Assembly (NCBI RefSeq): GCF_001956985.1
Contig: NZ_CP019082.1
Location: 7,254,001 to 7,318,000 of the forward strand
Source: Paludisphaera borealis
GTDB taxonomy: Bacteria > Planctomycetota > Planctomycetia > Isosphaerales > Isosphaeraceae
Length of the DNA: 64,000 bases
Direction of reading: 5' to 3'
Below are positions 1 to 64,000 of this stretch, one piece after another. The notes beneath the pieces are model-generated. The model saw nothing but the letters and a program-made list of their open reading frames with translations. It ran no database searches and was not told where the DNA came from. A program made the position numbers and the translations under genes. Position 1 is the first letter of the stretch, and every line of letters starts with the position of its first letter.

Positions 1-715
1 CGTAGTCGTCGAGCAGCTTCGACATCCCGACCATCATCTCCATGGGGGGGAGCGGAAAGTGCGGGCTGTACGCGTCGTCGTCGGTGCGCGGCGGGAGCAG
101 TTCGACGGCGTTGGCGCCGAAGATGGCGAGGTCGCGAATGTAGCGTTCCCAGCGCGGCAGGTCCCAGGCGTCGTATGAGTTCGTCTTGGGGCGATAGCCG
201 AGCTGATGGCCTCGGAGCGGATACTTCGGGCTGGTCGCGATCTGAAAACTCGCCGGGAGCGCGATCCGTCCTTTCGACGTCCTCAGCTCGCGAAGCAACC
301 GCCCGGCCCCGAAGAGGACGCCTCGCGAGTCGACGCCGGCGACCAGCACGGCGGGCTTGCCCTGGCCGGGCTCGGTGTGAATGCGATAGCCTTCCGGGCC
401 GATCGAGCGCGGCAGGTTGGCGAACGCGCCGCCGCGAGGGCCCGCGAGATCGGCGACCGCCGCGTACGCGCCCACCGCGACGACCGCCGGCGCGTCGTCC
501 GGCCAGGTCTGGACCACGGGCCAGGTCACGCCCGACCGCCGGGCCACGTCGTCGACGAGCAGTCGCACCGCGCGCTTCTCGGCGGCCGTCGCCGTCGCGG
601 GCTCGACGACCACCGCGCGCGCGAGATCGATCGTCGCGTCGTCCGCGCGTAAGAGCCCGCCGCAAACCAGAACCAAGCCGAGCCCAAGAGCGCCTCGGAA
701 GTGCATCGTCGCCAT
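1..715 (-). CDS. Secreted glycoside-hydrolase-like protein, N-terminal part (cut by window edge)
   Basis: Reading leftwards from the ATG at 715 gives 238 codons without a stop, so only the N-terminus is present. The first ~24 residues form a signal peptide (hydrophobic LGLGLVLVCGGLL, then a polar stretch starting RADD). What follows resembles the alpha/beta domain that precedes the catalytic barrel in GH20- and GH67-type glycosidases, and then the start of a barrel-like segment (YPLRGHQLGYRPKTNSYDAW). An exported polysaccharide-degrading enzyme is the best guess. The catalytic residues lie outside the window, so family and substrate cannot be assigned. AAGGGG sits just before the ATG. It is divergent from the cytochrome-like gene at 904. 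Confidence 0.6.
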   Translation of the reverse strand, partial: MATMHFRGALGLGLVLVCGGLLRADDATIDLARAVVVEPATATAAEKRAVRLLVDDVARRSGVTWPVVQTWPDDAPAVVAVGAYAAVADLAGPRGGAFANLPRSIGPEGYRIHTEPGQGKPAVLVAGVDSRGVLFGAGRLLRELRTSKGRIALPASFQIATSPKYPLRGHQLGYRPKTNSYDAWDLPRWERYIRDLAIFGANAVELLPPRTDDDAYSPHFPLPPMEMMVGMSKLLDDY

Positions 716-903
716 GTCGCCCCTTCGCATCGTAGTAGATCGCCCCGCGCTCGGATTCTTCCCGACCCGTTTCGGGCTGGGTATCATGGTATTCCGTCGA
801 TCGACGTCGTCCAAGTCGGTCGATCGACGCTCTACCCGAAACGCGCGCTTCGCCCGTGTTTCATCATGTCGCCGCCCTGTTTCGTTTGGGAATCGAGGAA
901 GCC
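716..903. promoter_or_regulatory. Divergent intergenic region between the 715 and 904 genes
   Basis: These 188 bases separate two genes that start in opposite directions, so both promoters must lie here. GAGGAA at about 894-899 is a ribosome binding site for the ATG at 904. No convincing -35/-10 pair was found. Confidence 0.35.
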
Positions 904-1332
904 ATGACAGCACGTACCAGGCGCCGGATCGCACTCGTCCCGATCGTCTTCGCGATGATCGCGCTGGCCGTCCTCGCCGCAAGGACCTCCGCACCGGCGG
1001 CGCAGGATCAAAAGCGGACGCGCAGCGAGTTCATGCGTCAGAAGCTCGAATTCTCCAAGAACCTCCTCGAAGGACTCGCAATGGAGAACTACGAGACCAT
1101 CGGAAAGAACGCCAAAGCGCTCAAGATTCTGAGCCAGGCCGCCGAGTGGGAAGTCCCCACCATCCCCAATGCAACCGACTACGTCGCGTTCACGACCGAC
1201 TTCCAGCGGATCGCCGACGACCTATCGAAGCAAGCCAAGGATAAGAACATCGACGGGGCGACGCTCGCCTACGTCAAGTTGACGATGAACTGCGTGCAGT
1301 GCCACAAGTTCGTCCGATTCGCCAGCCATTGA
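904..1332 (+). CDS. Small exported monoheme cytochrome c-like protein
   Basis: 142 residues. The N-terminus (RTRRRIALVPIVFAMIALAV) is basic then hydrophobic, a signal peptide or membrane anchor, so the protein should be outside the cytoplasmic membrane. The rest is mainly charged helical sequence and ends with one CVQCH motif near residues 132-136, the covalent haem c attachment site (CxxCH). This arrangement, a helical domain with a C-terminal CxxCH, resembles small cytochrome c'-like proteins. The ATG at 904 is preferred to one 48 bases upstream because GAGGAA lies 5 bases before it. The redox partner is unknown and the neighbours give no clue. Confidence 0.6.
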   Translation: MTARTRRRIALVPIVFAMIALAVLAARTSAPAAQDQKRTRSEFMRQKLEFSKNLLEGLAMENYETIGKNAKALKILSQAAEWEVPTIPNATDYVAFTTDFQRIADDLSKQAKDKNIDGATLAYVKLTMNCVQCHKFVRFASH

Positions 1333-1462
1333 CCCGGCGCGTGGATTGTCGCCGACCACCGTTGCATCGCCCCGACTTGCGCCGTCCCGACGACCGCCAA
1401 TCACCGGCGTCGCCTTGCAAGATTGAGCGCCGCCGACGCTCTTTCCGATAGAAGAAGAGTGT

Positions 1463-1488
1463 GAAAACCTTCCTGATGGGAAGTTTTC
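1463..1488 (+). terminator. Imperfect hairpin upstream of the DUF1573 gene
   Basis: GAAAACCTTCC and GGAAGTTTTC pair around a TGATG loop with one bulged base. The hairpin lies between the cytochrome-like gene and the DUF1573 gene, 33 bases before the latter's start. It could end the upstream transcript or act in the leader. There is no U-tract. Confidence 0.3.
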
Positions 1489-1520
1489 TCGATGCCAGGT
1501 ATTGATCGCAGGAGGCGATA

Positions 1521-2534
1521 ATGGCTCGGCGCATGATTTGGGCGGCCCTTGCGGGCTGCGTTCTGGCGGGGCTTTCGACGCCGAAGGCCCAGGCCGCGAA
1601 CTGGGCGGATTCGCTGTTCGCGGAACGATCGCACAATTTCGGTCCGGTGCCGCGCGGGGCCAAGGTCAAGCACGAGTTCGTGCTGAACAACCGGCTCGCG
1701 GAACCGGTGACAATCCTCAACCTCCGCCCCTCGTGCGGCTGCACGAGCGGCAAGGCCAGCACGTCGAACGTCGGCCCCGGCGAGTCGGCGGTCGTCGAAG
1801 CTCAGATGGACACCCGCAACTTTCTGGGCCACAAGGCGACGATCCTGTTCGTCACGCTCGTCACCGCGAGCGGCCGGGAGGCCGAGGTCCGACTCAACGT
1901 CGTCTCGAACATCCTGGCCGACATCGTCCTCAACCCCGGCTCAATCGATTTCGGCGCGGTCCTCAAGGGCCAGGGGGCCAGCCAGACGTTGACCATCGAC
2001 CGGATCAACGGCCGCGACTGGCGATTCGAGAGAATGGTCTCCGGCAGCCGGGCGCTGACGGCCCAGCTCGTCGAGACCAAGCGCGACCCGAACGGATCGG
2101 TCTCGTACAAGCTGGAAGTCGGCGTCAAGTCCGACGCACCGGCTGGGCCGCTCCGCGAGGAGATCCGCCTGCTGAGCAACGACCGCGAGACCCCGAGCAT
2201 CCCGATCATGGTCACCGGCTGGGTCCGGGGCGACCTGACGGCCTCGCCGTCGCTCCTCACGATGGGCGAGGTGAACTCGACCGAGGGCAAGCAGGGCCGG
2301 TTCGTCATCCGGGCCTCGAAGCCGTTCGCGATCACCCAGGTCGACGGCGCCGGCGACGGCTTCTCCATCGCGCCTCCCGACGCCGCTCGAAAGACTCTGC
2401 ACATGCTGACCGTCGCCTACAAGCCCGAGGAAGGGACGACCCGAGGCGACCTCCGCCGCATCTTCCGGGTCTCGACCGACATCCCCGGCGAGCCCCCGCT
2501 CGACCTGACCGCGACCCTCCACGTCGCGCCCTGA
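1521..2534 (+). CDS. Exported DUF1573 domain protein
   Basis: 337 residues with a clear signal peptide ending near AQA (residues 23-25). The mature protein starts with an Ig/MSP-like DUF1573 module: SHNFGPVPRGAKVKHEFVLN, then LRPSCGCTSG, the Cys-Gly-Cys signature of the family, near residue 75. A second beta-rich module follows (residues ~125-230) and a third repeat reaches the C-terminus. DUF1573 proteins are common in planctomycetes and Bacteroidetes, often exported, with no established biochemical role; structural or protein-binding functions are supposed. AGGAGG at 1508-1513 fixes the ATG at 1521. Likely monocistronic: a hairpin at 2582-2610 follows. Confidence 0.8.
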   Translation: MARRMIWAALAGCVLAGLSTPKAQAANWADSLFAERSHNFGPVPRGAKVKHEFVLNNRLAEPVTILNLRPSCGCTSGKASTSNVGPGESAVVEAQMDTRNFLGHKATILFVTLVTASGREAEVRLNVVSNILADIVLNPGSIDFGAVLKGQGASQTLTIDRINGRDWRFERMVSGSRALTAQLVETKRDPNGSVSYKLEVGVKSDAPAGPLREEIRLLSNDRETPSIPIMVTGWVRGDLTASPSLLTMGEVNSTEGKQGRFVIRASKPFAITQVDGAGDGFSIAPPDAARKTLHMLTVAYKPEEGTTRGDLRRIFRVSTDIPGEPPLDLTATLHVAP

Positions 2535-2581
2535 CGTCGCAACGGACGGATCGACACCCCCGACGCAACCCCTCTTCCGCC

Positions 2582-2610
2582 CGAGGCTTCCGCGATTCAT
2601 CGCGGCCTCG
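2582..2610 (+). terminator. Stem-loop after the DUF1573 gene
   Basis: CGAGG and CCTCG enclose a perfect CCGCGAT / ATCGCGG stem with a 2-base loop and a 3-base bulge. It lies 48 bases after the stop codon and 47 bases before the extended -10 promoter of the next operon. No U-tract follows, so factor-independent termination is not certain. Confidence 0.4.
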
Positions 2611-2656
2611 GGCGAGGCCGCGCCAGAGCCTCGGACTGCCTCGCCAAGAGACCGCC

Positions 2657-2665
2657 TGCTATAAT
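2657..2665 (+). promoter_or_regulatory. Extended -10 promoter of the transsulfuration/arginine operon
   Basis: TGCTATAAT is a full extended -10 element (TGnTATAAT) and stands out in this GC-rich DNA. No good -35 is seen at 17-18 bases, as expected for extended -10 promoters. The predicted transcript starts near 2672, giving a leader of about 77 bases before the ATG at 2749. Confidence 0.55.
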
Positions 2666-2748
2666 CAGGGTGTTCGGCGAAACCGCGACCTATCCTTTCT
2701 TGCGGACGTATCGAGCCTCATCCGACGCAGCGAAGCGGAGGAGCGACC

Positions 2749-4101
2749 ATGCAGGGGAGTATCCTGGATTACGTCGGGCGAACCCCTCTGATCCCGCTCC
2801 GGCGGCTCGGCGAGGGGATCTTGCCCACCGTCTGCGTGAAGCTGGAGTCGCTCAACCCGGGGGGGAGCATCAAGGACCGGGTCGCGATCGCGATGATCGA
2901 CGAGGCCGAGCGGCAAGGCTGGCTGCGGCCGGGCGGGACGATCATCGAGGCGACCGCCGGCAACACGGGGGTCGGCCTGGCGATGGCCGGCGCGGTCAAG
3001 GGCTACCGCTGCATCTTCGTCCTGCCCGACAAGATGAGCGCCGAGAAGATCCGCCTGCTCACGGCCTACGGCGCCGAGATCGTCATCACGCCGACCGCGG
3101 TGCCGCCGGATTCGCCCGACAGCTACAACGGCGTCGCCGACCGCCTGGCGCGCGAGATCCCCGACGCCTGGCGTCCCAACCAGTTCGCCAACCTCGCGAA
3201 TCCGGAGGTCCACTACCGGACCACCGCGCCGGAGATCTGGGAGCAGACCGAGGGGAAGATCACGGCCTTCGTCGCGGGGGCGGGGACGGGGGGGACGATC
3301 TCGGGCGTGGGGCGGTTCCTCAAGGAGAAGGACCCCCGGATCAAGGTGATCGGCGCTGATCCCGAGGGCTCGGTCCTCTCGGGCGACACGCCGCGGCCGT
3401 GGAAGATCGAGGGGATCGGCGAGGACTTCGTCCCCCGGACGCTCAACAGCCAGGTCGTCGACGAGTGGGTCCGGGTGGGAGACGCCGAGTCGTTCCACGT
3501 CGCCCGTGAGCTGGCCCGCAAGGAAGGGCTGCTGGTGGGCGGTTCGAGCGGCACCGCCGTGGCCGCCGCGCTGCGGTACGCCCGCCGCCTGGGCGCCGGC
3601 GACCTGATCGTCGCCCTCTGCCCCGACACCGGCCGCAACTACCTGAGCAAGTTCTTCGACGACGCCTGGATGGCCGAGAACCACCTCGACTGGGAAGCCG
3701 TCCCGACCGACACGATCGGCGACCTGCTCCGTTCCCGAGGCCCGCGCCGGCTGGCCACGGTGACTCCCGACGCCACGGTCTGGTCGGCCGTCGAGGTCAT
3801 GCAAGAGACCGGGATCTCGCAGCTTCCGGTCGTCGACGACGGCCGGGCCGTCGGCAGCATCCAGGAGGTCACCTTGGCCCGCATCCTCCACGACCGTTCC
3901 GACCCCGACAAGGTCATGGTGGGAACGGTGATGGCCAGGCCCCTGCCCCAGCTCGACGTCAAGACGCACCTCGACGAGGCGTACCGCTTGCTCCTCGCGG
4001 GCAACACCGGCGTCCTGGCGACGGCCGACGACGGCGCGGTCGTCGATATCGTCACCCGGCTCGACCTGGTGCAGTACTGGAATCGCAAGCGCCATCCCTG
4101 A
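2749..4101 (+). CDS. cbs: Cystathionine beta-synthase with C-terminal CBS domains
   Basis: 450 residues, a PLP enzyme of fold type II that should condense serine and homocysteine to cystathionine. K42 in GGSIKDR is the expected Schiff-base lysine, TAGNTG (69-74) binds the substrate carboxylate, GAGTGGT (177-183) grips the PLP phosphate and GGSSGT (~262-267) is the C-terminal PLP-ring motif. Residues from ~325 form a pair of CBS domains (ATVTPDATVWSAVEVMQ, and a second from VMARPLPQLD), as in full-length eukaryotic and some bacterial enzymes; these usually bind adenosyl compounds and regulate activity. First gene of a four-gene operon, with GGAGGAG before the ATG. The cystathionine gamma-lyase gene follows after 31 bases, which supports synthase over plain cysteine synthase. 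Confidence 0.88.
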   Translation: MQGSILDYVGRTPLIPLRRLGEGILPTVCVKLESLNPGGSIKDRVAIAMIDEAERQGWLRPGGTIIEATAGNTGVGLAMAGAVKGYRCIFVLPDKMSAEKIRLLTAYGAEIVITPTAVPPDSPDSYNGVADRLAREIPDAWRPNQFANLANPEVHYRTTAPEIWEQTEGKITAFVAGAGTGGTISGVGRFLKEKDPRIKVIGADPEGSVLSGDTPRPWKIEGIGEDFVPRTLNSQVVDEWVRVGDAESFHVARELARKEGLLVGGSSGTAVAAALRYARRLGAGDLIVALCPDTGRNYLSKFFDDAWMAENHLDWEAVPTDTIGDLLRSRGPRRLATVTPDATVWSAVEVMQETGISQLPVVDDGRAVGSIQEVTLARILHDRSDPDKVMVGTVMARPLPQLDVKTHLDEAYRLLLAGNTGVLATADDGAVVDIVTRLDLVQYWNRKRHP

Positions 4102-4132
4102 CCTTCCGACCCGAGTCGAGACGAGAGCCGCC

Positions 4133-5302
4133 ATGAGCACCCGAACCAACTACTCGTGGGAATTCGCGACGCGGGCCATCCACACGGGCCAGGGGGCCGA
4201 CCCCGCCACCGGCGCGACCGTGACGCCGATCTACGCGACCTCGACCTTCACCCAGCACGCGCCCGGCGAGCACAAGGGCTACGAGTATTCGCGGAGCGGC
4301 AACCCCACCCGCACCGCCCTCGAAACCTGCCTGGCGTCGCTTGAGGAGGCCGAACAGGCGTTGGCCTTCGCCTCGGGACTGGCCGCGACGACCGCCGTGC
4401 TCTCGTGCTACCGTCCGGGCGACGAGGTCGTTGCCGCGGCCGACCTCTATGGCGGCACCTACCGCCTGCTCGAACGCGTCTTCCGCCCCATGGGCGTCGT
4501 CCCGCGCTACACTGAGGACGGTTCCCCCGAAGGCTTCGCGGCCCTCATGAACTCAAAAACGAAGCTCGTCTGGATCGAGTCGCCGACCAACCCCCTGCTC
4601 CAGATTCTCGACGTCGAGGCGATCGCGGCCGTCGCACATCGCCACGGCGCGATCCTGGCGGTCGACAACACCTTCGCCTCGCCGTACCTTCAGCAGCCGC
4701 TGAAGCTCGGCGCCGACCTAGTCGTCCACAGCACGACCAAGTACATCGGCGGCCATTCCGACGTCGTGGGCGGGGCCGTCATGGGGTCGCGTACGCTCCT
4801 CGAACCGATCAAATTCTATCAGAACGCGGCCGGCGGCGTCCCCGGCCCGTTCGACTGCTGGCTGACGCTGCGAGGAGTCAAAACCCTCGCCGTCCGCATG
4901 GAACGGCACAACGCCAACGCCCAGGAATTGGCCTCGTGGCTGACGACCCGGCCCGAGGTCGAGAAGGTCTATTACCCGGGTCTGGCCGGGCATCCGGGAC
5001 ACGCGCTGGCGAGCCGCCAGATGAAGGGCTTCGGCGGGATGATCAGCCTTCACTTGAAGGGGCGCGCAGGGGCGGCCAGGCGGTTCTTGACCGGCACGCG
5101 GATATTCAGCCTGGCCGAGAGCCTGGGCGGCGTGGAGTCGCTGATCTCGCATCCCGCGACGATGACCCACGCGAGCATCCCGGCCGAGATCCGCGCCGCG
5201 CGCGGGGTCGACGACGGCCTGGTCCGGCTGAGCGTGGGCATCGAAGACGTTCGCGACCTGAGAGCCGACCTGCAACGCGCCTTGGAATCGCTTTCGGCGT
5301 GA
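4133..5302 (+). CDS. Cystathionine gamma-lyase / trans-sulfuration PLP enzyme
   Basis: 389 residues, the normal length for Cys/Met metabolism PLP enzymes (fold type I). YEYSRSGNPTR (50-60) and the lysine K203 in HSTTKYIGGHSD are the PLP signatures; DNTFASPYLQ (178-187) carries the aspartate that pairs with the pyridine nitrogen. Lyases and cystathionine gamma-synthases are hard to separate by eye. Lyase is preferred because the preceding gene is cystathionine beta-synthase, and together the two would carry out reverse transsulfuration: homocysteine to cystathionine to cysteine, 2-oxobutyrate and ammonia. Cytosolic; no signal peptide. The next gene begins 25 bases downstream. Confidence 0.85.
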   Translation: MSTRTNYSWEFATRAIHTGQGADPATGATVTPIYATSTFTQHAPGEHKGYEYSRSGNPTRTALETCLASLEEAEQALAFASGLAATTAVLSCYRPGDEVVAAADLYGGTYRLLERVFRPMGVVPRYTEDGSPEGFAALMNSKTKLVWIESPTNPLLQILDVEAIAAVAHRHGAILAVDNTFASPYLQQPLKLGADLVVHSTTKYIGGHSDVVGGAVMGSRTLLEPIKFYQNAAGGVPGPFDCWLTLRGVKTLAVRMERHNANAQELASWLTTRPEVEKVYYPGLAGHPGHALASRQMKGFGGMISLHLKGRAGAARRFLTGTRIFSLAESLGGVESLISHPATMTHASIPAEIRAARGVDDGLVRLSVGIEDVRDLRADLQRALESLSA

Positions 5303-5327
5303 TCGAACCGGCGACGAAGGAGCCCCG

Positions 5328-6635
5328 ATGATGGCGAGCCCGGAACAGCAAGCGACGGCGTCCCGGTCGACCAAGACCGACGCCAAACCCAAGGGCGTGG
5401 TCGACGAAATCGAGGTTCGCGGCCACATCGTCGACTCGCTCCTCTTGCCGAAGATCCTCGATCGCATCCTCCAGATGGGGGGGGCGTTCGAGATCCACGA
5501 GTGCAAGATCGGCGTCAAAAGATCCGACCCGAGCTACGCGCGGATCGGTGTTCACGCCGACACGCCCGAGGCGCTCGACGCCATCATCGGCGACCTCGTC
5601 GAGCACGGCGCGTCGCCGGTCCACCCCGAGGACGTGCGGGCCGTGCCGGCCGACGTCGCCACGGCCTTTCCCGAGAACTTCTACAGCACGACCAACCAGC
5701 AGACGCAGGTTCGGCTCCACGGCCGCTGGATCGACGTCGAGAACCAGGAGATGGATTGCGGCGTCGCCCTCGATGTCGAAGCCGGCCGGGCCTGGTGCGT
5801 GCCGATGATCCACGTGACGATCGGCCTGCCGATCGTCGTCGGCCACGCCGGAATCCGCGTCCTGCCCGTCGAGCGCGCCCGCGAATCGTCGCCGTTCGGC
5901 TTCATGGGTTCGAGCGTGTCGAGTGAGAAGCCCAAGGCGATCAGCCTGCGAAGCGTGGCCGAATCCATCCGCGCGACCCGGGCCGAGGGCAAGAAGGTCT
6001 TGCTCGTGGGAGGTCCGGCGATCGTCCACACCGGGTCGTCGGAGCACGTCGCCCAGCTCATCCGCGAGGGCTGGATTCAGACCCTGTTCGCGGGCAACGC
6101 GCTGGCGACCCACGACCTGGAACAGGCCCTCTACGGCACCAGCCTGGGCGTCTCTCTGACCCACGGCGCGGCGGTCGAGCACGGTCACGAACACCACCTG
6201 CGGGCCATCAACACGATCCGGAGGGCCGGCGGAATCGCCCGGGCCGTCGCGTCGGGCCTGGTGACTTCGGGGATCATGTACGAGTGCCTCAATCAGGACG
6301 TCGACCTCGTGCTGGCCGGCTCGATCCGCGACGACGGCCCGCTCCCCGAGGTGATCACCGATTCGATCGTCGCCCAGGACCGGATGCGCGAGTCGGTCCG
6401 GGGCGTCGGCTTCGCGCTCTTGATCGCCACGGCCCTGCACTCGATCGCCACCGGCAACCTGCTGCCGGCCTGGGTGAAGGTGGTCTGCGTCGACATCAAC
6501 CCCGCGACCGTGACCAAGCTCGCCGACCGCGGCACGTTCCAGACCATCGGCATGGTCACCGACGTCGAGCCCTTCCTCCGCTCGCTGGCCGCCGAGCTGT
6601 CGTCGCCCGTCCAGGGGGAGTCGTCGCCGTCATGA
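5328..6635 (+). CDS. Ornithine cyclodeaminase of the LOR/SDH (TIGR00300/COG1915) family
   Basis: 435 residues, unlike the ordinary mu-crystallin type of ornithine cyclodeaminase. The N-terminal ~110 residues (VVDEIEVRGHIVDSLLLPKI) match the ferredoxin-like LOR/SDH domain; the C-terminal part from ~200 is a Rossmann-like nucleotide-binding region with LLVGGPAIVHTG and the family block SLTHGAAVEHGHEHHLRAIN. Archaeal members and the C-terminal half of cyanobacterial ArgZ/AgrE convert ornithine to proline and ammonia with NAD. AAGGAG precedes two adjacent ATG codons (5328 and 5331). The stop overlaps the next start as ATGA, and that next gene is the arginine dihydrolase half of the cyanobacterial fusion, so arginine to ornithine to proline is the likely route. 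Confidence 0.8.
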   Translation: MMASPEQQATASRSTKTDAKPKGVVDEIEVRGHIVDSLLLPKILDRILQMGGAFEIHECKIGVKRSDPSYARIGVHADTPEALDAIIGDLVEHGASPVHPEDVRAVPADVATAFPENFYSTTNQQTQVRLHGRWIDVENQEMDCGVALDVEAGRAWCVPMIHVTIGLPIVVGHAGIRVLPVERARESSPFGFMGSSVSSEKPKAISLRSVAESIRATRAEGKKVLLVGGPAIVHTGSSEHVAQLIREGWIQTLFAGNALATHDLEQALYGTSLGVSLTHGAAVEHGHEHHLRAINTIRRAGGIARAVASGLVTSGIMYECLNQDVDLVLAGSIRDDGPLPEVITDSIVAQDRMRESVRGVGFALLIATALHSIATGNLLPAWVKVVCVDINPATVTKLADRGTFQTIGMVTDVEPFLRSLAAELSSPVQGESSPS

Positions 6636-7480
6636 CGGATTCGCAAAAGCCTCGGATTCTGATGTGCCCCGCCGATTACTTCGGGATCGAGTACGAGATC
6701 AACCCGTGGATGAGCGTCCAGAAAGGGACCGATCCCGAGCGATCCTCGGCGCAGTGGAAGGCGCTCCATCAAACCCTCGTCGATCTGGGCGTGGAGATCG
6801 ACCTGATGGAACCGGTCAAGGGCCTGCCTGACCTGGTGTTCACCGCCAACGCCGGGCTCGTCTATCACGACCTCTTCATCCCTTCGCGGTTCCGCTACAA
6901 GGTCCGTCAGGGGGAGACGCCGCGGTTCGAAGAATGGGCCCGAAGCCGGGGCTTCCGGATCGTCGAACTGCCGGCCGGCGAGAACTTCGAGGGGGCCGGC
7001 GACGCTCTCTTCTGCGGCGACGCCCTGTTCGCGGGCTACCGATTCCGCAGCGACGTCCAGAGCCATCAATGGATCGGCGAACGGCTCGGGGTCGAAGTGC
7101 TGCCCATGGAGCTGATCGACCCTCGGTTCTATCATCTCGACACCTGCTTCTGCCCGCTCGCGCCGGGCGTCGCCGTCTATTACCCCGGCGCGTTCGACGA
7201 ATACGGCCGCTCGGTGATCCTTGACCGCATCCCGACGCTGATCGAAGTCCGCGCCGAGGAAGCCGTCTTTTTCAGTTGCAACGCCGTCGTGGTCGGCTCG
7301 ACCGTGGTCTTGAATCAGGGCGCGCCCAAGCTAACCGCCGATCTCGAAAGGCTCGGTTACCAGACCCGCGCACTCGACCTGTCGGAGTTCATCAAGTCGG
7401 GCGGCAGCGCCAAATGCCTGACGTTGCGGATCGACGGCGAGGAGGCGGCGAACTGGAAGTCGGCCGCCACGCCTTCGTAG
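6632..7480 (+). CDS. Arginine dihydrolase (ArgZ/AgrE N-terminal type, amidinotransferase fold)
   Basis: 282 residues. The start is the ATG in the ATGA overlap with the upstream stop, which implies translational coupling; an open frame extending further upstream is not needed. The protein has the guanidine-modifying fold: YEINPWM (N24), LVFTANAGL (N73), FYHLDTCFCPL (H168) and GGSAKCLTL (C262), matching the asparagine, histidine and nucleophilic cysteine positions of cyanobacterial ArgZ. That enzyme hydrolyses arginine directly to ornithine, CO2 and two ammonia. The asparagines in place of acidic residues separate it from arginine deiminase and dimethylarginine hydrolase. Here the dihydrolase and cyclodeaminase are two separate genes in the order opposite to the fused protein. 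Last gene of the operon; a large palindrome follows at 7521. Confidence 0.82.
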   Translation: MTDSQKPRILMCPADYFGIEYEINPWMSVQKGTDPERSSAQWKALHQTLVDLGVEIDLMEPVKGLPDLVFTANAGLVYHDLFIPSRFRYKVRQGETPRFEEWARSRGFRIVELPAGENFEGAGDALFCGDALFAGYRFRSDVQSHQWIGERLGVEVLPMELIDPRFYHLDTCFCPLAPGVAVYYPGAFDEYGRSVILDRIPTLIEVRAEEAVFFSCNAVVVGSTVVLNQGAPKLTADLERLGYQTRALDLSEFIKSGGSAKCLTLRIDGEEAANWKSAATPS

Positions 7481-7520
7481 CGTAGTCTGCAATCTGAGCG
7501 GCAGACGGGCTCGCCCGTAT

Positions 7521-7595
7521 TGGGTGGCTGTGGCAGAATGCCACAGGGACAATGCCCTGGCCTCTGCGTCTGTGGCATTCTGCCACAGCCACCCA
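7521..7595. repeat. Nested palindromic element (26-bp perfect arms)
   Basis: Perfect 26-bp arms at 7521-7546 and 7570-7595 (starting TGGGTGGCTGTGGCAGAATG) flank a 23-base centre. Each arm is itself a small hairpin: CTGTGGCA, three bases, TGCCACAG. The element could fold as one long stem or as two hairpins, or form a cruciform in DNA. It lies 41 bases after the arginine dihydrolase gene and before the kinase gene, so it may also act as a terminator. No other copy is in this window. Confidence 0.85.
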
Positions 7596-7668
7596 TAAGA
7601 TGGTCTGTGGCGTGGCGTCGACGGCCGCTCGGCTCCAAAGCGTGAATGCCTCGTGGCGAATAATCATC

Positions 7669-10563
7669 ATGTCAGAGCGCGAACCGACATCGGAACAGCC
7701 GACGCGAACGGCGGGTCGGGTCGCATGCTCCGCCTGCCTGCGCGTGCTCGAATACTCCGGCGACCGCCCCCGTTTCTGCGCCTATTGCGGCGTGCCACTT
7801 GAGAAGACCGAGGACGACGGTTCGACGATCCCGGCGGACGCACCGGACCGGACGAGGACGTATCTCGGGGCCGGCCAGACGGCGACGTACGCTTCCGGCG
7901 GGTCGGCCGGCCAGGCCGCGCAGCCCGAGGAATTCCCGGAGCGAATCGCCGACTACCGGCTGGTTCGCCGACTGGGATCGGGCGGGATGGGGACCGTCTT
8001 TGAGGCGATCGACGAGCGACAGGGGCAGAAGGTCGCCCTGAAGCTGATCGCGCGGAACTACGTCGCGTCGGACGAGGCGCTCCAGCGGTTCCGTCAGGAA
8101 GGAAAGACGGCGAGCGCCGTGACGCATCCCCGTTGCGTGTTCGTACTGGCCGTTGATGAAGACCAGGGGCGGCCGTACCTCGTCATGGAGCTGATGCCCG
8201 GAACGACCTTGCAATCGCTGGTCGACCAGAAGGGCGCGCTGGATCCGACCTCGGCGCTGGTCAAGATCTTCGACGTGATCGAGGGCCTCGAAGAGTTCCA
8301 CAAGCTGGGCATGATCCACCGCGACGTGAAGCCGTCGAACTGCTTTCTCGACGCCGAGGGCCGGGTCAAGATCGGCGATTTCGGACTCTCGAAGTCGCTG
8401 GAAGGGGGGCTCGATCTGACGCGCACCGGGGCGTTCTTGGGAACGCCGCTGTATGCGTCGCCCGAGCAGATCAAGCGCGACGCGCTCGACCAGCAGACCG
8501 ACGTCTACTCGGTGGCGGCGACGCTCTACTTCCTGCTCACGAAACGGCCGCCGGTCAAGACGGACGACGCGGCGGAAGCCCTGGCGCGGATCGTCTCGGA
8601 ACCCGCGCCGCTCGTGAGGACGTTCGCCCCGGACGTCCCCAGGGCGCTCGAAGCGGTGATTCACAAAGGGCTGGAGCGCGATCGCGCGCGACGCTGGCGC
8701 AACCTCCAGGAGTTCCACAACGCCCTGCTGCCGTTCGTGCCCGAGAGGCTCGGCATCGGCGCGTTCGGACTGCGGATCGGCGCCCAGTTGTTCGACCTCC
8801 TGCTCTTTTATCTGGGCGGCTGGGCGATGTTCGCCGTGGGGATCCTCTATTTCCGAGGGCGGTTCTTCGAGACGTTCGAATTCTTCGAAAGCTGGGGCGC
8901 GGCGATCGCCTGGGCCTGGCGGATCGCCTGGATCGCGTATTTCGCCCTCGCCGAGGGGTTGTTCGGCGCCTCGCTCGGAAAATGGCTCGCCGGGCTCCGC
9001 GTGGTCCGCGGCGGCGTCGGTGGCGGCGCTCCGCCGGGGCTCGGTCGCGGGATCGTCCGCATCCTCTGTTTTTACGTCTTCATCGGACTCGGCGGCGACG
9101 TGCTCACCGAGTTGTTCGCGCTCGATCCTCACGCGGGCGGAGGCGTCTGGTACTGGGTCGGGCTGATCCTGGTCAAGGCGCTCGGCATGCTCGCGCTGCT
9201 CGCGACGATGCGCCGCCGTTCCGGGTTTCGAGGGCCCCACGAGTGGCTGAGCGGCACGCGCGTCGTGCAAGTCGTCCGCGGCAGGCGATCGCGCTCGCTC
9301 ATGCGAAGGAGCCGGATCGCGGCCAGGAAATCGGCGCAGACGTCGCGTCAGCCGTTACTTGGCGAGGTCGCGCAGGTCGGGCCGTACCGGGTCCACGGCG
9401 CCGTCCTCTCCGCACCGCAAGGCAAGGTTTTGCTCGGCCAGGATTCGACCCTCGACCGCCAGGTCTGGATCTTGCTCCGTCCCCCGACCGCCTCGCCTCC
9501 CGGGCCTCCCCGGCGCGCGCTCAACCGTCTGACGAGGCCGCGATGGATCGGCGGCGGCGATCAGCCGGAAGGCCGATGGGACGCGTTCACCGCCCCTTCG
9601 GGATTGCCGCTGGGCGAACTGGTGCAAACGGGCGGCCTGCCCTGGGCCGACGTGCTTTCGCTCCTCACCGATCTGGCCGAAGAGGTGGAAGCCGCGCGCG
9701 GCGACGGCACCTTTCCGCCCCGGCTCTCGGTCGAACACGTCTGGATTCAGGACGACGGCCGCGTGCAGATCATCGACCCCCTCGACTGGGACGACGCCCC
9801 CGATCGCGAAGCGACTGCCGAGGCCGATCCGCACGGCGTCGACCGGGACGAACGGAAAGCCCTCGTGTTCCTCCGCGACGTGGCGCGGTTGTCGCTGGAA
9901 GGGGGCCGGACTTCGCGGCGGTTCGCTCGCAAAGACGATGCGAGCGAGCACGTCGATTCCACCCCGCGACGCATCCGCGCGGCGGTGCCCGAACGAGCCG
10001 CCGTGATCCTTGAACAGCTCGCCGGCGTCCGCCCCCCGTACTCCAGCCTCGCCGCGCTCCGCGCCGATCTGGCCGCGGCGGCGGATCGTCCGGCCGAGGT
10101 CGGCGCGGCTCGACGCATGGTGCAACTGGCGATCCAGGCCTTCCTCCTGTCGCCAGGCCTCCTGGTGATCACGGCTCTTTCGTGCCCCAAGCTCCGCCCC
10201 GGAGTGATCCCCTGGGATCTCCAACTGGTGGTCGCCGCGCCCCTTCTCTGGGTGCTTTGGGCGATACTGATGCGCGGGGGGCTGAGCTTCCCCCTGGCCG
10301 GCCTGTCGGTCGTCGGCGGCGACGGCCGCGTCGCGAACCGGCTGACGTGCGGCCTTCGCGCGCTGCTGGTCTGGGCGCCGGCCGTCGGCGTCTTCGCCGG
10401 TTCGCGTTACCTTCAGTACCGGTCGCCCGACGCCGTCATGCTGGCGTGGTCGTCGTGGATCGCCGGCGTCTTGCTGCTCATCGTCTTCGTCATGACGGCC
10501 CTCTGGCTGCCGAGCCGAGGCCCTCACGACCGCCTCAGCGGAACCGTCGTCGTGCCGATCTGA
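7669..10563 (+). CDS. Ser/Thr protein kinase with zinc ribbon, two RDD-like membrane domains and a pseudokinase-like segment
   Basis: 964 residues from the ATG at 7669. An earlier in-frame ATG at 7552 is disfavoured because it would begin inside the palindrome. Order of parts: zinc ribbon (C20, C23, C37, C40); active kinase domain ~96-345 with LGSGGMGTV, K125, HRDVKPSN (HRD at 217-219), GDFGLS and GTPLYASPEQ; a membrane region ~355-550 resembling RDD domains; a second, degraded kinase-like segment ~565-790 (VGPYRVHGAVL at its start, GRVQIIDPLDWDD near its end) lacking HRD and a clear catalytic loop; then a second membrane region ~810-964 that ends like the first (RGPHDRLSGTVVV against RGPHEWLSGTRVV). 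The second half therefore looks like a duplicated, inactivated copy of the first. Likely a membrane-bound signalling kinase; targets unknown. Confidence 0.82.
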   Translation: MSEREPTSEQPTRTAGRVACSACLRVLEYSGDRPRFCAYCGVPLEKTEDDGSTIPADAPDRTRTYLGAGQTATYASGGSAGQAAQPEEFPERIADYRLVRRLGSGGMGTVFEAIDERQGQKVALKLIARNYVASDEALQRFRQEGKTASAVTHPRCVFVLAVDEDQGRPYLVMELMPGTTLQSLVDQKGALDPTSALVKIFDVIEGLEEFHKLGMIHRDVKPSNCFLDAEGRVKIGDFGLSKSLEGGLDLTRTGAFLGTPLYASPEQIKRDALDQQTDVYSVAATLYFLLTKRPPVKTDDAAEALARIVSEPAPLVRTFAPDVPRALEAVIHKGLERDRARRWRNLQEFHNALLPFVPERLGIGAFGLRIGAQLFDLLLFYLGGWAMFAVGILYFRGRFFETFEFFESWGAAIAWAWRIAWIAYFALAEGLFGASLGKWLAGLRVVRGGVGGGAPPGLGRGIVRILCFYVFIGLGGDVLTELFALDPHAGGGVWYWVGLILVKALGMLALLATMRRRSGFRGPHEWLSGTRVVQVVRGRRSRSLMRRSRIAARKSAQTSRQPLLGEVAQVGPYRVHGAVLSAPQGKVLLGQDSTLDRQVWILLRPPTASPPGPPRRALNRLTRPRWIGGGDQPEGRWDAFTAPSGLPLGELVQTGGLPWADVLSLLTDLAEEVEAARGDGTFPPRLSVEHVWIQDDGRVQIIDPLDWDDAPDREATAEADPHGVDRDERKALVFLRDVARLSLEGGRTSRRFARKDDASEHVDSTPRRIRAAVPERAAVILEQLAGVRPPYSSLAALRADLAAAADRPAEVGAARRMVQLAIQAFLLSPGLLVITALSCPKLRPGVIPWDLQLVVAAPLLWVLWAILMRGGLSFPLAGLSVVGGDGRVANRLTCGLRALLVWAPAVGVFAGSRYLQYRSPDAVMLAWSSWIAGVLLLIVFVMTALWLPSRGPHDRLSGTVVVPI

Positions 10564-10580
10564 CGAGCGACCGCGGCGCG

Positions 10581-12419
10581 TCAGGGCGATGCGGCGGGCA
10601 TCGACGAGAACGGGTTTCCGTACGGCACGATCGGAACCGGCTCGCACACGCCGATGTTCGGCAGGCCGACCGACTCAGGGGGGGAGCCGGCCTCGATCTT
10701 GTCGGCGGCGGCGATGAACTCTTTCCGCTTGCCGGCGCGGCGGGTGGGGTCGTAGGTCGCCGGCGACGTGCGGTCGTAGAACATGATGCCCCACAGGCAG
10801 AGATAGCGCCACACCCCCGGATCGAGCCCGAAGCGACGGACGCATTCGACCGGGTCGACCGTCGGCGTGGGCGCGTCCGCCGCCCAGCCGAACGCGCGGC
10901 GGGCGTGCAGGCCGCGCAGCACCGCCTGGGCCAGCGCGATCTGACCTCGCAACGACGGGTGCATTCCATCGTGAAACAGCCCGTCGTCGAGCAGTCCGCG
11001 GGCGGCGACCTTGTGAAGATAGTCTTGACCGTCGATATAAATACAATCGTGGCGGGCGGCCGTCTCTCGGTAGACCTCCTGGAACGGCGTCAGACAGCGC
11101 ATCGGGTAGCCGTCGGCGTCGCGAGCCCGGACGTCGTGCTCGTACGCCTCGGCCCACTCGCCCTTCGCCTCCAGCAGCCGAGCCAGTCGAAAATGGGTCG
11201 CCGCGAAGCCCGGCTGTCGCGCCACGAGTTCGCGGTAGCGGTCGATCGCGGCATCGCGATCGGTCTCTTCAAGCCGGCGCGCGGCGTCGAGGTCGCTCTC
11301 GAACGCCCGACGCTCGGCCTTGGTCGTCGTCGCGGGCAGGAAGGAACGATTGGGCTCGAAACCGGAGTCGTTCGCGGAAGGCGCGATCAAGACGGGGATC
11401 GCGCCCAGCCGCCTGGCGTACGCGGTCATGGCGTCGAGCCGACGCCGGAAGTCGTCCAGCAGCCGCGCGTACTCGGCCTCGGTGTACGCCGGCGTATCGA
11501 CGGCCGCGCGGTATCCGTTCGCCGGCGGCGGGATCGCGATCCGACACTTGGCGATGTTCCGCTGGACCAGGAGATGGAAGAACGACCAGGACGTCGCCCA
11601 TTCGAAGGCGGCTTCCCATGTGTTGGGGACAAGAGCGTCGGCGTAGTAGTTCAAGTCGCGCGAGGGCTCGATGCGCGACCCGAATTCGTTGTGTCCGCAA
11701 TAGATGATCAGGACGTCCGGCCGACGCGTCTGCTTTCCCAACTCCGCGTACTGCCGTTCCAGGGTGGATCCGGATTGGGCGACGACGTGGTAGATGAAGT
11801 TCTTCCCCGGAATCTCTTGCCCCAGCCGCCACGCGACGAGACTGCCGACCGACAGCCAGCGATCGTAGGGAATCCCCGCCGCGCTCGACTCGCCGACCAC
11901 GGACACCAAGATCGAACCATCGTTGAGATCGTCCGGAAACGCCGTGGGAAGCTCGACGCTTTCGAGCGAACCCGGCGGCTTCGGCTCATTCTGACCGCTC
12001 GACGCCCGAAGCCCCCCGGTGGGAACCACCGTCGTGCGATCCTCGCAAGCCAGCCAAAGGGCGGCGACCGACTCGGCCAGGAGCGCGCAGCAGACGGTCG
12101 AAAAACAAAGCAACGCGCCGCGGGCCGCCGCCTCCCGTCGCCGAAAATCGCCCAGGCCTCGAAACAACAGCCGGATCGCCAGAATCGCGAGGAAGCCGAC
12201 CGCCGAGGCGATCGCCAGCGCGGAGGCCAGATCGATCCCGATCAACACGATCAGCCCGATCTTCCAGTAAACCCAGACCGGCGTGCGGTCGACGATCCAG
12301 AAGTAACCGAGGATTACGGCCAGGATCAGAGGCGTCAACACAAGCGTCAGCAGGGCGTAGAAGCGAAGCGTCGGCGAACTCCGGCTGACCTCCTCGCGCG
12401 TGATCGACGTGTTCGCCAT
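10581..12419 (-). CDS. Membrane-anchored SGNH/GDSL-type hydrolase
   Basis: 612 residues. The N-terminal ~125 residues contain about three membrane segments (for example LVLTPLILAVILGYFWIV). The rest is an outward-facing SGNH hydrolase: VSVVGESSAAG holds the nucleophilic serine block, YCGHNEF the asparagine block, and LFHDGMHPS the Asp-x-x-His pair near the C-terminus. An insert of ~70 residues with helical repeats (AIDRYRELVARQPGFAATHF) between the last two blocks looks like a TPR pair. SGNH enzymes act as esterases or acyl-transfer enzymes on lipids and polysaccharides; the substrate here is unknown. It is convergent with the kinase gene (17 bases between stops). Confidence 0.72.
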   Translation of the reverse strand: MANTSITREEVSRSSPTLRFYALLTLVLTPLILAVILGYFWIVDRTPVWVYWKIGLIVLIGIDLASALAIASAVGFLAILAIRLLFRGLGDFRRREAAARGALLCFSTVCCALLAESVAALWLACEDRTTVVPTGGLRASSGQNEPKPPGSLESVELPTAFPDDLNDGSILVSVVGESSAAGIPYDRWLSVGSLVAWRLGQEIPGKNFIYHVVAQSGSTLERQYAELGKQTRRPDVLIIYCGHNEFGSRIEPSRDLNYYADALVPNTWEAAFEWATSWSFFHLLVQRNIAKCRIAIPPPANGYRAAVDTPAYTEAEYARLLDDFRRRLDAMTAYARRLGAIPVLIAPSANDSGFEPNRSFLPATTTKAERRAFESDLDAARRLEETDRDAAIDRYRELVARQPGFAATHFRLARLLEAKGEWAEAYEHDVRARDADGYPMRCLTPFQEVYRETAARHDCIYIDGQDYLHKVAARGLLDDGLFHDGMHPSLRGQIALAQAVLRGLHARRAFGWAADAPTPTVDPVECVRRFGLDPGVWRYLCLWGIMFYDRTSPATYDPTRRAGKRKEFIAAADKIEAGSPPESVGLPNIGVCEPVPIVPYGNPFSSMPAASP

Positions 12420-12595
12420 CCGTCCCCCAAGCTCGCCGCCCCAGACTCCGAAATCACTAAGTCATTTGATGATATCGCAACAGAGAGATTGGAAACGTAA
12501 CAATCCTGAGAGCGATTTTCAACCACGGCTGGGCCGCAATGATGCGTGAAAGCGATCTTTGACTCAGTCGACTCGCCGCGTCCGAGCCGGCCGGG

Positions 12596-14025
<1,430 letters not shown>

Positions 14026-14029
<4 letters not shown>

Positions 14030-15426
14030 TCGCTGATTCCTTTTCCGTCAAGATCGGGAGTGCGCGGCAAGGTCAGCCGGAACCAGGTCCAGCCGTCGCG
14101 CCGGCTCCAGTCGAGTTCGCCGCGATGCGCCTCGGCGACGTGCCGGGCCAGGGCCAGGCCGAGGCCCACGCCTTCCGGCTTGCCCGTGACGAACGGATCG
14201 AACAACGCCGGTTCGAGGTCGGCGGGGGGCCCCTGGCCGCTGTCCGCCACCTCGATGATGGTCTGTTCGCCGCCGTCGATCAAATGGAATTGCACGCGGC
14301 CGCCGGGACCAGCCGCGTCGATCGCGTTCCAGGCCAGGTTGAGAATCGCCGCGCGCACGCTCGGCTCGTCGATCTCGGCTGTGACCGGCTCGTGCGGCAC
14401 GTACGATTCGAGCGCCACCCGCGCGTGCTGAAAGGTCGGTTCGAGCAGCGATTCGAGATCGCGGATCAGCTCCCCGAGATCGCAGGCGCGCGGCGGCCGG
14501 CGTTCGAGGCGGCCGAGCGTGAGCAAGCCCTGCACTTGCTCCTCGGTCAAGGCGAGCTGCCGCAGCGCGACGCCCAGGCTCGAATCGCCGCCAGCGGCCG
14601 GGCATCGCTTGAGATGGAGCTGAATGCCCAGCCGCGCGCCGGTCAGCGTGTTCCGCAACTGGTGGGCGAACCCGGCCGCAAGCTGGGCCAGCAGATGCGT
14701 CCGCTCGGACCGGACGATCGTTAGCCGCATGTCGCGCAGTTGCGCGCTCATCTGGTTGACCGAGCGCGTGAGGTCCTGGATCTCGTCGTGCCCGGCCCCC
14801 AGCTCCAGCTCGCTGAACTCCCCTTCGGCGATCCGGGCGACCTGCGCGCGGAGCCGGTGGACCCGCCGGCTGATCCGATCCGCGAACCATCGGCTCGCCA
14901 GAACCATCAGCGCCAGCGCGACGATTCCCAGCACGACCGGCGCGAGCGCGAAATCCCAGAGCGCGTCGCGCCAGCTCGACTCGGGATAGAGCACCAGCAA
15001 GGTCGACGCGCCGGCGCCCCCCGACGCCGGCGCGGGGATCGCAGCGCCGAAGTAGGTCCGCCCCGCGACCGACAGCTTGGGCCAGTCGCGCCAGGACCGG
15101 AACTCCGGACGGCCGAGGACGGAGATCGACGCGGCGTCGACCGCCTGGTCGCCGACCTCCGGATCGCTGGCCGCGGTCGTGCGGCCCTCGGCGTCCTTCA
15201 CTACAAAGTGCGCGCCGGAGAGCCCGTGCATCTGGGCCAGGACCCGCGAGGTCAGCGGGAAGCTCGAACGGCTGAGGACGTCGATCACCGCGCCTAGGCG
15301 GTCGACGCTTTGCTGCTCGCTCCGCCGCGCCGCCAGGCCGACGCCGGCCGCCGTGATCGCGGCCAAGGCGACCGTCTGGATGACCACGAGCGGCACCAGG
15401 ATTTGTTGTCGGATCGACCGGCGCAA
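14026..15426 (-). CDS. Sensor histidine kinase
   Basis: 466 residues. Two membrane segments (~10-32 and ~160-178) flank an extracytoplasmic sensor domain of ~125 residues; a HAMP linker (~180-233) follows. The dimerisation/phospho-acceptor helix is LLAQLAAGFAHQLRNTLTGA with H255, and the ATPase domain ends with the G2 box GVGLGLALARH. The likely start is a TTG at 15426: no ATG or GTG lies between it and the upstream in-frame stop, and GGGGA sits 9 bases before it. It is the first gene of the pair with the NtrC-type regulator. The signal sensed is unknown. Confidence 0.88.
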
Positions 15427-15488
15427 GGAATGACAGTCCCCGAACGTCGAGCAGGGCCCGACGCATTTTCAGCCGCCATCGGCGGATT

Positions 15489-15508
15489 CTTGTTCACAAA
15501 TCGACAAG
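15489..15508. promoter_or_regulatory. Possible activator site (inverted repeat) upstream of the sigma-54 promoter
   Basis: CTTGT and ACAAG are inverted with a 10-base spacer, centred about 75 bases upstream of the -24 element. This is a usual place for binding of NtrC-type activators. The repeat is short and could be chance. Confidence 0.2.
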
Positions 15509-15569
15509 CTCAATCAAGGCGTTCCGGCCTCAGCCCCGTGATTAACGTGCTTTTAGAATCGTCGTCCTA

Positions 15570-15587
15570 TTGGAACAGGCCTTGCTT
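15570..15587 (+). promoter_or_regulatory. Sigma-54 (-24/-12) promoter for the DUF1559 gene
   Basis: TTGGAACAGGCCTTGCTT has the invariant GG (15572-15573) and GC (15584-15585) exactly 10 bases apart, with the TTGGnAC and TTGCTT contexts of the sigma-54 consensus. Transcription would start near 15597, giving a leader of about 77 bases with a small GTCTC/GAGAC hairpin at 15599-15613. The neighbouring divergent operon encodes a sigma-54 activator, so the pairing is likely. Confidence 0.65.
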
Positions 15588-15673
15588 AAGAGCGCGACGT
15601 CTCTCCCAGAGACAAGAGTACGAGCAGGTTCCCGAAAGGTCGAGCGCGCACCACGCCGAGGAGCGGATTTCCG

Positions 15674-16714
15674 ATGTCGAAACGAGGCGGATTCACGTTG
15701 ATCGAGCTACTCGTGGTGATCGCGATCATCGCGGTGCTCATCGGCTTGCTCTTGCCTGCCGTGCAAGCGGCGCGCGAGGCGGCCCGGCGGATTCAGTGCA
15801 CCAACAACATGAAACAGATCGGACTGGCGGTCCACAACTACACCGACACGGTGGGCTCGTTGCCCCTGGGTTGCTCGGTGGCGTTCGACAAGGGCGGCAA
15901 CCCGATCTTCCCCGGGTGGGGAGTGACCGCGCGGATCTTGCCCTACATGGAAGACCAGAACAAGTTCAACGCCTGCAACTTCAGCCTGGCCAACGAGAGT
16001 CCGCAAAACGACACGGCGATGCGGGTCGCGACCCCCGCCTACATGTGCCCGTCCGACGGCCAGGCGACGACCCAGTTCATCGACGACGGCCAGCCACGGA
16101 ACAACACGAACTACGCGTTCAACCGAGGCGATTGGTACGTCTGGGGCGCGAACGCCTCGGCAGTCCAGCCGAACTCGCCGTTCCGGGTCAACTTCGTGGT
16201 CCGTCTCGGGGGCGTGACCGACGGTCTGAGCAACACGATCCTCGCCGCCGAGGTCAAGACGCACACGCCGTACCTGCTGAATTGCTCGGGGCTGACCTAT
16301 TCGCCGGTCGCGGGACCGTTGCAGCCGGGGCCGAACGACAACCCCGCGTCGATCGCGCAGTACACGGGGTGCTCGGGCGGCAACTCGGAACTTCGGCCGG
16401 ACTCGGGGCACTCCGAATGGGAGGACGGCAACACCAGCCAGGCGGGCTTCACCACGGCCTGGCCGCCGAACAAGGTCACCCCCGGGCAGTACAGCGGAAG
16501 AACCGTCCCCGACGCCGACCTGATCGCGATCCGGGAAGAGAACGGCGGGCCGACCTTCGCCGCGATCACGGCGCGCAGCTACCATCCTGGAGGGGTCGAC
16601 GTCCTTCTCGGCGACGGCAGCGTGCGGTTCGTGAAAAGCACCATCAGCGGGGCCACCTGGCGAGCCCTCGGCACGATCAGCGCCGGCGAGGTGATCTCGG
16701 CCGACGCGTATTGA
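15674..16714 (+). CDS. DUF1559 protein with prepilin-type N-terminus
   Basis: 346 residues. RGGFTLIELLVVIAIIAVLI at the N-terminus is a type IV prepilin/pseudopilin leader: cleavage after G6, phenylalanine at +1 and glutamate at +5, followed by a long hydrophobic helix. The rest is the DUF1559 domain found in large families in planctomycetes (NNMKQIGLAVHNY near the start; SYHPGGVDVLLGDGSVRFVK close to the C-terminus). Such proteins are thought to be exported pilin-like surface proteins; their exact role is not settled. A sigma-54 promoter precedes the gene, and the PilS/PilR-like pair next to it is the obvious candidate regulator. Confidence 0.88.
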   Translation: MSKRGGFTLIELLVVIAIIAVLIGLLLPAVQAAREAARRIQCTNNMKQIGLAVHNYTDTVGSLPLGCSVAFDKGGNPIFPGWGVTARILPYMEDQNKFNACNFSLANESPQNDTAMRVATPAYMCPSDGQATTQFIDDGQPRNNTNYAFNRGDWYVWGANASAVQPNSPFRVNFVVRLGGVTDGLSNTILAAEVKTHTPYLLNCSGLTYSPVAGPLQPGPNDNPASIAQYTGCSGGNSELRPDSGHSEWEDGNTSQAGFTTAWPPNKVTPGQYSGRTVPDADLIAIREENGGPTFAAITARSYHPGGVDVLLGDGSVRFVKSTISGATWRALGTISAGEVISADAY

Positions 16715-16741
16715 CCGCGAAATTCGCCCGCCGATCGCAAC

Positions 16742-17863
16742 TCAGATCACGGCCGGCGGCGTGTCCAACCACGTCCGGCGCTGGTACGAGTCGAGCACGG
16801 CGTCGGCCACGAGCTGGGCGTTGAGGCCGTCGTAAAAGCTGGGGACGGCGGGTCGGCCCTCGACGATCGCCGAGATGAACTCCCACATCAGGTCGTAGCG
16901 GAAGACCGTCGCGGGCGCTCCTTCGGACGGGTCGCGCGGGCTGCCGGCGGGCTTCAGGAACTCGTCGGGCACGGTCACCGGCGCGAGGTCGTGGCCGGTC
17001 TTGCCTAGGAGGATCGTGTTGGGCTCGTGCAGGCGGTAGACGGCCGACCCTTCCGAGCCGTTGATCTCGGCCCACTCGTGGCCGAAGCCGTCGCGATGGT
17101 AGCCCTTGGCCAGCGTGGTCCCTTCCCAGACGCCCGTCGCGCCCGAGTCGAACTCGCCGATGATCGACGACCAGTCGTCCACTTCCGAGGGCGGGCACGG
17201 CTTGCCGTCGGGCGTCTGGGTCCGCTCGGCGAACCGGGCGACGGCGCCGCAGACGCGGGCGATCGGCCCCAGCAGATCGATGGCGAAGTCGATCCGGTGG
17301 ATGGTCATGTCGAAGAGGTCGCCGGCGCCGGCGCGATTCTTGTACTGCCGCCATCCCCAGCTTGTCTCGGGCCAGTCGAGGAATCGCTGCGACCGGAAAT
17401 GCCGGGGGGTGCCCAGCGCGCCCGACTTGACCAGGCTTCGAAGGTAGCGCATCGACGGGGCGAAGCGGTACGTGAAGGCCGTCATGTGGACGACCCCGGC
17501 GTCGCGCGCCGCCTCGTACATCTCGCGAACTTCAACGCCGCTCAGGCCCAGGGGCTTCTCGCACATGACGTGCTTGCCCGCCTTGGCGGCGGCGACGGCG
17601 ATCGGCTTGTGGGTGTCGTTGGGCGTGGCGATCACGACGGCGTCGATCGCGTCGGACTGGCAGAGTTCGATCGCGTCGGTCGCCCCGATCTCGACGTTCC
17701 ATTCCGTCTTACGCTTCTCGACCAGGTTCGGGTCGGCGTCGCAGACGGCGGTCAGCCGGGCGCGGGGGTCGAGCCGGAGGCCCGGCGCATGGTGATAAGC
17801 CGTCACGGCGCCCACGCCGATGAACGCCACCCGGACTGGTTTCGACGTCGAGAACGAAGACAT
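16742..17863 (-). CDS. Gfo/Idh/MocA family oxidoreductase
   Basis: 373 residues. An N-terminal Rossmann domain (VAFIGVGAVTAYHHAPGL) binds NAD(P); GKHVMCEKPLGLSG contains the EKP motif whose lysine is catalytic in this family. The C-terminal alpha/beta domain has a TIHRIDFAIDLLG stretch holding the active-site histidine region. Members oxidise or reduce sugars, inositols and related compounds; the substrate cannot be told from sequence alone. No signal peptide. It is convergent with the DUF1559 gene and divergent from a second member of the same superfamily at 17984. Confidence 0.82.
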   Translation of the reverse strand: MSSFSTSKPVRVAFIGVGAVTAYHHAPGLRLDPRARLTAVCDADPNLVEKRKTEWNVEIGATDAIELCQSDAIDAVVIATPNDTHKPIAVAAAKAGKHVMCEKPLGLSGVEVREMYEAARDAGVVHMTAFTYRFAPSMRYLRSLVKSGALGTPRHFRSQRFLDWPETSWGWRQYKNRAGAGDLFDMTIHRIDFAIDLLGPIARVCGAVARFAERTQTPDGKPCPPSEVDDWSSIIGEFDSGATGVWEGTTLAKGYHRDGFGHEWAEINGSEGSAVYRLHEPNTILLGKTGHDLAPVTVPDEFLKPAGSPRDPSEGAPATVFRYDLMWEFISAIVEGRPAVPSFYDGLNAQLVADAVLDSYQRRTWLDTPPAVI

Positions 17864-17983
17864 GAGAATCGAGCCTCGCGGTATGCTTGTTTTTGCCCTG
17901 TGGCCCTACTATCCTGCACATTACGACGCGCGTGTCCACCTATGACAGGGGCGAAAAGTCAGACAACCAGGGGATTTCCGACG

Positions 17984-19114
17984 ATGGCGAGCGATAAGCC
18001 GATCCGCGTTGCGATCATTGGTCTAGGTTTCGGGGCCGAGTTCATCCCGATCTATCAAAATTACCCCGGCGCGGAGATGTACGCCGTCTGCCGGCGCGAC
18101 CAGAAGGGGCTCGACGAGGTCGGCGACAAGTACAAGATCAAGGCTCGCTACACCGATTATCGCGAGTTGCTCAAGGACCCGGAAGTCGACGTCGTCCACA
18201 TCAACTCGCCGATCCCCGACCACGCCTGGATGTCGATCGAGGCCCTCAAAGCCGGCAAGCACGTCGCCTGCACCGTGCCGATGGCCACCAGCGTCGAGGA
18301 CTGCGCCGCGGTCGTCAAGGCCCAGCGCGAGAGCGGCAAGGTCTACATGATGATGGAGACCGTCGTCTACAGCCGCGAGTACCTGTTCGTCAAAGAGCTG
18401 TACGAGAAAGGCGAACTCGGCCGGATGCAGTTCCTTCGCGGCAGCCACCAGCAAGACATGGACGGCTGGCCCGAGTACTGGCCCGGCCTCCCCCCGATGT
18501 GGTACGCGACCCACTGCGTGAGCCCCTGCCTGGCGATCCTCGGCAAACACGCCGAAAGCGTCGTCTGTCACGGCTCGGGCCGGATTCGCGAAGACCTGAT
18601 CGCCAAGTACAACAGCCCGTTCGCCATCGAGACCGCCACGTTCAAGATCAAGGACAGCGACGTCGTCGCCGAGGTCACCCGAAGCCTGTTCGACGTCGCT
18701 CGGCAGTACCGCGAGAGCTTCGACGCCTCGGGGAGCAAGAAGTCGTTCGAGTGGCAACAGGTCGAGGGCGAAGACCCGGTCATCCACACCAAGAGCACGC
18801 CCGAGCACCCGATCGCCGAGCCCGAGATCGCCCAGCGCGTCAAGGTGCCCGACTACGCCAAGCTCCTGCCCGAAGGCATCCAGCGGTTCACCCAGCCGGC
18901 GGCCATCCAGGACGCCGACCACCTGTCGTTCCTTCAGGGAGGCGGCCACGGCGGATCGCATCCGCACCTGGTCCACGCGTTCCTGAGCGCCGTGAAGGGC
19001 GACCGCCCCGCCCTGCCCGATGCCGAAACCTCGGCCAACTGGACCATGGTCGGCCTCTGCGCTCACGAGTCCTCCATGAAGGGGGGCGATCGCGTGATGA
19101 TCCCGACGTTCTGA
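17984..19114 (+). CDS. Gfo/Idh/MocA-like protein lacking the EKP lysine
   Basis: 376 residues from the ATG at 17984, chosen over an in-frame ATG at 17942 because AGGGG lies upstream at a suitable distance. The N-terminal Rossmann segment (VAIIGLGFGAEFIPIYQNYP) is intact. Where family members have EKP, this protein reads GKHVACTVPMATS, so the usual catalytic lysine is replaced by valine. The C-terminal half contains GGGHGGSHPHLVHAFLSAVK, a block typical of planctomycete members. The divergent start next to another Gfo/Idh/MocA gene suggests a shared pathway. The family is clear; whether the protein is an active dehydrogenase is not. Confidence 0.75.
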   Translation: MASDKPIRVAIIGLGFGAEFIPIYQNYPGAEMYAVCRRDQKGLDEVGDKYKIKARYTDYRELLKDPEVDVVHINSPIPDHAWMSIEALKAGKHVACTVPMATSVEDCAAVVKAQRESGKVYMMMETVVYSREYLFVKELYEKGELGRMQFLRGSHQQDMDGWPEYWPGLPPMWYATHCVSPCLAILGKHAESVVCHGSGRIREDLIAKYNSPFAIETATFKIKDSDVVAEVTRSLFDVARQYRESFDASGSKKSFEWQQVEGEDPVIHTKSTPEHPIAEPEIAQRVKVPDYAKLLPEGIQRFTQPAAIQDADHLSFLQGGGHGGSHPHLVHAFLSAVKGDRPALPDAETSANWTMVGLCAHESSMKGGDRVMIPTF

Positions 19115-19308
19115 AAGTCGGCCTCCCGCGCCTCGATCGACCACTTGAATACATTCCGCCGGAATGATTCCTTCGCGCCTCGCGCCGTCTTCGTCTCGAC
19201 TCGGCCCGCCCCTTGCAGGGAATGGACCGGTTTCGAGTCCAGGACGTCGCGAGGCGTCGTCGTTTCTCCGTTCCAATGTTTTTCCACGAGCCATCGCTGG
19301 GAGGCGTC

Positions 19309-20487
19309 ATGTCCGACTTTCAACGCAGGGAATTTCTGACGGGAGCCGCGGCGCTCGCGGCTACCTTTGCTGCGACGCGACCCGCCGAGGCCGGCGATCC
19401 CAGCTTCATGAACAACATCCCCGACGAGGTCCTTAGCGGCCCCGAGCTGCCGACGTTCAAGTTCGAACTGGAGAAATCCGCAGGCAAGGTGATCGGCGAG
19501 AGTTTCGGCAAGGAAGCGACCGTCAAGCAATTGCCGATCTCCAAGGGGATCGCCGGCGTCTCGATGAAGCTCGAACCCGGCGCGATGCGCGAGCTGCACT
19601 GGCACGCCACGGCCGCCGAATGGGCGTTCGTGATCGAAGGCCGGGTCCGGACGACGGTCATCGATCCGCAAGGACATGGCGAGACCAACGATTTCGAGTC
19701 GGGGGACGTCTGGTACTTCCCTCGTGGACATGGACACATGCTCGAATGTCTCGGCGATGCGCCGACGCACTTCATCCTGATCTTCGACAACGGCTATTTC
19801 TCCGAGTTCGGCACGTTCAGCATCACCGACTGGTTGGGCCACGTGCCCAAGCCGCTCCTCGCCAAGAACTTCGGCCTCCTCGAATCGGCCTTCGACGGGT
19901 TCCCCCAGGAAGAAGTCTACTTCGCCCGCGGCGCCGAACCTCCCGAGACGCCCGCGAAGCCGCTCCAAGGATGGAAACTGCCGCCGCTGACCCACAAATA
20001 CCAGCTTCTGGCCCAGCCCCCCCACAGGGTCTACAAGGGGGGCCGCGAGTGGCGGGTCGACTCCACGTCGTTCCCGATCTCGAAGACGGTGACGGGCGTG
20101 ATCCTCGACCTTGATCCGGGAGCGCTCCGCGAGCTGCACTGGCATCCCACCGCCGACGAGTGGCAGTACGTGATCGAGGGCGACGTCAGCGTGACGATGT
20201 TCGGCTCGCACGGTCGATTCCGGACCGAGACGCTCGCCAAGGGAGACGTCGGCTACATTCCGCAAGGCTACGGACACTCGATCGAGAACGTCGGCAACAA
20301 GCCGTCCCGCGTCCTGATCGGCTTCAACACGGGGGTCTACGAGACGATCGACCTCTCGCAGTGGATCGCCGGCAACCCGACCGACGTTCTGGCGACCAAC
20401 TTCAGCAAGCCGGCGGCCCTGTTCGAGAAGTTTCCCCGCGCCGACGTGTTCATCGCCGACAAGGACGGCCCTGAAGCCTCGAAATAG
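19309..20487 (+). CDS. oxdC: Bicupin oxalate decarboxylase with twin-arginine leader
   Basis: 392 residues. DFQRREFLTGAAALAATFAA is a Tat signal with two arginines, so the folded metalloenzyme should be exported. Two cupin domains follow. Domain 1 has Mn ligands H97, H99, E104 and H143; domain 2 has H277, H279, E284 and H323. The lid loop reads SEFGT (165-169), which keeps the glutamate of the Bacillus OxdC SENST loop needed for decarboxylation rather than oxidation. The reaction expected is oxalate to formate and CO2. The ATG at 19309 begins the Tat motif, with GGGAGG 4 bases before it. The next gene is a ThDP decarboxylase 66 bases downstream. Confidence 0.85.
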   Translation: MSDFQRREFLTGAAALAATFAATRPAEAGDPSFMNNIPDEVLSGPELPTFKFELEKSAGKVIGESFGKEATVKQLPISKGIAGVSMKLEPGAMRELHWHATAAEWAFVIEGRVRTTVIDPQGHGETNDFESGDVWYFPRGHGHMLECLGDAPTHFILIFDNGYFSEFGTFSITDWLGHVPKPLLAKNFGLLESAFDGFPQEEVYFARGAEPPETPAKPLQGWKLPPLTHKYQLLAQPPHRVYKGGREWRVDSTSFPISKTVTGVILDLDPGALRELHWHPTADEWQYVIEGDVSVTMFGSHGRFRTETLAKGDVGYIPQGYGHSIENVGNKPSRVLIGFNTGVYETIDLSQWIAGNPTDVLATNFSKPAALFEKFPRADVFIADKDGPEASK

Positions 20488-20553
20488 GCGCGGCGATTGC
20501 ATGCGTCTGTCGTCCGCCCTGGTTTCGAGTCGAAATCGAAGGAGGAAACGGCG

Positions 20554-22134
20554 ATGGCGAGCGTGACGGAACGTTGTTACGAGTTCTATCGATCGGTCGG
20601 CATGACGACGATGTTCGGCAATCCGGGCTCGACCGAGATGCCGTTCCTTCAGAACTTCCCGAGCGACCTTCGCTACGTGCTGGGCCTCCACGAGGCGAGC
20701 GTCGTCAACATGGCGGTCGGCTACGCCCTGGCCGGCGACCGAGCGGCCCTGGTCAACGTCCACACCGCGGCAGGGATGGGCAACGCGATGGGGGCGATCA
20801 TCAACGCCCACCACTGCAAGGCGCCTCTCGTCGTCACGGCGGGCCAGCAGCTCCGAGCGATGGAACGGATCGAGCCGATGCTCTGGGGACGTCAGGTCGA
20901 GGTGGCCCGTCCCTACGTCAAATGGTCGTACGAGCCCCACCGCGCCGTCGACGTCCCCGAGGCGATCGCGAGGGCCTATCACACGGCCCTGAGCGCGCCG
21001 CGCGGGCCGGTTTTCGTCTCGATCTGCATGGACGGCCTGGACGAAGACTGCCCGGCCGTCGCCCCACGCCGCGTCAACGGCTCGCCGCCGCCCGACTCAG
21101 CCACGATCCGCCTCTTCGCCAAGGAGCTCGACGCCTCGAAGCGGATCGCGATCGTCGCCGGCGAGGAGTTGGACGACCCCGAAACCTGGCCCGCGACGAT
21201 CGCGCTGGCCGAGCGGCTGAACGCCGCCGTCTTCGCCCCTCCCGAGAACTTCCGGGTGTCGTTCCCGACCGACCACCCGTTGTTTCGCGGCTTCCTCCCG
21301 GCGGCGATCAAGCCGGTCTCCGACGCGCTCGCGGGGTTCGACGCGCTGCTCGTGCTGGGAACGCGGATGTTCTTGTATTACCCCTATGTGCCCGGCCCGT
21401 TCATGCCCGAGGGGATCAAGGTTTTCCACGTCACCAGCGACCCGTCGGAAGCGGCCCGGGCCGTCGCGGGCGACGGCGCGATCGGCTGCGCGCGAGCGGC
21501 CGTCCGGATGCTGTTGGAGACGACCCGCGCGGGGGTTCCACGATCTTCGCCCCCCGCCGGACCCGCTCCTCCTCGGGCCGAGCCGGCCGACCCGACGCCC
21601 CCCGCGTTCGTGTACAAGACGCTGGCCCACGTGGCGCCATCGGGCACTGTGGTCGTCGACGAAAGCCTTTCGAGCCGGTCGATCCACCAGCGGCTGATCC
21701 CCCGCAACGAGCCCCTGAGCTTCTTCTGCACGGGCAACGGCATCCTCGGCTCGGCGCTGCCGATGGCGGTGGGCGTGAAGATGAGCCGCCCCGACCGCCC
21801 GGTCGTCTGCCTCCTCGGCGACGGCGCGGCGCAGTACTCGATCCAGGGGCTCTGGACGGCCGTGAAGGAGAAGCTCCGCATCGTGTTCCTGGTGCTCGAC
21901 AACCGGGAGTACGCGATCCTGAAATCGTTCGCCGAGTTCGAGGAGACGCCCGGCATCCCCGGGTTGGACCTCGGCGGCATCGACTTCGCGGGCCTCGCCG
22001 CCGGCTATGGCCTCCCCTGCCGCGTCGCGGGGACCGACGACCTGGCCGCCGCCCTCCGCGACGCGTTCGCCGCCGACGGCCCGCGCATGGTCGTCGTCCG
22101 CATCGATCCCGAAATCCCACCCCTCCTCGGCTGA
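20554..22134 (+). CDS. Thiamine-diphosphate decarboxylase resembling benzoylformate decarboxylase
   Basis: 526 residues, nearly the length of Pseudomonas MdlC (528). The N-terminus aligns closely: FGNPGSTEMPFLQNFP with S26, HEAS with E47 (the ThDP-activating glutamate) and VNVHTAAG with H70, all at the numbers used in MdlC. The ThDP/Mg motif GDGAAQYSIQGLW (~447-459) is present. However, the segment matching MdlC His281 reads FLYYPYVPG, so that active-site histidine is Tyr276 here. A 2-oxo-acid decarboxylase is safe; benzoylformate as substrate is not. GGAGGAA precedes the ATG at 20554. It follows the oxalate decarboxylase gene on the same strand and may share its transcript. Confidence 0.8.
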   Translation: MASVTERCYEFYRSVGMTTMFGNPGSTEMPFLQNFPSDLRYVLGLHEASVVNMAVGYALAGDRAALVNVHTAAGMGNAMGAIINAHHCKAPLVVTAGQQLRAMERIEPMLWGRQVEVARPYVKWSYEPHRAVDVPEAIARAYHTALSAPRGPVFVSICMDGLDEDCPAVAPRRVNGSPPPDSATIRLFAKELDASKRIAIVAGEELDDPETWPATIALAERLNAAVFAPPENFRVSFPTDHPLFRGFLPAAIKPVSDALAGFDALLVLGTRMFLYYPYVPGPFMPEGIKVFHVTSDPSEAARAVAGDGAIGCARAAVRMLLETTRAGVPRSSPPAGPAPPRAEPADPTPPAFVYKTLAHVAPSGTVVVDESLSSRSIHQRLIPRNEPLSFFCTGNGILGSALPMAVGVKMSRPDRPVVCLLGDGAAQYSIQGLWTAVKEKLRIVFLVLDNREYAILKSFAEFEETPGIPGLDLGGIDFAGLAAGYGLPCRVAGTDDLAAALRDAFAADGPRMVVVRIDPEIPPLLG

Positions 22135-22214
22135 CGACAGCCTCCTCTCCTCTTCGTCGGGCCGTCCCGGGACGAACTCGCAAGTTCCGCGCGCAGACGA
22201 TAGAGTATGTATCC

Positions 22215-23075
22215 ATGGACAACAATGCCCCGAATCACGCCCCCGCTGAAAACCCCGCGTCTCCCCCGGCGATCCGCGCCCGCGGCGTCGGCGTGTACCG
22301 GAACGGCCGCTGGATTCTCAAGAACGTCGACTGGACGGTTCCTTCCGGGTCGTGCGTCGCCGTGCTCGGTCCCAACGGCAGCGGCAAGAGCACGCTGACG
22401 CGGGTGATCTCCGGCTACATGTGGCCGACCGACGGGGAACTCTCGGTCCTCGGCGAGCGGTTCGGCTCGGTGAACCTCCACGAGCTGCGCGAGTCGCTCC
22501 GCCTCGTGCAGCCCACCGGACTGGCCGAACCGGACTCCGAGGCGACCGCGTTCGAGGTCGCCCTCACCGGCGCGTTCGGGACGGTGGGCCTCTACGGCCA
22601 GGTCACCGACGCGATTCGATCCGAGGCCGAACGACTGCTCGCGACGGTGGGTCTCCGCTCGGTTTTCAACACCCCCTACCAGAACCTCAGCAGCGGCGAG
22701 CGTATCCGCTGCCTGATCGCCCGGGCGATGATCCGCAAGCCCCGGCTGCTGCTGCTCGACGAGCCCACCTCGGGGCTCGATCTCCTGGCCCGCGAGCAAG
22801 TCCTCGCGACGATCCAGTCGCTCTTTCAGAACGGGAGCGAGCGGCCGACGGTCGTCCTCATCACCCACCACCTCGAAGAACTCCCCCCCGCCGTCTCGCA
22901 CGTCCTGGTTCTCGACGAAGGCGCCGTGGCCGCTCAGGGCGCCCCCGAAGACGTGCTCCGCTCCGACCTGCTCTCCGCCGTCTACCGCTGCCCGCTCCAG
23001 GTCGTGCAGAGCGAAGGCCGCTATTACTCCCGCGTCAGCCCCGGCGCCTGGGACTCGCTGCTCGCCGAGAGCTGA
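22215..23075 (+). CDS. ABC transporter ATP-binding protein without adjacent permease
   Basis: 286 residues. Walker A GPNGSGKST, an LSSGE signature (NLSSGERIRC), Walker B LLLLDEPTSGLD and the switch histidine region ITHHLEEL are all intact. The domain style resembles ATPases of the ModF/YlmA kind, which bind iron or molybdenum regulators or act alone. No membrane component is encoded next to it: upstream is the ThDP decarboxylase (80 bases away) and downstream a 1.2-kb gene-free stretch. It could work with a permease elsewhere or be a stand-alone ATPase. Confidence 0.8.
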   Translation: MDNNAPNHAPAENPASPPAIRARGVGVYRNGRWILKNVDWTVPSGSCVAVLGPNGSGKSTLTRVISGYMWPTDGELSVLGERFGSVNLHELRESLRLVQPTGLAEPDSEATAFEVALTGAFGTVGLYGQVTDAIRSEAERLLATVGLRSVFNTPYQNLSSGERIRCLIARAMIRKPRLLLLDEPTSGLDLLAREQVLATIQSLFQNGSERPTVVLITHHLEELPPAVSHVLVLDEGAVAAQGAPEDVLRSDLLSAVYRCPLQVVQSEGRYYSRVSPGAWDSLLAES

Positions 23076-23361
23076 GCCCGCGCCCGACCTCGGTATCCGA
23101 GGCGTAGGCGCGGCCGAAAATCGGGCGCGCCACGACGGCGGCCGGCAGCACCCAACCTCGGTCGCATAGAAGCATGCTTCCATCGGAGAAACTCCACGAC
23201 ATCTACCGGGGCGATCGACTTCCCCCGGTCTTCATCCTGTCTTCGCATCTCTCATAAAACTTACCGACCGACCGCCGGCGGTTTCCACCGACGCCCTCCA
23301 GGCTGCTGCTCTGAAAATGGTCCGAGAGACCACCCGCAGGACGATCGGGGAGCAGAATACA

Positions 23362-23403
23362 AACCACCATGACGCCGGGCGTCTCCACGGCGTCATGGTG
23401 GTT
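23362..23403. repeat. 16-bp perfect inverted repeat inside duplication copy 1
   Basis: AACCACCATGACGCCG (23362-23377) and its exact complement (23388-23403) flank a 10-base loop. The block just at its left edge, ATACAAACCRCCATGACGCC, recurs at 34117-34136 without a full right arm, so this is one of a dispersed family. Confidence 0.8.
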
Positions 23404-23459
23404 CGGTCCTTTGATCGATCAACATGATGTGCGGAGACCTCCGGCGTGCGCAACAACAA

Positions 23460-23475
23460 ATTAAAATATTTTAAT
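23460..23475. promoter_or_regulatory. AT-rich 16-bp palindrome 1
   Basis: ATTAAAATATTTTAAT is a perfect palindrome in a GC-rich background, 59 bases before palindrome 2. It could be an operator for a dimeric DNA-binding protein or part of a structured transcript. Confidence 0.55.
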
Positions 23476-23518
23476 CACCTGCGTCATCAGGCAAATGCTC
23501 CGCTGTGCGCACCAACTA

Positions 23519-23534
23519 ATTAAGACGTCTTAAT
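23519..23534. promoter_or_regulatory. AT-rich 16-bp palindrome 2
   Basis: ATTAAGACGTCTTAAT is a perfect palindrome. It is followed by GTGTCGTCAGGA and CGTCGCGAGATCGCT, which recur after palindrome 3. Confidence 0.55.
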
Positions 23535-23624
23535 GAATTGTGTCGTCAGGAATTGGTTTCGTCGCGAGATCGCTTGGTCGGCGCACGGGCTCACACGTCC
23601 AGGGGTCCATCGACCTCCTGGCCA

Positions 23625-23925
23625 CATCGGCGGCGCAAACGGATGGCGGGCAACAACTTCAATTGCGTAGGATCATGCTTCTATCGAAATACCTCCACGA
23701 AATTCACCGAGCCCGTTGACTTCACGCAACCTTCATCTTATCTTCGCATAAATCTCAATGCCCGCTGGCTGACCGCCGGCGGTTTGCACCGTCGCCCTCC
23801 AAGCGCGGTCCTCTGATAATCCAACGTCGCGACCAGAGCCCTCCACCGAGAACATCGATCAATTAAGACTTCTTAATTGACCATGCTGTCAGGAGTCGGC
23901 TCCGTCGCGAGATCGCTGTGCGGCG
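23625..23925. repeat. Copy 2 of the diverged intergenic duplication
   Basis: Shorter copy of 23130-23575, without the internal hairpin and with one palindrome. On the minus strand, both copies show a short run that aligns in one reading frame (KSIAPVDVVEFLRWKH against KSTGSVNFVEVFR, stop, KH), but copy 2 has two stops in it, so neither is an intact gene. Confidence 0.7.
23860..23879. promoter_or_regulatory. AT-rich palindrome 3
   Basis: CAATTAAGA and TCTTAATTG are exact inverted arms around CT. The core ATTAAGAC-TCTTAAT matches palindrome 2, and the downstream GTCAGGA and CGTCGCGAGATCGCT blocks are shared. Confidence 0.55.
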
Positions 23926-24261
23926 GACGGACTCCTGTTTCCGGGCCCCCGCCGAGCGCTCGATCAAAACGGTACGACAAGACGAAAGCCCGCGTCTGAC
24001 CTCGTCGCTCTGAATGGGGACGGCCTCCGCCCAGCCGGTTCCGTGCGTCGGAGGCTCACGATCGCGCCGAATCCGTGACCGACCGCGGCCCGAGACTCGT
24101 GGCTCGCCGCCCGAGCTTCGACGGACCGCCCCCCCTCCTTGCGTGGCTGCGCCAGACTCCGCATCCGCGCGAGGCCGAGACTGTACGCGCCTTGTTTTCC
24201 CGGCTTCGTTTCAGAGAGCCATTCCCTCTCCACTCTCCGAACGCAACAACAAGGACGAATC

Positions 24262-25326
24262 ATGCAAGCAACACGTGTTGGTCATTGCAGTTCCGAGTAT
24301 GATTTCTTGTTGTCCTTGCGCGACAGGGAGTCCGCCGAAGTCGGCCATTCACTGCGGAATGTTTTTGATGGATCGATAGCAGGGTGGAGGCAGATAACCG
24401 AGCCCGCCTGGAAGCATTGGATTCCCGTCAACACATTCAAGTTCCTGGGCTTCGATCGGATGAAGCGGTCGCGAGTCGTCGCGATCGTCTCTCCCAAGCT
24501 CGAACCTCGCGCGGTGGCGGGGAATGTGGAGAAGGCGGAGGAGGCCCGGCGCGCCCTGGGGCCGTTGGGCGGGGTGATTCTGGAACCGTTGCAGGTCGGC
24601 GTCCTGGAAGGCGCGGATTACGCCGTCTTCCCTTACTGTCGCCCCGTCAGAATTCGGAGACGGTTCCTGAGGACCATGCGGAGATCGTTGGTGGGCAAAC
24701 GGCTCTTGCCCTGGCTGCGACTCGCGACCGAGAGAACCGTCCAGCAGCCGACGGCCGAGGAACGCCAGGATCGCTTCATCACCCCTCTCGAACACCTCTG
24801 CGATGCGTCTTCGATGCCCGGGCACGTGCGCGACGCAGCGTCGCTCGCGCTGGGACGCCTCGAGCGTGGAGCCTGGCAGCCTCAACTCGCAATCATGCAC
24901 GACGACTTGAATTTACATAACTTGCTGCAACCCCCTGGAATCGCGGCGTGGAATCGGACCATAATCATCGACTGGGAAAGGTCCGCGGTCCGGGGATATG
25001 GATTCTACGATCTCATCGCCATGACGCTGTGGATGAAGCTGGGGAGGGGGCGTCTTCGCGCCGAGATCGATCGCCACTGCCGGATCATGGCCTGTGACCC
25101 CGTCGACGTCCGCGGTTACATGCTTGCGACCTTGGGCGGCAAATCCATGACCCTGGACGAGCCGCTCCCCAATCCGGTGACGAGGCGACCGGACGACGTC
25201 GTGAACGACGACGTTATGGGCTCGATCAGTCGCGACCAGCGAAAGACGGTCGTGGACGTCGCCGCGGCGTTGGCCAGGCTCAAGCAACTGGATTCCTTGG
25301 AGGCGTACCTGAATGATCGACACTGA
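24262..25326 (+). CDS. APH/LPS-kinase-like phosphotransferase
   Basis: 354 residues. The protein-kinase-like fold is indicated by the catalytic loop IMHDDLNLHNLL (Asp and Asn of HxDxxxxN) and the metal-binding IIIDWERSAVRGYGFYDLI about 30 residues later, as in aminoglycoside, choline and lipopolysaccharide-core kinases. The ATP-binding N-terminal lobe is less clear. The ATG at 24262 has AAGGA 6 bases upstream. It overlaps the following methyltransferase gene by 14 bases, so the two are translated together. Phosphorylation of a sugar or lipid head group is a reasonable guess; an antibiotic-resistance role has no support here. Confidence 0.65.
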   Translation: MQATRVGHCSSEYDFLLSLRDRESAEVGHSLRNVFDGSIAGWRQITEPAWKHWIPVNTFKFLGFDRMKRSRVVAIVSPKLEPRAVAGNVEKAEEARRALGPLGGVILEPLQVGVLEGADYAVFPYCRPVRIRRRFLRTMRRSLVGKRLLPWLRLATERTVQQPTAEERQDRFITPLEHLCDASSMPGHVRDAASLALGRLERGAWQPQLAIMHDDLNLHNLLQPPGIAAWNRTIIIDWERSAVRGYGFYDLIAMTLWMKLGRGRLRAEIDRHCRIMACDPVDVRGYMLATLGGKSMTLDEPLPNPVTRRPDDVVNDDVMGSISRDQRKTVVDVAAALARLKQLDSLEAYLNDRH

Positions 25327-26257
25327 GATGCCGAACTATCTGAAGTTCCCCCAAACCGAATCGGAAGAGCGGACGCGCGAGCTGGACCGGCTCAACGAGC
25401 TCGCGGTTCGTGACGGCTGGCTGAACGCGGTCAAGCAGACGTACGACTCGATCGATTACATGACGAGTCCCGTAAGGTACAAGTTCCTGGATCTGCTGCC
25501 GCTGAACAAAGAGAGCACGATCCTGGAGATCGGTGCGCAACATGGACAAATCACGACCGCCCTGGCGCGCCGAGTCGGGTTCGTCCACGCTCTGGAAGTC
25601 GTCCCGCAATTCGCCCGCTTCGCCGCGGAACGGTGTCGCCAGGAGGGGCTCGACAACGCGAAGGTCGCATGCGGGGTCGATGACTGTCAGCTCCCCTTCG
25701 AGGACGGCCAGTTCAACGGCGTCGTCCTGAATCTCGTCCTGGAATGGTGCGGCCAGCGCGATCCGTCGACCCCCCACGTCGAGTCGCAGAAGAAGCTGCT
25801 ACGGGAGTGCTGGCGGGTGCTGAAACCCGGCGGTTGGATCTACCTGACGACCAAGAATCGCTACGGCATGGTCCTCCTTCACGGCGTCCACGACCCGCAC
25901 ACTTTCAATTGGAGGTTCGGTCAGGCGATGCCGCGCTGGTTGATCTCGCTCCTGGGTCGGCTGCTCGGCAAGTCGCGGCCCGAAGGCATGATCCATTCCT
26001 ATCCGACCCTCCACCGGCTCGTGACGGAAGCCGGCTTCTCGAACCTGAAGCCCTACTGGGCCGTCCCCGACACCTCGTATCGCTCGCCGACGGAGATCGT
26101 CCCGGCCGACGCGGAATCGATCCGGGCCGCGCGCAAACGCCCTGATTTCAAGCACGGGTCCTATACCAAGGCGGAAGTGATGTTCAAGCTCACGCCCGCC
26201 CCCCTCGTCAAATACCTGACGTCGTCGCTGACCTTCTTCGCGGAAAAGCCCGCCTGA
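25313..26257 (+). CDS. Class I SAM-dependent methyltransferase
   Basis: 314 residues. Motif I is TILEIGAQHGQITTALARR (residues ~63-81), with the acidic motif II in HALEVVPQFARF and motif III/IV near GVDDCQLPFEDGQFNGVVLN; LRECWRVLKPGGWIYLTTKN is the typical post-IV block of the Methyltransf_11 type. The ATG at 25313 has GGAGG 9 bases upstream, inside the preceding gene, which supports coupled translation. Substrate unknown; the kinase partner suggests a joint modification of a cell-envelope sugar or a small molecule. Confidence 0.8.
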   Translation: MIDTEMPNYLKFPQTESEERTRELDRLNELAVRDGWLNAVKQTYDSIDYMTSPVRYKFLDLLPLNKESTILEIGAQHGQITTALARRVGFVHALEVVPQFARFAAERCRQEGLDNAKVACGVDDCQLPFEDGQFNGVVLNLVLEWCGQRDPSTPHVESQKKLLRECWRVLKPGGWIYLTTKNRYGMVLLHGVHDPHTFNWRFGQAMPRWLISLLGRLLGKSRPEGMIHSYPTLHRLVTEAGFSNLKPYWAVPDTSYRSPTEIVPADAESIRAARKRPDFKHGSYTKAEVMFKLTPAPLVKYLTSSLTFFAEKPA

Positions 26258-26277
26258 CCGAGACGACCCAAGCTCGA

Positions 26278-26319
26278 CGGCGCGACGCCGAGGAACCTCG
26301 CCTCCTCGGCGTCGCGCCG
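26278..26319 (+). terminator. GC-rich hairpin after the methyltransferase gene
   Basis: Perfect 17-bp arms (26278-26294 and 26303-26319, starting CGGCGCGACGCCGAGGA) with an 8-base loop, 20 bases after the stop. It lacks a U-tract, but the stem is strong and well placed to end the two-gene transcript. Confidence 0.6.
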
Positions 26320-26514
26320 CACGACCCTTCGCCGAAACCAACATTATCTCACGTCTTCTCGTCTAAACATCGTCAATATTTGCTCCTGAAACCGCGCCGA
26401 TCGATGCGCGATCACGCCTGACTCGACTCGCCTGACCGTTGCCCGGCCATGCGCCCCCCCGTTATCCTCGATCGTTCGCCGGACGATCCGAAATTCCCTG
26501 GGGGCTCTCCGCAA

Positions 26515-27504
26515 ATGACGCGCGTGACGATGATTGTTCTCAACTTGTTCCTGGCGTTCGGCCTGTTTCAGGCGGCGCCGTCGCGGGCCGACGAGCCCGG
26601 CTTCGACCGCAAGGAAGACGTGATCTATGGTCGCAAGTACGGCACGGCGCTCACCCTGGACGTGCTGACGCCCAAGGCGAACGCCAAGGGCGTCGGCGTG
26701 ATCTTCATGGTCAGCGGCGGCTTCGTCTCGTCGCACGAGGCGATCCAACCGGTGTTCTTCAAGCCGTTCCTCGACCACGGCTACACAGTCTTCGCCGTCG
26801 TCCACGGCTGCCAGCCGCGGTTTCAGGTCCCCGAGATCATCGAGGACGTCAACCGGGCCGTGCGGTTCATCCGCCACCACGCCAAGGACTACAAGATCGA
26901 CCCCGACCGCCTGGGCGTCTACGGCGCCTCGGCCGGCGGCCACCTGTCGTTGATGCTCGGCACGGCAGGGAAGGCCGGCGATCCCTCGGCCAAAGACCCC
27001 GTCGATCGCGAGTCGAGCCGGGTGCAGGCGGTGGCCTGCTTCTTCCCACCGACCGACTGGCTGAACTTCGGCGAGCCGGGCAAGGAAAGGCTCCGGGCGA
27101 CGGACTTCGAGCCCCAGTTCAGCGCCGCGTTCGATTACCGCAAGCCGGACGAGAAGACCGGCCTGTGGCTTCCGATCGACGACCCCGATACGCGGCGCGA
27201 GATCGCCCGCGCGACGTCGCCGATCACCCACGTCACGCCCGACGACCCGCCGACCCTCCTCATCCACGGCGACGCCGACACGCTGGTCTCGATCCAGCAG
27301 TCGGAATCGTTCGAGAAGAAGCTCCGGGAGACCGGCGTCGAGAGCCGCCTGATCGTCAAGAAGGGCTCGGGACACGGCTGGGTCGGGCTCGACAAGGACC
27401 TCGACACGTTCGTCGAATGGTTCGACCAGCACCTCGCCAAGCCGGCCGCCGCGAAGGCGGCGCAGGCCGCGCCCGCTGGGGCGGTTGAGAAGCGGCCGGG
27501 CTGA
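26515..27504 (+). CDS. Exported alpha/beta hydrolase (esterase/lipase type)
   Basis: 329 residues from the ATG at 26515, which starts a signal peptide (MTRVTMIVLNLFLAFGLFQA, cleavage near SRA-DE). An upstream ATG at 26449 would add 22 residues before the signal. The catalytic triad is visible: serine in GVYGASAGGHLS, aspartate in LIHGDADTLV and histidine in KGSGHGWVG. The layout matches the BD-FAE/esterase group that removes acyl groups from polysaccharides or small esters. The C-terminus is an Ala-rich tail. It is convergent with the metallophosphoesterase gene, 25 bases between stops. Confidence 0.8.
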   Translation: MTRVTMIVLNLFLAFGLFQAAPSRADEPGFDRKEDVIYGRKYGTALTLDVLTPKANAKGVGVIFMVSGGFVSSHEAIQPVFFKPFLDHGYTVFAVVHGCQPRFQVPEIIEDVNRAVRFIRHHAKDYKIDPDRLGVYGASAGGHLSLMLGTAGKAGDPSAKDPVDRESSRVQAVACFFPPTDWLNFGEPGKERLRATDFEPQFSAAFDYRKPDEKTGLWLPIDDPDTRREIARATSPITHVTPDDPPTLLIHGDADTLVSIQQSESFEKKLRETGVESRLIVKKGSGHGWVGLDKDLDTFVEWFDQHLAKPAAAKAAQAAPAGAVEKRPG

Positions 27505-27529
27505 TCGACCGGCTCGGATCGCGTTCCGC

Positions 27530-28714
27530 TCAGGCTTCGACGGGTTGTCGCGCCGCGCCGGCCGATTGGTCGCGCGGCGCGGCGACGTCGTGGCGGACGA
27601 GCGTGAATCGGCTGATTTCCGGGGGGCAGCCGTAACGGATCGGGTGCTTGGCGCCCACTCCCTGGCTGACGTACATCAGCGTCGGATCGATCCGGAAGAA
27701 CCCCCGGTCGAACCGACGGCTGAATCGGCTGGGCATGAGCACGGGGCCGATCACGGGCAACCGAATCTGGCCGCCGTGATTGTGCCCGCAGAGCATGAAG
27801 TCCCAGCCCTGGGCGGCCGCCTTGTACGCGAGGTCGGGGGTGTGGCTCAAGAGCATCGAGAAATCGGCCTCGGGGATCGAGCCGGCGGCGATCGCCGGCC
27901 CCCACGGAGCGCACGTGCCGCCGATCGCCAGCCGACGGCCGTGGACGTCGACCGTCGCCACGTCGCCGTCGAGGACCGTGTACCCCGCCGCCGTCGTCGC
28001 TCGGGCGATCCGGTCCATGTCGTGGTGATGATCGTGGTTGCCGAGGATCGCGAACCGGCCCAGCGGCCCGGAAAGGCGAGCAAGCAGCGGCGTGATCCAC
28101 TCGATGCACTCGGGCTCGTCGACGAGGTCGCCGGTGACGAAGACGAGGTCGGCGGGAGCCGACGCCGCGGCCTCGACGACCGCCTCGAAATACCGGCGGT
28201 CGTACGCGTGCGAGAAATGCAGGTCGGTCAGGTGCAAGATCGACAGCTCGTCCAGCTCGGGAGGCAACTGGGGGATGCGCAACGACCACTCGTGAACCGT
28301 CAGATCGAGCGACTCGTTGCCGGGAAGCCGGAGCATCCAGGAAAAGGTTCCCTGGCCGATGAAAGCTTCGCGGTTTTTGCCGTCGAGAACGCTGCGATGA
28401 TCGTCGCGGACCATCCCTTCGGGCGTCCGACGCCGACTCCTCGCGAACGTCACGGCGGGCAACACCACGAGCGCGACGAACGAGCAGAGCGTCGCGAGGC
28501 TCTTGAGGAGGACCGGCCAGTCCGCGAACGGCGTGAGCCGGTAGCGTCGGGCGAGTTCGAGCGACCCCAGCCCGCAGACGGCCATGAAGGCCATCGTCGC
28601 CTTCTCATGCCAGCGGACTTTCCAGGCGCGACCGTGGACGACGTTGATCGCGAAGGCCACGCAAACGGCCTCGCCGATCGCGACGATCAGATAAATCAAA
28701 AGGTTGGCGACCAA
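27530..28714 (-). CDS. Membrane-bound metallophosphoesterase
   Basis: 394 residues. The N-terminal ~110 residues hold about three membrane segments (LLIYLIVAIGEAVCVAFAI; a second near 42-55; TLCSFVALVVLPAVTFA). The catalytic domain has the complete calcineurin-like metal set: DLHFSH, TGDLVDE, LGNHDHHHD, LLSHTPD and CGHNHGGQIRLP. It resembles YkuE/YaeI-type phosphoesterases, which act at the membrane on phospholipid-like substrates. The catalytic domain should face the cytoplasm or periplasm depending on the number of helices, which cannot be settled here. Confidence 0.82.
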   Translation of the reverse strand: MVANLLIYLIVAIGEAVCVAFAINVVHGRAWKVRWHEKATMAFMAVCGLGSLELARRYRLTPFADWPVLLKSLATLCSFVALVVLPAVTFARSRRRTPEGMVRDDHRSVLDGKNREAFIGQGTFSWMLRLPGNESLDLTVHEWSLRIPQLPPELDELSILHLTDLHFSHAYDRRYFEAVVEAAASAPADLVFVTGDLVDEPECIEWITPLLARLSGPLGRFAILGNHDHHHDMDRIARATTAAGYTVLDGDVATVDVHGRRLAIGGTCAPWGPAIAAGSIPEADFSMLLSHTPDLAYKAAAQGWDFMLCGHNHGGQIRLPVIGPVLMPSRFSRRFDRGFFRIDPTLMYVSQGVGAKHPIRYGCPPEISRFTLVRHDVAAPRDQSAGAARQPVEA

Positions 28715-28859
28715 GATGCTGACTCCATGTCGGTGTACTTCAAGCCTAGCTCACATTTCGATCGAGTCGTTGCGTCTCCTGGGCTGGCGAGCTAGAGCCG
28801 CGCATTTCGTCCTCATCAGCAGCGCATCCCGAACGAATCCGTTCAAGGCCAATTTCGGA

Positions 28860-30077
28860 TCACGACCGTTCGCGAACCCTACGCGACCCGGCCGCGTGAG
28901 GCCTGGAGGCGGATCGAGGGGGCGAAAGCTCCTCGAAGCAGGCGAGCAGATCGAGCGCCGAGCGGTCCCAGTCGAACCGCGCCGAGCGTCGGAGGGCCAT
29001 CGCGGCGAGTTCGTCGCGGCGTCCCGGATCGTCGAGGATCGCGCCCAGCGTCCGGCCGATCTCGTCCACATTCAGCGGATCGAAGAACAGGCCGGCGTCG
29101 CCGACGACCTCGGGGAGCGACCCCGCCCGGCTCGCCACGACGGGGGTCCCGCAGGCCATCGCCTCGACGGCAGGCAGGCCGAAGCCCTCCAGCAGCGAGG
29201 GGAGCGCCAGTGCGTAGGCGCGACTATACAGAAAGACGAGGTCCGCGTCCGGCACGAAGCCCGTGAGGATGACGCGATCTTCGAGCGCGTGGTCGGCGAT
29301 CGTCCGGCGGATCTCCGGGATATGCGTGTGGAAGACGTCGTTGAGGTCGCCGACCAGCACGAGCGAAACGTCGGCGGGGGCGGACCGCGCGAAGCCCTCG
29401 ATCAGCCGGGGGAGGTTCTTGTGCGGGCTCAGACCGCCGACGTACAGCAGGAACCGGGCCGAGGCCGAGACGCCGTAACGCTCCAGCACGGCCTCGGCGC
29501 GCGGGTCGTCGCCCATCGGCCGGAAGATCGGGTCGGGCCCTTCGCCGACGACCCGCAGCCGGTCGTCGCTCAGCCGGAACCGCTGCTTGAGAAACCGCTT
29601 CGACGTCTCCGAGACGGTCACGATCCGATCGGCCGAGCGGACGGCGACGTACTCTTTGAGCATCCACGCGGCCCGTCCCCGACGCGTCGGGAAGACCAGC
29701 TCGGGATGCTCCAGGGGGAGCGTGTCGTGCATCGTCACGACCAGCCGGGGGACGCCCCAGACGGGGTAGAACGTGTACGTCGCGGGGAAGTACATGAGAT
29801 CGAGCCGCGCCCCGGCCACGGACCGGCTCATGGCCAGCATGTCACGCAGCCTGCGCCGGCCGCGCGCCGAGGCCGAGGCGCTCGGGGCGTCGCGGACGCC
29901 GACGATCCGGGCGGTCGCGCCTTCGGGCAGCTCGACCGTCGCGGCCGACGGCTCGTCGATCACGACGACGACTTCATGCCCTTCCGCCTGGCGGACGAGG
30001 GCCGAAAGCAACCGGTTCGCGAACCGGCCGAAGCCGCGACGGTTCGACAGACAGCTCCCATCAAAGCCGATTCGCAT
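28860..30077 (-). CDS. Glycosyltransferase family 4 protein
   Basis: 405 residues with a GT-B fold. The N-terminus MRIGFDGSCLSN followed by RGFGRFANRLL is the acceptor-domain start; the C-terminal donor domain has LYVGGLSPHKNLPRLIEGF and the GT4 signature PSLLEGFGLPAVEAMACGTP (E-x7-E). It should transfer a sugar from a nucleotide donor during polysaccharide or glycan assembly. Last gene of a three-gene minus-strand cluster with a DUF362 protein and a GT2 enzyme; 46 bases separate it from the DUF362 gene. Confidence 0.86.
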   Translation of the reverse strand: MRIGFDGSCLSNRRGFGRFANRLLSALVRQAEGHEVVVVIDEPSAATVELPEGATARIVGVRDAPSASASARGRRRLRDMLAMSRSVAGARLDLMYFPATYTFYPVWGVPRLVVTMHDTLPLEHPELVFPTRRGRAAWMLKEYVAVRSADRIVTVSETSKRFLKQRFRLSDDRLRVVGEGPDPIFRPMGDDPRAEAVLERYGVSASARFLLYVGGLSPHKNLPRLIEGFARSAPADVSLVLVGDLNDVFHTHIPEIRRTIADHALEDRVILTGFVPDADLVFLYSRAYALALPSLLEGFGLPAVEAMACGTPVVASRAGSLPEVVGDAGLFFDPLNVDEIGRTLGAILDDPGRRDELAAMALRRSARFDWDRSALDLLACFEELSPPRSASRPHAAGSRRVRERS

Positions 30078-30123
30078 CGTCGAGCCTGCTCCTGGTGGAA
30101 GAAAGGACGGGCGCGGTGATCGT

Positions 30124-31254
30124 TTACGACCGCGACGACTTCCGGGCGGCTGCGCGCAACCGCTCGCGCCGGGATCGGAAGTGCGGACTGGGGACGCCGA
30201 CGGGCTGACCGTCGTCGGGTCCCGAGACGAGCCGAAGCAGGCGATCCGACGCGTGCCGGCGGCACTTGCGGCGCACCTGCGACCACGGCTCGCCGACGAT
30301 CGTGATGGCGGCCAGGTCGGCGACCCCGAGGCCGGCGGCCTGCGCCCGCCGCAGATAGGCCACGTTGAGCGGGTCGAACCCCATGATCGCGGCGGCGACC
30401 GCGTCGACCGCCACGGCGTCGGTCCCGGCGATCACGGTGCCGAGGCGGAGCGGCTTGCCCAGACGCGGACCTTCGCCGTGCATCCCCAGGAAGCCGTCGA
30501 CCACGCTGATCGTCGGCAGAACCGAGGTCGCAAGCGCCGTGAGGAGGTCGGTCGCCCGCTCGATCCGTTCCAGTCGCCGGCGCTCGGGGCCGGTCAGCAT
30601 CATGCCGCCGTCGAGCGACCGGACGCTCAACCACCCGCGCACCAGCCATCCCCGCCATGATTCGAGCAGGCTGGAGATCGATGCGGCGCGCGACGACAGC
30701 CGGGACGGAAACGGCGCCGGTTCCAGCCGCCGCCGATCATCGGGATGAACGACCGTCGCCAGGTTGGGCAGTCCCAGGCCGAGCCGAAAAACGCCGTGCG
30801 TCCGCGCGATCGAGAGCGAGACCCGGCAGGTCGCGGCGACGACGCGCGACGCCACGCGCAGCGTGTCCTCGGGAAGACCGCCCCGGGTCTCGATGGTCGT
30901 CCAGGCGTCGGCTTCGGCGTCCAGATCGTGGTACGCCACCGGACGGCCCGCCGTCTCGGAGCGGTAGCCGAACCGATCGAAGCAGGCCGCGGCGCCCGGA
31001 CGCGCGACTCCCTTGCCGGTCGCCACGTCGATCGTTCCGGCCCCGGCGGCGAGCAGGGCGTCGATCGTCGCCGAGAGCGCGTCGCGGTCGGTCGACGCCC
31101 AGCCTCGGCCAAGTTCGTCGAGCGTCGGGACGACCAGAGCGCCGGTCCCCTGGACGCGGTCGCGTACGTCGTCGGCGATGAGCCCGAGCGCCTGGGCCAC
31201 GGCCCCGCGCCGGCGGTCGCCCTGAACCACGGCTACCTTGATCGCGCCGTCCAT
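30124..31254 (-). CDS. DUF362 domain protein within a glycosyltransferase cluster
   Basis: 376 residues from the ATG at 31254, which has GGAGG 8 bases upstream. The start lies inside the end of the preceding GT2 gene (22-base overlap), implying coupled translation. The sequence has the DUF362 pattern: an N-terminal TLDELGRGWASTDRDAL region, then SVVDGFLGMHGEGPRLG and IAGTDAVAVDAVAAAIMGFD. DUF362 proteins often carry 4Fe-4S clusters, but no ferredoxin-type cysteine motif is seen here. Function unknown; the position between two glycosyltransferases suggests a part in glycan assembly. Confidence 0.72.
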   Translation of the reverse strand: MDGAIKVAVVQGDRRRGAVAQALGLIADDVRDRVQGTGALVVPTLDELGRGWASTDRDALSATIDALLAAGAGTIDVATGKGVARPGAAACFDRFGYRSETAGRPVAYHDLDAEADAWTTIETRGGLPEDTLRVASRVVAATCRVSLSIARTHGVFRLGLGLPNLATVVHPDDRRRLEPAPFPSRLSSRAASISSLLESWRGWLVRGWLSVRSLDGGMMLTGPERRRLERIERATDLLTALATSVLPTISVVDGFLGMHGEGPRLGKPLRLGTVIAGTDAVAVDAVAAAIMGFDPLNVAYLRRAQAAGLGVADLAAITIVGEPWSQVRRKCRRHASDRLLRLVSGPDDGQPVGVPSPHFRSRRERLRAAARKSSRS

Positions 31255-32390
31255 CGTTTGAGCCTCCGTGCCAATCGACTCCATGCCGGTCCAGGAATAG
31301 ACCGCGCGCCGCGATCGACCCGCTCGCCTCGCCCCCGGGCGTTCGCCCGATGCGACCGTTCCAGCACGTGCCATCGCAAGAGCGCGATCACGACCGACAC
31401 GCCGCAGCAGACGAAGTACAGCAGATGCAGCGGGAACGAGGCCAGGGCGAATCCCAGGCCCCGACGCCGGCCCAGGAACCGGTAGAATTCGAGGTTCAAG
31501 ACGACCACGCTCCCGGCGCAGGCTCCAACCGCCACGCCCGCCCAGGCCGACAGCGGGACGCCGGCCGCCGCGACGAGCATCAGGCCCGTCGCCGCCACCG
31601 AAACCTGCTGCTTGAGCTGCACGTTGAGGTCGGTCTCGTGCGTGCCGCTCCGCTTGATCAGCAACATCCACGGCACCCCGCGGCGGAAGATGTCGGTGCG
31701 GACCACCTCGAACACCGACCACCGCTTCATATGCGTCGCCTGGACGTCGCGCGCCAGGACGATCCGGCGTCCCGACCGCGTCAGCCGGTAGCCAAGCTCG
31801 ATGTCCTCGATCGCCGGCCGGGGGTAGAGCCGGGGGTCGAAGCCGCCGAAATCGAGGAAGTCGCGGCGGCGGATCATGCCGCAGCCGGTCCAGAACGTAT
31901 GCACCGGCCGGCTGTCCAGCTCGAAATCGCCCTGCTGGTGGACGTAGTGATGCAACAGGTTGCGGAACCGGCTCACGAGCCCCGGCGCCGTCGGCTGGTC
32001 GTCATATGAGCCGAACAGACCGGTCAGCCCGGGATCGTCCAGAAACCGGGCCATCCCGCGCTCGATCGTATCCGGATAGACGGCCACGTCGGCGTCGAGG
32101 AAGAAGATCAGGTCGGCCGACGCCCGCTCAGCCCCTAGATTGCGGGCCGCGGCGGGGCCTTGCGGACGATCGTGGCGCAGCACGATCGCACCCTGGCTCT
32201 CGGCCAGGAGGCCCGAATCGTCGGTGGAACCGTCGTCCACCACGATCAACTCAAAGTCGGCCCAGGAAGAGTCGCGAAGCCGACGGAGGCAGCGCTTGAA
32301 GTCGGAACCCCCGTTGCAAACGGGGACCACAACGGAAAGCGATGGCCTCCGCGGCTCCGGGCTCGCCGGACCAGCGGGGACATCGTCCAT
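31233..32390 (-). CDS. Glycosyltransferase family 2 membrane protein
   Basis: 385 residues. The GT-A domain begins LSVVVPVCNGGSDFKRCLRR, with the nucleotide-binding VVDDGSTDDSG, the metal-binding DxD-type FFLDADVAVYPD and a catalytic-base region PAIEDIELGYRLTRSG. The last ~150 residues contain three or four membrane helices (SVAATGLMLVAAAGVPLSAW; VVIALLRWHV), so the enzyme is anchored with its active site in the cytoplasm. First gene of the three-gene cluster; its end overlaps the DUF362 start by 22 bases. Confidence 0.86.
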   Translation of the reverse strand: MDDVPAGPASPEPRRPSLSVVVPVCNGGSDFKRCLRRLRDSSWADFELIVVDDGSTDDSGLLAESQGAIVLRHDRPQGPAAARNLGAERASADLIFFLDADVAVYPDTIERGMARFLDDPGLTGLFGSYDDQPTAPGLVSRFRNLLHHYVHQQGDFELDSRPVHTFWTGCGMIRRRDFLDFGGFDPRLYPRPAIEDIELGYRLTRSGRRIVLARDVQATHMKRWSVFEVVRTDIFRRGVPWMLLIKRSGTHETDLNVQLKQQVSVAATGLMLVAAAGVPLSAWAGVAVGACAGSVVVLNLEFYRFLGRRRGLGFALASFPLHLLYFVCCGVSVVIALLRWHVLERSHRANARGRGERVDRGARSIPGPAWSRLARRLKRWTARSR

Positions 32391-32909
32391 GATTCACCCT
32401 CGCCCGTCTAAACGCGGCACGCGCCGGAATGCGTCTCCATCCATGGGGTCGCCCGAGCACGCGCCTTGAACCATAGGGCCACGGAACGGGGCGAACGAGT
32501 CGCCGTCGTCTCCTCCAAGATGCACCCATCAACCGTCCATCGGGCTCTACGGCCGCGACGTGCGGCGGAAATGTAGCCGGAACCCTCCTACCTGTCAACG
32601 CGGTCCGGCTCACCGTTGTGATCTTGCCCTACGCCCGTTCTTCGGCGATCATCCGGCCGGCATGGATGTTGGACGAACGAGAAGCGGACGACCCGACACG
32701 TATTCCGAGCCTTCGAAAAATCCACCCCCGATTACAACCCCGAATTACAAGCCCGAAGCGCCAGCGAGTGCATTCCCAGCCGGCGTTCTGAATAATCGAA
32801 TGCAAAACAATGCACTCGCTGGCGCTTCGGGCTTGTATTCGGAGTCGCGCATCACGGATTGGATCGTCGGCTCCCGGAATAAAAACGAGACGATAAGGAG
32901 GTCGAAGTC
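32391..32909. other. Divergent intergenic region with a hairpin repeat
   Basis: 519 bases between the GT2 gene (minus) and the acyl-CoA dehydrogenase gene (plus). The left 350 bases hold no gene or clear promoter motif; the right part holds the hairpin element at 32746-32837. AAGGAGGTC near 32896 is the strong ribosome binding site of the 32910 gene. Confidence 0.6.
32746..32837. repeat. Hairpin element, 29-bp perfect arms (copy 1)
   Basis: Arms 32746-32774 and 32809-32837 (starting TACAAGCCCGAAGCGCCAGC) are perfect complements around a 34-base centre. The centre shares GCCGGCGT-CTGAATAA and GCAAAAC with the copy at 34190-34291, so the unit is about 92-102 bases long. It is an interspersed palindromic repeat, not a terminator of a neighbouring gene. 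Confidence 0.9.
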
Positions 32910-34058
32910 ATGGACTTCGGATTCTCAGCAGAGCAGCAGAAGTGGTATGACGCGGCCGTCGCCTTCGCCAAGGAACAGCTCGTCGATCCCGACGGCGTCG
33001 CCCGCGATCAGCGTGGCGAGTTCTGGCGCGAGGGCTACGAGCGGTGCGCCCGCTTCGGCGCCGCCGGGCTGACCGTCCCGCGCGAGTACGGCGGGCAGGG
33101 CGAAGAGATCGCCACGGCCGTCGCCGCGATGGAAGGGCTCGGCTACGCCTGCGCCGACACGGGGCTGCTGTTCTCACTGAACGCGTCGCTGTGGACGATC
33201 ACGATGCCGATCCTCATGTTCGGCGACGACGCGCAAAAAGCCCGGTTCCTGCCTCCGCTGGTCGATGGCCGCCACTTCGGAGCCAACGGCGCCAGCGAGC
33301 CCGAGGCCGGCTCCGACATCTTCAGCATGAAGACCCGGGCCGAGCGCAAGGGCGACCGCTGGGTGCTCAACGGCCGCAAGGTCTGGATCACCGGCGGGCC
33401 GGTCGCCGACGTCTTCCTCTGCTTCGCCACCACCGACCCCACCAAGGGGGTGCTCGGCATCACGGCCTTCCTGATCGACCGCGACACGCCGGGCTTCAAG
33501 GTCGTCCGCGAGATCGACAAGCTCGGGATGCGGACCGCGCCGATGGGTGAACTCGTGTTCGAGAACTGCGAACTGCCCCTCGAAAACATGCTGGGGCGCG
33601 AAGGACGCGGCTCGCGGATCTTCAACCAGGCCCTCGAATGGGAGCGCGGCGCGATCCTCGCCAGCATCGTCGGCACGATGCGCCGGCAGGTCGACCGCTG
33701 CGTCCACCGCGCCCGGACCCGCAAGCAGTTCGGCCAGTCGATCGGCAAGTTCCAATCGGTCTCGAACCGGATCGTCGACATGATGACCCGCGTCGAGACC
33801 AGCCGCTACATGGTCTATCGCTACGCCTGGCTCAAGCAGCAGGGCAAGGACGCCACGATCGCCGCCTCGATGGCCAAGCTGCACGTGTCCGAGAGCTTCG
33901 TGCAGAACAGCATCGACGCCGTCCGGATCTTCGGCGCGGCCGGCTACACCATCGAAGAGGGCCTCGAACGCGACGTCCGCGACGGCGTCGGCGGCGTCCT
34001 CTTCTCCGGCACCAACGACATCCAGCGCAACATCATCGCCCAGCACCTGCGGATTTAG
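32910..34058 (+). CDS. Acyl-CoA dehydrogenase
   Basis: 382 residues, the usual length. Start DFGFSAEQQKWYDAAVAFAK, FAD/substrate-binding block GANGASEPEAGSDIFSMKT, VWITGG, and C-terminal YTIEEGLERDVRDGVGGVLF followed by SGTNDIQRNIIAQHL. The glutamate in the IEEGLERD stretch is near the catalytic base position, but the exact residue and chain-length preference cannot be told by eye. It should oxidise an acyl-CoA to the enoyl-CoA using an electron-transfer flavoprotein. Strong AAGGAGGTC before the ATG. Single gene; hairpin elements flank it on both sides. Confidence 0.88.
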   Translation: MDFGFSAEQQKWYDAAVAFAKEQLVDPDGVARDQRGEFWREGYERCARFGAAGLTVPREYGGQGEEIATAVAAMEGLGYACADTGLLFSLNASLWTITMPILMFGDDAQKARFLPPLVDGRHFGANGASEPEAGSDIFSMKTRAERKGDRWVLNGRKVWITGGPVADVFLCFATTDPTKGVLGITAFLIDRDTPGFKVVREIDKLGMRTAPMGELVFENCELPLENMLGREGRGSRIFNQALEWERGAILASIVGTMRRQVDRCVHRARTRKQFGQSIGKFQSVSNRIVDMMTRVETSRYMVYRYAWLKQQGKDATIAASMAKLHVSESFVQNSIDAVRIFGAAGYTIEEGLERDVRDGVGGVLFSGTNDIQRNIIAQHLRI

Positions 34059-34189
34059 AGCGTTGAATCGTCATCTCATTCCATAATGACAAGCTGATGG
34101 GTGACGGCACGCCCCGATACAAACCGCCATGACGCCTTCAGGACACCCGGCCTCATGAAAATGGGGACGCTGGGGCGGCCCCGGGTCCG

Positions 34190-34291
34190 AATACAAGCCC
34201 GAAGCGCCAGCGAGTGAATTTCCGAACTCGGCCGGCGTGCTGAATAAGCGGACGCAAAACAATGCACTCGCTTGCGCTTCGGGCTTGTATT
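34190..34291. repeat. Hairpin element (copy 2)
   Basis: Arms 34190-34220 and 34261-34291 pair with two mismatches; the 40-base centre matches that of copy 1 at 32746. Confidence 0.88.
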
Positions 34292-34303
34292 CGGGCTTCC
34301 ATA

Positions 34304-34334
34304 AATACAAGCCCGAAGCGCCAGCGAGTGAATT
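34304..34334. repeat. Solitary arm of the hairpin element
   Basis: An exact repeat of the left arm of copy 2, 12 bases after it, with no partner arm. This suggests a partial duplication. Confidence 0.85.
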
Positions 34335-34413
34335 CCCAGTCCGCCGGAGCGGCTCCGCCGCCGCGAGGAAATGAGCGCGGGAATCATGCACTCGCCGGCT
34401 TCCGGCTCGTCCG

Positions 34414-34959
34414 TCAATCGCCGGCCACGGCGCGGAACCGTTTCTCCAGGTCGATCAACTGAAGCTTCTTCTCGTTCAGTTCGGCGGTCGTGCGAAGGAA
34501 CTCCTTCTTCGTCTTGTCGTACTCCTCACGGAGGACTCGGGCGGTGGTGGAGTCCACGAGCCTCTCTGACTCCAGCTCTTTCAACATCGAAGGCTCGATC
34601 TTTCCGTTGACCTTCTTCTCGAACTCCGGAATCAACGAGCTCGCGACGCTCTCTGCTTTCTCATGGTCGTTCGAGGCGTGGAGATCCGTCGCAAGAGCCT
34701 TGAAACGATCCACGTCGGCCTCGTGCTCCAGTTCCAGCAGTTCCACCTCGGCGCGGAGCCGGACCAACTGAGAACGCAGCGACGCAACCTGAGACGCGTT
34801 ATCGGGCGTGGGCTTCGGCGCGGCGTCCGACGACGGCGGGTCGGCGTTCGGCCGATCTTCCGTCTTGGTGACGGGGCCGGGGCCGACCTGCTGCGCCAGA
34901 CCGGCGCCCAGCAGGACGAGGCTCAGACAGGCCGCGGCGGACAGGATGCGCATTCTCAT
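34414..34959 (-). CDS. Exported coiled-coil protein of unknown function
   Basis: 181 residues. A signal peptide (RILSAAACLSLVLLGAGLAQ) is followed by a Pro/Ala/Asp-rich linker (~25-55) and then a long charged helix region (~56-178, SLRSQLVRLRAEVELLELEH at its start; KKEFLRTTAELNEKKLQLID near its end) that should form coiled coil. No known domain was recognised. GGAGGAG precedes the ATG. Its stop falls beside the hairpin repeats, and the ribosomal genes on the same strand lie upstream behind a terminator. Confidence 0.65.
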   Translation of the reverse strand: MRMRILSAAACLSLVLLGAGLAQQVGPGPVTKTEDRPNADPPSSDAAPKPTPDNASQVASLRSQLVRLRAEVELLELEHEADVDRFKALATDLHASNDHEKAESVASSLIPEFEKKVNGKIEPSMLKELESERLVDSTTARVLREEYDKTKKEFLRTTAELNEKKLQLIDLEKRFRAVAGD

Positions 34960-35092
34960 GGATCAGCTCCTCCGTAAGTTGACGACCGCGCCTCGGATCA
35001 ATCGCGAAGCGGCCGGCATCATATCAACGTGAGACGGACCTGTAAATATCACACGATCCAGACGCGGCGAGCGAAACAATATCGGCGCGCAA

Positions 35093-35141
35093 GAAAAAGA
35101 CCCGGCGCGCCAGGTCTTGCGACCGGGGCGCGGCGGGTCTT
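35093..35141 (-). terminator. Factor-independent terminator of the rplM-rpsI operon
   Basis: Read on the minus strand: AAGACCC-G-CCGCGCC pairs with GGCGCG-CC-GGGTCTT and is directly followed by TTTTTC. The U-tract and stem are those of a classic intrinsic terminator, about 44 bases after the rpsI stop. Confidence 0.8.
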
Positions 35142-35184
35142 CGTGATTCGGAGTCGGTAAGAGCCAGTCGCTCGGGTCGAGCGA

Positions 35185-35589
35185 TCAGCGCTTGGAGAAC
35201 TGGAAGCTCTTACGGGCCTTCTTATGTCCAAATTTCTTCCGCTCGACCATTCGGGCGTCGCGGGTGAGGTAGCCGCCGTCGCGGAGGGCCTGGTCGAGGT
35301 CGGTGCGGTGGGCCTTGAGGGCGCGGGCGAGGCCCATGACCACGGCGCCCGACTGGCTGGACTTGCCGCTGCCGTCGACGTTGACGAACACGTCGACGCG
35401 CTCGGTCATCTCGGTCGCCTTGAGCGGGGCGTGGATGTCGGTCAGCCAGACTTCGAGCGGGAAGTATTCTTTGGCGTCGAGGCCGTTGACGATGAACTGG
35501 CCGGTGCCGTCTTTGATTCGGACCCGGGCGACCGCGGTCTTCCGCCGGCCGGTGCCCCAGGTGAACGTCTTTTGTGCGGTCGCTGACAT
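35185..35589 (-). CDS. rpsI: 30S ribosomal protein S9
   Basis: 134 residues. GTGRRKTAVARVRIKDGTGQ near the N-terminus and the basic C-terminus RKKFGHKKARKSFQFSKR are the S9 hallmarks; the tail reaches toward the P-site tRNA in the ribosome. It follows the L13 gene on the same strand, the order found in nearly all bacteria, and ends at an intrinsic terminator. Confidence 0.97.
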   Translation of the reverse strand: MSATAQKTFTWGTGRRKTAVARVRIKDGTGQFIVNGLDAKEYFPLEVWLTDIHAPLKATEMTERVDVFVNVDGSGKSSQSGAVVMGLARALKAHRTDLDQALRDGGYLTRDARMVERKKFGHKKARKSFQFSKR

Positions 35590-35754
35590 ATTCGTTTTCT
35601 CAACCTTTGGCTGGAAGATCCCGTCTCGGATGGGGCCCGGAGTCCGTCGGAACGGTCGGCGCCGGCTGACCGGGCCTGTGTGGCATAGGCTCGCCCGGCG
35701 AGGCGTCAGAGCCGGGCCGGCGAGCGAGACGTCGAGGCGATCTCAATCACTCAC

Positions 35755-36306
35755 TCACTCGGCCGAAGCGTCGGCGGCGTGCACGTGGGCGGCTTCGCCC
35801 CGGGGTGCGCGGCCGGAGATCTTCGAGGCCGAGGCGGCGACGGTGATCAAGGCGCCGGCGGGGGCCGGCCGTCCCGACAGGGGGATGAGCGGGATCGGTC
35901 TCTGGGCCTGGTGCGGGTGGTTGGGGCCGACGCAGAGCTTGAGCTTGTCCATCATGTGACGGCCCATCTTGCTCTTGGGCATCATCCGCTGGATCGCCAG
36001 CTCAAGAATCCGATCCGGACGACGCTCGAACAACTTCCAGGCGGCCTCTTCCTTCTGGCCGCCGGGATGGCCCGAGTACCGCTGGTAGACCTTGTCGCGC
36101 CACTTGTTGCCCGAGAAGATCACCTTATCGACGTTGGTGACGATCACAAAGTCGCCGGTGTCGATGTGGGCGGTGTAGGTCGGGCGGTGCTTGCCCATCA
36201 GGATCGAGGCGATCTGCGCCGCGAGCCGACCGACGACCTGACCCTCCGCGTCAATCGTGAACCATTGACGCGTCAGCTCCCCGGTCTTCGCTTGATAACA
36301 CTTCAT
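35755..36306 (-). CDS. rplM: 50S ribosomal protein L13 with a C-terminal extension
   Basis: 183 residues from the ATG at 36306. The L13 core is intact: RQWFTIDAEGQVVGRLA at the start, GDFVIVTNVDKVIFSGNKW, YSGHPGG, and RMMPKSKMGRHMMDKLKLC before the usual end. Most L13 proteins are about 140-150 residues; here another ~40 residues rich in Ala and Pro follow (PLSGRPAPAGALITVAASAS). An upstream in-frame extension to 36375 was not used because L13 proteins start close to this methionine. Downstream is rpsI after 165 bases. Confidence 0.95.
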   Translation of the reverse strand: MKCYQAKTGELTRQWFTIDAEGQVVGRLAAQIASILMGKHRPTYTAHIDTGDFVIVTNVDKVIFSGNKWRDKVYQRYSGHPGGQKEEAAWKLFERRPDRILELAIQRMMPKSKMGRHMMDKLKLCVGPNHPHQAQRPIPLIPLSGRPAPAGALITVAASASKISGRAPRGEAAHVHAADASAE

Positions 36307-36488
36307 GGAGAAATACGCCTGAGTCACAAAAAAGCGCTGGACGCGGAATCCCAATGTCGTTGGGAAAAATTCCATCCTACATGCCCCGATGCGGACGTCA
36401 AGTCCACCTTCATCGGTTTGTCAACCCGGCCGGCCGCCGAACGGTCCACGCCAAGGCTCTATTTCGCCTGCCCCCCCAGATGATCCGA

Positions 36489-39110
36489 TCAACCGCCAAG
36501 GTTTTCCTGAATGACGGTCCACGCCTGTTCGAGAGCGGCGGGGATCTGGTCGGGGTTCTTGCCGCCGGCCTGGGCCAGTTCGGGACGGCCGCCGCCGCCG
36601 CCTCCCACCACGGGTGCGACCTTCTTGAGCCAGTTGCCGGCGTGCTGGCCCTTGTCGACGAGGTCGCGCGAGAAGCCGGCGACGAGCTGGACCTTGCCCT
36701 CGGCGGCGGTGATCAAGAGCACGGCGAGGCCCTGCTCTCGCTTCCGACGGAGGCCGTCGATCAGGACGCGCAGTTCGTCGGCCGTGGCGTTCTCGACGGC
36801 CGCGATGACGACGGTCGCGCCGCCCGCCGAGCGAGCGGCGGCGAGCAGGTCGTCGGCCGAGGTCTTGTCACCGGCGTCGGGCTTGCGCTGGGCGGCTTGC
36901 TTCTTGAGGGTCTTGATCTCGTCGAGCAGGGCGGCGACGCGGTCGGGGACCTGGCTGGCCGGCACGCGGAGCGTGGCCGAGAGCTGGGCGAGGACGTCTT
37001 CCTCCTGGCGGACGAGGTCGAGGGCGGCCTGGCCGGTGAGCGCGGTGATCCGCCGGGTGCCGGCCGCGACCGACTCCTCGCCGACGATCTTGAAGAAGCC
37101 GACCTGGCCGACGTTGTCGAGATGCGTGCCGCCGCACAGCTCGCGGGAGAAGTCGCCCATCTGGACGACGCGGACGATCTCGGGGTACTTCTCGCCGAAC
37201 AGAGCCATCGCGCCGAGGGTCTTGGCCTCGGCGATCGGCATCAAGGTCCAGCTCACCGCCGAGCCGGTCATGACCAGGGCGTTGACGGTCTTCTCGATGG
37301 CTTCGAGCCGCTCCTTGCCGACGGCCTCGGGGTTGGCGAAGTCGAACCGGAGCCGGTCGGGCTCGACCTTGCTGCCGGCCTGCTGGGCGTGCTTGCCCAG
37401 GTGCTTGTGGAGGGCGTTGTGCAGCAGGTGGGTCGCCGAGTGGGCCCGGCGGATCGCCTGCCGCCGATCGACGTCGACCGTCGCGGTCACATGGCCGCCG
37501 ACGGCGACCTTCCCCTCGACGACCCGGCCCAGGTGGAGGAAGAAATCGTTGTCCTTCTTCGTGTCCTCGACGTGGAACGCGAACCCGTCGCCCCGGATCG
37601 TCCCGACGTCGCCGACCTGGCCCCCCGACTCGCCGTAAAACGGCGTCCGGTCGAGCACGAGAACGATCGGCGGACCTCCCTGGGAGGCCTCGGCCGACTG
37701 GGCGAGCTGGCCCTGTTCAAGAATGCCGATGACCGTCGCGGGGGCCTCGGTGCTGGTGTAGCCGAGGAACTCGCTCCCCTTGTGATAGGCTTCCTTCAGG
37801 GTGTCGAGCGGGCCGGTGGCGAAGACGTCGGCGGCCTCGGTCGTCCCGCGCGAGACGGCCGAGAACTTGGTCCGGGCGGCTTCGACCCCCGGCATGTCGA
37901 CCCGCAGGTTCTGGTCGGCGGCCAGGCTTTCGGTGACTTCGACGGGGATGCCGTAGGTCGAGAGCAGGTCGAAGGCGGCGTCGCCGGCGATCACGTCCGA
38001 GCCGGCCGCCTTGGTCTTGCGGAACGTGTCGTTCAGCAGCCGCATGCCGTTTTCGAGGTTGCGGAGGAACCGCTCCTCCTCGTCGCGGATGATGTGCTGG
38101 ACCCGGGGGACGCTGTCGACCAGCTCGGGATACCCCCGGCGCATCGACTCGGCCACGACCGGGGCGAGCGTATACAGGAACGGCTCGCGGCGGCCCATCT
38201 GGTAGGCGTCGAGCACCGCCCGGCGGAGCAGCCGGCGGACGACGTACCCTTGCTTCTCGGGGCCGGGCCGGATGTTCTCGTGGAGGCAGAAGGTGATCGC
38301 CCGGGCGTGGTCGCTGGCGCGGCGGATGCGGACGCCGTCGAGCGTGTCGCGGGCCTGGGCGTAATCGACGCCCAGCACGTCGGCGGCGGCGTCGACGATC
38401 GGCGCGAAGACGTCGATCTCGAAGTTCGACCGCACGCCCTGAAGCGCCGCGGCGGCGCGTTCGAGTCCCATGCCGGTGTCGATGTTCTTGTTCGGCAGGG
38501 GTTCGAGCTGGCCGGGGCCGACGCGGTTGTACTGGGTGAAGACGAGGTTCCAGATCTCGACTTCCTCGATGCCGTCGCCGTGGTAGAAGATCTCCGAACA
38601 CGGCCCGCAGACGCCGTTGGGCCCCTGCGTCGGCGCGCCGGCGGGCCAGAAATTGTCGTCCTCGCCCATCCGGGTGATCCGGTCGGTGGGGACGCCGATT
38701 TCCTTGTGCCAGATGTCGAACGCCTCGTCGTCGTCGAGGTAAACCGTGAAGGTCAACCGCTTGGGATCGATTTTCAGGGTGTCGACGAGGAATTCCCAGG
38801 CCCAGTGGATCGCTTCGCGCTTGAAGTAGTCGCCGAAGCTGAAGTTGCCGAGCATCTCGAAGAACGTCATGTGCCGGGGCGTCTTGCCGACGTTCTCGAT
38901 GTCGCCGGTGCGGATGCACTTCTGGCAGGTCGTCGCGCGTTTGAAGCCCGGATCGCCCAGGCCCATGAACTCGCGCTTGAACTGGTTCATCCCGGCCGGC
39001 GTGAACAGGACCGTTGGGTCGTTGGGCGCCAGCACGTCGCTCGGCTTGCGGACGCACCCCTTGGAGGCGAAGAATTCGAGATACGCTTCACGAAGGTCGT
39101 CGGTTTTCAT
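36489..39110 (-). CDS. alaS: Alanyl-tRNA synthetase
   Basis: 873 residues, the standard length. Class II core: LREAYLEFFASKGC at the N-terminus, then FTPAGMNQFKREFMGLGDP and RHMTFFEMLGNFSFGDYFKR. The editing domain has the HxxxH zinc pair in HSATHLLHNALH and CGGTHLDN near residue 658. The C-terminal oligomerisation/tRNA-binding domain ends in VVGGGGGGRPELAQAGGKN. Charges tRNA-Ala and clears mischarged Ser/Gly. It sits 182 bases upstream of rplM on the same strand. Confidence 0.97.
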   Translation of the reverse strand: MKTDDLREAYLEFFASKGCVRKPSDVLAPNDPTVLFTPAGMNQFKREFMGLGDPGFKRATTCQKCIRTGDIENVGKTPRHMTFFEMLGNFSFGDYFKREAIHWAWEFLVDTLKIDPKRLTFTVYLDDDEAFDIWHKEIGVPTDRITRMGEDDNFWPAGAPTQGPNGVCGPCSEIFYHGDGIEEVEIWNLVFTQYNRVGPGQLEPLPNKNIDTGMGLERAAAALQGVRSNFEIDVFAPIVDAAADVLGVDYAQARDTLDGVRIRRASDHARAITFCLHENIRPGPEKQGYVVRRLLRRAVLDAYQMGRREPFLYTLAPVVAESMRRGYPELVDSVPRVQHIIRDEEERFLRNLENGMRLLNDTFRKTKAAGSDVIAGDAAFDLLSTYGIPVEVTESLAADQNLRVDMPGVEAARTKFSAVSRGTTEAADVFATGPLDTLKEAYHKGSEFLGYTSTEAPATVIGILEQGQLAQSAEASQGGPPIVLVLDRTPFYGESGGQVGDVGTIRGDGFAFHVEDTKKDNDFFLHLGRVVEGKVAVGGHVTATVDVDRRQAIRRAHSATHLLHNALHKHLGKHAQQAGSKVEPDRLRFDFANPEAVGKERLEAIEKTVNALVMTGSAVSWTLMPIAEAKTLGAMALFGEKYPEIVRVVQMGDFSRELCGGTHLDNVGQVGFFKIVGEESVAAGTRRITALTGQAALDLVRQEEDVLAQLSATLRVPASQVPDRVAALLDEIKTLKKQAAQRKPDAGDKTSADDLLAAARSAGGATVVIAAVENATADELRVLIDGLRRKREQGLAVLLITAAEGKVQLVAGFSRDLVDKGQHAGNWLKKVAPVVGGGGGGRPELAQAGGKNPDQIPAALEQAWTVIQENLGG

Positions 39111-39303
39111 GGAGAGATCATCGGCAACGGAGGTCGAGGGCTTCGCGGGTTTTCCGAACGTCCCGGCCGAGCGGGCGATCCGCGCGGGGAACGGCGCACA
39201 GTTCGATCCACAATAATGCGGCGTCGATGTATTGTGCAGGACGAGCCAGGCCGCGGCAACCCGGCCTTGATGAAGAGCCGGCCGCCGCCCCTGGCGACGG
39301 GCT

Positions 39304-40745
39304 TCAACGGACGACGATCGGCCCCTGGTCGGTCAACAGGGTGACGGGGCCGTTCAGGTCGGCGACGGCCTTGGCGAACTGGGCGGGATCGACCACGGGT
39401 TGGTCGCCCACCTGACGGATGATCTGCCACTTCTTGAGCCCCGCCCGGGCCGCGGGCGAGTCGGGCTCGATTTCGCGGACGACCACCCCCGCCGGCAGCG
39501 CGTCGACCAGGTCGATGCCGGCCGGCCGGGCGTTGAGCGTGCTCAGGTAGTCGACCCGAAGCCCCCGCCAGGCCGGCGGCTGCGTCGTGGCGATGACCTC
39601 GCCGTCGACCGGGAACTTGGCCAGGACGATCGGCTTTTCGATCTCCTGCCCGTCGCGACGGACGAGAAGTCGGATCGAGTCGCCGACCGAGTACGCGCCG
39701 ATGGCCAGGATAAGCGAGTCGAAGTCGAACACCGGCGTTCCGTTGACCCCGATGATCTCGTCGTTTCGTTGCAGGTCGCCGAGCGCCGCGGGCGAGTTGG
39801 GCGCGACCGTCTCGACGCGGTTGGTGCTCTGCAAATGGGGACGGACTCCCAGCAGGCCGTACTCGATCTCCTTGCCCTTCTTGAGCGTCTCGACCGCGCG
39901 GCGGCCCATGCGGTCCATCGGGATCGCGTAGCCGGCCATGGCGTCGAAGCCGGCCGGGCTCGACGCCATCGTGGTCAGCCCCACCAGCTCGCCCTTCATA
40001 TTCACGACCGCCCCGCCGCTCATTCCCAGGTTGAGCTTGGCGTCGAGCTGGAGGAGCGTCGGATAATTCGGAAGTTGCAGGGGCGCCCGCCTCGTGAATG
40101 AGACGTCGTCGATGTCCTGGTCGATCCGGCGGGAGACGTTCGAGAGAATGCCCCAACTCGCCGACGCCTTGCCGTCGCGCGCCGCGTTGAACGGATTGCC
40201 CAGGACGACCAGGAACGACCCCTTCCGCAGCGCGCCGGCGTCGCCGAGCGGGATCGGCTTGAGCTTGGGCTTCTCCAGACCTGGAGTCGAGATCGGCGCG
40301 ATCACGGCGAGGTCGCTGCGCGGATCGGCCGCGATGACCTCGGCCTCGAAGACCTGCCGATCCGTCGCCCGCACGATCAGCCCCCGCGCGCCCTTCACCA
40401 CATGGAAGGCCGTGAGGATCTGCCCCTCGTCGCCGACCACCACGCCCGATCCGAAGTCGAACGAGATCTGATCGTTTTCCTCGCCGAGCGGACGGGCTCG
40501 GGTGATCCCCCTGGACCGACCTGGCGAGGCCGCCGCGTCTTGCCCCGGACCGCCAGGGTCTCCTGGGCGTTGTCGGCCTTGTCGCGGTGAATGGCCACCA
40601 CCGACGGCTCAGCCCGCGCGATGGCGTCGGCCAGGGTCTTCTCCAGGGCCGAAACCACGTCGATCGCCGCCGGGGCCGGGGCCGCCGCCTTCGGAGGTTC
40701 GTCCCAGGCCAGGGTCGTACAAGCCAGGCAGAGCAAGAACGTCAT
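39304..40745 (-). CDS. HtrA/Do-like serine protease with PDZ domains, apparent frameshift near the N-terminus
   Basis: The start (ATG at 40745) gives a signal peptide (TFLLCLACTTLAW) and DAIARAEPSVVAIHRDK, the usual opening of the protease domain, in one frame. The remainder lies in the -1 frame: DFGSGVVVGDEGQILTAFHV with the catalytic histidine, RSDLAVI with aspartate and LGMSGGAVVN with serine, then two PDZ domains (GVRPHLQSTNRVETVAPNSP; REIEPDSPAARAGLKKWQII). Joined, the protein would be ~480 residues. The frames switch between about 40507 and 40546, where C5 (40507-40511) and C4 (40543-40546) runs occur; one extra base in a run would restore the frame. This may be a sequencing error, a true mutation or slippage. 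All catalytic residues are in the downstream frame. Confidence 0.75.
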
Positions 40746-40769
40746 CAACTTATCCCTTTCACTCGACCC

Positions 40770-41495
40770 CTACGACGCCAAGCAGTGTTCGTCGGCGGAC
40801 TCGACGACCGCCTCCGGGTGGTGCGACTTGAACATCCCGTCCGCCGCCGCCCTCGCCTGCCGGGAAGCGACCGCGAGGATGTCCTGCCGATCGCGTGGTG
40901 AGAACGGGACGAACTTGGGGTCGATCTCGACCAGGGCGCCGACAAGAGCGCCTCCGGGGTCCGCTGGAGAGTCGCCGTCCCGAGTCGCCGTCGAGTAACC
41001 GACCGCGCCCCGGAGCCTCATGTTCTCATAGGAGGTCACATACTCGACTTTCGCGTTCCATTCATTCGTGTGGTCGCCCCGATCATACTGGACGATGAAG
41101 AACAGACGAGCGGGTGCGATCTCCGGATAGATGTAAGCGCCCTGGATCGCCATGTCCCCGAGCCGACCGCCCTCATAGGTCACGGCCCGGCCATCGGGAT
41201 CGCGGTCGCGGATCTCAACGGCCGCCTTCACGATCGGATTCTCGGGGTTGAGTAGATCCAAATCGGAGATCGTGACCCACTTCGACGGGACCTTGGCGAT
41301 CGAGGGGATGAGGCGGCGATATGCTTCGTTCGAGTTCTGTCCATCGACGAGCGGGGACGCGATATAAAGTTCCCATGAGACCCTGCCGTGGCGAAGAATC
41401 CAGAACGCCGCCGCGACCTCGAATCCGTCGCGGGCGAGCTGTTCGACGAGCTTGCGCCCGTCGTCCTTCTGTTCTACCAGTAGTTCCGAATCCAT
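40770..41495 (-). CDS. Uncharacterised partner of a HEPN protein
   Basis: 241 residues, no signal peptide or membrane segment. The N-terminal half (EQKDDGRKLVEQLARDGFEV; LYIASPLVDGQNSNEAYRRL) resembles small uncharacterised proteins I associate with an upstream HEPN gene; no catalytic motif was recognised. The C-terminal ~90 residues (from about NEWNAKVEYVTSYENM) look like a separate globular part. The ATG at 41495 lies inside the HEPN gene (22-base overlap), implying coupled expression and probably a complex. Toxin-antitoxin roles are known for some HEPN pairs, but the partner here is not a recognised nucleotidyltransferase. Confidence 0.6.
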   Translation of the reverse strand: MDSELLVEQKDDGRKLVEQLARDGFEVAAAFWILRHGRVSWELYIASPLVDGQNSNEAYRRLIPSIAKVPSKWVTISDLDLLNPENPIVKAAVEIRDRDPDGRAVTYEGGRLGDMAIQGAYIYPEIAPARLFFIVQYDRGDHTNEWNAKVEYVTSYENMRLRGAVGYSTATRDGDSPADPGGALVGALVEIDPKFVPFSPRDRQDILAVASRQARAAADGMFKSHHPEAVVESADEHCLAS

Positions 41496-41908
41496 ATCAT
41501 CACCCCGTTCGGCTCGTCGGTGATCGCCGCGACGAGCTTTCTGGCTTCGGCCTCCGACTTCTCATCATAGCGACTTGTGACCGCCCACTCCTTCACGACT
41601 TTCCAGTTGGCCCGGAACTCGACGCCCTCGGGTGTGCTGGCCGCCTCCATCTGGTTCAGCTCGGCCTGCATTCCGGCGATTTTGATGAGCGTCGAAAAAT
41701 CGTGCGTTCGGCACTCATCGACCCGTTTCGCGTTCTCGTCGAAAACCCAGCCGGTGAGCACCATCCGTTTCAAAAGGCACGCCTTGAGGGCGCATTCGAC
41801 GGCGTAGCCGGCGACATAATACGCGAACGCCCCCCGGCCGCCGGCAAGCAGCACCTCGGCGTCCCGCGTGCGCTCCTCCGTCATCCGTTGCAGTTCGGCG
41901 TGATTCAA
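41474..41908 (-). CDS. HEPN domain protein
   Basis: 144 residues from a TTG at 41908: GGAGG lies 7 bases before it, a better site than any before the in-frame ATG at 41884. RDAEVLLAGGRGAFAYYVAG and YAVECALKACLLKR are the HEPN core helices (residues ~14-48), and RTHDFSTLIKIAG the H-containing helix after it. The classical RNase motif Rx4-6H is not clearly complete (the RTH spacing is too short), so nuclease activity is doubtful. It overlaps the uncharacterised gene downstream by 22 bases. Confidence 0.72.
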   Translation of the reverse strand: MNHAELQRMTEERTRDAEVLLAGGRGAFAYYVAGYAVECALKACLLKRMVLTGWVFDENAKRVDECRTHDFSTLIKIAGMQAELNQMEAASTPEGVEFRANWKVVKEWAVTSRYDEKSEAEARKLVAAITDEPNGVMIWIRNYW

Positions 41909-42047
41909 CCCGAATCCTCCCCGGCCGTCGTCCGTTTTCGCTCATCCCGGACGGCGCCGGTCCGATACTTCCATTTTTTCGGTTCCATCCCGGTCGCGGC
42001 AACCCAGGATTTGAAGGGCGGCGGCCGCGAAGGGGAGAAATCGCCAC

Positions 42048-43196
42048 TCAGCGGTTCTCGACCAGCAGGCCGAGGAGCGTCTGGGTGTAGACGCGGTGGC
42101 CGTAGTCGTTGGGGTGGTTGACGCCGTTGCCGGTCAGGTCGAAGTGCCGCTTGCGCTGGAGCAGCCGCCGCCAGACGGCGGTCAGGTCGGCGAGGACGAC
42201 GCCGGGGCCTTCCAGCGACTTGAGCGCGTCGCGGTAGGCGGGGAACATCTCGGCGGGCGTCGCGAACCAGTCGGGGTTGCCGGTCATCGTCGCGATCAGG
42301 ACGACCTCGGCATCCGAATTCGCCTGCTTGATCCGCACGAGCATCCCCTTGATGACCGCCTTGAACCCCTCGGGGTCGCGGCGGTTCACATCGTTCATCC
42401 CGTAGGCGATCACGACCAGGTCGGGGTTGAGCTTCAGCACCCGGTCCAGGTCGGCCGCCCCCTGCCCCGACGACCAGCCCCCCACCGCCAGGTTGTGCAG
42501 GGCGACCTTCGACCCGTACGACCGCTCCAACTGTCGCGCGGTGAGTTCCGGAAACGCCGGCTGGAGCGGCGCGGTCTTCGTGAACTTCGACGCGTTGAAG
42601 CCCTCGGAGATGCTGTCGCCGCTCACCACCAGCGTGATCGGCTGCTTGCTCTTGAGCTTCGCCAGGGTGCGCGGCAAGCGGTCGCCGGCGAACGCCGGGC
42701 GGTACGCGTCCCACTTCGGGCCGCGAGGAACGTAGCTCACCTCGACCTGGTGGTCGTGGAAGAAGTGGGCGTTGTCGAACAAGACGCTCGTCTCCGGATC
42801 GCCGGCCTTGTGGCCGATGCTGGTCGGCGAGCCCTTGGGCCGGAAGAGGTCCGACTCGGAGAGGAATGGAATCCGCGAGTCCGCCGTCAGCTCGAAGCCC
42901 GAGCCGTCGGCGAGCGGCCGGAAGTCGCGCCCGGCCTCGAACGTCTTGAGTCCATCGGCGCTGCGGACGGCGGTCACGCGGTCGATGTCGTAGAGCAGCC
43001 TGGCCTTGGGGGCGCCCTCCTTGCCCTTGATGAACAAGACGCTCTCGCCGTGGACTTCACCCTGGCCCCAGGGCCCCTGGAGCAATCGCGCCGCCTCGAT
43101 CGGCGCGCCGGCCGCCGGGCTCGTCGTCTGTTGAGCCGAGGCCGGTGACGTCGTCCACGCGAGAACCCCAAGAACCACGCAACCTGAACGCAGCAT
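42048..43196 (-). CDS. Secreted SGNH/GDSL hydrolase
   Basis: 382 residues with a signal peptide (SGCVVLGVLAWTTSPASA). An N-terminal beta domain of ~150 residues (LYDIDRVTAVRSADGL) precedes the SGNH core: LVVSGDSISEGFN (serine block), the Gly of block II in AVGGWSSGQGAADL, GMNDVNRRD (Asn block) and GNGVNHPNDYGH (block V with the catalytic His). This resembles exported acyl/acetyl esterases acting on polysaccharides. It runs away from the CCCAAT array. Confidence 0.78.
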   Translation of the reverse strand: MLRSGCVVLGVLAWTTSPASAQQTTSPAAGAPIEAARLLQGPWGQGEVHGESVLFIKGKEGAPKARLLYDIDRVTAVRSADGLKTFEAGRDFRPLADGSGFELTADSRIPFLSESDLFRPKGSPTSIGHKAGDPETSVLFDNAHFFHDHQVEVSYVPRGPKWDAYRPAFAGDRLPRTLAKLKSKQPITLVVSGDSISEGFNASKFTKTAPLQPAFPELTARQLERSYGSKVALHNLAVGGWSSGQGAADLDRVLKLNPDLVVIAYGMNDVNRRDPEGFKAVIKGMLVRIKQANSDAEVVLIATMTGNPDWFATPAEMFPAYRDALKSLEGPGVVLADLTAVWRRLLQRKRHFDLTGNGVNHPNDYGHRVYTQTLLGLLVENR

Positions 43197-44383
43197 CGAC
43201 CAACCCTTTCGTGAACGACCGGAACCACGGACCTCGAATCGACCTCCTCCCCCCGCGCCGGAAGCTCGCCGGAAGAGTCCGCTCGATCAGACTGGCTCCG
43301 ACACCGCCTGTCAATGATCGAAGCCGCGCCACGCCACACTCCCGCACTGGCCAACACAATCCGCTCGATCCACCCGAACAGAAAAATCGACCCGCTCGCC
43401 GCCCCACGGAAAACTTCATCCAAACAGATGCATCGTGTCATATACTCATAGTGAGGAATTCCGTCTCGGAACGATCTTTGTCAATCCGGCATGCGGTCTC
43501 CGGCTCGATCGGAGTTCATCACGAAATCGGAGCGAACGAACCCAATTCGCCGGCCGGCCCGATCCCGACGCGGGGGACGGATCAGGACGAGCGACGACCC
43601 GAAAACGCGTTGGTTTCCGCGCGAGCGAACCCAGTTTCGCCATCGCGATGAAAGCCAATGCACGCAAAGAGTTGCGGTTGATTCTCGGCCGCCCGCGACA
43701 CGACGAACGAACCCAATCGCCGGCGCGGCCGGGACGATCCGTCGGGCCGATCGACGGCCCCGAAGCCGGCGGGTTTCCGCGCGAGCGAACCCAATTTCCT
43801 CACAGCGAATCGAATTCGACCCCATCAGGTGTCAGGACGATCCTTCGGCCGATGGCGACGCGCCGAACAAACCCAATCACGAAAGCGACGCGGCGACGGG
43901 CGAGGCCGCTCGTCGCCCCCCGAATGCGGCGGGTTTCCGCGCGATCGAACCCAATTTCCAGTCAGCCCACAACGTCTTTGAAATCCAGGACTTACTGCGG
44001 TTTTTCGGTCGCCCGCGTCGCGCCGAACAAACCCAATCGCGATACCGCCCGGCCAGGCGTCGGGATGCCGGAGGCGACGGCCCCGGGGCCGCGGTCCGGG
44101 CGGCCGGCGGTGTGTTTTGTCGTCGAACCAAGCCAATTGCGGGAGATCGCCGCCACGGTCCACACGACGCGATGCGCTCAACCACGAATTCCACCGGATT
44201 GACAGCCTAAGAAGTCCATCGGATAGTGAATCCACGGCGACGAGGACCGACGGGACGAACCGGGTCGAGTTCCCCAGGGTTCGAGTCACTCAACCCGCGG
44301 CGATGTCGTAGAGTGATTGAGGGCGGGGCGTTCGCGGTTTCCATCTCGCATTTCTGGTCGTGTCAGTCGGGGGGATCGGTTCC
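43197..44383. other. Gene-free region with a periodic array of CCCAAT boxes
   Basis: About 1.2 kb. 43197-43500 holds no recognised element. 43530-44140 holds the periodic array (separate entry). 44140-44383 leads to the ExbB-like gene; the G-run at 44369-44374 is the likely ribosome binding site for the ATG at 44384. Several long open frames cross the array in different phases, but they are not coding by composition or conservation. Confidence 0.65.
43530..44140. repeat. Array of eight CCCAAT boxes, period about 160 bp
   Basis: CCCAAT-type boxes begin at 43541, 43630 (CCCAGT), 43712, 43790, 43872, 43950, 44032 and 44132 (GCCAAT). From 43630 to 44032 the spacings alternate 82 and 78 bases. 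Two box types alternate: type A, GGGTTTCCGCGCGAGCGAAC-CCAATTTCC (43611, 43771, 43931, exactly 160 apart), and type B, CGCCGAACAAACCCAATCGC (43701, 43861, 44021, exactly 160 apart). The sequence between boxes is mostly unrelated. Confidence 0.85.
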
Positions 44384-45298
44384 ATGCGGCTGCAATTGGG
44401 TGCCCGTCGGGCCGGGGCGTTGGGCGGTTCCTGGCTCGTGTTTTCGATGGCGACGGCGTTCTTGATCTGGCTGTCATGGGGCCAAGCCGCGCGGCTCTCG
44501 GCCCAGGAAGCCAAGAAGGCCGACGCGCCCGCCGCGGCGCCAGCTCCGGCGGCCGCGGCCCCGGCGGCCAAGGCCGAGGAGCCAGCGGCTGGAGACGCGG
44601 CGAAAGGCGAGCCGGCCCCCGGGGCGCCGGGGGCCGAGGGGACGACCCCCGCCGCGCCCGAGAACATGCTCCAGTGGGCCATCCGGGCGTCGGGTCCGAT
44701 CGGCGTCCTACTGGTCTTCCTGTCGGTCTACTTCACGGCCCTGGTGATCCGCCTGTTCATGGAATACCGCGTCAGCGAGGCCGTGCCGGCGCCCCTGGTC
44801 GAGAAGCTCGAAGCGGCGATCCGCGACAAGAAGTTCCAGGAGGCGTACGACGCCTGCCGCGACAACGACTCGTTCCTGGCCCGTCTGGTCCGGGCGGGGA
44901 TCGCCAACCTCCCCAACGGCCGGGCCGAGGCCAAGGAGGCGATCGCGACGGCCTCCGAAGAGGCCGTGACCGAGCTTGAAATGAAGATCAGCTACCTGGC
45001 GACGATCGGCACGCTCGGCCCGATGATCGGGCTGGTCGGCACCGTCTGGGGCATGATCCGCAGCTTCCAGGAGATCGCGACCGCCGCCGGCAGCCAGCCT
45101 CGGCCCGACAAGGTGGCCGAGGGCATCTCGACCGCCCTGTTCATCACCCTGGAAGGCATCACGCTCGCAGTCCCGGCGATCTTCTTCTTCGCCTTCTTCC
45201 GCAACCGCGTCGCCCAGATGACGATCGAAGCCAATCGGGTCGCCGACCGCACGATCAACTCGCTGGTGACGGCCGCCAAGACCAACAAACCGGCCTGA
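44384..45298 (+). CDS. MotA/TolQ/ExbB-type proton channel protein
   Basis: 304 residues. A signal-like N-terminus is followed by a ~70-residue Ala/Pro/Glu-rich linker. The channel part has three membrane segments: the first near residue 100 (SGPIGVLLVFLSVYFTALVI), the second and third around LATIGTLGPMIGLVGTVWGM and ALFITLEGITLAVPAIFFFA, with the conserved TolQ/ExbB pore block. The signal peptide plus linker is an addition often seen in planctomycetes. First of four co-directional genes with two ExbD genes; proton flow drives work at the outer envelope. An upstream GTG at 44360 is possible, but ATG is preferred. Confidence 0.85.
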   Translation: MRLQLGARRAGALGGSWLVFSMATAFLIWLSWGQAARLSAQEAKKADAPAAAPAPAAAAPAAKAEEPAAGDAAKGEPAPGAPGAEGTTPAAPENMLQWAIRASGPIGVLLVFLSVYFTALVIRLFMEYRVSEAVPAPLVEKLEAAIRDKKFQEAYDACRDNDSFLARLVRAGIANLPNGRAEAKEAIATASEEAVTELEMKISYLATIGTLGPMIGLVGTVWGMIRSFQEIATAAGSQPRPDKVAEGISTALFITLEGITLAVPAIFFFAFFRNRVAQMTIEANRVADRTINSLVTAAKTNKPA

Positions 45299-45322
45299 CC
45301 GCCGCGCGGGGGAGGTGCGACC

Positions 45323-45796
45323 ATGAGCGGATCCGTTGTGCCGAAGGAATCGGCCGAGCCGAATCTGACGCCGCTGCTGGACATCGTGTTCCAGTTGATC
45401 ACGTTCTTCATGCTCGTGATCAATTTCGCCACCGACAACTACGACCAGCGCATCCGCCTGCCCGACGCCGGCTCGGCCCAGCCGGTGGAAGACTCGCAGC
45501 GGGTGCTGGAAGACCGCCTGGTCCTGAACATCGACAAGAGCGGCAACCTGCTCACCGGCAACGAAGTTCAGCCGCTCAACGAGGCGACGCAGACGATCAA
45601 GCACCAGGCCGACTTGGTGAAGCTCAACCTCAAGGTCACGGGCGTGAAGCTCGACGTCGCGACCGCCGGCCTGCCGACCACGATCATCCTCCGGGCCGAT
45701 AAGGACGTCACCTTCTCATCGGTCCTGAACCTGATCAAAGCCTGCCAGAACCAGGGCTTCCGAAAATTCGCGCTCAAGGCCATGATCCGGGGCTGA
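45323..45796 (+). CDS. ExbD/TolR-type biopolymer transport protein (first copy)
   Basis: 157 residues. NLTPLLDIVFQLITFFMLVI is the single ExbD/TolR membrane helix; the aspartate in LLDIVFQ is the proton-carrying residue. The periplasmic domain follows (LVLNIDKSGNLLTGNEVQPL). It starts 24 bases after the ExbB-like stop. A second, different ExbD copy follows, so the stator is probably a hetero-assembly. Confidence 0.88.
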   Translation: MSGSVVPKESAEPNLTPLLDIVFQLITFFMLVINFATDNYDQRIRLPDAGSAQPVEDSQRVLEDRLVLNIDKSGNLLTGNEVQPLNEATQTIKHQADLVKLNLKVTGVKLDVATAGLPTTIILRADKDVTFSSVLNLIKACQNQGFRKFALKAMIRG

Positions 45797-45842
45797 TCGC
45801 CGGGCCCGCCCTATTCCACGCATTCCCGAGGGAGACGCCTCC

Positions 45843-46352
45843 GTGAAACGGCGAGGTCGCAAGTCCGAGAAGACCGAAGGGCCGCAGGTGCCGGTGGCGC
45901 CGATGCTCGACATGGCGTTCCAGCTCCTGACGTTCTTCGTCCTGACCTACCGCGCCGCGCCGGTCGAGGGCCAGTTCATCATGAACCTGCTGCCGCCCCA
46001 GCCGGTGACCTCGATGGCCGCCGCCCCGGCCGACGCCGCCCCGTCGGCCGAGCTGCCGGCGAGCCTGCGGACCCTGCCCACCACCCTGAAGGCCGCCGAG
46101 GACGGCCGCCTGGCGCGCGTGACCATCGCCGACGTCGAGGTGCCCAACGAGCAGGCCGCCCTCGCGAAGGAACTCGACCGCTACCTCCTCGACCCCGACG
46201 CCCCGTTCGACCAGACGCTGATCAAGGTCGACCCCAACCTCCGCTATTCCGAGCTGATGACGGTCATCGACGCGTTCACAAACGCTTTTCTCAGGGCCAA
46301 GAAGGAACCCAGGCTGAGCTTCGACGAGCTCGGCCCGAACGAGGGAGGCTGA
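45843..46352 (+). CDS. ExbD/TolR-type biopolymer transport protein (second copy)
   Basis: 169 residues from a GTG start with GAGGGAGA upstream. VPVAPMLDMAFQLLTFFVLT is the ExbD membrane helix with its aspartate in MLDMAFQ. The periplasmic part is diverged from the first copy and contains an insert (~45-75, Pro/Ala-rich). Its stop is 7 bases before the next gene. Confidence 0.87.
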   Translation: MKRRGRKSEKTEGPQVPVAPMLDMAFQLLTFFVLTYRAAPVEGQFIMNLLPPQPVTSMAAAPADAAPSAELPASLRTLPTTLKAAEDGRLARVTIADVEVPNEQAALAKELDRYLLDPDAPFDQTLIKVDPNLRYSELMTVIDAFTNAFLRAKKEPRLSFDELGPNEGG

Positions 46353-46359
46353 CCCGGCC

Positions 46360-47247
46360 ATGGAGCGGTCCAACCCGTTCTTCCGAGGTTCGGAGCTGCC
46401 CCGCCTGGCGCTCCTGGCGGCCGTCATGCTCGCGGGCTGGGCCGCGGTCTGGCACTTCGCCCACCACCGCCCCCCCGCGCCCGAGCCGCCGCTGCGGGTC
46501 GAGTCGATCCCCGAACCCGTCGCGCCCGACGAATCGCCCGAATTCGAGACCGTGACCGACCGTACGCCGATGTCGTTCCGCGACAACGCCGCCTATGCCA
46601 AGCTGCTCGAAAAGGCCCGCGAGCGAACCGCCCCCGAACTCGCCCAGGAGAGCCGCCGCGACGTGTTCTCGACGCACCTGTGGGAGCGCCCCGAACGCTA
46701 CCGAGGCGTCCCCGTCCACCTCCTCGGCACGGCCCTGCGCATCCTCAGGTTCGAGTCGAAGCTGAGCAAGACCGGATGGCTGTACGAGGCCTGGATCACC
46801 ACCCCCGACGCGCGCAAATACCCTTATAACTGCGTCTTCGAGGAAGCTCCCAGGGGCCTGCCCATCGGCGTCGACGTCTCCGAGCGGGTCGTCTTCAACG
46901 GCTACTTCCTGAAGATCCTGAAATACCAGGCCGGCGACGCCGTCCGAGGCGCCCCGGTGCTCGTGGGCAAGCTCGGCTGGGAGGCCCCACTCGCCGCCGA
47001 ACCCGTCAAGGAGTCGAACCGCGTCCTCTTCTGGTCGATGGTCGCGATCGGCGCGATGTTCCTCGTCTCGCTGCTCCGCTGGGTGTTCCAGCTTTTCCAG
47101 TACCTCTACGCCCCGCGCCGGAGCCTCGGCTCGACTCGACCCTTCACCGACGAGATCCCCCCCGCCGACCTCCAGGCGTGGGTCGAATCCCAAGGGCCCG
47201 AGGACGAACCGCACGAGGATGAGGAAGGCCGAGCGCCGTCGGGCTGA
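46360..47247 (+). CDS. Membrane protein of unknown function in the ExbBD operon
   Basis: 295 residues. It has a membrane helix near the N-terminus (LALLAAVMLAGWAAVWHFA) and a second at ~225-245 (FWSMVAIGAMFLVSLLRWVF), with a ~190-residue domain between them (VFSTHLWERPERYRGVPVHL) that should lie in the periplasm. A C-terminal acidic tail follows. No known domain recognised. It is the fourth gene of the operon, 7 bases after the second ExbD stop, so it probably couples to or anchors the stator. Confidence 0.65.
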   Translation: MERSNPFFRGSELPRLALLAAVMLAGWAAVWHFAHHRPPAPEPPLRVESIPEPVAPDESPEFETVTDRTPMSFRDNAAYAKLLEKARERTAPELAQESRRDVFSTHLWERPERYRGVPVHLLGTALRILRFESKLSKTGWLYEAWITTPDARKYPYNCVFEEAPRGLPIGVDVSERVVFNGYFLKILKYQAGDAVRGAPVLVGKLGWEAPLAAEPVKESNRVLFWSMVAIGAMFLVSLLRWVFQLFQYLYAPRRSLGSTRPFTDEIPPADLQAWVESQGPEDEPHEDEEGRAPSG

Positions 47248-47283
47248 TCGCCCCGATGGTTCGGACCAGCGAGAGCGAAACGT

Positions 47284-47724
47284 CTACTCGGGCATTTCGG
47301 AGGCGGGGACGAGGACGTTGCGGGAGCGGAGGATGCCGATGAGGCCGTCGAATTTCCAGCGGCCGTCTTCTTTGACAAGTTGGTAGACGGGGCCGATGCG
47401 GTTGCTCGGGCAGAGCCAGACGGCGGGGCCTTGGCGCCACGCCTGGAAGTTCTTGTTGATGTAGCGGGGGAGGCCCACCAGGCCCCCCTCGCGGGCCGTC
47501 TGGAGATCGTGGGTCGCGAGGTAGCGGGCCGAGAAGAAGGGCCGTGCGGCCTCCAGGCGGCCGGCGATGGAGAGGTCCGGGCGGTTGGCCAGGGTGACCA
47601 ACTCGGAGTAGGCCTGCACCGCCTGGCGCACCGGGCGGGTCGAGACGACCTCGTAGGCCAGCCCCAAGGCGAGTACCGCGAAACACGCCGCGCCGATCAA
47701 AACGTTCCGGGTCTGTTGAGTCAT
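47284..47724 (-). CDS. Small protein with one N-terminal membrane helix
   Basis: 146 residues. NVLIGAACFAVLALGLAYEV is a membrane anchor; the remainder (YSELVTLANRPDLSIAGRLE; ending GRWKFDGLIGILRSRNVLVP) is a small soluble domain without a recognised family. Last gene of the GTPase cluster, 22 bases downstream of the GTPase at 49207. Confidence 0.55.
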   Translation of the reverse strand: MTQQTRNVLIGAACFAVLALGLAYEVVSTRPVRQAVQAYSELVTLANRPDLSIAGRLEAARPFFSARYLATHDLQTAREGGLVGLPRYINKNFQAWRQGPAVWLCPSNRIGPVYQLVKEDGRWKFDGLIGILRSRNVLVPASEMPE

Positions 47725-47746
47725 GCTCTCATTGTCATACGAGGGT

Positions 47747-49207
47747 CTACGATTGCTTCAGACGGTTCTTGAGATCGTCGCGGAGGCGGTCGACGACCGA
47801 GTCGGCCTTGGCCTGGGCCAGAAGCTGCTGGATGACCGTTTTGACGCCGTTGGGCCCCCACTGGCACCCCTGGCGGAGATACGTGCCGGCGCCTTGGCCG
47901 AGGACGTACGAGGTCGACGCGGCCGCCGCGGCCTGGGTGACGCCGACGGCCCCGTAGCCGATCGCCGCCAGCGGCCCTGCGAGCCCGCCGGTCATGATCG
48001 TCAGGCCCGCCAGCGAGGCCCGGACGCCGCTGCCCACCAGCCGGGTGGCGACCTGCACGAGCCCCATCGCCCCCAGGGCGAACATCATGTCACGGACGAG
48101 CCGGACGGCCGCCGGACGGCTCAAAGGGATGCCGTAGACCTTGCTCAGGGCCAGGATCATCCCCACGTCGACCGCCAGACCGCCGGCCAGGTCGGCGACG
48201 GGGATCGGGTTGAGGGCCACCGCAGCGCCCTTGGCCAGCGCGAAGTTCCAGATCAGGCGGTCGGCCGCCTCGTCGCGGATGCGGACCTTGCGGTCGAGGA
48301 TCTCGGCGTGCAGGTCGCCGGCCAGCAGCAGCGTGTTGAGCGCCACCAGAGCCTTGCCCTCGCTTTCCAGGACGTCCAGAATGCGGGCCTTGAGCGGCTC
48401 GATGATCGGCTCGGGACGTTCCCAGACGGTCTTCGTCGAGCCGTCGGGGAGCCGCACCTTGACCTGGACCGGGTCGGGACGCGCGGCGCACAGGACGATG
48501 TCCTCGGGGCGGATCAGGCCCTTGACCCGCTCGTCCTCAAGCTTGGCGTGGATCTCGCGGCGGTCGGCGTCGGGGTAGCGGTCGATCTGGTTGAAAACCA
48601 GGAGGATCGGCTTCTGGAGCCGTCGCAGCTCGGCCAGGGCGTCGATCTCGCCGCGCTGCATGTCGCCGGAGACGACGAACAGGACGATATCGGCGCGGCG
48701 GGCCGCCTCGCGGGCCTGGACCTCGCGGATCTCGCCGCCGACCTCGTCGATCCCCGGGGTGTCGACCAGGACGAGGCGGGCGCCGTCGAACGCCTCGCCG
48801 TCGCTCGCCGCGTCGGCCCACTCCTGGGTCGACCGCCGGACCGTCGTCCCATGGACGGCACCGACCTCGAACAGGTCGCGGCCGAGCAAGGCGTTGAGGA
48901 CCGACGACTTGCCCCGACTGACCATCCCGAAGGCCACGATCTCGACGGTCGACTGGTCGAGCTTGCGCGCCAGGTCGCGGAGCTGGCCCAGCTCGGAGGC
49001 CATCGCCTGCTCCTCCTGGGGGGTCAACTTGAGCGAGGCGATCGTGGCGTCGATGGTGTCGCGCGCCCGGTCGACGGCGTCGGGGGCGACCACGACCGGA
49101 TCGACGCCCCGCTTCCGCTCCAGCTCGGCGAGCAGGGGATCGAGGGCCGCGGCCGCCGACTTGGGCGTCTCCGGTGCGGTCGTCGGGGGGTCCGTCGGAA
49201 CGCTCAT
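47747..49207 (-). CDS. GTPase with DUF697-like hydrophobic C-terminus (first of a pair)
   Basis: 486 residues. G1/P-loop GMVSRGKS (94-101), G3 DTPG (149-152) and G4 NQID (206-209) define a TRAFAC-type GTPase. The C-terminal ~180 residues are hydrophobic (VADLAGGLAVDVGMILALSK; AAIGYGAVGVTQAAAAASTS) in the manner of DUF697, suggesting membrane contact. It resembles the second GTPase in this cluster over the whole length, though not closely. Function unknown; cell-envelope stress or membrane remodelling is possible. Confidence 0.75.
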   Translation of the reverse strand: MSVPTDPPTTAPETPKSAAAALDPLLAELERKRGVDPVVVAPDAVDRARDTIDATIASLKLTPQEEQAMASELGQLRDLARKLDQSTVEIVAFGMVSRGKSSVLNALLGRDLFEVGAVHGTTVRRSTQEWADAASDGEAFDGARLVLVDTPGIDEVGGEIREVQAREAARRADIVLFVVSGDMQRGEIDALAELRRLQKPILLVFNQIDRYPDADRREIHAKLEDERVKGLIRPEDIVLCAARPDPVQVKVRLPDGSTKTVWERPEPIIEPLKARILDVLESEGKALVALNTLLLAGDLHAEILDRKVRIRDEAADRLIWNFALAKGAAVALNPIPVADLAGGLAVDVGMILALSKVYGIPLSRPAAVRLVRDMMFALGAMGLVQVATRLVGSGVRASLAGLTIMTGGLAGPLAAIGYGAVGVTQAAAAASTSYVLGQGAGTYLRQGCQWGPNGVKTVIQQLLAQAKADSVVDRLRDDLKNRLKQS

Positions 49208-49270
49208 GGGGTCAAGCCTCGGTCTTTCTCGCGCCGACGGCGACCGGCCGGCGGCGGGGTTGAACTCGGA

Positions 49271-50833
49271 TCAAGCTCCGCTCCGCCCCGCGACCTTCGC
49301 GGCTTTGAGGTGGACCTTCCGCAAGAATCGGTCAACGGCCTGGCGGGCGAAGTCCTGGAGAAAGTCGGAGCGGCTGTTCAGCTCGAACTGCCGGAGGATC
49401 GCGGCCTCGATCCCCTCCTCGCCCCAGCTCTCGCCGTTGCGGTAATACTCGGTGAGCGCCTTGCCGGCGATCCGGACCAGGTACGCCATCGTCACGGCCT
49501 GGAGGGCGCCCGCCGCGGCGAACGTAAGCGGCGTCCGCTTGAAGATCCCCGCGATCACCGACGCCGCGGCCTCGATCAGCCCGACCTTGAGCATCGCCTG
49601 AACCATCCGCCCGGCGAGCGCCCGAAGCTGGGAGGTGGACGGCTCAAGGCCGTAGATCCGCGCCAGGTCGGCGATCATGTCGAGCTGGACTGCCGCACCG
49701 GCGACGAGGTTCAAGGCCGGGATCGGATTCGCGAAGACCGTGGCGGCGGTCACCCACTGGCAATGGTCCACCACCTCGTCAGCCCGCTGGAGCCGTTCCC
49801 GCGCCACACCCGATTCCGCCTCGTCGCTGAGCAGCTTCGTCTTGACCAGAAAGTTGGCGGCCCGGAGCAACGGGCCTTCTCGGGCCAGAACTCCGGCGAT
49901 CCGGTCGCGCAAGGCCTGGATGTCAGGCTCCTGAACCTCGTAGACGGTCTCGTGGCCGCCGTCGGGCAGGACCGTCCGCAGCGCGATCGGCCGGGGGGCG
50001 GCGGCGACCGCCACAACATCCTCGGCGGGCGCGACGCCGTCGAGCCGCTCGCGGAGCTTGGCGAGGATCGCGGCGAGGTCGGCTTCCGGGAACCGGTCCT
50101 TCTTGTTCAGGACCACGATCGACCGCTTGCCCAGCCTGACCAGCTCGATCAGCGGGGCGTACTCGCCGCGGATCAGGTCGTGATCGACGACGAACAGGAG
50201 CAGGTCGGCCCGCGCCGCCAGCCGCCGCGCCTCGTGCTCGCGGTCAGCGCCCCCGGCGCCGGCTTCCGAGATCCCGGGCGTGTCGGTCAGGTGGACGGTC
50301 CCATCGACGCTCTGGATCGTGTAGACATGATTCTCGCCGTGCCGCGTCGTCCCCATCACCGCGCCGGTCTCGCCGACGTGGCGGCCGACCAGCGCGTTGA
50401 TCAGCGACGTTTTGCCCGCGGAGACCGTCCCGAAGACGACGACGCCCAGCTCGGCCGGCGGCTGCCGGCGCGCGCCGTCAAGCTGGTCCAGTTCGCCCTT
50501 GAGCTTGTCGCGGCGGTCGGCGTCGCGGATCTTGTCGATGAATTCCCGGGCCCGAGCCGACTGGGCTTCCGCCGCCTGCGCCAGAACCTCGGGGTCGAGC
50601 GGCTCGGCGTCGGTCGGGTGATCGGTCGTGGACGCCGGACTCCGGCGCCGGACGAGCCGGACGACGGCCGCCGCGAGCAGAGCCACGCCCAGGCCGAGGG
50701 GGAGGATGAGCGTCCGGCCCCAGACGCCCAGCCGGTCGTGGTTCCACGCGAGGGCGAGGAACAGGCCGACGACCACCAGGCCGAGGGCGGAAAGGGCGAG
50801 CAATCGTGATGATCCGAATCTCGGATGTCGCAT
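49271..50833 (-). CDS. Membrane-anchored GTPase with DUF697-like C-terminus (second of a pair)
   Basis: 520 residues from the ATG at 50833; the open frame upstream reaches into the next gene and was not used. Two membrane helices lie at ~8-30 and ~41-60. GTPase motifs are GTVSAGKT (135-142), DTPG (184-187) and NKKD (~238-241). The C-terminal hydrophobic region (TVFANPIPALNLVAGAAVQL) aligns with the first GTPase. The N-terminal anchor is the main difference between the two. They lie 63 bases apart in the same direction and probably form heteromers. Confidence 0.75.
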   Translation of the reverse strand: MRHPRFGSSRLLALSALGLVVVGLFLALAWNHDRLGVWGRTLILPLGLGVALLAAAVVRLVRRRSPASTTDHPTDAEPLDPEVLAQAAEAQSARAREFIDKIRDADRRDKLKGELDQLDGARRQPPAELGVVVFGTVSAGKTSLINALVGRHVGETGAVMGTTRHGENHVYTIQSVDGTVHLTDTPGISEAGAGGADREHEARRLAARADLLLFVVDHDLIRGEYAPLIELVRLGKRSIVVLNKKDRFPEADLAAILAKLRERLDGVAPAEDVVAVAAAPRPIALRTVLPDGGHETVYEVQEPDIQALRDRIAGVLAREGPLLRAANFLVKTKLLSDEAESGVARERLQRADEVVDHCQWVTAATVFANPIPALNLVAGAAVQLDMIADLARIYGLEPSTSQLRALAGRMVQAMLKVGLIEAAASVIAGIFKRTPLTFAAAGALQAVTMAYLVRIAGKALTEYYRNGESWGEEGIEAAILRQFELNSRSDFLQDFARQAVDRFLRKVHLKAAKVAGRSGA

Positions 50834-51093
50834 GCCGCTTTGTTCTTGCTCGAAGATACGGCGACCCGATGGGGACGCGAGGGATTCGGTTCGCCCAACC
50901 CCTGATTCTGACGACTCGGGGCGGACGACCGCTAGAGAGGTCTGCCGACTCATCGGTCCGGGACCGCGCCCGGAGTCGGGAAATGCCGCGGGGGGCGAGC
51001 GCCCCGCCGAGCGGTTCCCGGGGAGGGTGCTCGGCGAGAATCTCGCCCCCGTCGCGGATGAATCACGACAGGCGAACGGCGAAGTCGCGGCGA

Positions 51094-51921
51094 TCAGCGG
51101 CGGACGTTCCATCCCAGGCCGCTCATCAGCGTGCCGATCCGGCTTCGCTTCGCCGCAGGCTGACGGCTCGGATCGGCGATCGCGGGGGAGGCCACGGGGG
51201 CGTCGATCGCGCCGCTCACGTCCTGGAGACCGGCGTCGCGGTCGTCGATCGAGGCCGACGCGTCGGTCGCGGCCAAGATCGGGCTGCCGGCGTCGGCCGG
51301 GTCGATCTCGGCGGGCCGGCCGCGCCTCGAGGTCCGGGTCGGGGCCGGCGCCGAGAGGTCCGGGGCGGACGATCGCGGGGCGGACGGAGCGCCGGCGCGG
51401 GGGCCCGGCTTGTCGAAGGGCGAGGGCTCAGCGCCCGCCGGAGGGTTCGCGCCGTTGGGATTCCTCGGCCGGGCTCCGTTCGGAGCCGCGGCGGGGCCGT
51501 CCATTTCAAAGGGAGAGCGGTTGTCCTCGCTGGGCGGGTTGGGAAGCGGGGCCCGGGCGCCGCCGGGCTCGCCTTGCATGTCCTGCCCCTGGTCGCCCTG
51601 GTCGCCCTGGTCCTCTCCCAGACCCTCCGGCGGGGTCAGCGGGATTTCCTTGAACGACTTCTCCTTGTCCGGCGCTTCAGGGCTGGGAGCGCCCCAGCCG
51701 CTGGGGAACTTCCTCCAGAGCGTCGGATGGTATCCGAAATACTGGTCCTTGTAGAGCTTGTAAACCGGGTCTTGCTGGTCGCAACGGGGCCGTGTCCGCC
51801 GGATCGGGGCCAGCGGGAACAAGCCGGTCTGCTGCGCCATGGTCCAGTCGGAGAGGATCACGACCGTCGCGAAGACGGCCAGCGCCCTTCCGGAGAACCT
51901 CCTCATCGAATTTGTCAGCAT
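51094..51921 (-). CDS. Exported Pro-rich protein of unknown function
   Basis: 275 residues. Signal peptide (SGRALAVFATVVILSDWTMA) then PVYKLYKDQYFGYHPTLWRK, a motif I have seen only in planctomycete exported proteins. From ~95 to the end it is low-complexity Pro/Ala/Asp, including DQGDQGDQG. No catalytic motif. It is upstream of the GTPase pair on the same strand; the gap of 260 bases leaves room for a separate promoter. Confidence 0.55.
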   Translation of the reverse strand: MLTNSMRRFSGRALAVFATVVILSDWTMAQQTGLFPLAPIRRTRPRCDQQDPVYKLYKDQYFGYHPTLWRKFPSGWGAPSPEAPDKEKSFKEIPLTPPEGLGEDQGDQGDQGQDMQGEPGGARAPLPNPPSEDNRSPFEMDGPAAAPNGARPRNPNGANPPAGAEPSPFDKPGPRAGAPSAPRSSAPDLSAPAPTRTSRRGRPAEIDPADAGSPILAATDASASIDDRDAGLQDVSGAIDAPVASPAIADPSRQPAAKRSRIGTLMSGLGWNVRR

Positions 51922-52247
51922 CCTTGCCTCGTCTCGATCGGGGTGATGTGCCGCGCCTCCGACAATCCTGAACGGGAGGCTGACCCGGCTTCGTGCTCGA
52001 TCACTGCGATTTCGATCGGGTCCGTCGTTCGTCCTGCTCCAGTTAAAATGGATAACCAGCGTAGAATCCGGGTTTTACGCAAATGACGAAGAATCAGATC
52101 ACGCCGATCGCACGGAATTCGCGAATTATTTGCGATCGGTCGATTTTGATTATCTGCAATGGAGCGGTGGGTTTGCCGATGGAAGACAAGGTTGGGGTCG
52201 TTGGCCCGGATTCGTCCCGAGACTCTTCACGGAAGGAACGGCGCGTC
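51922..52247. other. Divergent intergenic region with a nested palindrome
   Basis: 326 bases between divergently oriented genes. The only element recognised is the nested palindrome at 52105-52138. GGAAGGAACGG near 52231 is the ribosome binding site for 52248. Confidence 0.5.
52105..52138. repeat. Nested palindrome upstream of the 52248 gene
   Basis: CGATCGCA (52105-52112) and TGCGATCG (52131-52138) enclose a perfect 12-bp palindrome AATTCGCGAATT (52116-52127). It may be an operator or a leader hairpin. Confidence 0.6.
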
Positions 52248-52799
52248 ATGACCGGTCGACAGAGGATGGTTTTCCGGCTCTTGCCTTTGCTTGCGGCCGT
52301 TCCGCTCTTCGAGGCGGCCGCGCACGGGCAGGCGGCGCGCGTCGATCCCTATCAGAACGGGGCGGCCCCGGCGTTTCCGGGCCGAGGCGTGGCGGCCCCG
52401 GCGGCGAACGCGACTTCGGCGGCGGCCGCCCAGGCGGCGGCGTCGGGGTACGCCAACCCGATGCTCGTCGATCCGATGGCGGCGAGCTACCTGTATGGGA
52501 CGGCCATTCCGATGACGCGGGGCCAGGTGGGGCTGTCGGCGGTCTCGTCGGTCCAGCAGTTCACCGGGCTCGGCTCGGGCCGGATCAGCGGCGTCCGAGG
52601 AGGGGGCGAAGTTGCGCCCCGAGCGGCGGCGCACACGAGGAACCCGAACATCGTCGGCGGGCAGGCGTCGCGGTACTTCAATCGCATCCAGCCCAGGGGC
52701 GCCGCCCCGGTCGCCCCGGTCGCGACGACGGCCGGCGCGGCGAATTCCCGGAAATTCTACCAGCGCGAGTCGCGGTATTTTCCACAACCCGCCCGATAA
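52248..52799 (+). CDS. Exported Ala-rich protein of unknown function
   Basis: 183 residues from the ATG at 52248, chosen because GGAAGGAAC lies upstream and a signal peptide (FRLLPLLAAVPLFEAAAHGQ) starts there. The mature part is Ala- and Gly-rich with no recognised domain. An earlier start at 52083 is possible but would precede the signal peptide. A polysaccharide export gene follows on the same strand, 239 bases away. Confidence 0.5.
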   Translation: MTGRQRMVFRLLPLLAAVPLFEAAAHGQAARVDPYQNGAAPAFPGRGVAAPAANATSAAAAQAAASGYANPMLVDPMAASYLYGTAIPMTRGQVGLSAVSSVQQFTGLGSGRISGVRGGGEVAPRAAAHTRNPNIVGGQASRYFNRIQPRGAAPVAPVATTAGAANSRKFYQRESRYFPQPAR

Positions 52800-53038
52800 C
52801 CGCAAAAACGGCGCGACTTCGATTTGAGCGAGCGGGCGATTGTGCCGATTTTAGCTACTGTCAAGTCCGATCCCTTCGACGGCGGGTCGGACGCCGAAGC
52901 GAACAGCGTTGGGATGAGTCGAATAGCAGAAATGGGATCCGGCGAGCGGGACGTGCCGTGAAGGATCGCGGCGACCGTTCGATGCGGGAGACGGGGATTT
53001 CTGCCGAGCCGGTCTCGGAGTGCCGGGAGGAGTGGTGC

Positions 53039-53941
53039 ATGGAACGCACAGGGAAGATCCGCCGGGCCGGCTGGTTGATGTCGCTGGCCGCTTGCGCCGC
53101 ATGCGGCTGCCAGACGGTCCGGACGCCGGAAGAGAAGATCGCCAACAGTAATATACCCACCGAGTTCAAGAAGGTCGCGATGCCCGACTACGTGGTCGAG
53201 CCCCCCGACTTGATCTTGGTCGAGGTGCTGGAAGCCTTGCCCGGCCGACCGATCTCGGGCGAACGCCTGGTTCGTCCCGACGGCAAGATCACCCTCGGTT
53301 TCTACGGCGAGGTCTTCGTGGCCGGCCTGACGATCCCGGAGATCAAGGAAAAGATCGTCCTTCACTTGCGCAAGCATTTGACCGACAACGTCCTCGGCCT
53401 GTACGAAGAAGACCCGGAAACGGGCAAGGTCAAGCCGATCGATCCCAAAGACTCGGACCGGATCTTCGTGGACGTGACGGCCTATAACAGCAAGAATTAT
53501 TACGTCCTGGGCGACGTGGGAGCCCCCGGCAAGCTGCCGATCACCGGCAACGAGACGGTGCTCGACGCCCTCCAGTACGCCGGCGGCCTCTTGCCGACGG
53601 CCGCGCCGCAGAACATCCGCCTGGTCCGCCCCGCCCCTCCAGGCGCCTGCTGCGAGCAGCTCTTGCCCGTGAACCTGGCCGCGATCACCAGCGGCGGCGA
53701 CCCGACCACGAATTACCAGCTCATGCCCGGCGACCGCGTCGTGGTCTATCGCGACCCGATCGTCCGGACCACGATCTTCATCGACCGTCTGGCCGCCCCG
53801 TTCCAGACCGTGCTGAACTCGATCCTCCAGACCTCGTTCACGATCCGGTCGGTCGACTACGCCAAGCTGGGCGTCCGTGGCGTCGCCGGCGCGAGCACGA
53901 CGACTCAGCCGACCCTCCTCAGCCAGCCAGGGGCTCGCTGA
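53039..53941 (+). CDS. Polysaccharide export lipoprotein (Wza/SLBB type)
   Basis: 300 residues from the ATG at 53039, favoured by GGGAGG 9 bases upstream. The N-terminus has a lipobox (SLAAC or AACGC) for lipid attachment in the outer membrane. The export domain starts DYVVEPPDLILVEVLEALPG and continues LVRPDGKITLGFYGEVFVAG, as in Wza; an SLBB domain follows (YYVLGDVGAPGKLPITGNET), with VVVYRDPIV near the end. Usual partners (Wzc kinase, Wzy polymerase) are not in this window; the glycosyltransferase cluster is 20 kb away. Confidence 0.8.
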   Translation: MERTGKIRRAGWLMSLAACAACGCQTVRTPEEKIANSNIPTEFKKVAMPDYVVEPPDLILVEVLEALPGRPISGERLVRPDGKITLGFYGEVFVAGLTIPEIKEKIVLHLRKHLTDNVLGLYEEDPETGKVKPIDPKDSDRIFVDVTAYNSKNYYVLGDVGAPGKLPITGNETVLDALQYAGGLLPTAAPQNIRLVRPAPPGACCEQLLPVNLAAITSGGDPTTNYQLMPGDRVVVYRDPIVRTTIFIDRLAAPFQTVLNSILQTSFTIRSVDYAKLGVRGVAGASTTTQPTLLSQPGAR

Positions 53942-54245
53942 TCGAGCCGGTCCGCTGGACGTGACGTGACGACATGACGCGACCTCCCGGCCGACGGCGA
54001 CCGAGAGACTTCCCGAACCGATCGAGTCCATGGGCGACCTCCGCCCGCGACTCGATCGGTTCGCGCTGGTTTCGAAGCCGAACGGAATTGGAAACATTTT
54101 TTCCGATTTCCAGCCCTTCGATCGACGCGTCCTGGGAGTAGAATGGGGCGAGGGCGTCCGAGGTTCCGGACGCGTCGGACGAAGCGCCGACCCAACGTCG
54201 GATCGGATTCGTTCGCCCCGCACTCTTCAACTCGGCGGCGCCACT
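53942..54245. other. Short intergenic stretch with a weak hairpin
   Basis: 304 bases. ATTGGAAA-CATTT-TTTCCGAT (54087-54107) forms a weak stem-loop with one mismatch. Nothing else was recognised. Confidence 0.4.
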
Positions 54246-55049
54246 ATGAAATCACTTCGCCGACTGCTCCTATGCGGACTCTCGATCCACCTGGCCATCG
54301 CCGCCGGAACCCTCCGGGCCCAGCCCGCGACCCTGCCCCCGGCGGTCGTCGCCGATTGGTCCTACTACAACAATATGGGCTGGAAGGCATTCAACAGAGG
54401 CGACTACAGCATTGCCGAGAATCGGTTCGAGAAAGCCATCGAGCAGGTGAAACCGTACCGAGCGATCAGCCAGCGTCTGCTGGTCCGCAGCTACCACGAC
54501 CTGTCGCGCGTGCTCTACACGGAGAAGCGCTACGCCGACGCCGAGCCGCTGGAGAAGTGGGTGGTCGACGTACGCAAGCCCGACCCCGACGTGAACGCCG
54601 ACGTGCTCTTCGACAGCCTATACCTGCTCGCGCTGATCCATCGCGAGCAGCACCATGACGCCCAGGCCGAGCAGTTGTTCCACGAGGCGCTGCGGATTGA
54701 GGAGAAAGCCGTCGGGCCCAACAACTCGTCGCTCACCGCGACCCTCTGCGACCTGGCGTCCGTCGAGTTCCGACTCGAGAAGTATGACAGGGCCGAGCCA
54801 CACCTGCGGCGGGCGCTGACGATCCTCAAGCGGTCCGGCTCGACCCTGAATCCGACGTACGCCGACACACTCGAGCGCTATGCGAAAGTGCTCGACCAGC
54901 TTGATCGCGGCGACGAGGCGCAGGCCGCCGAAGCGGAGGTCGAGCGGCTTCGCCACGACTTCCAAGGGGCTGTCGAACAAGCCCAAAGGGCGGGGTTCCG
55001 ACCGACCTTCGGGCGTCGCGCCGCCGACTTCAAGCCAGCAACTCCTTGA
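54246..55049 (+). CDS. Exported TPR protein
   Basis: 267 residues. A signal peptide ([20 protein letters not shown]) precedes TPR-type helices: [40 protein letters not shown] and [20 protein letters not shown], spaced about 40-45 residues apart. TPR arrays mediate protein-protein contacts, here in the periplasm. The ATG at 54246 is used because the signal peptide begins there. It is convergent with the DUF1501 gene and overlaps its end by 20 bases. Confidence 0.68.
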
Positions 55050-56478
55050 CGACCCGCCCCTGGACGTCGGTGAGCCGGAAGTCGCGGCCCTGGAACCGGT
55101 AGGTCAGCCTCGTGTGGTCGAAGCCGAGCAGGTGCAGCAGAGTGGCGTGCAGGTCGTGGACGTGGACCTTGTCGCGGGCCACGCTGAAGCCGAGGTCGTC
55201 AGTCTCGCCGTAGCTGACCCCCGGCTTGATCCCGCCGCCGGCGGCCCACATCGAGAACGCGTTGGGATGGTGGTCGCGGCCGTCGGCCCCCCCCTGCACC
55301 ATCGGCGTGCGGCCGAACTCGCCCCCCCATACGACGAGCGTGTCTTCGAGCATCCCCCGCTGCTTCAAGTCCTGGACGAGCGCGGCGCAGGCCTGGTCGG
55401 TGTCGCCGCAGTTGCGTTTGAGGCCGCCGACGAGGTCGCCATGCTGGTCCCACGCCTCATGGAAGATCTCGACGAACCGCACGCCCCGCTCAAGCAGCCG
55501 GCGACCCAGCAGGCAAGTGTTGGCGAACGACGGCTTGCCGGGCTCGGCCCCGTAGAGGTCGCGGATGTGCTGGGGCTCGCGCGAGATGTCCATGACCTCG
55601 GGGGCCGTCATCTGCATCCGGAAGGCCATCTCGTACGAGTTGATCCGGGTGGCGATCTCGGGGTCGCCCATCTTCGCCAGCCGGATCTCGTCGAGCTGGC
55701 GGACGGCGTCGAGCGAGTCGCGCTGAATGTTGCGGTCGACCCCCTTGGGGTTCGACAGGTAGAGCACCGGATCGCCCCCGGTACGGAACTGCACCCCCTG
55801 ATAGAGCGTCGGCAGGAAGCCGCTCCCCCAGTTGGAGTTGCCGCCGCTGGGGCCTTTCTGGCCGGTGCTGAAGACGACGAAGCCGGGCAGGTCCTGCGAC
55901 TCGCTCCCCAGGCCGTAGCAGGCCCACGAGCCCATGCTCGGCCGGCCGAAGATCATCGAGCCGGTGCTCATCATGATCTGGCCGGGGGCATGGTTGAAGG
56001 CGTCGGTCGACATCCCCTTGATGACGGCCACGTCGTCGATCACCCGGCTCAGATGCGGGAGAAGCTCGGAGACCTCGGTGCCCGACTGGCCGTGCTTGGC
56101 GAACTTGAATTTGGGTCCGAGCAGCTTGGCGTCGGGGTTGATGAACGCCGACCGATAGCCCTTGAGCAGCTCGGCCGGCGGCAGCGTGCCGTCGAACTTC
56201 GCGAGCTGCGGCTTGTTATCGAACATCTCCAGATGGGACGGCCCACCCGCCATGAACAGGAAGATGACCCGCTTGGCCTTGGGCGCGAAGTGCGGCGCCT
56301 TCGGGGCGAGCGGGTTACCCCCCTTGGCGGCCGTCGGCGAGGCTGCGGTCGCGAGCCCACCACCGAGCAGGTCGCGCAGCGCCATGGTCCCCAGACCGAC
56401 GCCGCACTGTTCGAGGAACCAGCGGCGCGAGACGAGCGAGGGATCAGTGCGGCGATAGAGATGATCCTGGCAGTTCAT
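55030..56478 (-). CDS. DUF1501 protein (exported sulfatase-like)
   Basis: 482 residues. [20 protein letters not shown] is a twin-arginine-like leader. The DUF1501 fold follows the alkaline phosphatase/sulfatase pattern: [40 protein letters not shown] and a C-terminal [20 protein letters not shown]. In planctomycetes these genes usually lie beside a DUF1553 gene, as here (147 bases upstream). The role is unproven; exported sulfate- or polysaccharide-related function is supposed. Confidence 0.85.
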
Positions 56479-56542
56479 GGCGAAACTCCGGCGGAATTCA
56501 CTCTTGGCTCATGTCGGCCAATCGATGGCCGTTCACTCTTTT

Positions 56543-56618
56543 GTAGGGTGGGCGCCGCCCACCGTCCGAACGCTAGACGACGTCGAAAGTCGAAGCCGGT
56601 GGGCAAAGCCCACCCTAC
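56543..56618. repeat. Inverted repeat between the DUF1501 and DUF1553 genes
   Basis: 22-bp arms at 56543-56564 and 56597-56618 (GTAGGGTGGGC and GCCCACCCTAC at their ends) pair with three mismatches around a 32-base loop. This is another interspersed palindromic element type. Confidence 0.75.
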
Positions 56619-56624
56619 GATCAC

Positions 56625-59807
<3,183 letters not shown>

Positions 59808-60195
59808 GGTCTAATTCCTCGGCAGGATGTCTCGATGCAACCCGACGGATACGGAGGGATTCTGGCTGGCGGCCGGCTGCAAGGAAGCGGTTGGCGGGCC
59901 CTCAACTGCTCATTGTACACGATCCGGCCGGCCGCGCGGTGTTTTTCGACGACTCTTGCGCGGGCTTCGCCGATCCTCGCTCTCCCAACACCGAAAAACG
60001 ACTCGCCTTCACGGCCGCATGCAAATAGCGCAACTGCACCAAAAAATGATACGAACGCGACCCGAGTTTTCGCGATATCATGAAAGTGAACGGTTGTCGG
60101 GCTCGTATTCCTGATGTACATTGAGCCATCCACCCGTAATCAACCGAAATATTTAGGTCTCGTCAGGTTAGATGATTCTGGAGGAGCTTCTTACG
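59808..60195. other. Divergent intergenic region between the DUF1553 and acyl-activating genes
   Basis: 388 bases. A candidate promoter is at 60094-60122. GGAGGAGC at 60180 is the ribosome binding site of the 60196 gene. No repeat or small gene was seen. Confidence 0.5.
60094..60122 (+). promoter_or_regulatory. Candidate sigma-70 promoter of the acyl-activating gene
   Basis: TTGTCG (60094-60099), a 17-base spacer and TACATT (60117-60122). Each hexamer matches the consensus at four positions. The leader would be about 65 bases. Confidence 0.3.
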
Positions 60196-61863
60196 ATGAC
60201 TGTAACGAGCGCCGCGGCGGCGGATTCTGTTGATATCGAGGGACACGGGGTTCCCCGTCCGCTCTCTCCCTTGCCCTCGGAGTGGCGCTCGCTCTCGCAC
60301 GCCTTCATCAAGCAGGCCCGCCTCCACCCTTCGCGGATCGCCATGCGCGACAGCACGGGCGTGAAGCTGACCTATGGCGAGACGTTTCTCCGGGCGGCGG
60401 TCCTCAGCCGGGTGCTGGCCCGCGACCTGGGAAGCGAGGACTACGTCGGACTGATCCTCCCGCCGATGGTCCCCTCGGCCGTGGCCAATCTCGCGCTCGG
60501 TCTGCTCGGTAAGATTCCGGTCAATTTGAATTTCACGACCAACCAGGCGATGATCGATTCGGCGATCGAGCAGTGCGGCATCCGCCAGGTGGTCACGTCG
60601 GCCCGCGTTCTCGACAAGTGCCAGATGCAGCCGAAGGCGGAATTGATCCTGCTGGAAGACGTTCCGCCCCGCGTGAAGCTCGCCGACAAGCTCTGGGGAG
60701 CGGCCGTTTCGCGGTTCGCGCCCGAGTCGACGCTCGGCAAGTTCCTGCCCGGCCTGACCCGCCGCGGGCTCGACGACCTGGCGACGGTGATCTTCACGTC
60801 GGGGTCGACGGGCGAGCCCAAGGGGGTGATGCTCTCGCACCGCAACATCCTCAGCAACGTGCATCAGATCGAGGAGCAGATCCACCTCCACGAGAACGAG
60901 GTGATTCTGGGCATCCTGCCGTTCTTCCATTCGTTCGGGTTCACGGTGGGACTGTGGACCCCCCTGGCCCTGGGCAAGAGCGTGGTCTACCACTTCAACC
61001 CGCTCGACGCCCGGACGATCGGCAAGCTTTGCGAAGACCACGACGTCACCCTGATCGCCGGCACCCCGTCGTTCACGCGGTTCTATTTGAAAAACTGCCG
61101 TCCCGAGCAATTCCGCGCGCTCACCCATCTGCTGCTCGGCGCCGAGAAGCTCAAGCCCGAGACGTATCGCGACATCAACGAGACGCTGAAGATCGAGCCG
61201 ATGGAAGGCTATGGCACGACCGAGCTTTCCCCGGTCGTCGCCGTCAACATCCCGGCCGAGATGGATCTGGGCGCGGGGCGGACGATCCACGGCAACCGTC
61301 CCGGGACGGTCGGCGTCCCCGTGCCGGGCACGTCGGTCAAGACGATCTGCCCCGACACCGGCGCCGACCTGCCCAAGGGGGCGGTGGGCATGATCTGCGT
61401 GAAGGGTCCGCAGGTGATGCTCGGCTACCTGAACAAGCCCGAGGCCACCGCGAAGGTGCTCCGCGACGGCTGGTACTCGACGGGCGACCTGGGATTCGTC
61501 GACCCCGACGGGTTCCTCAAGATCACCGACCGCCTGAGCCGGTTCTCGAAGATCGCCGGCGAGATGGTGCCGCACGTGGGGGTGGAGTCGGCGATCATGG
61601 AGGCGACGGGCGTCGACGAGCATCATGTGGCCGTGACCTCGCTGCCCGACCCCAAGCACGGCGAACGGATCTGCGTGCTCTACACCGACCTGGGGGTCGC
61701 CCCCGACGAGGTGCACCGCCGCTTGATGGCGGCCGGCGTCCCCCGGCTCTGGATTCCCTCGGTCCGCGACTTCGTCCGCGTCGACGAGATCCCGATCACG
61801 GGGACCGGCAAGATCGACCTCCGCTCGCTCCGCGACCTGGCGCAGAAGCAGCCGGTCGCCTGA
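60196..61863 (+). CDS. AMP-binding acyl-CoA/acyl-ACP synthetase
   Basis: 555 residues. The ATG at 60196 is preferred over one at 60172 because GGAGGAGC lies 8 bases before it. ANL-superfamily motifs are intact: VIFTSGSTGEPKGVMLSH (P-loop), MEGYGTTELSPVVAVN (A5), WYSTGDLGFVD (A7) and TGTGKIDLRSLRD with the catalytic lysine. The overall style is closer to the acyl-ACP synthetase half of Aas than to acetyl-CoA synthetase. It activates a fatty or organic acid as acyl-AMP. Single gene before the FHA kinase. Confidence 0.85.
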   Translation: MTVTSAAAADSVDIEGHGVPRPLSPLPSEWRSLSHAFIKQARLHPSRIAMRDSTGVKLTYGETFLRAAVLSRVLARDLGSEDYVGLILPPMVPSAVANLALGLLGKIPVNLNFTTNQAMIDSAIEQCGIRQVVTSARVLDKCQMQPKAELILLEDVPPRVKLADKLWGAAVSRFAPESTLGKFLPGLTRRGLDDLATVIFTSGSTGEPKGVMLSHRNILSNVHQIEEQIHLHENEVILGILPFFHSFGFTVGLWTPLALGKSVVYHFNPLDARTIGKLCEDHDVTLIAGTPSFTRFYLKNCRPEQFRALTHLLLGAEKLKPETYRDINETLKIEPMEGYGTTELSPVVAVNIPAEMDLGAGRTIHGNRPGTVGVPVPGTSVKTICPDTGADLPKGAVGMICVKGPQVMLGYLNKPEATAKVLRDGWYSTGDLGFVDPDGFLKITDRLSRFSKIAGEMVPHVGVESAIMEATGVDEHHVAVTSLPDPKHGERICVLYTDLGVAPDEVHRRLMAAGVPRLWIPSVRDFVRVDEIPITGTGKIDLRSLRDLAQKQPVA

Positions 61864-61905
61864 CGCGGTTCGCTATTAGGGCCGCGCGTCGCGCGCTCTT
61901 CTGGA

Positions 61906-61934
61906 TTCAAATCGCAGCCGAAATCGGATATCAT
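61906..61934 (+). promoter_or_regulatory. Candidate sigma-70 promoter of the FHA-kinase gene
   Basis: TTCAAA (61906-61911), a 17-base spacer and TATCAT (61929-61934). The -10 matches at five of six positions. The leader would be about 30 bases with GGAGG before the ATG at 61971. Confidence 0.4.
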
Positions 61935-61970
61935 GGAGATTCAATCTGAAGTCGCGAGCCGGAGGCCGGA

Positions 61971-63311
61971 ATGGACCTGTTGCTACGTGTGACCTCGGGA
62001 CCGCATGCCGGTGAGGAGCGTCGGATCGACCAATCCGACGTCCTCGTGGTGGGCCGTTCCTCGCGCGCGTCGTTTCCGATGGTCCAGGACGTCTTGCTGT
62101 CGCGCGACCATTTCCAGATCGAGAAGCACGACCTCGCCTGCCACCTGATCGACCTGGGGAGCACCAACGGCACGAAGGTCAACGGCCTTCGCGTCGAGCG
62201 CGTGCTGATCCGCGAAGGGGACGTGATCACCGCGGGGGAGAGCGCGTTCGAGGTCGTGGTGTTCGGGTCGCATCCGGGAAGCGCGGTCACGCGAAGCTGC
62301 GTCGGCTGCGGCGCCCGGCTGGCGACCCGGATCGACGGCGACTCGCGATCGGAAGAAAAGACCGGCGTGCTCGACGCCGAGGCGTTCGCGACCATCGACT
62401 CCGGCCTCTGCTCCGAGTGCCTCGCCAAGCGCAGGCGGTTCCCGGAAACCCATCCCGACTACCTGATCGAAGAACTGGTCGGCGAGGGGGGGATGGGCGA
62501 GGTCTATCGGGCCACCCAGCTCTCGACCAACCGCCGGGTCGCCATCAAGATGCTGCTGGTCAACGGCGCGCCTGGCGACAAGGCGTTCAACTACTTCCAG
62601 CGCGAGATCCGGGTGCTCCAGGGCCTGCTGATGCCGGGGGGCAAGTGCCACCCTTGCATCGTCGAGTTCTACGACATCTTCCAGATCGACGGCCATTTCC
62701 AGCTCGTCATGGAGTACGTGGACGGCAAGAACGCCCTGGCCTGGGCGGAGAACCAGAAGCAGCCCCTGCCCGTCGCGACGGTCGCCCAGATCGGCCGCCA
62801 GCTCCTCTCGGCCCTCGCCTACGCCCACGCCAAGGGCTACGTGCATCGCGACGTCAAGCCGTCGAACATCCTCGTCATGGGCCCGGTCCATCGCCCGCGC
62901 ATCAAGCTCTCCGACTTCGGCCTGGCCAAAAGCTTCGCCGACACCAACCTGTTCGCGACCATGACCCGCCAGGGGGACGTCGGCGGGTCGACCAGCTTCC
63001 TGTCGCCCGACCATATCCGCGAGTTTCGCGACGTCAAGGAACCCGCCGACATCTACAGCGCCGGGGCCACCCTGTATTACCTGCTCACCAACCGATACCC
63101 TTACCTGGGATTCGACCCCCGCCGGGCCGACTCCTACGAGATCATCCTCCAGCACCCGCCGGTCCCCCTCCGCGCCTTCCGGCCCGACGCCCCCGAGGAA
63201 CTCGAGCGGATTCTCCACAAGGCCCTCGAAAAACAGCCCCGCGACCGCTGGAAATCGGCGAAGGCGATGGGCGAGGCGCTCAACGAGCTGGCGGCGGTCA
63301 CCCAGGCCTGA
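61971..63311 (+). CDS. FHA domain Ser/Thr protein kinase
   Basis: 446 residues. The N-terminal FHA domain (~1-100) has GRSSRASFPM and DLGSTNGTKVNG, the phosphothreonine-binding signature. A zinc-ribbon-like pair (CVGCG near 110 and CSECL near 145) follows. The kinase domain (~163-440) has LVGEGGMGEVYRATQL, the catalytic HRDVKPSN (HRD at 292-294), SDFGLAKSF and, in place of APE, SPD in GGSTSFLSPDHI. There is no membrane segment, so it is cytosolic. The FHA domain suggests it binds its own or another kinase's phosphorylated sites. Confidence 0.88.
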   Translation: MDLLLRVTSGPHAGEERRIDQSDVLVVGRSSRASFPMVQDVLLSRDHFQIEKHDLACHLIDLGSTNGTKVNGLRVERVLIREGDVITAGESAFEVVVFGSHPGSAVTRSCVGCGARLATRIDGDSRSEEKTGVLDAEAFATIDSGLCSECLAKRRRFPETHPDYLIEELVGEGGMGEVYRATQLSTNRRVAIKMLLVNGAPGDKAFNYFQREIRVLQGLLMPGGKCHPCIVEFYDIFQIDGHFQLVMEYVDGKNALAWAENQKQPLPVATVAQIGRQLLSALAYAHAKGYVHRDVKPSNILVMGPVHRPRIKLSDFGLAKSFADTNLFATMTRQGDVGGSTSFLSPDHIREFRDVKEPADIYSAGATLYYLLTNRYPYLGFDPRRADSYEIILQHPPVPLRAFRPDAPEELERILHKALEKQPRDRWKSAKAMGEALNELAAVTQA

Positions 63312-63482
63312 GCCCCCCGGCGGCGACGACGACTCGACGGGTCGCCGGTCGGGGATAATGTTCTCGTTTTGTCGTTGCGACGTGGTTAAGATGAAGAGAC
63401 TGAGAAGTCGATCAATCTGGCGACGCTGTTTGGAATACTCCGTGGTCGTGCTCTATCAGAACTCCGGTGTGAGGTGCGTGTT

Positions 63483-64000
63483 TTGGATCGCTTCGGAACG
63501 GTGGCCGTCGTCGGCGTCGGTCTGATCGGGGGATCGATCGGCTTGGCGCTGCGCAGCCGGGGATTGGCCTCGACGGTGGTCGGCGTGGGCCGCGACTTGC
63601 AGGCGCTCGAGCAGGCGAGGCACCGCGGCGTGATCGACCGCGCGACGACCGATCTGGCCCAGGGAGTCGCCGAGGCCGACGTGGTCGTCGTCTGCACGCC
63701 GGTCGGCCGGGTCGCTCTCGACGTGCGGCGAGCCTCCGAATCCGCCCCCAAGACGGCCCTGATCACCGACGCGGGAAGCACCAAGCGGCGGATCGTGGAA
63801 GAGGTCGAAAAGACTCCTTCCGCCGCCGAGCTGTTCGTCGGCGCCCACCCGCTGGCCGGGTCAGAACGCTCGGGCTCGGCCTTCTCCAAGGCCGACCTGT
63901 TCCGCGACCGCGTCTGCGTCCTCACCCCCACAGCCAAAACCCCGGCCTCACGCCTCCGCGCTGCGCGCGGGTTCTGGTCGTCGCTGGGGTGCCGCATCCT
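63483..64000 (+). CDS. tyrA: Prephenate dehydrogenase, N-terminal part (cut by window edge)
   Basis: 172 codons, continuing past the right edge. TVAVVGVGLIGGSIGLALRS is the NAD(P)-binding GxGxxG Rossmann start typical of TyrA; VVVCTPVGRVALDVRRA and ITDAGSTKRRIVEEVEK, then GAHPLAGSERSGSAFSKADL with the catalytic histidine, follow as in TyrA. It oxidises prephenate to 4-hydroxyphenylpyruvate for tyrosine synthesis. The likely start is a TTG at 63483 with GAGG 8 bases upstream; a GTG at 63474 in the same frame is an alternative. Confidence 0.85.
   Translation, partial: MDRFGTVAVVGVGLIGGSIGLALRSRGLASTVVGVGRDLQALEQARHRGVIDRATTDLAQGVAEADVVVVCTPVGRVALDVRRASESAPKTALITDAGSTKRRIVEEVEKTPSAAELFVGAHPLAGSERSGSAFSKADLFRDRVCVLTPTAKTPASRLRAARGFWSSLGCRI

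What the first reader, a model, noticed from the sequence alone, without database searches (positions are those of the whole stretch)
40770..41908. HEPN gene overlapping an uncharacterised partner
A HEPN protein with an incomplete RNase motif starts at TTG and overlaps a 241-residue protein of unknown fold by 22 bases. Overlapping HEPN pairs are often toxin-antitoxin or defence modules, but the partner is not a recognised MNT protein, so this could be a new pairing.
Basis: partly seen in the sequence, partly recalled or inferred. Interest (0 to 1): 0.55.

Follow-up and report, generated by a model that had tools for sequence, protein, structure and literature searches.

The report
Overlapping HEPN toxin–antitoxin-like gene pair
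Two bacterial genes that overlap by exactly 22 letters form a widespread, unnamed module that looks like a poison-and-antidote pair, found in Planctomycetes, in E. coli prophages and on plasmids, whose antidote-like member belongs to no named family and sometimes carries an exchangeable extra domain.

Summary
In detail: a 144-aa HEPN gene (TTG start, Shine-Dalgarno present) overlaps a 241-aa gene by 22 nt. The pairing is real and widespread. Of 106 partner-family matches in 397 Planctomycetia genomes, 96 have a matching HEPN beside them, 90 of these at exactly 22 nt. The same overlap occurs in 36 of 37 viral/phage loci (E. coli prophages among them) and on 2 of 2 plasmids. A conserved HEPN Gly-Val codon pair doubles as a Shine-Dalgarno for the partner. 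HEPN is broken or missing beside an intact partner in 23 loci; no clear reverse case was found. This toxin-like asymmetry, plus an invariant His/Arg pair where the usual RNase motif is lost, makes a HEPN toxin with a neutralising partner the best reading. The window partner has no Pfam, NCBIfam or PADLOC family. Its confidently modelled N-domain weakly resembles minimal nucleotidyltransferases (and RimP), but lacks their motif and any profile similarity, so AMPylating neutralisation is unlikely. About a quarter of partners (37-38 of 145) carry one of 12-13 different C-terminal extensions, the window's being one. Toxicity, neutralisation and any anti-phage role are inferred, not shown.

The parts
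41474..41908 (-). HEPN protein, 144 aa, TTG start; probable RNase toxin of the PF05168 (AF0298/AbiV-like) type
   Evidence: Pfam PF05168 above cut-off; His69 and Arg113 kept in 104 of 104 distinct full-length HEPNs (numbered 68 and 112 there)
40770..41495 (-). Partner protein, 241 aa, ATG start; probable neutralising partner
   Evidence: ORF; HEPN directly upstream in 96 of 106 class-wide matches of the family
41118..41495 (-). Partner N-domain (residues 1-126), shared by the family; alpha-beta-beta-alpha-beta-alpha-beta-beta
   Evidence: AlphaFold2 of residues 1-129, mean pLDDT 90.6; alignments
40773..41117 (-). Partner C-domain, of a kind shared with 3 other partners and with separate proteins
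   Evidence: cluster of 4 tails; A7 profile: 9 places in 7 of 198 genomes, 4 fused to the N-domain, 5 not
41474..41495 (-). 22-nt overlap coding WIRNYW* (HEPN) and MDSELLV (partner)
   Evidence: exact length in 134 of 145 loci
41502..41506 (-). GGGGT, Shine-Dalgarno-like, inside the HEPN Gly135-Val136 codons, 6 nt before the partner ATG
   Evidence: GG[AG]GT at this place in 91 of 98 distinct junctions; purine-ended Gly codon 101 of 103 against 57 of 104 at another invariant Gly
41916..41922 (-). GGGGAGG Shine-Dalgarno before the HEPN TTG start
   Evidence: sequence shown

Best explanation
A mobile two-gene toxin-antitoxin-like module. Gene 1 is a HEPN protein, probably an RNase toxin that uses an alternative active site (invariant His69 and Arg113) instead of Rx4-6H. 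Gene 2 is its non-enzymatic neutraliser: a conserved N-domain, perhaps a nucleotidyltransferase fold that has lost catalysis, binds the HEPN. An optional, exchangeable C-domain may sense a trigger or tether the complex. The partner is translated from a Shine-Dalgarno inside the HEPN gene and starts 22 nt before the end of the HEPN stop codon, so each HEPN message also yields partner. Shown by sequence: co-conservation, fixed overlap, selection on an embedded Shine-Dalgarno, one-sided loss of HEPN, variable C-domains, absence of MNT catalytic residues. Inferred: RNase toxicity, direct neutralisation, the role of the C-domain, any phage trigger.
For: Adjacency: 96 of 106 partner matches have HEPN beside them; 80 of 81 HEPN matches at E<=1e-40 have a partner match, and on reading the one exception also has a partner frame, with a GTG start. 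Exact 22-nt overlap in 113 of 117 loci with full HEPN. Embedded Shine-Dalgarno codon bias, Fisher p 8e-15. One-sided decay: HEPN broken with partner intact 23; HEPN full with a short partner-domain match 5, all with ORFs of 115-235 aa; 23 against 5, p 0.0009. 24 broken states need 23 changes on the partner tree. The partner evolves under constraint: dN/dS 0.04-0.38 in the printed pairs with two intact HEPNs, 0.08-0.30 where one HEPN is broken. HEPN and partner distances correlate, r 0.73 (104 pairs), 0 of 999 shuffles as high. Mobile setting: prophage and plasmid carriage, beside a BrnT/BrnA pair on one plasmid. The alternative His with the retained Arg is described for AF0298- and AbiV-type HEPNs (PMC3710099, passages read).
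Against: No toxicity, RNase or binding data. The HEPN lacks Rx4-6H, and such HEPNs may only bind RNA (PMC3710099). Gene order is toxin first, against the usual antitoxin-first order (PMC4621449). Many of the loci come from draft or metagenome assemblies, so some HEPN lesions may be sequence errors, though these should also hit the partner; one of the 25 'broken' HEPNs still matches positions 2-131 of 138 (L207). The partner tree has 63 of 131 inner branches unresolved. HEPN loss was not commoner in multi-copy genomes (12 of 56 against 13 of 50). The distance correlation is partly shared ancestry and falls to r 0.37 in 49 less similar pairs. The nucleotidyltransferase-like fold rests on Z 7.2-7.5 at best, a level the tool calls common for models without a clear match; Foldseek's first rank for the N-domain is RimP (E 0.0023, probability 0.94); profile comparison with MNTs found nothing.
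Confidence: 0.62

Rival explanations
1. An anti-phage (abortive infection) system: HEPN is the effector and the partner is a sensor or activator whose variable C-domain recognises the invader.
For: HEPN matches the PADLOC candidate defence model PDC-M28A (9.4e-10; two relatives 1.8e-7 and 3.5e-6); in one E. coli prophage the pair sits between replication genes and ybcN-ninE; 12-13 kinds of C-terminal extension, one an AbiU2 domain and one DUF3800.
Against: None of 6 partners tested matches a PADLOC model; most partners have no extension of 50 aa or more (107 of 145); repeated loss of HEPN with the partner kept suits an antidote better than an activator.
Confidence: 0.25
2. A non-toxic RNA-binding or regulatory complex: the HEPN has lost catalysis and both proteins act as a regulator.
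For: R-x4-6-H missing from the last 45 residues in 92 of 104 HEPNs; MtlR is a precedent for non-catalytic HEPNs (PMC3710099, passages).
Against: His and Arg kept in 104 of 104, more than a scaffold should need; patchy distribution and prophage or plasmid carriage; one-sided loss.
Confidence: 0.1
3. A true HepT/MntA (type VII) system in which the partner AMPylates the HEPN.
For: HEPN pairing as such; the top VIA-align neighbours are MNTs (2rff Z 7.2-7.5, 1ylq Z 6.2); a Tyr next to the conserved Arg in 101 of 104 HEPNs.
Against: No GSx10DxD and no conserved catalytic acids; no MNT similarity by Pfam or hhalign; reversed gene order.
Confidence: 0.03

Closest known systems
HepT/MntA (HEPN-MNT, type VII toxin-antitoxin)
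   Same: Two small genes, HEPN plus partner; partner N-domain possibly of a similar fold
   Different: MNT lies upstream there, the partner downstream here; no GSx10DxD, no Rx4HxY; PF05168 HEPN rather than PF01934/PF08780; 22-nt overlap; variable C-domains
AF0298-like HEPN-T (PF05168) and AbiV HEPN proteins
   Same: Arg of the motif kept, its His absent, a second conserved His earlier in the chain
   Different: Here a fixed overlapping partner of an unnamed family, which is not part of their description in the passages read
PHROG families phrog_5737 (HEPN) and phrog_5760 (partner)
   Same: Window HEPN matches phrog_5737 at 4e-27; two prophage partners tested match phrog_5760 (4e-90, 4e-6)
   Different: Both are listed with unknown function; the window partner itself does not match phrog_5760 at E<=1
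PADLOC candidate PDC-M28
   Same: HEPN component resembles PDC-M28A
   Different: None of 6 partners matches any PADLOC model; the other parts of PDC-M28 could not be inspected

Membership tests
HEPN superfamily, PF05168 | Profile score above the curated cut-off | tested here: met
   24.8 bits, cut-off 22; relative L082 27.8 bits
HEPN superfamily, PF05168 | Rx4-6H catalytic motif | tested here: not met
   Absent in the window protein; any R-x4-6-H in the last 45 aa in 12 of 104. PF05168 members often vary here (PMC3710099), so this does not exclude membership of the fold family
AF0298/AbiV-type HEPN | Arg kept, motif His lost, second conserved His upstream | tested here: met
   His69 and Arg113 in 104 of 104; description in PMC3710099. 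Structural equivalence of the two residues was not tested
HepT/MntA type VII toxin-antitoxin | GSx10DxD in the partner | tested here: not met
   No such motif in the window partner; in 134 rows only columns 37 (D/E in 87%, Gly in the window) and 118 (70%) are mostly acidic
HepT/MntA type VII toxin-antitoxin | Rx4HxY in HEPN | tested here: not met
   No His after Arg113 in the window HEPN
HepT/MntA type VII toxin-antitoxin | MNT gene upstream of HEPN | tested here: not met
   Partner is downstream in the window and in the 96 pairs, which looked only for HEPN upstream; six loci without a clear upstream HEPN have none elsewhere in the fetched stretch either
HepT/MntA type VII toxin-antitoxin | AMPylation of HEPN by the partner | not testable with these tools
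   needs biochemistry
MNT / nucleotidyltransferase | Sequence profile similarity | tested here: not met
   No Pfam match; hhalign probability 0.3% against 26 MNTs
MNT / nucleotidyltransferase | Fold | tested here: inconclusive
   VIA Z 7.2-7.5 to 2rff (3.5 A, 95 aligned) and 6.2 to 1ylq, with RimP-like 1ib8 at 5.7-5.8; no Foldseek match below E 0.001, RimP first for the N-domain at 0.0023
Toxin-antitoxin module | Small co-directional gene pair, co-conserved and mobile | tested here: met
Toxin-antitoxin module | Toxicity of one gene relieved by the other | not testable with these tools
   needs expression tests
PADLOC PDC-M28 | All components of the system | tested here: inconclusive
   HEPN matches PDC-M28A; 0 of 6 partners match any model

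The most novel reading that the evidence does not exclude
The partner founds a family of neutralisers in which a nucleotidyltransferase scaffold has lost catalysis, holds a HEPN RNase in check by binding alone, and serves as a platform for exchangeable sensor domains, so that one HEPN toxin chassis can be wired to many triggers.
Probability: 0.25. Interest if true: 0.78.

Novelty: new variant of a known kind. Interest (0 to 1): 0.6.

Why it matters
[quoted passage not shown] Here is another, very tight HEPN pairing whose partner lacks that chemistry, with reversed gene order and variable added domains. It sits, without an assigned function, in 189 of 5,426 complete E. coli genomes, so relatives can be tested at once in a laboratory strain. 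It also bears on how HEPNs without Rx4-6H act, a point left open in 2013 (PMC3710099).

Tried and rejected
Partner as a known MNT: rejected at sequence level. Partner or HEPN in the PDB by profile: no match. BFVD structure search: nothing below E 0.001. NCBIfam: nothing. Partner-profile scan of viral contigs: none, although the HEPN profile then found 36 loci, nearly all with the partner. Single-protein scan of genome contigs: none; a closer alignment found 20, all from planctomycete or unplaced MAGs by title. HEPN breaks as programmed frameshifts: rejected, since break points differ along the model. HEPN loss enriched in multi-copy genomes: not seen, 12 of 56 loci against 13 of 50 in single-copy genomes. 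Retention of the partner because of a fused C-domain: only 5 of 25 partners beside a broken HEPN have ORFs of 200 aa or more. G290:C946, flagged with a stop inside the partner, was re-read: the stop ends a full-length domain. L116's tail, a singleton, looks like the divergent end of the N-domain itself, so I count 37 extensions of 12 kinds besides the script's 38 of 13. PMC13284704 (four passages) mentions a different, distant HEPN/nucleotidyltransferase pair (AWB99_RS04535/04530) that is toxic and neutralised in M. smegmatis; it was not compared here.

Full report
Observation. On the minus strand, a TTG-started ORF of 144 aa (41474-41908) overlaps an ATG-started ORF of 241 aa (40770-41495) by 22 nt. 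GGGGAGG stands 7 nt before the TTG. The first protein is a PF05168 HEPN (24.8 bits, cut-off 22); the second matches no Pfam, NCBIfam or PADLOC model. The own genome holds a second pair at C1:1416733-1417505, whose partner is only 137 aa.

Co-conservation. A profile of partner N-domains (21 rows) matched 73 of 397 Planctomycetia genomes at E<=1e-5; 106 places were listed. A HEPN profile (20 rows) matched 102 of the same number, weaker HEPN families included. Comparing the two lists, 96 of 106 partner places have a HEPN place just upstream, 90 of the 96 with an overlap of exactly 22 nt; of 81 HEPN matches at E<=1e-40, 80 have the partner. Reading the exception (G179) shows a partner frame with a GTG start at the same place. 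At DNA level I examined 145 loci: 106 planctomycete (105 fetched plus the window), 37 viral or phage, 2 plasmid. 117 have a full-length HEPN and 113 of these overlap by exactly 22 nt; the four exceptions are planctomycete loci scored at 4, 10, 68 and 103 nt. Over all 145, 134 are at 22 nt.

Spread. The viral scan with the HEPN profile gave 36 IMG/VR loci. I read 25 of them, of which 24 showed a 22-nt overlap with a 124-141 aa partner; one search then covered all 36 plus one Klebsiella phage record: 36 of 37 at 22 nt, one at 25. A planctomycete-only partner profile matches 39 of 39 viral, phage and plasmid partners and none of 390 shuffled ones. Many of the viral loci are near-copies: they give 23 distinct full-length HEPNs. 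In E. coli the pair is in 189 of 5,426 complete genomes, all on chromosomes at 99% identity or more. Two regions were viewed, both next to tRNA-Arg and ahead of ybcN-ninE; in one the pair follows the replication genes of a prophage, in the other the prophage is shortened and the pair follows a broken integrase. It is annotated as HEPN plus 'hypothetical protein'. An Acinetobacter plasmid and a Deinococcus plasmid carry it too. Across the phylum it is rare: 7 of 392 genomes, two of them from the home class and one match only partial. PHROGs holds the HEPN and the prophage partners as unknown function.

Junction. Before the partner start, GG[AG]GT stands at -11 to -7 in 91 of 98 distinct junctions (single positions G 98, G 97, A or G 97, G 92, T 98). 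These bases code the conserved HEPN Gly-Val. The Gly codon ends in a purine in 101 of 103 cases, against 57 of 104 at another invariant Gly and 294 of 578 for all other Gly codons (Fisher p 8e-15 and 4e-24). This indicates selection on the nucleotides beyond the amino acids, as expected of an embedded ribosome-binding site. The overlap itself codes W-x-x-x-x-W-stop in HEPN and M-x-x-x-x-L-V in the partner.

One-sided decay. Of 103 planctomycete loci not at a contig edge, 25 have no single full-length HEPN. Six of these have no clear HEPN remnant, one still matches positions 2-131 of 138, and the others are fragments. In 23 of the 25 the partner domain is intact. The opposite, a full HEPN with an incomplete partner-domain match, occurs 5 times, each time with an ORF of 115-235 aa, which looks like divergence rather than breakage. 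23 against 5 gives p 0.0009. The lesions lie at different places, and 24 broken states need 23 changes on a partner tree, a tree with 63 of 131 inner branches unresolved. Partner dN/dS in the 60 closest pairs printed is 0.04-0.38 with two intact HEPNs and 0.08-0.30 where one HEPN is broken. In the HEPN-led search no full-length HEPN of this family at E<=1e-34 lacks a partner once G179 is read; four partial matches at E<=1e-20 on two contigs (three... counted as G151:C198 twice, G036:C388 once, plus second pieces of split genes) do lack one. Losing a toxin but not its antidote is the expected pattern of a toxin-antitoxin pair.

HEPN chemistry. Among 104 distinct full-length HEPNs, His69 and Arg113 (window numbering) are present in all; R-x4-6-H in the last 45 residues occurs in 12. 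Anantharaman et al. 2013 (PMC3710099; passages read) describe AF0298- and AbiV-type HEPNs with the Arg kept, the motif His lost and a second conserved His that could form an alternative active site; they add that HEPNs lacking the motif were still toxic in a genome-scale assay.

Partner. AlphaFold2 gives the N-domain mean pLDDT 90.6; the full protein has 75.2, with the C-domain poorly modelled. VIA-align ranks the MNT 2rff first for both models (Z 7.5 and 7.2), then OAS3 (6.5) for the full protein, and the MNT 1ylq (6.2) and OAS3 (6.0) for the N-domain; RimP-like 1ib8 follows at 5.8 and 5.7. Foldseek gives nothing below E 0.001. Its first ranks are a flagellar MS-ring protein for the full model and RimP for the N-domain (E 0.0023, probability 0.94), with an MNT from a HEPN-MNT complex at rank 9 and 16. 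Profile comparison with 26 MNTs from the phylum finds nothing, and neither catalytic acids nor GSx10DxD are conserved. I therefore say 'perhaps a nucleotidyltransferase-like fold', not a member. In HepT/MntA the GSx10DxD motif AMPylates HEPN and MNT lies upstream (PMC7641770, PMC4621449, PMC11586414; passages read). Here the motif is absent and the order reversed.

Variable C-domains. By script 38 of 145 partners have 50 or more residues after the N-domain, in 7 clusters and 6 singletons. One singleton (L116) looks like the end of the N-domain itself, leaving 37 in 12 kinds. Among ten tails or proteins scanned, one is AbiU2 (PF18734, 9.8e-9) and one DUF3800 (3.2e-4, just over its cut-off); the other eight have no Pfam match above cut-off. 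The labels need 20 changes on the tree, 13 being the least possible. The window's C-domain occurs 9 times in 7 of 198 genomes, 4 fused to the N-domain and 5 in other ORFs. The extension is thus optional; a sensing or tethering role is inference.

Setting. In the genus the htrA-like gene is found in 6 of 6 genomes. In two relatives htrA lies beside alaS as in the window, and neither gene of the pair was detected in the flank read, consistent with acquisition here. Neighbours in the window recognised by Pfam (an htrA-like protease, a GDSL lipase, an exbB-like gene), and alaS by my reading, are not defence genes.

Literature. Searches (open-licence PMC only; listings seen) showed no paper evidently describing this pair; accession and family names gave 0 papers. 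Vassallo et al. 2022 (PMC9519451, two passages) report remote HEPN similarity in 6 of 21 E. coli defence systems; I could not check whether this pair is among them.

Noticed in passing
window 39304-40748, minus strand: The htrA-like protease gene just downstream of the partner is split: its N-terminal part (40395-40748) and the rest (39304-40443) are in different frames, whereas five relatives have one ORF of about 490-520 aa.
   Followed up: partly
window 43582-44040: A repeat with a 160-nt period (three copies of 49- and 52-nt blocks, 63-88% alike) lies between the GDSL lipase and the exbB-like gene.
   Followed up: partly
L140 (G006:C174), about 560 nt beyond the partner match: A genuine MNT gene (PF01909) lies close to a HEPN/partner locus whose HEPN is broken.
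   Followed up: no
G151:C198:905-6891: Three partial HEPN copies of this family about 2.8 kb apart on one contig, without a listed partner match.
   Followed up: no
L117 (Acinetobacter plasmid pAJ4131) 3837-6360: The pair sits beside a BrnT/BrnA toxin-antitoxin pair and a DUF6236 gene on a 13.9-kb plasmid.
   Followed up: no
L018, L020, L031: The window's C-domain also occurs in small proteins with a different N-terminal stretch; in a 198-genome sample all 7 genomes with it belong to the window's family.
   Followed up: partly
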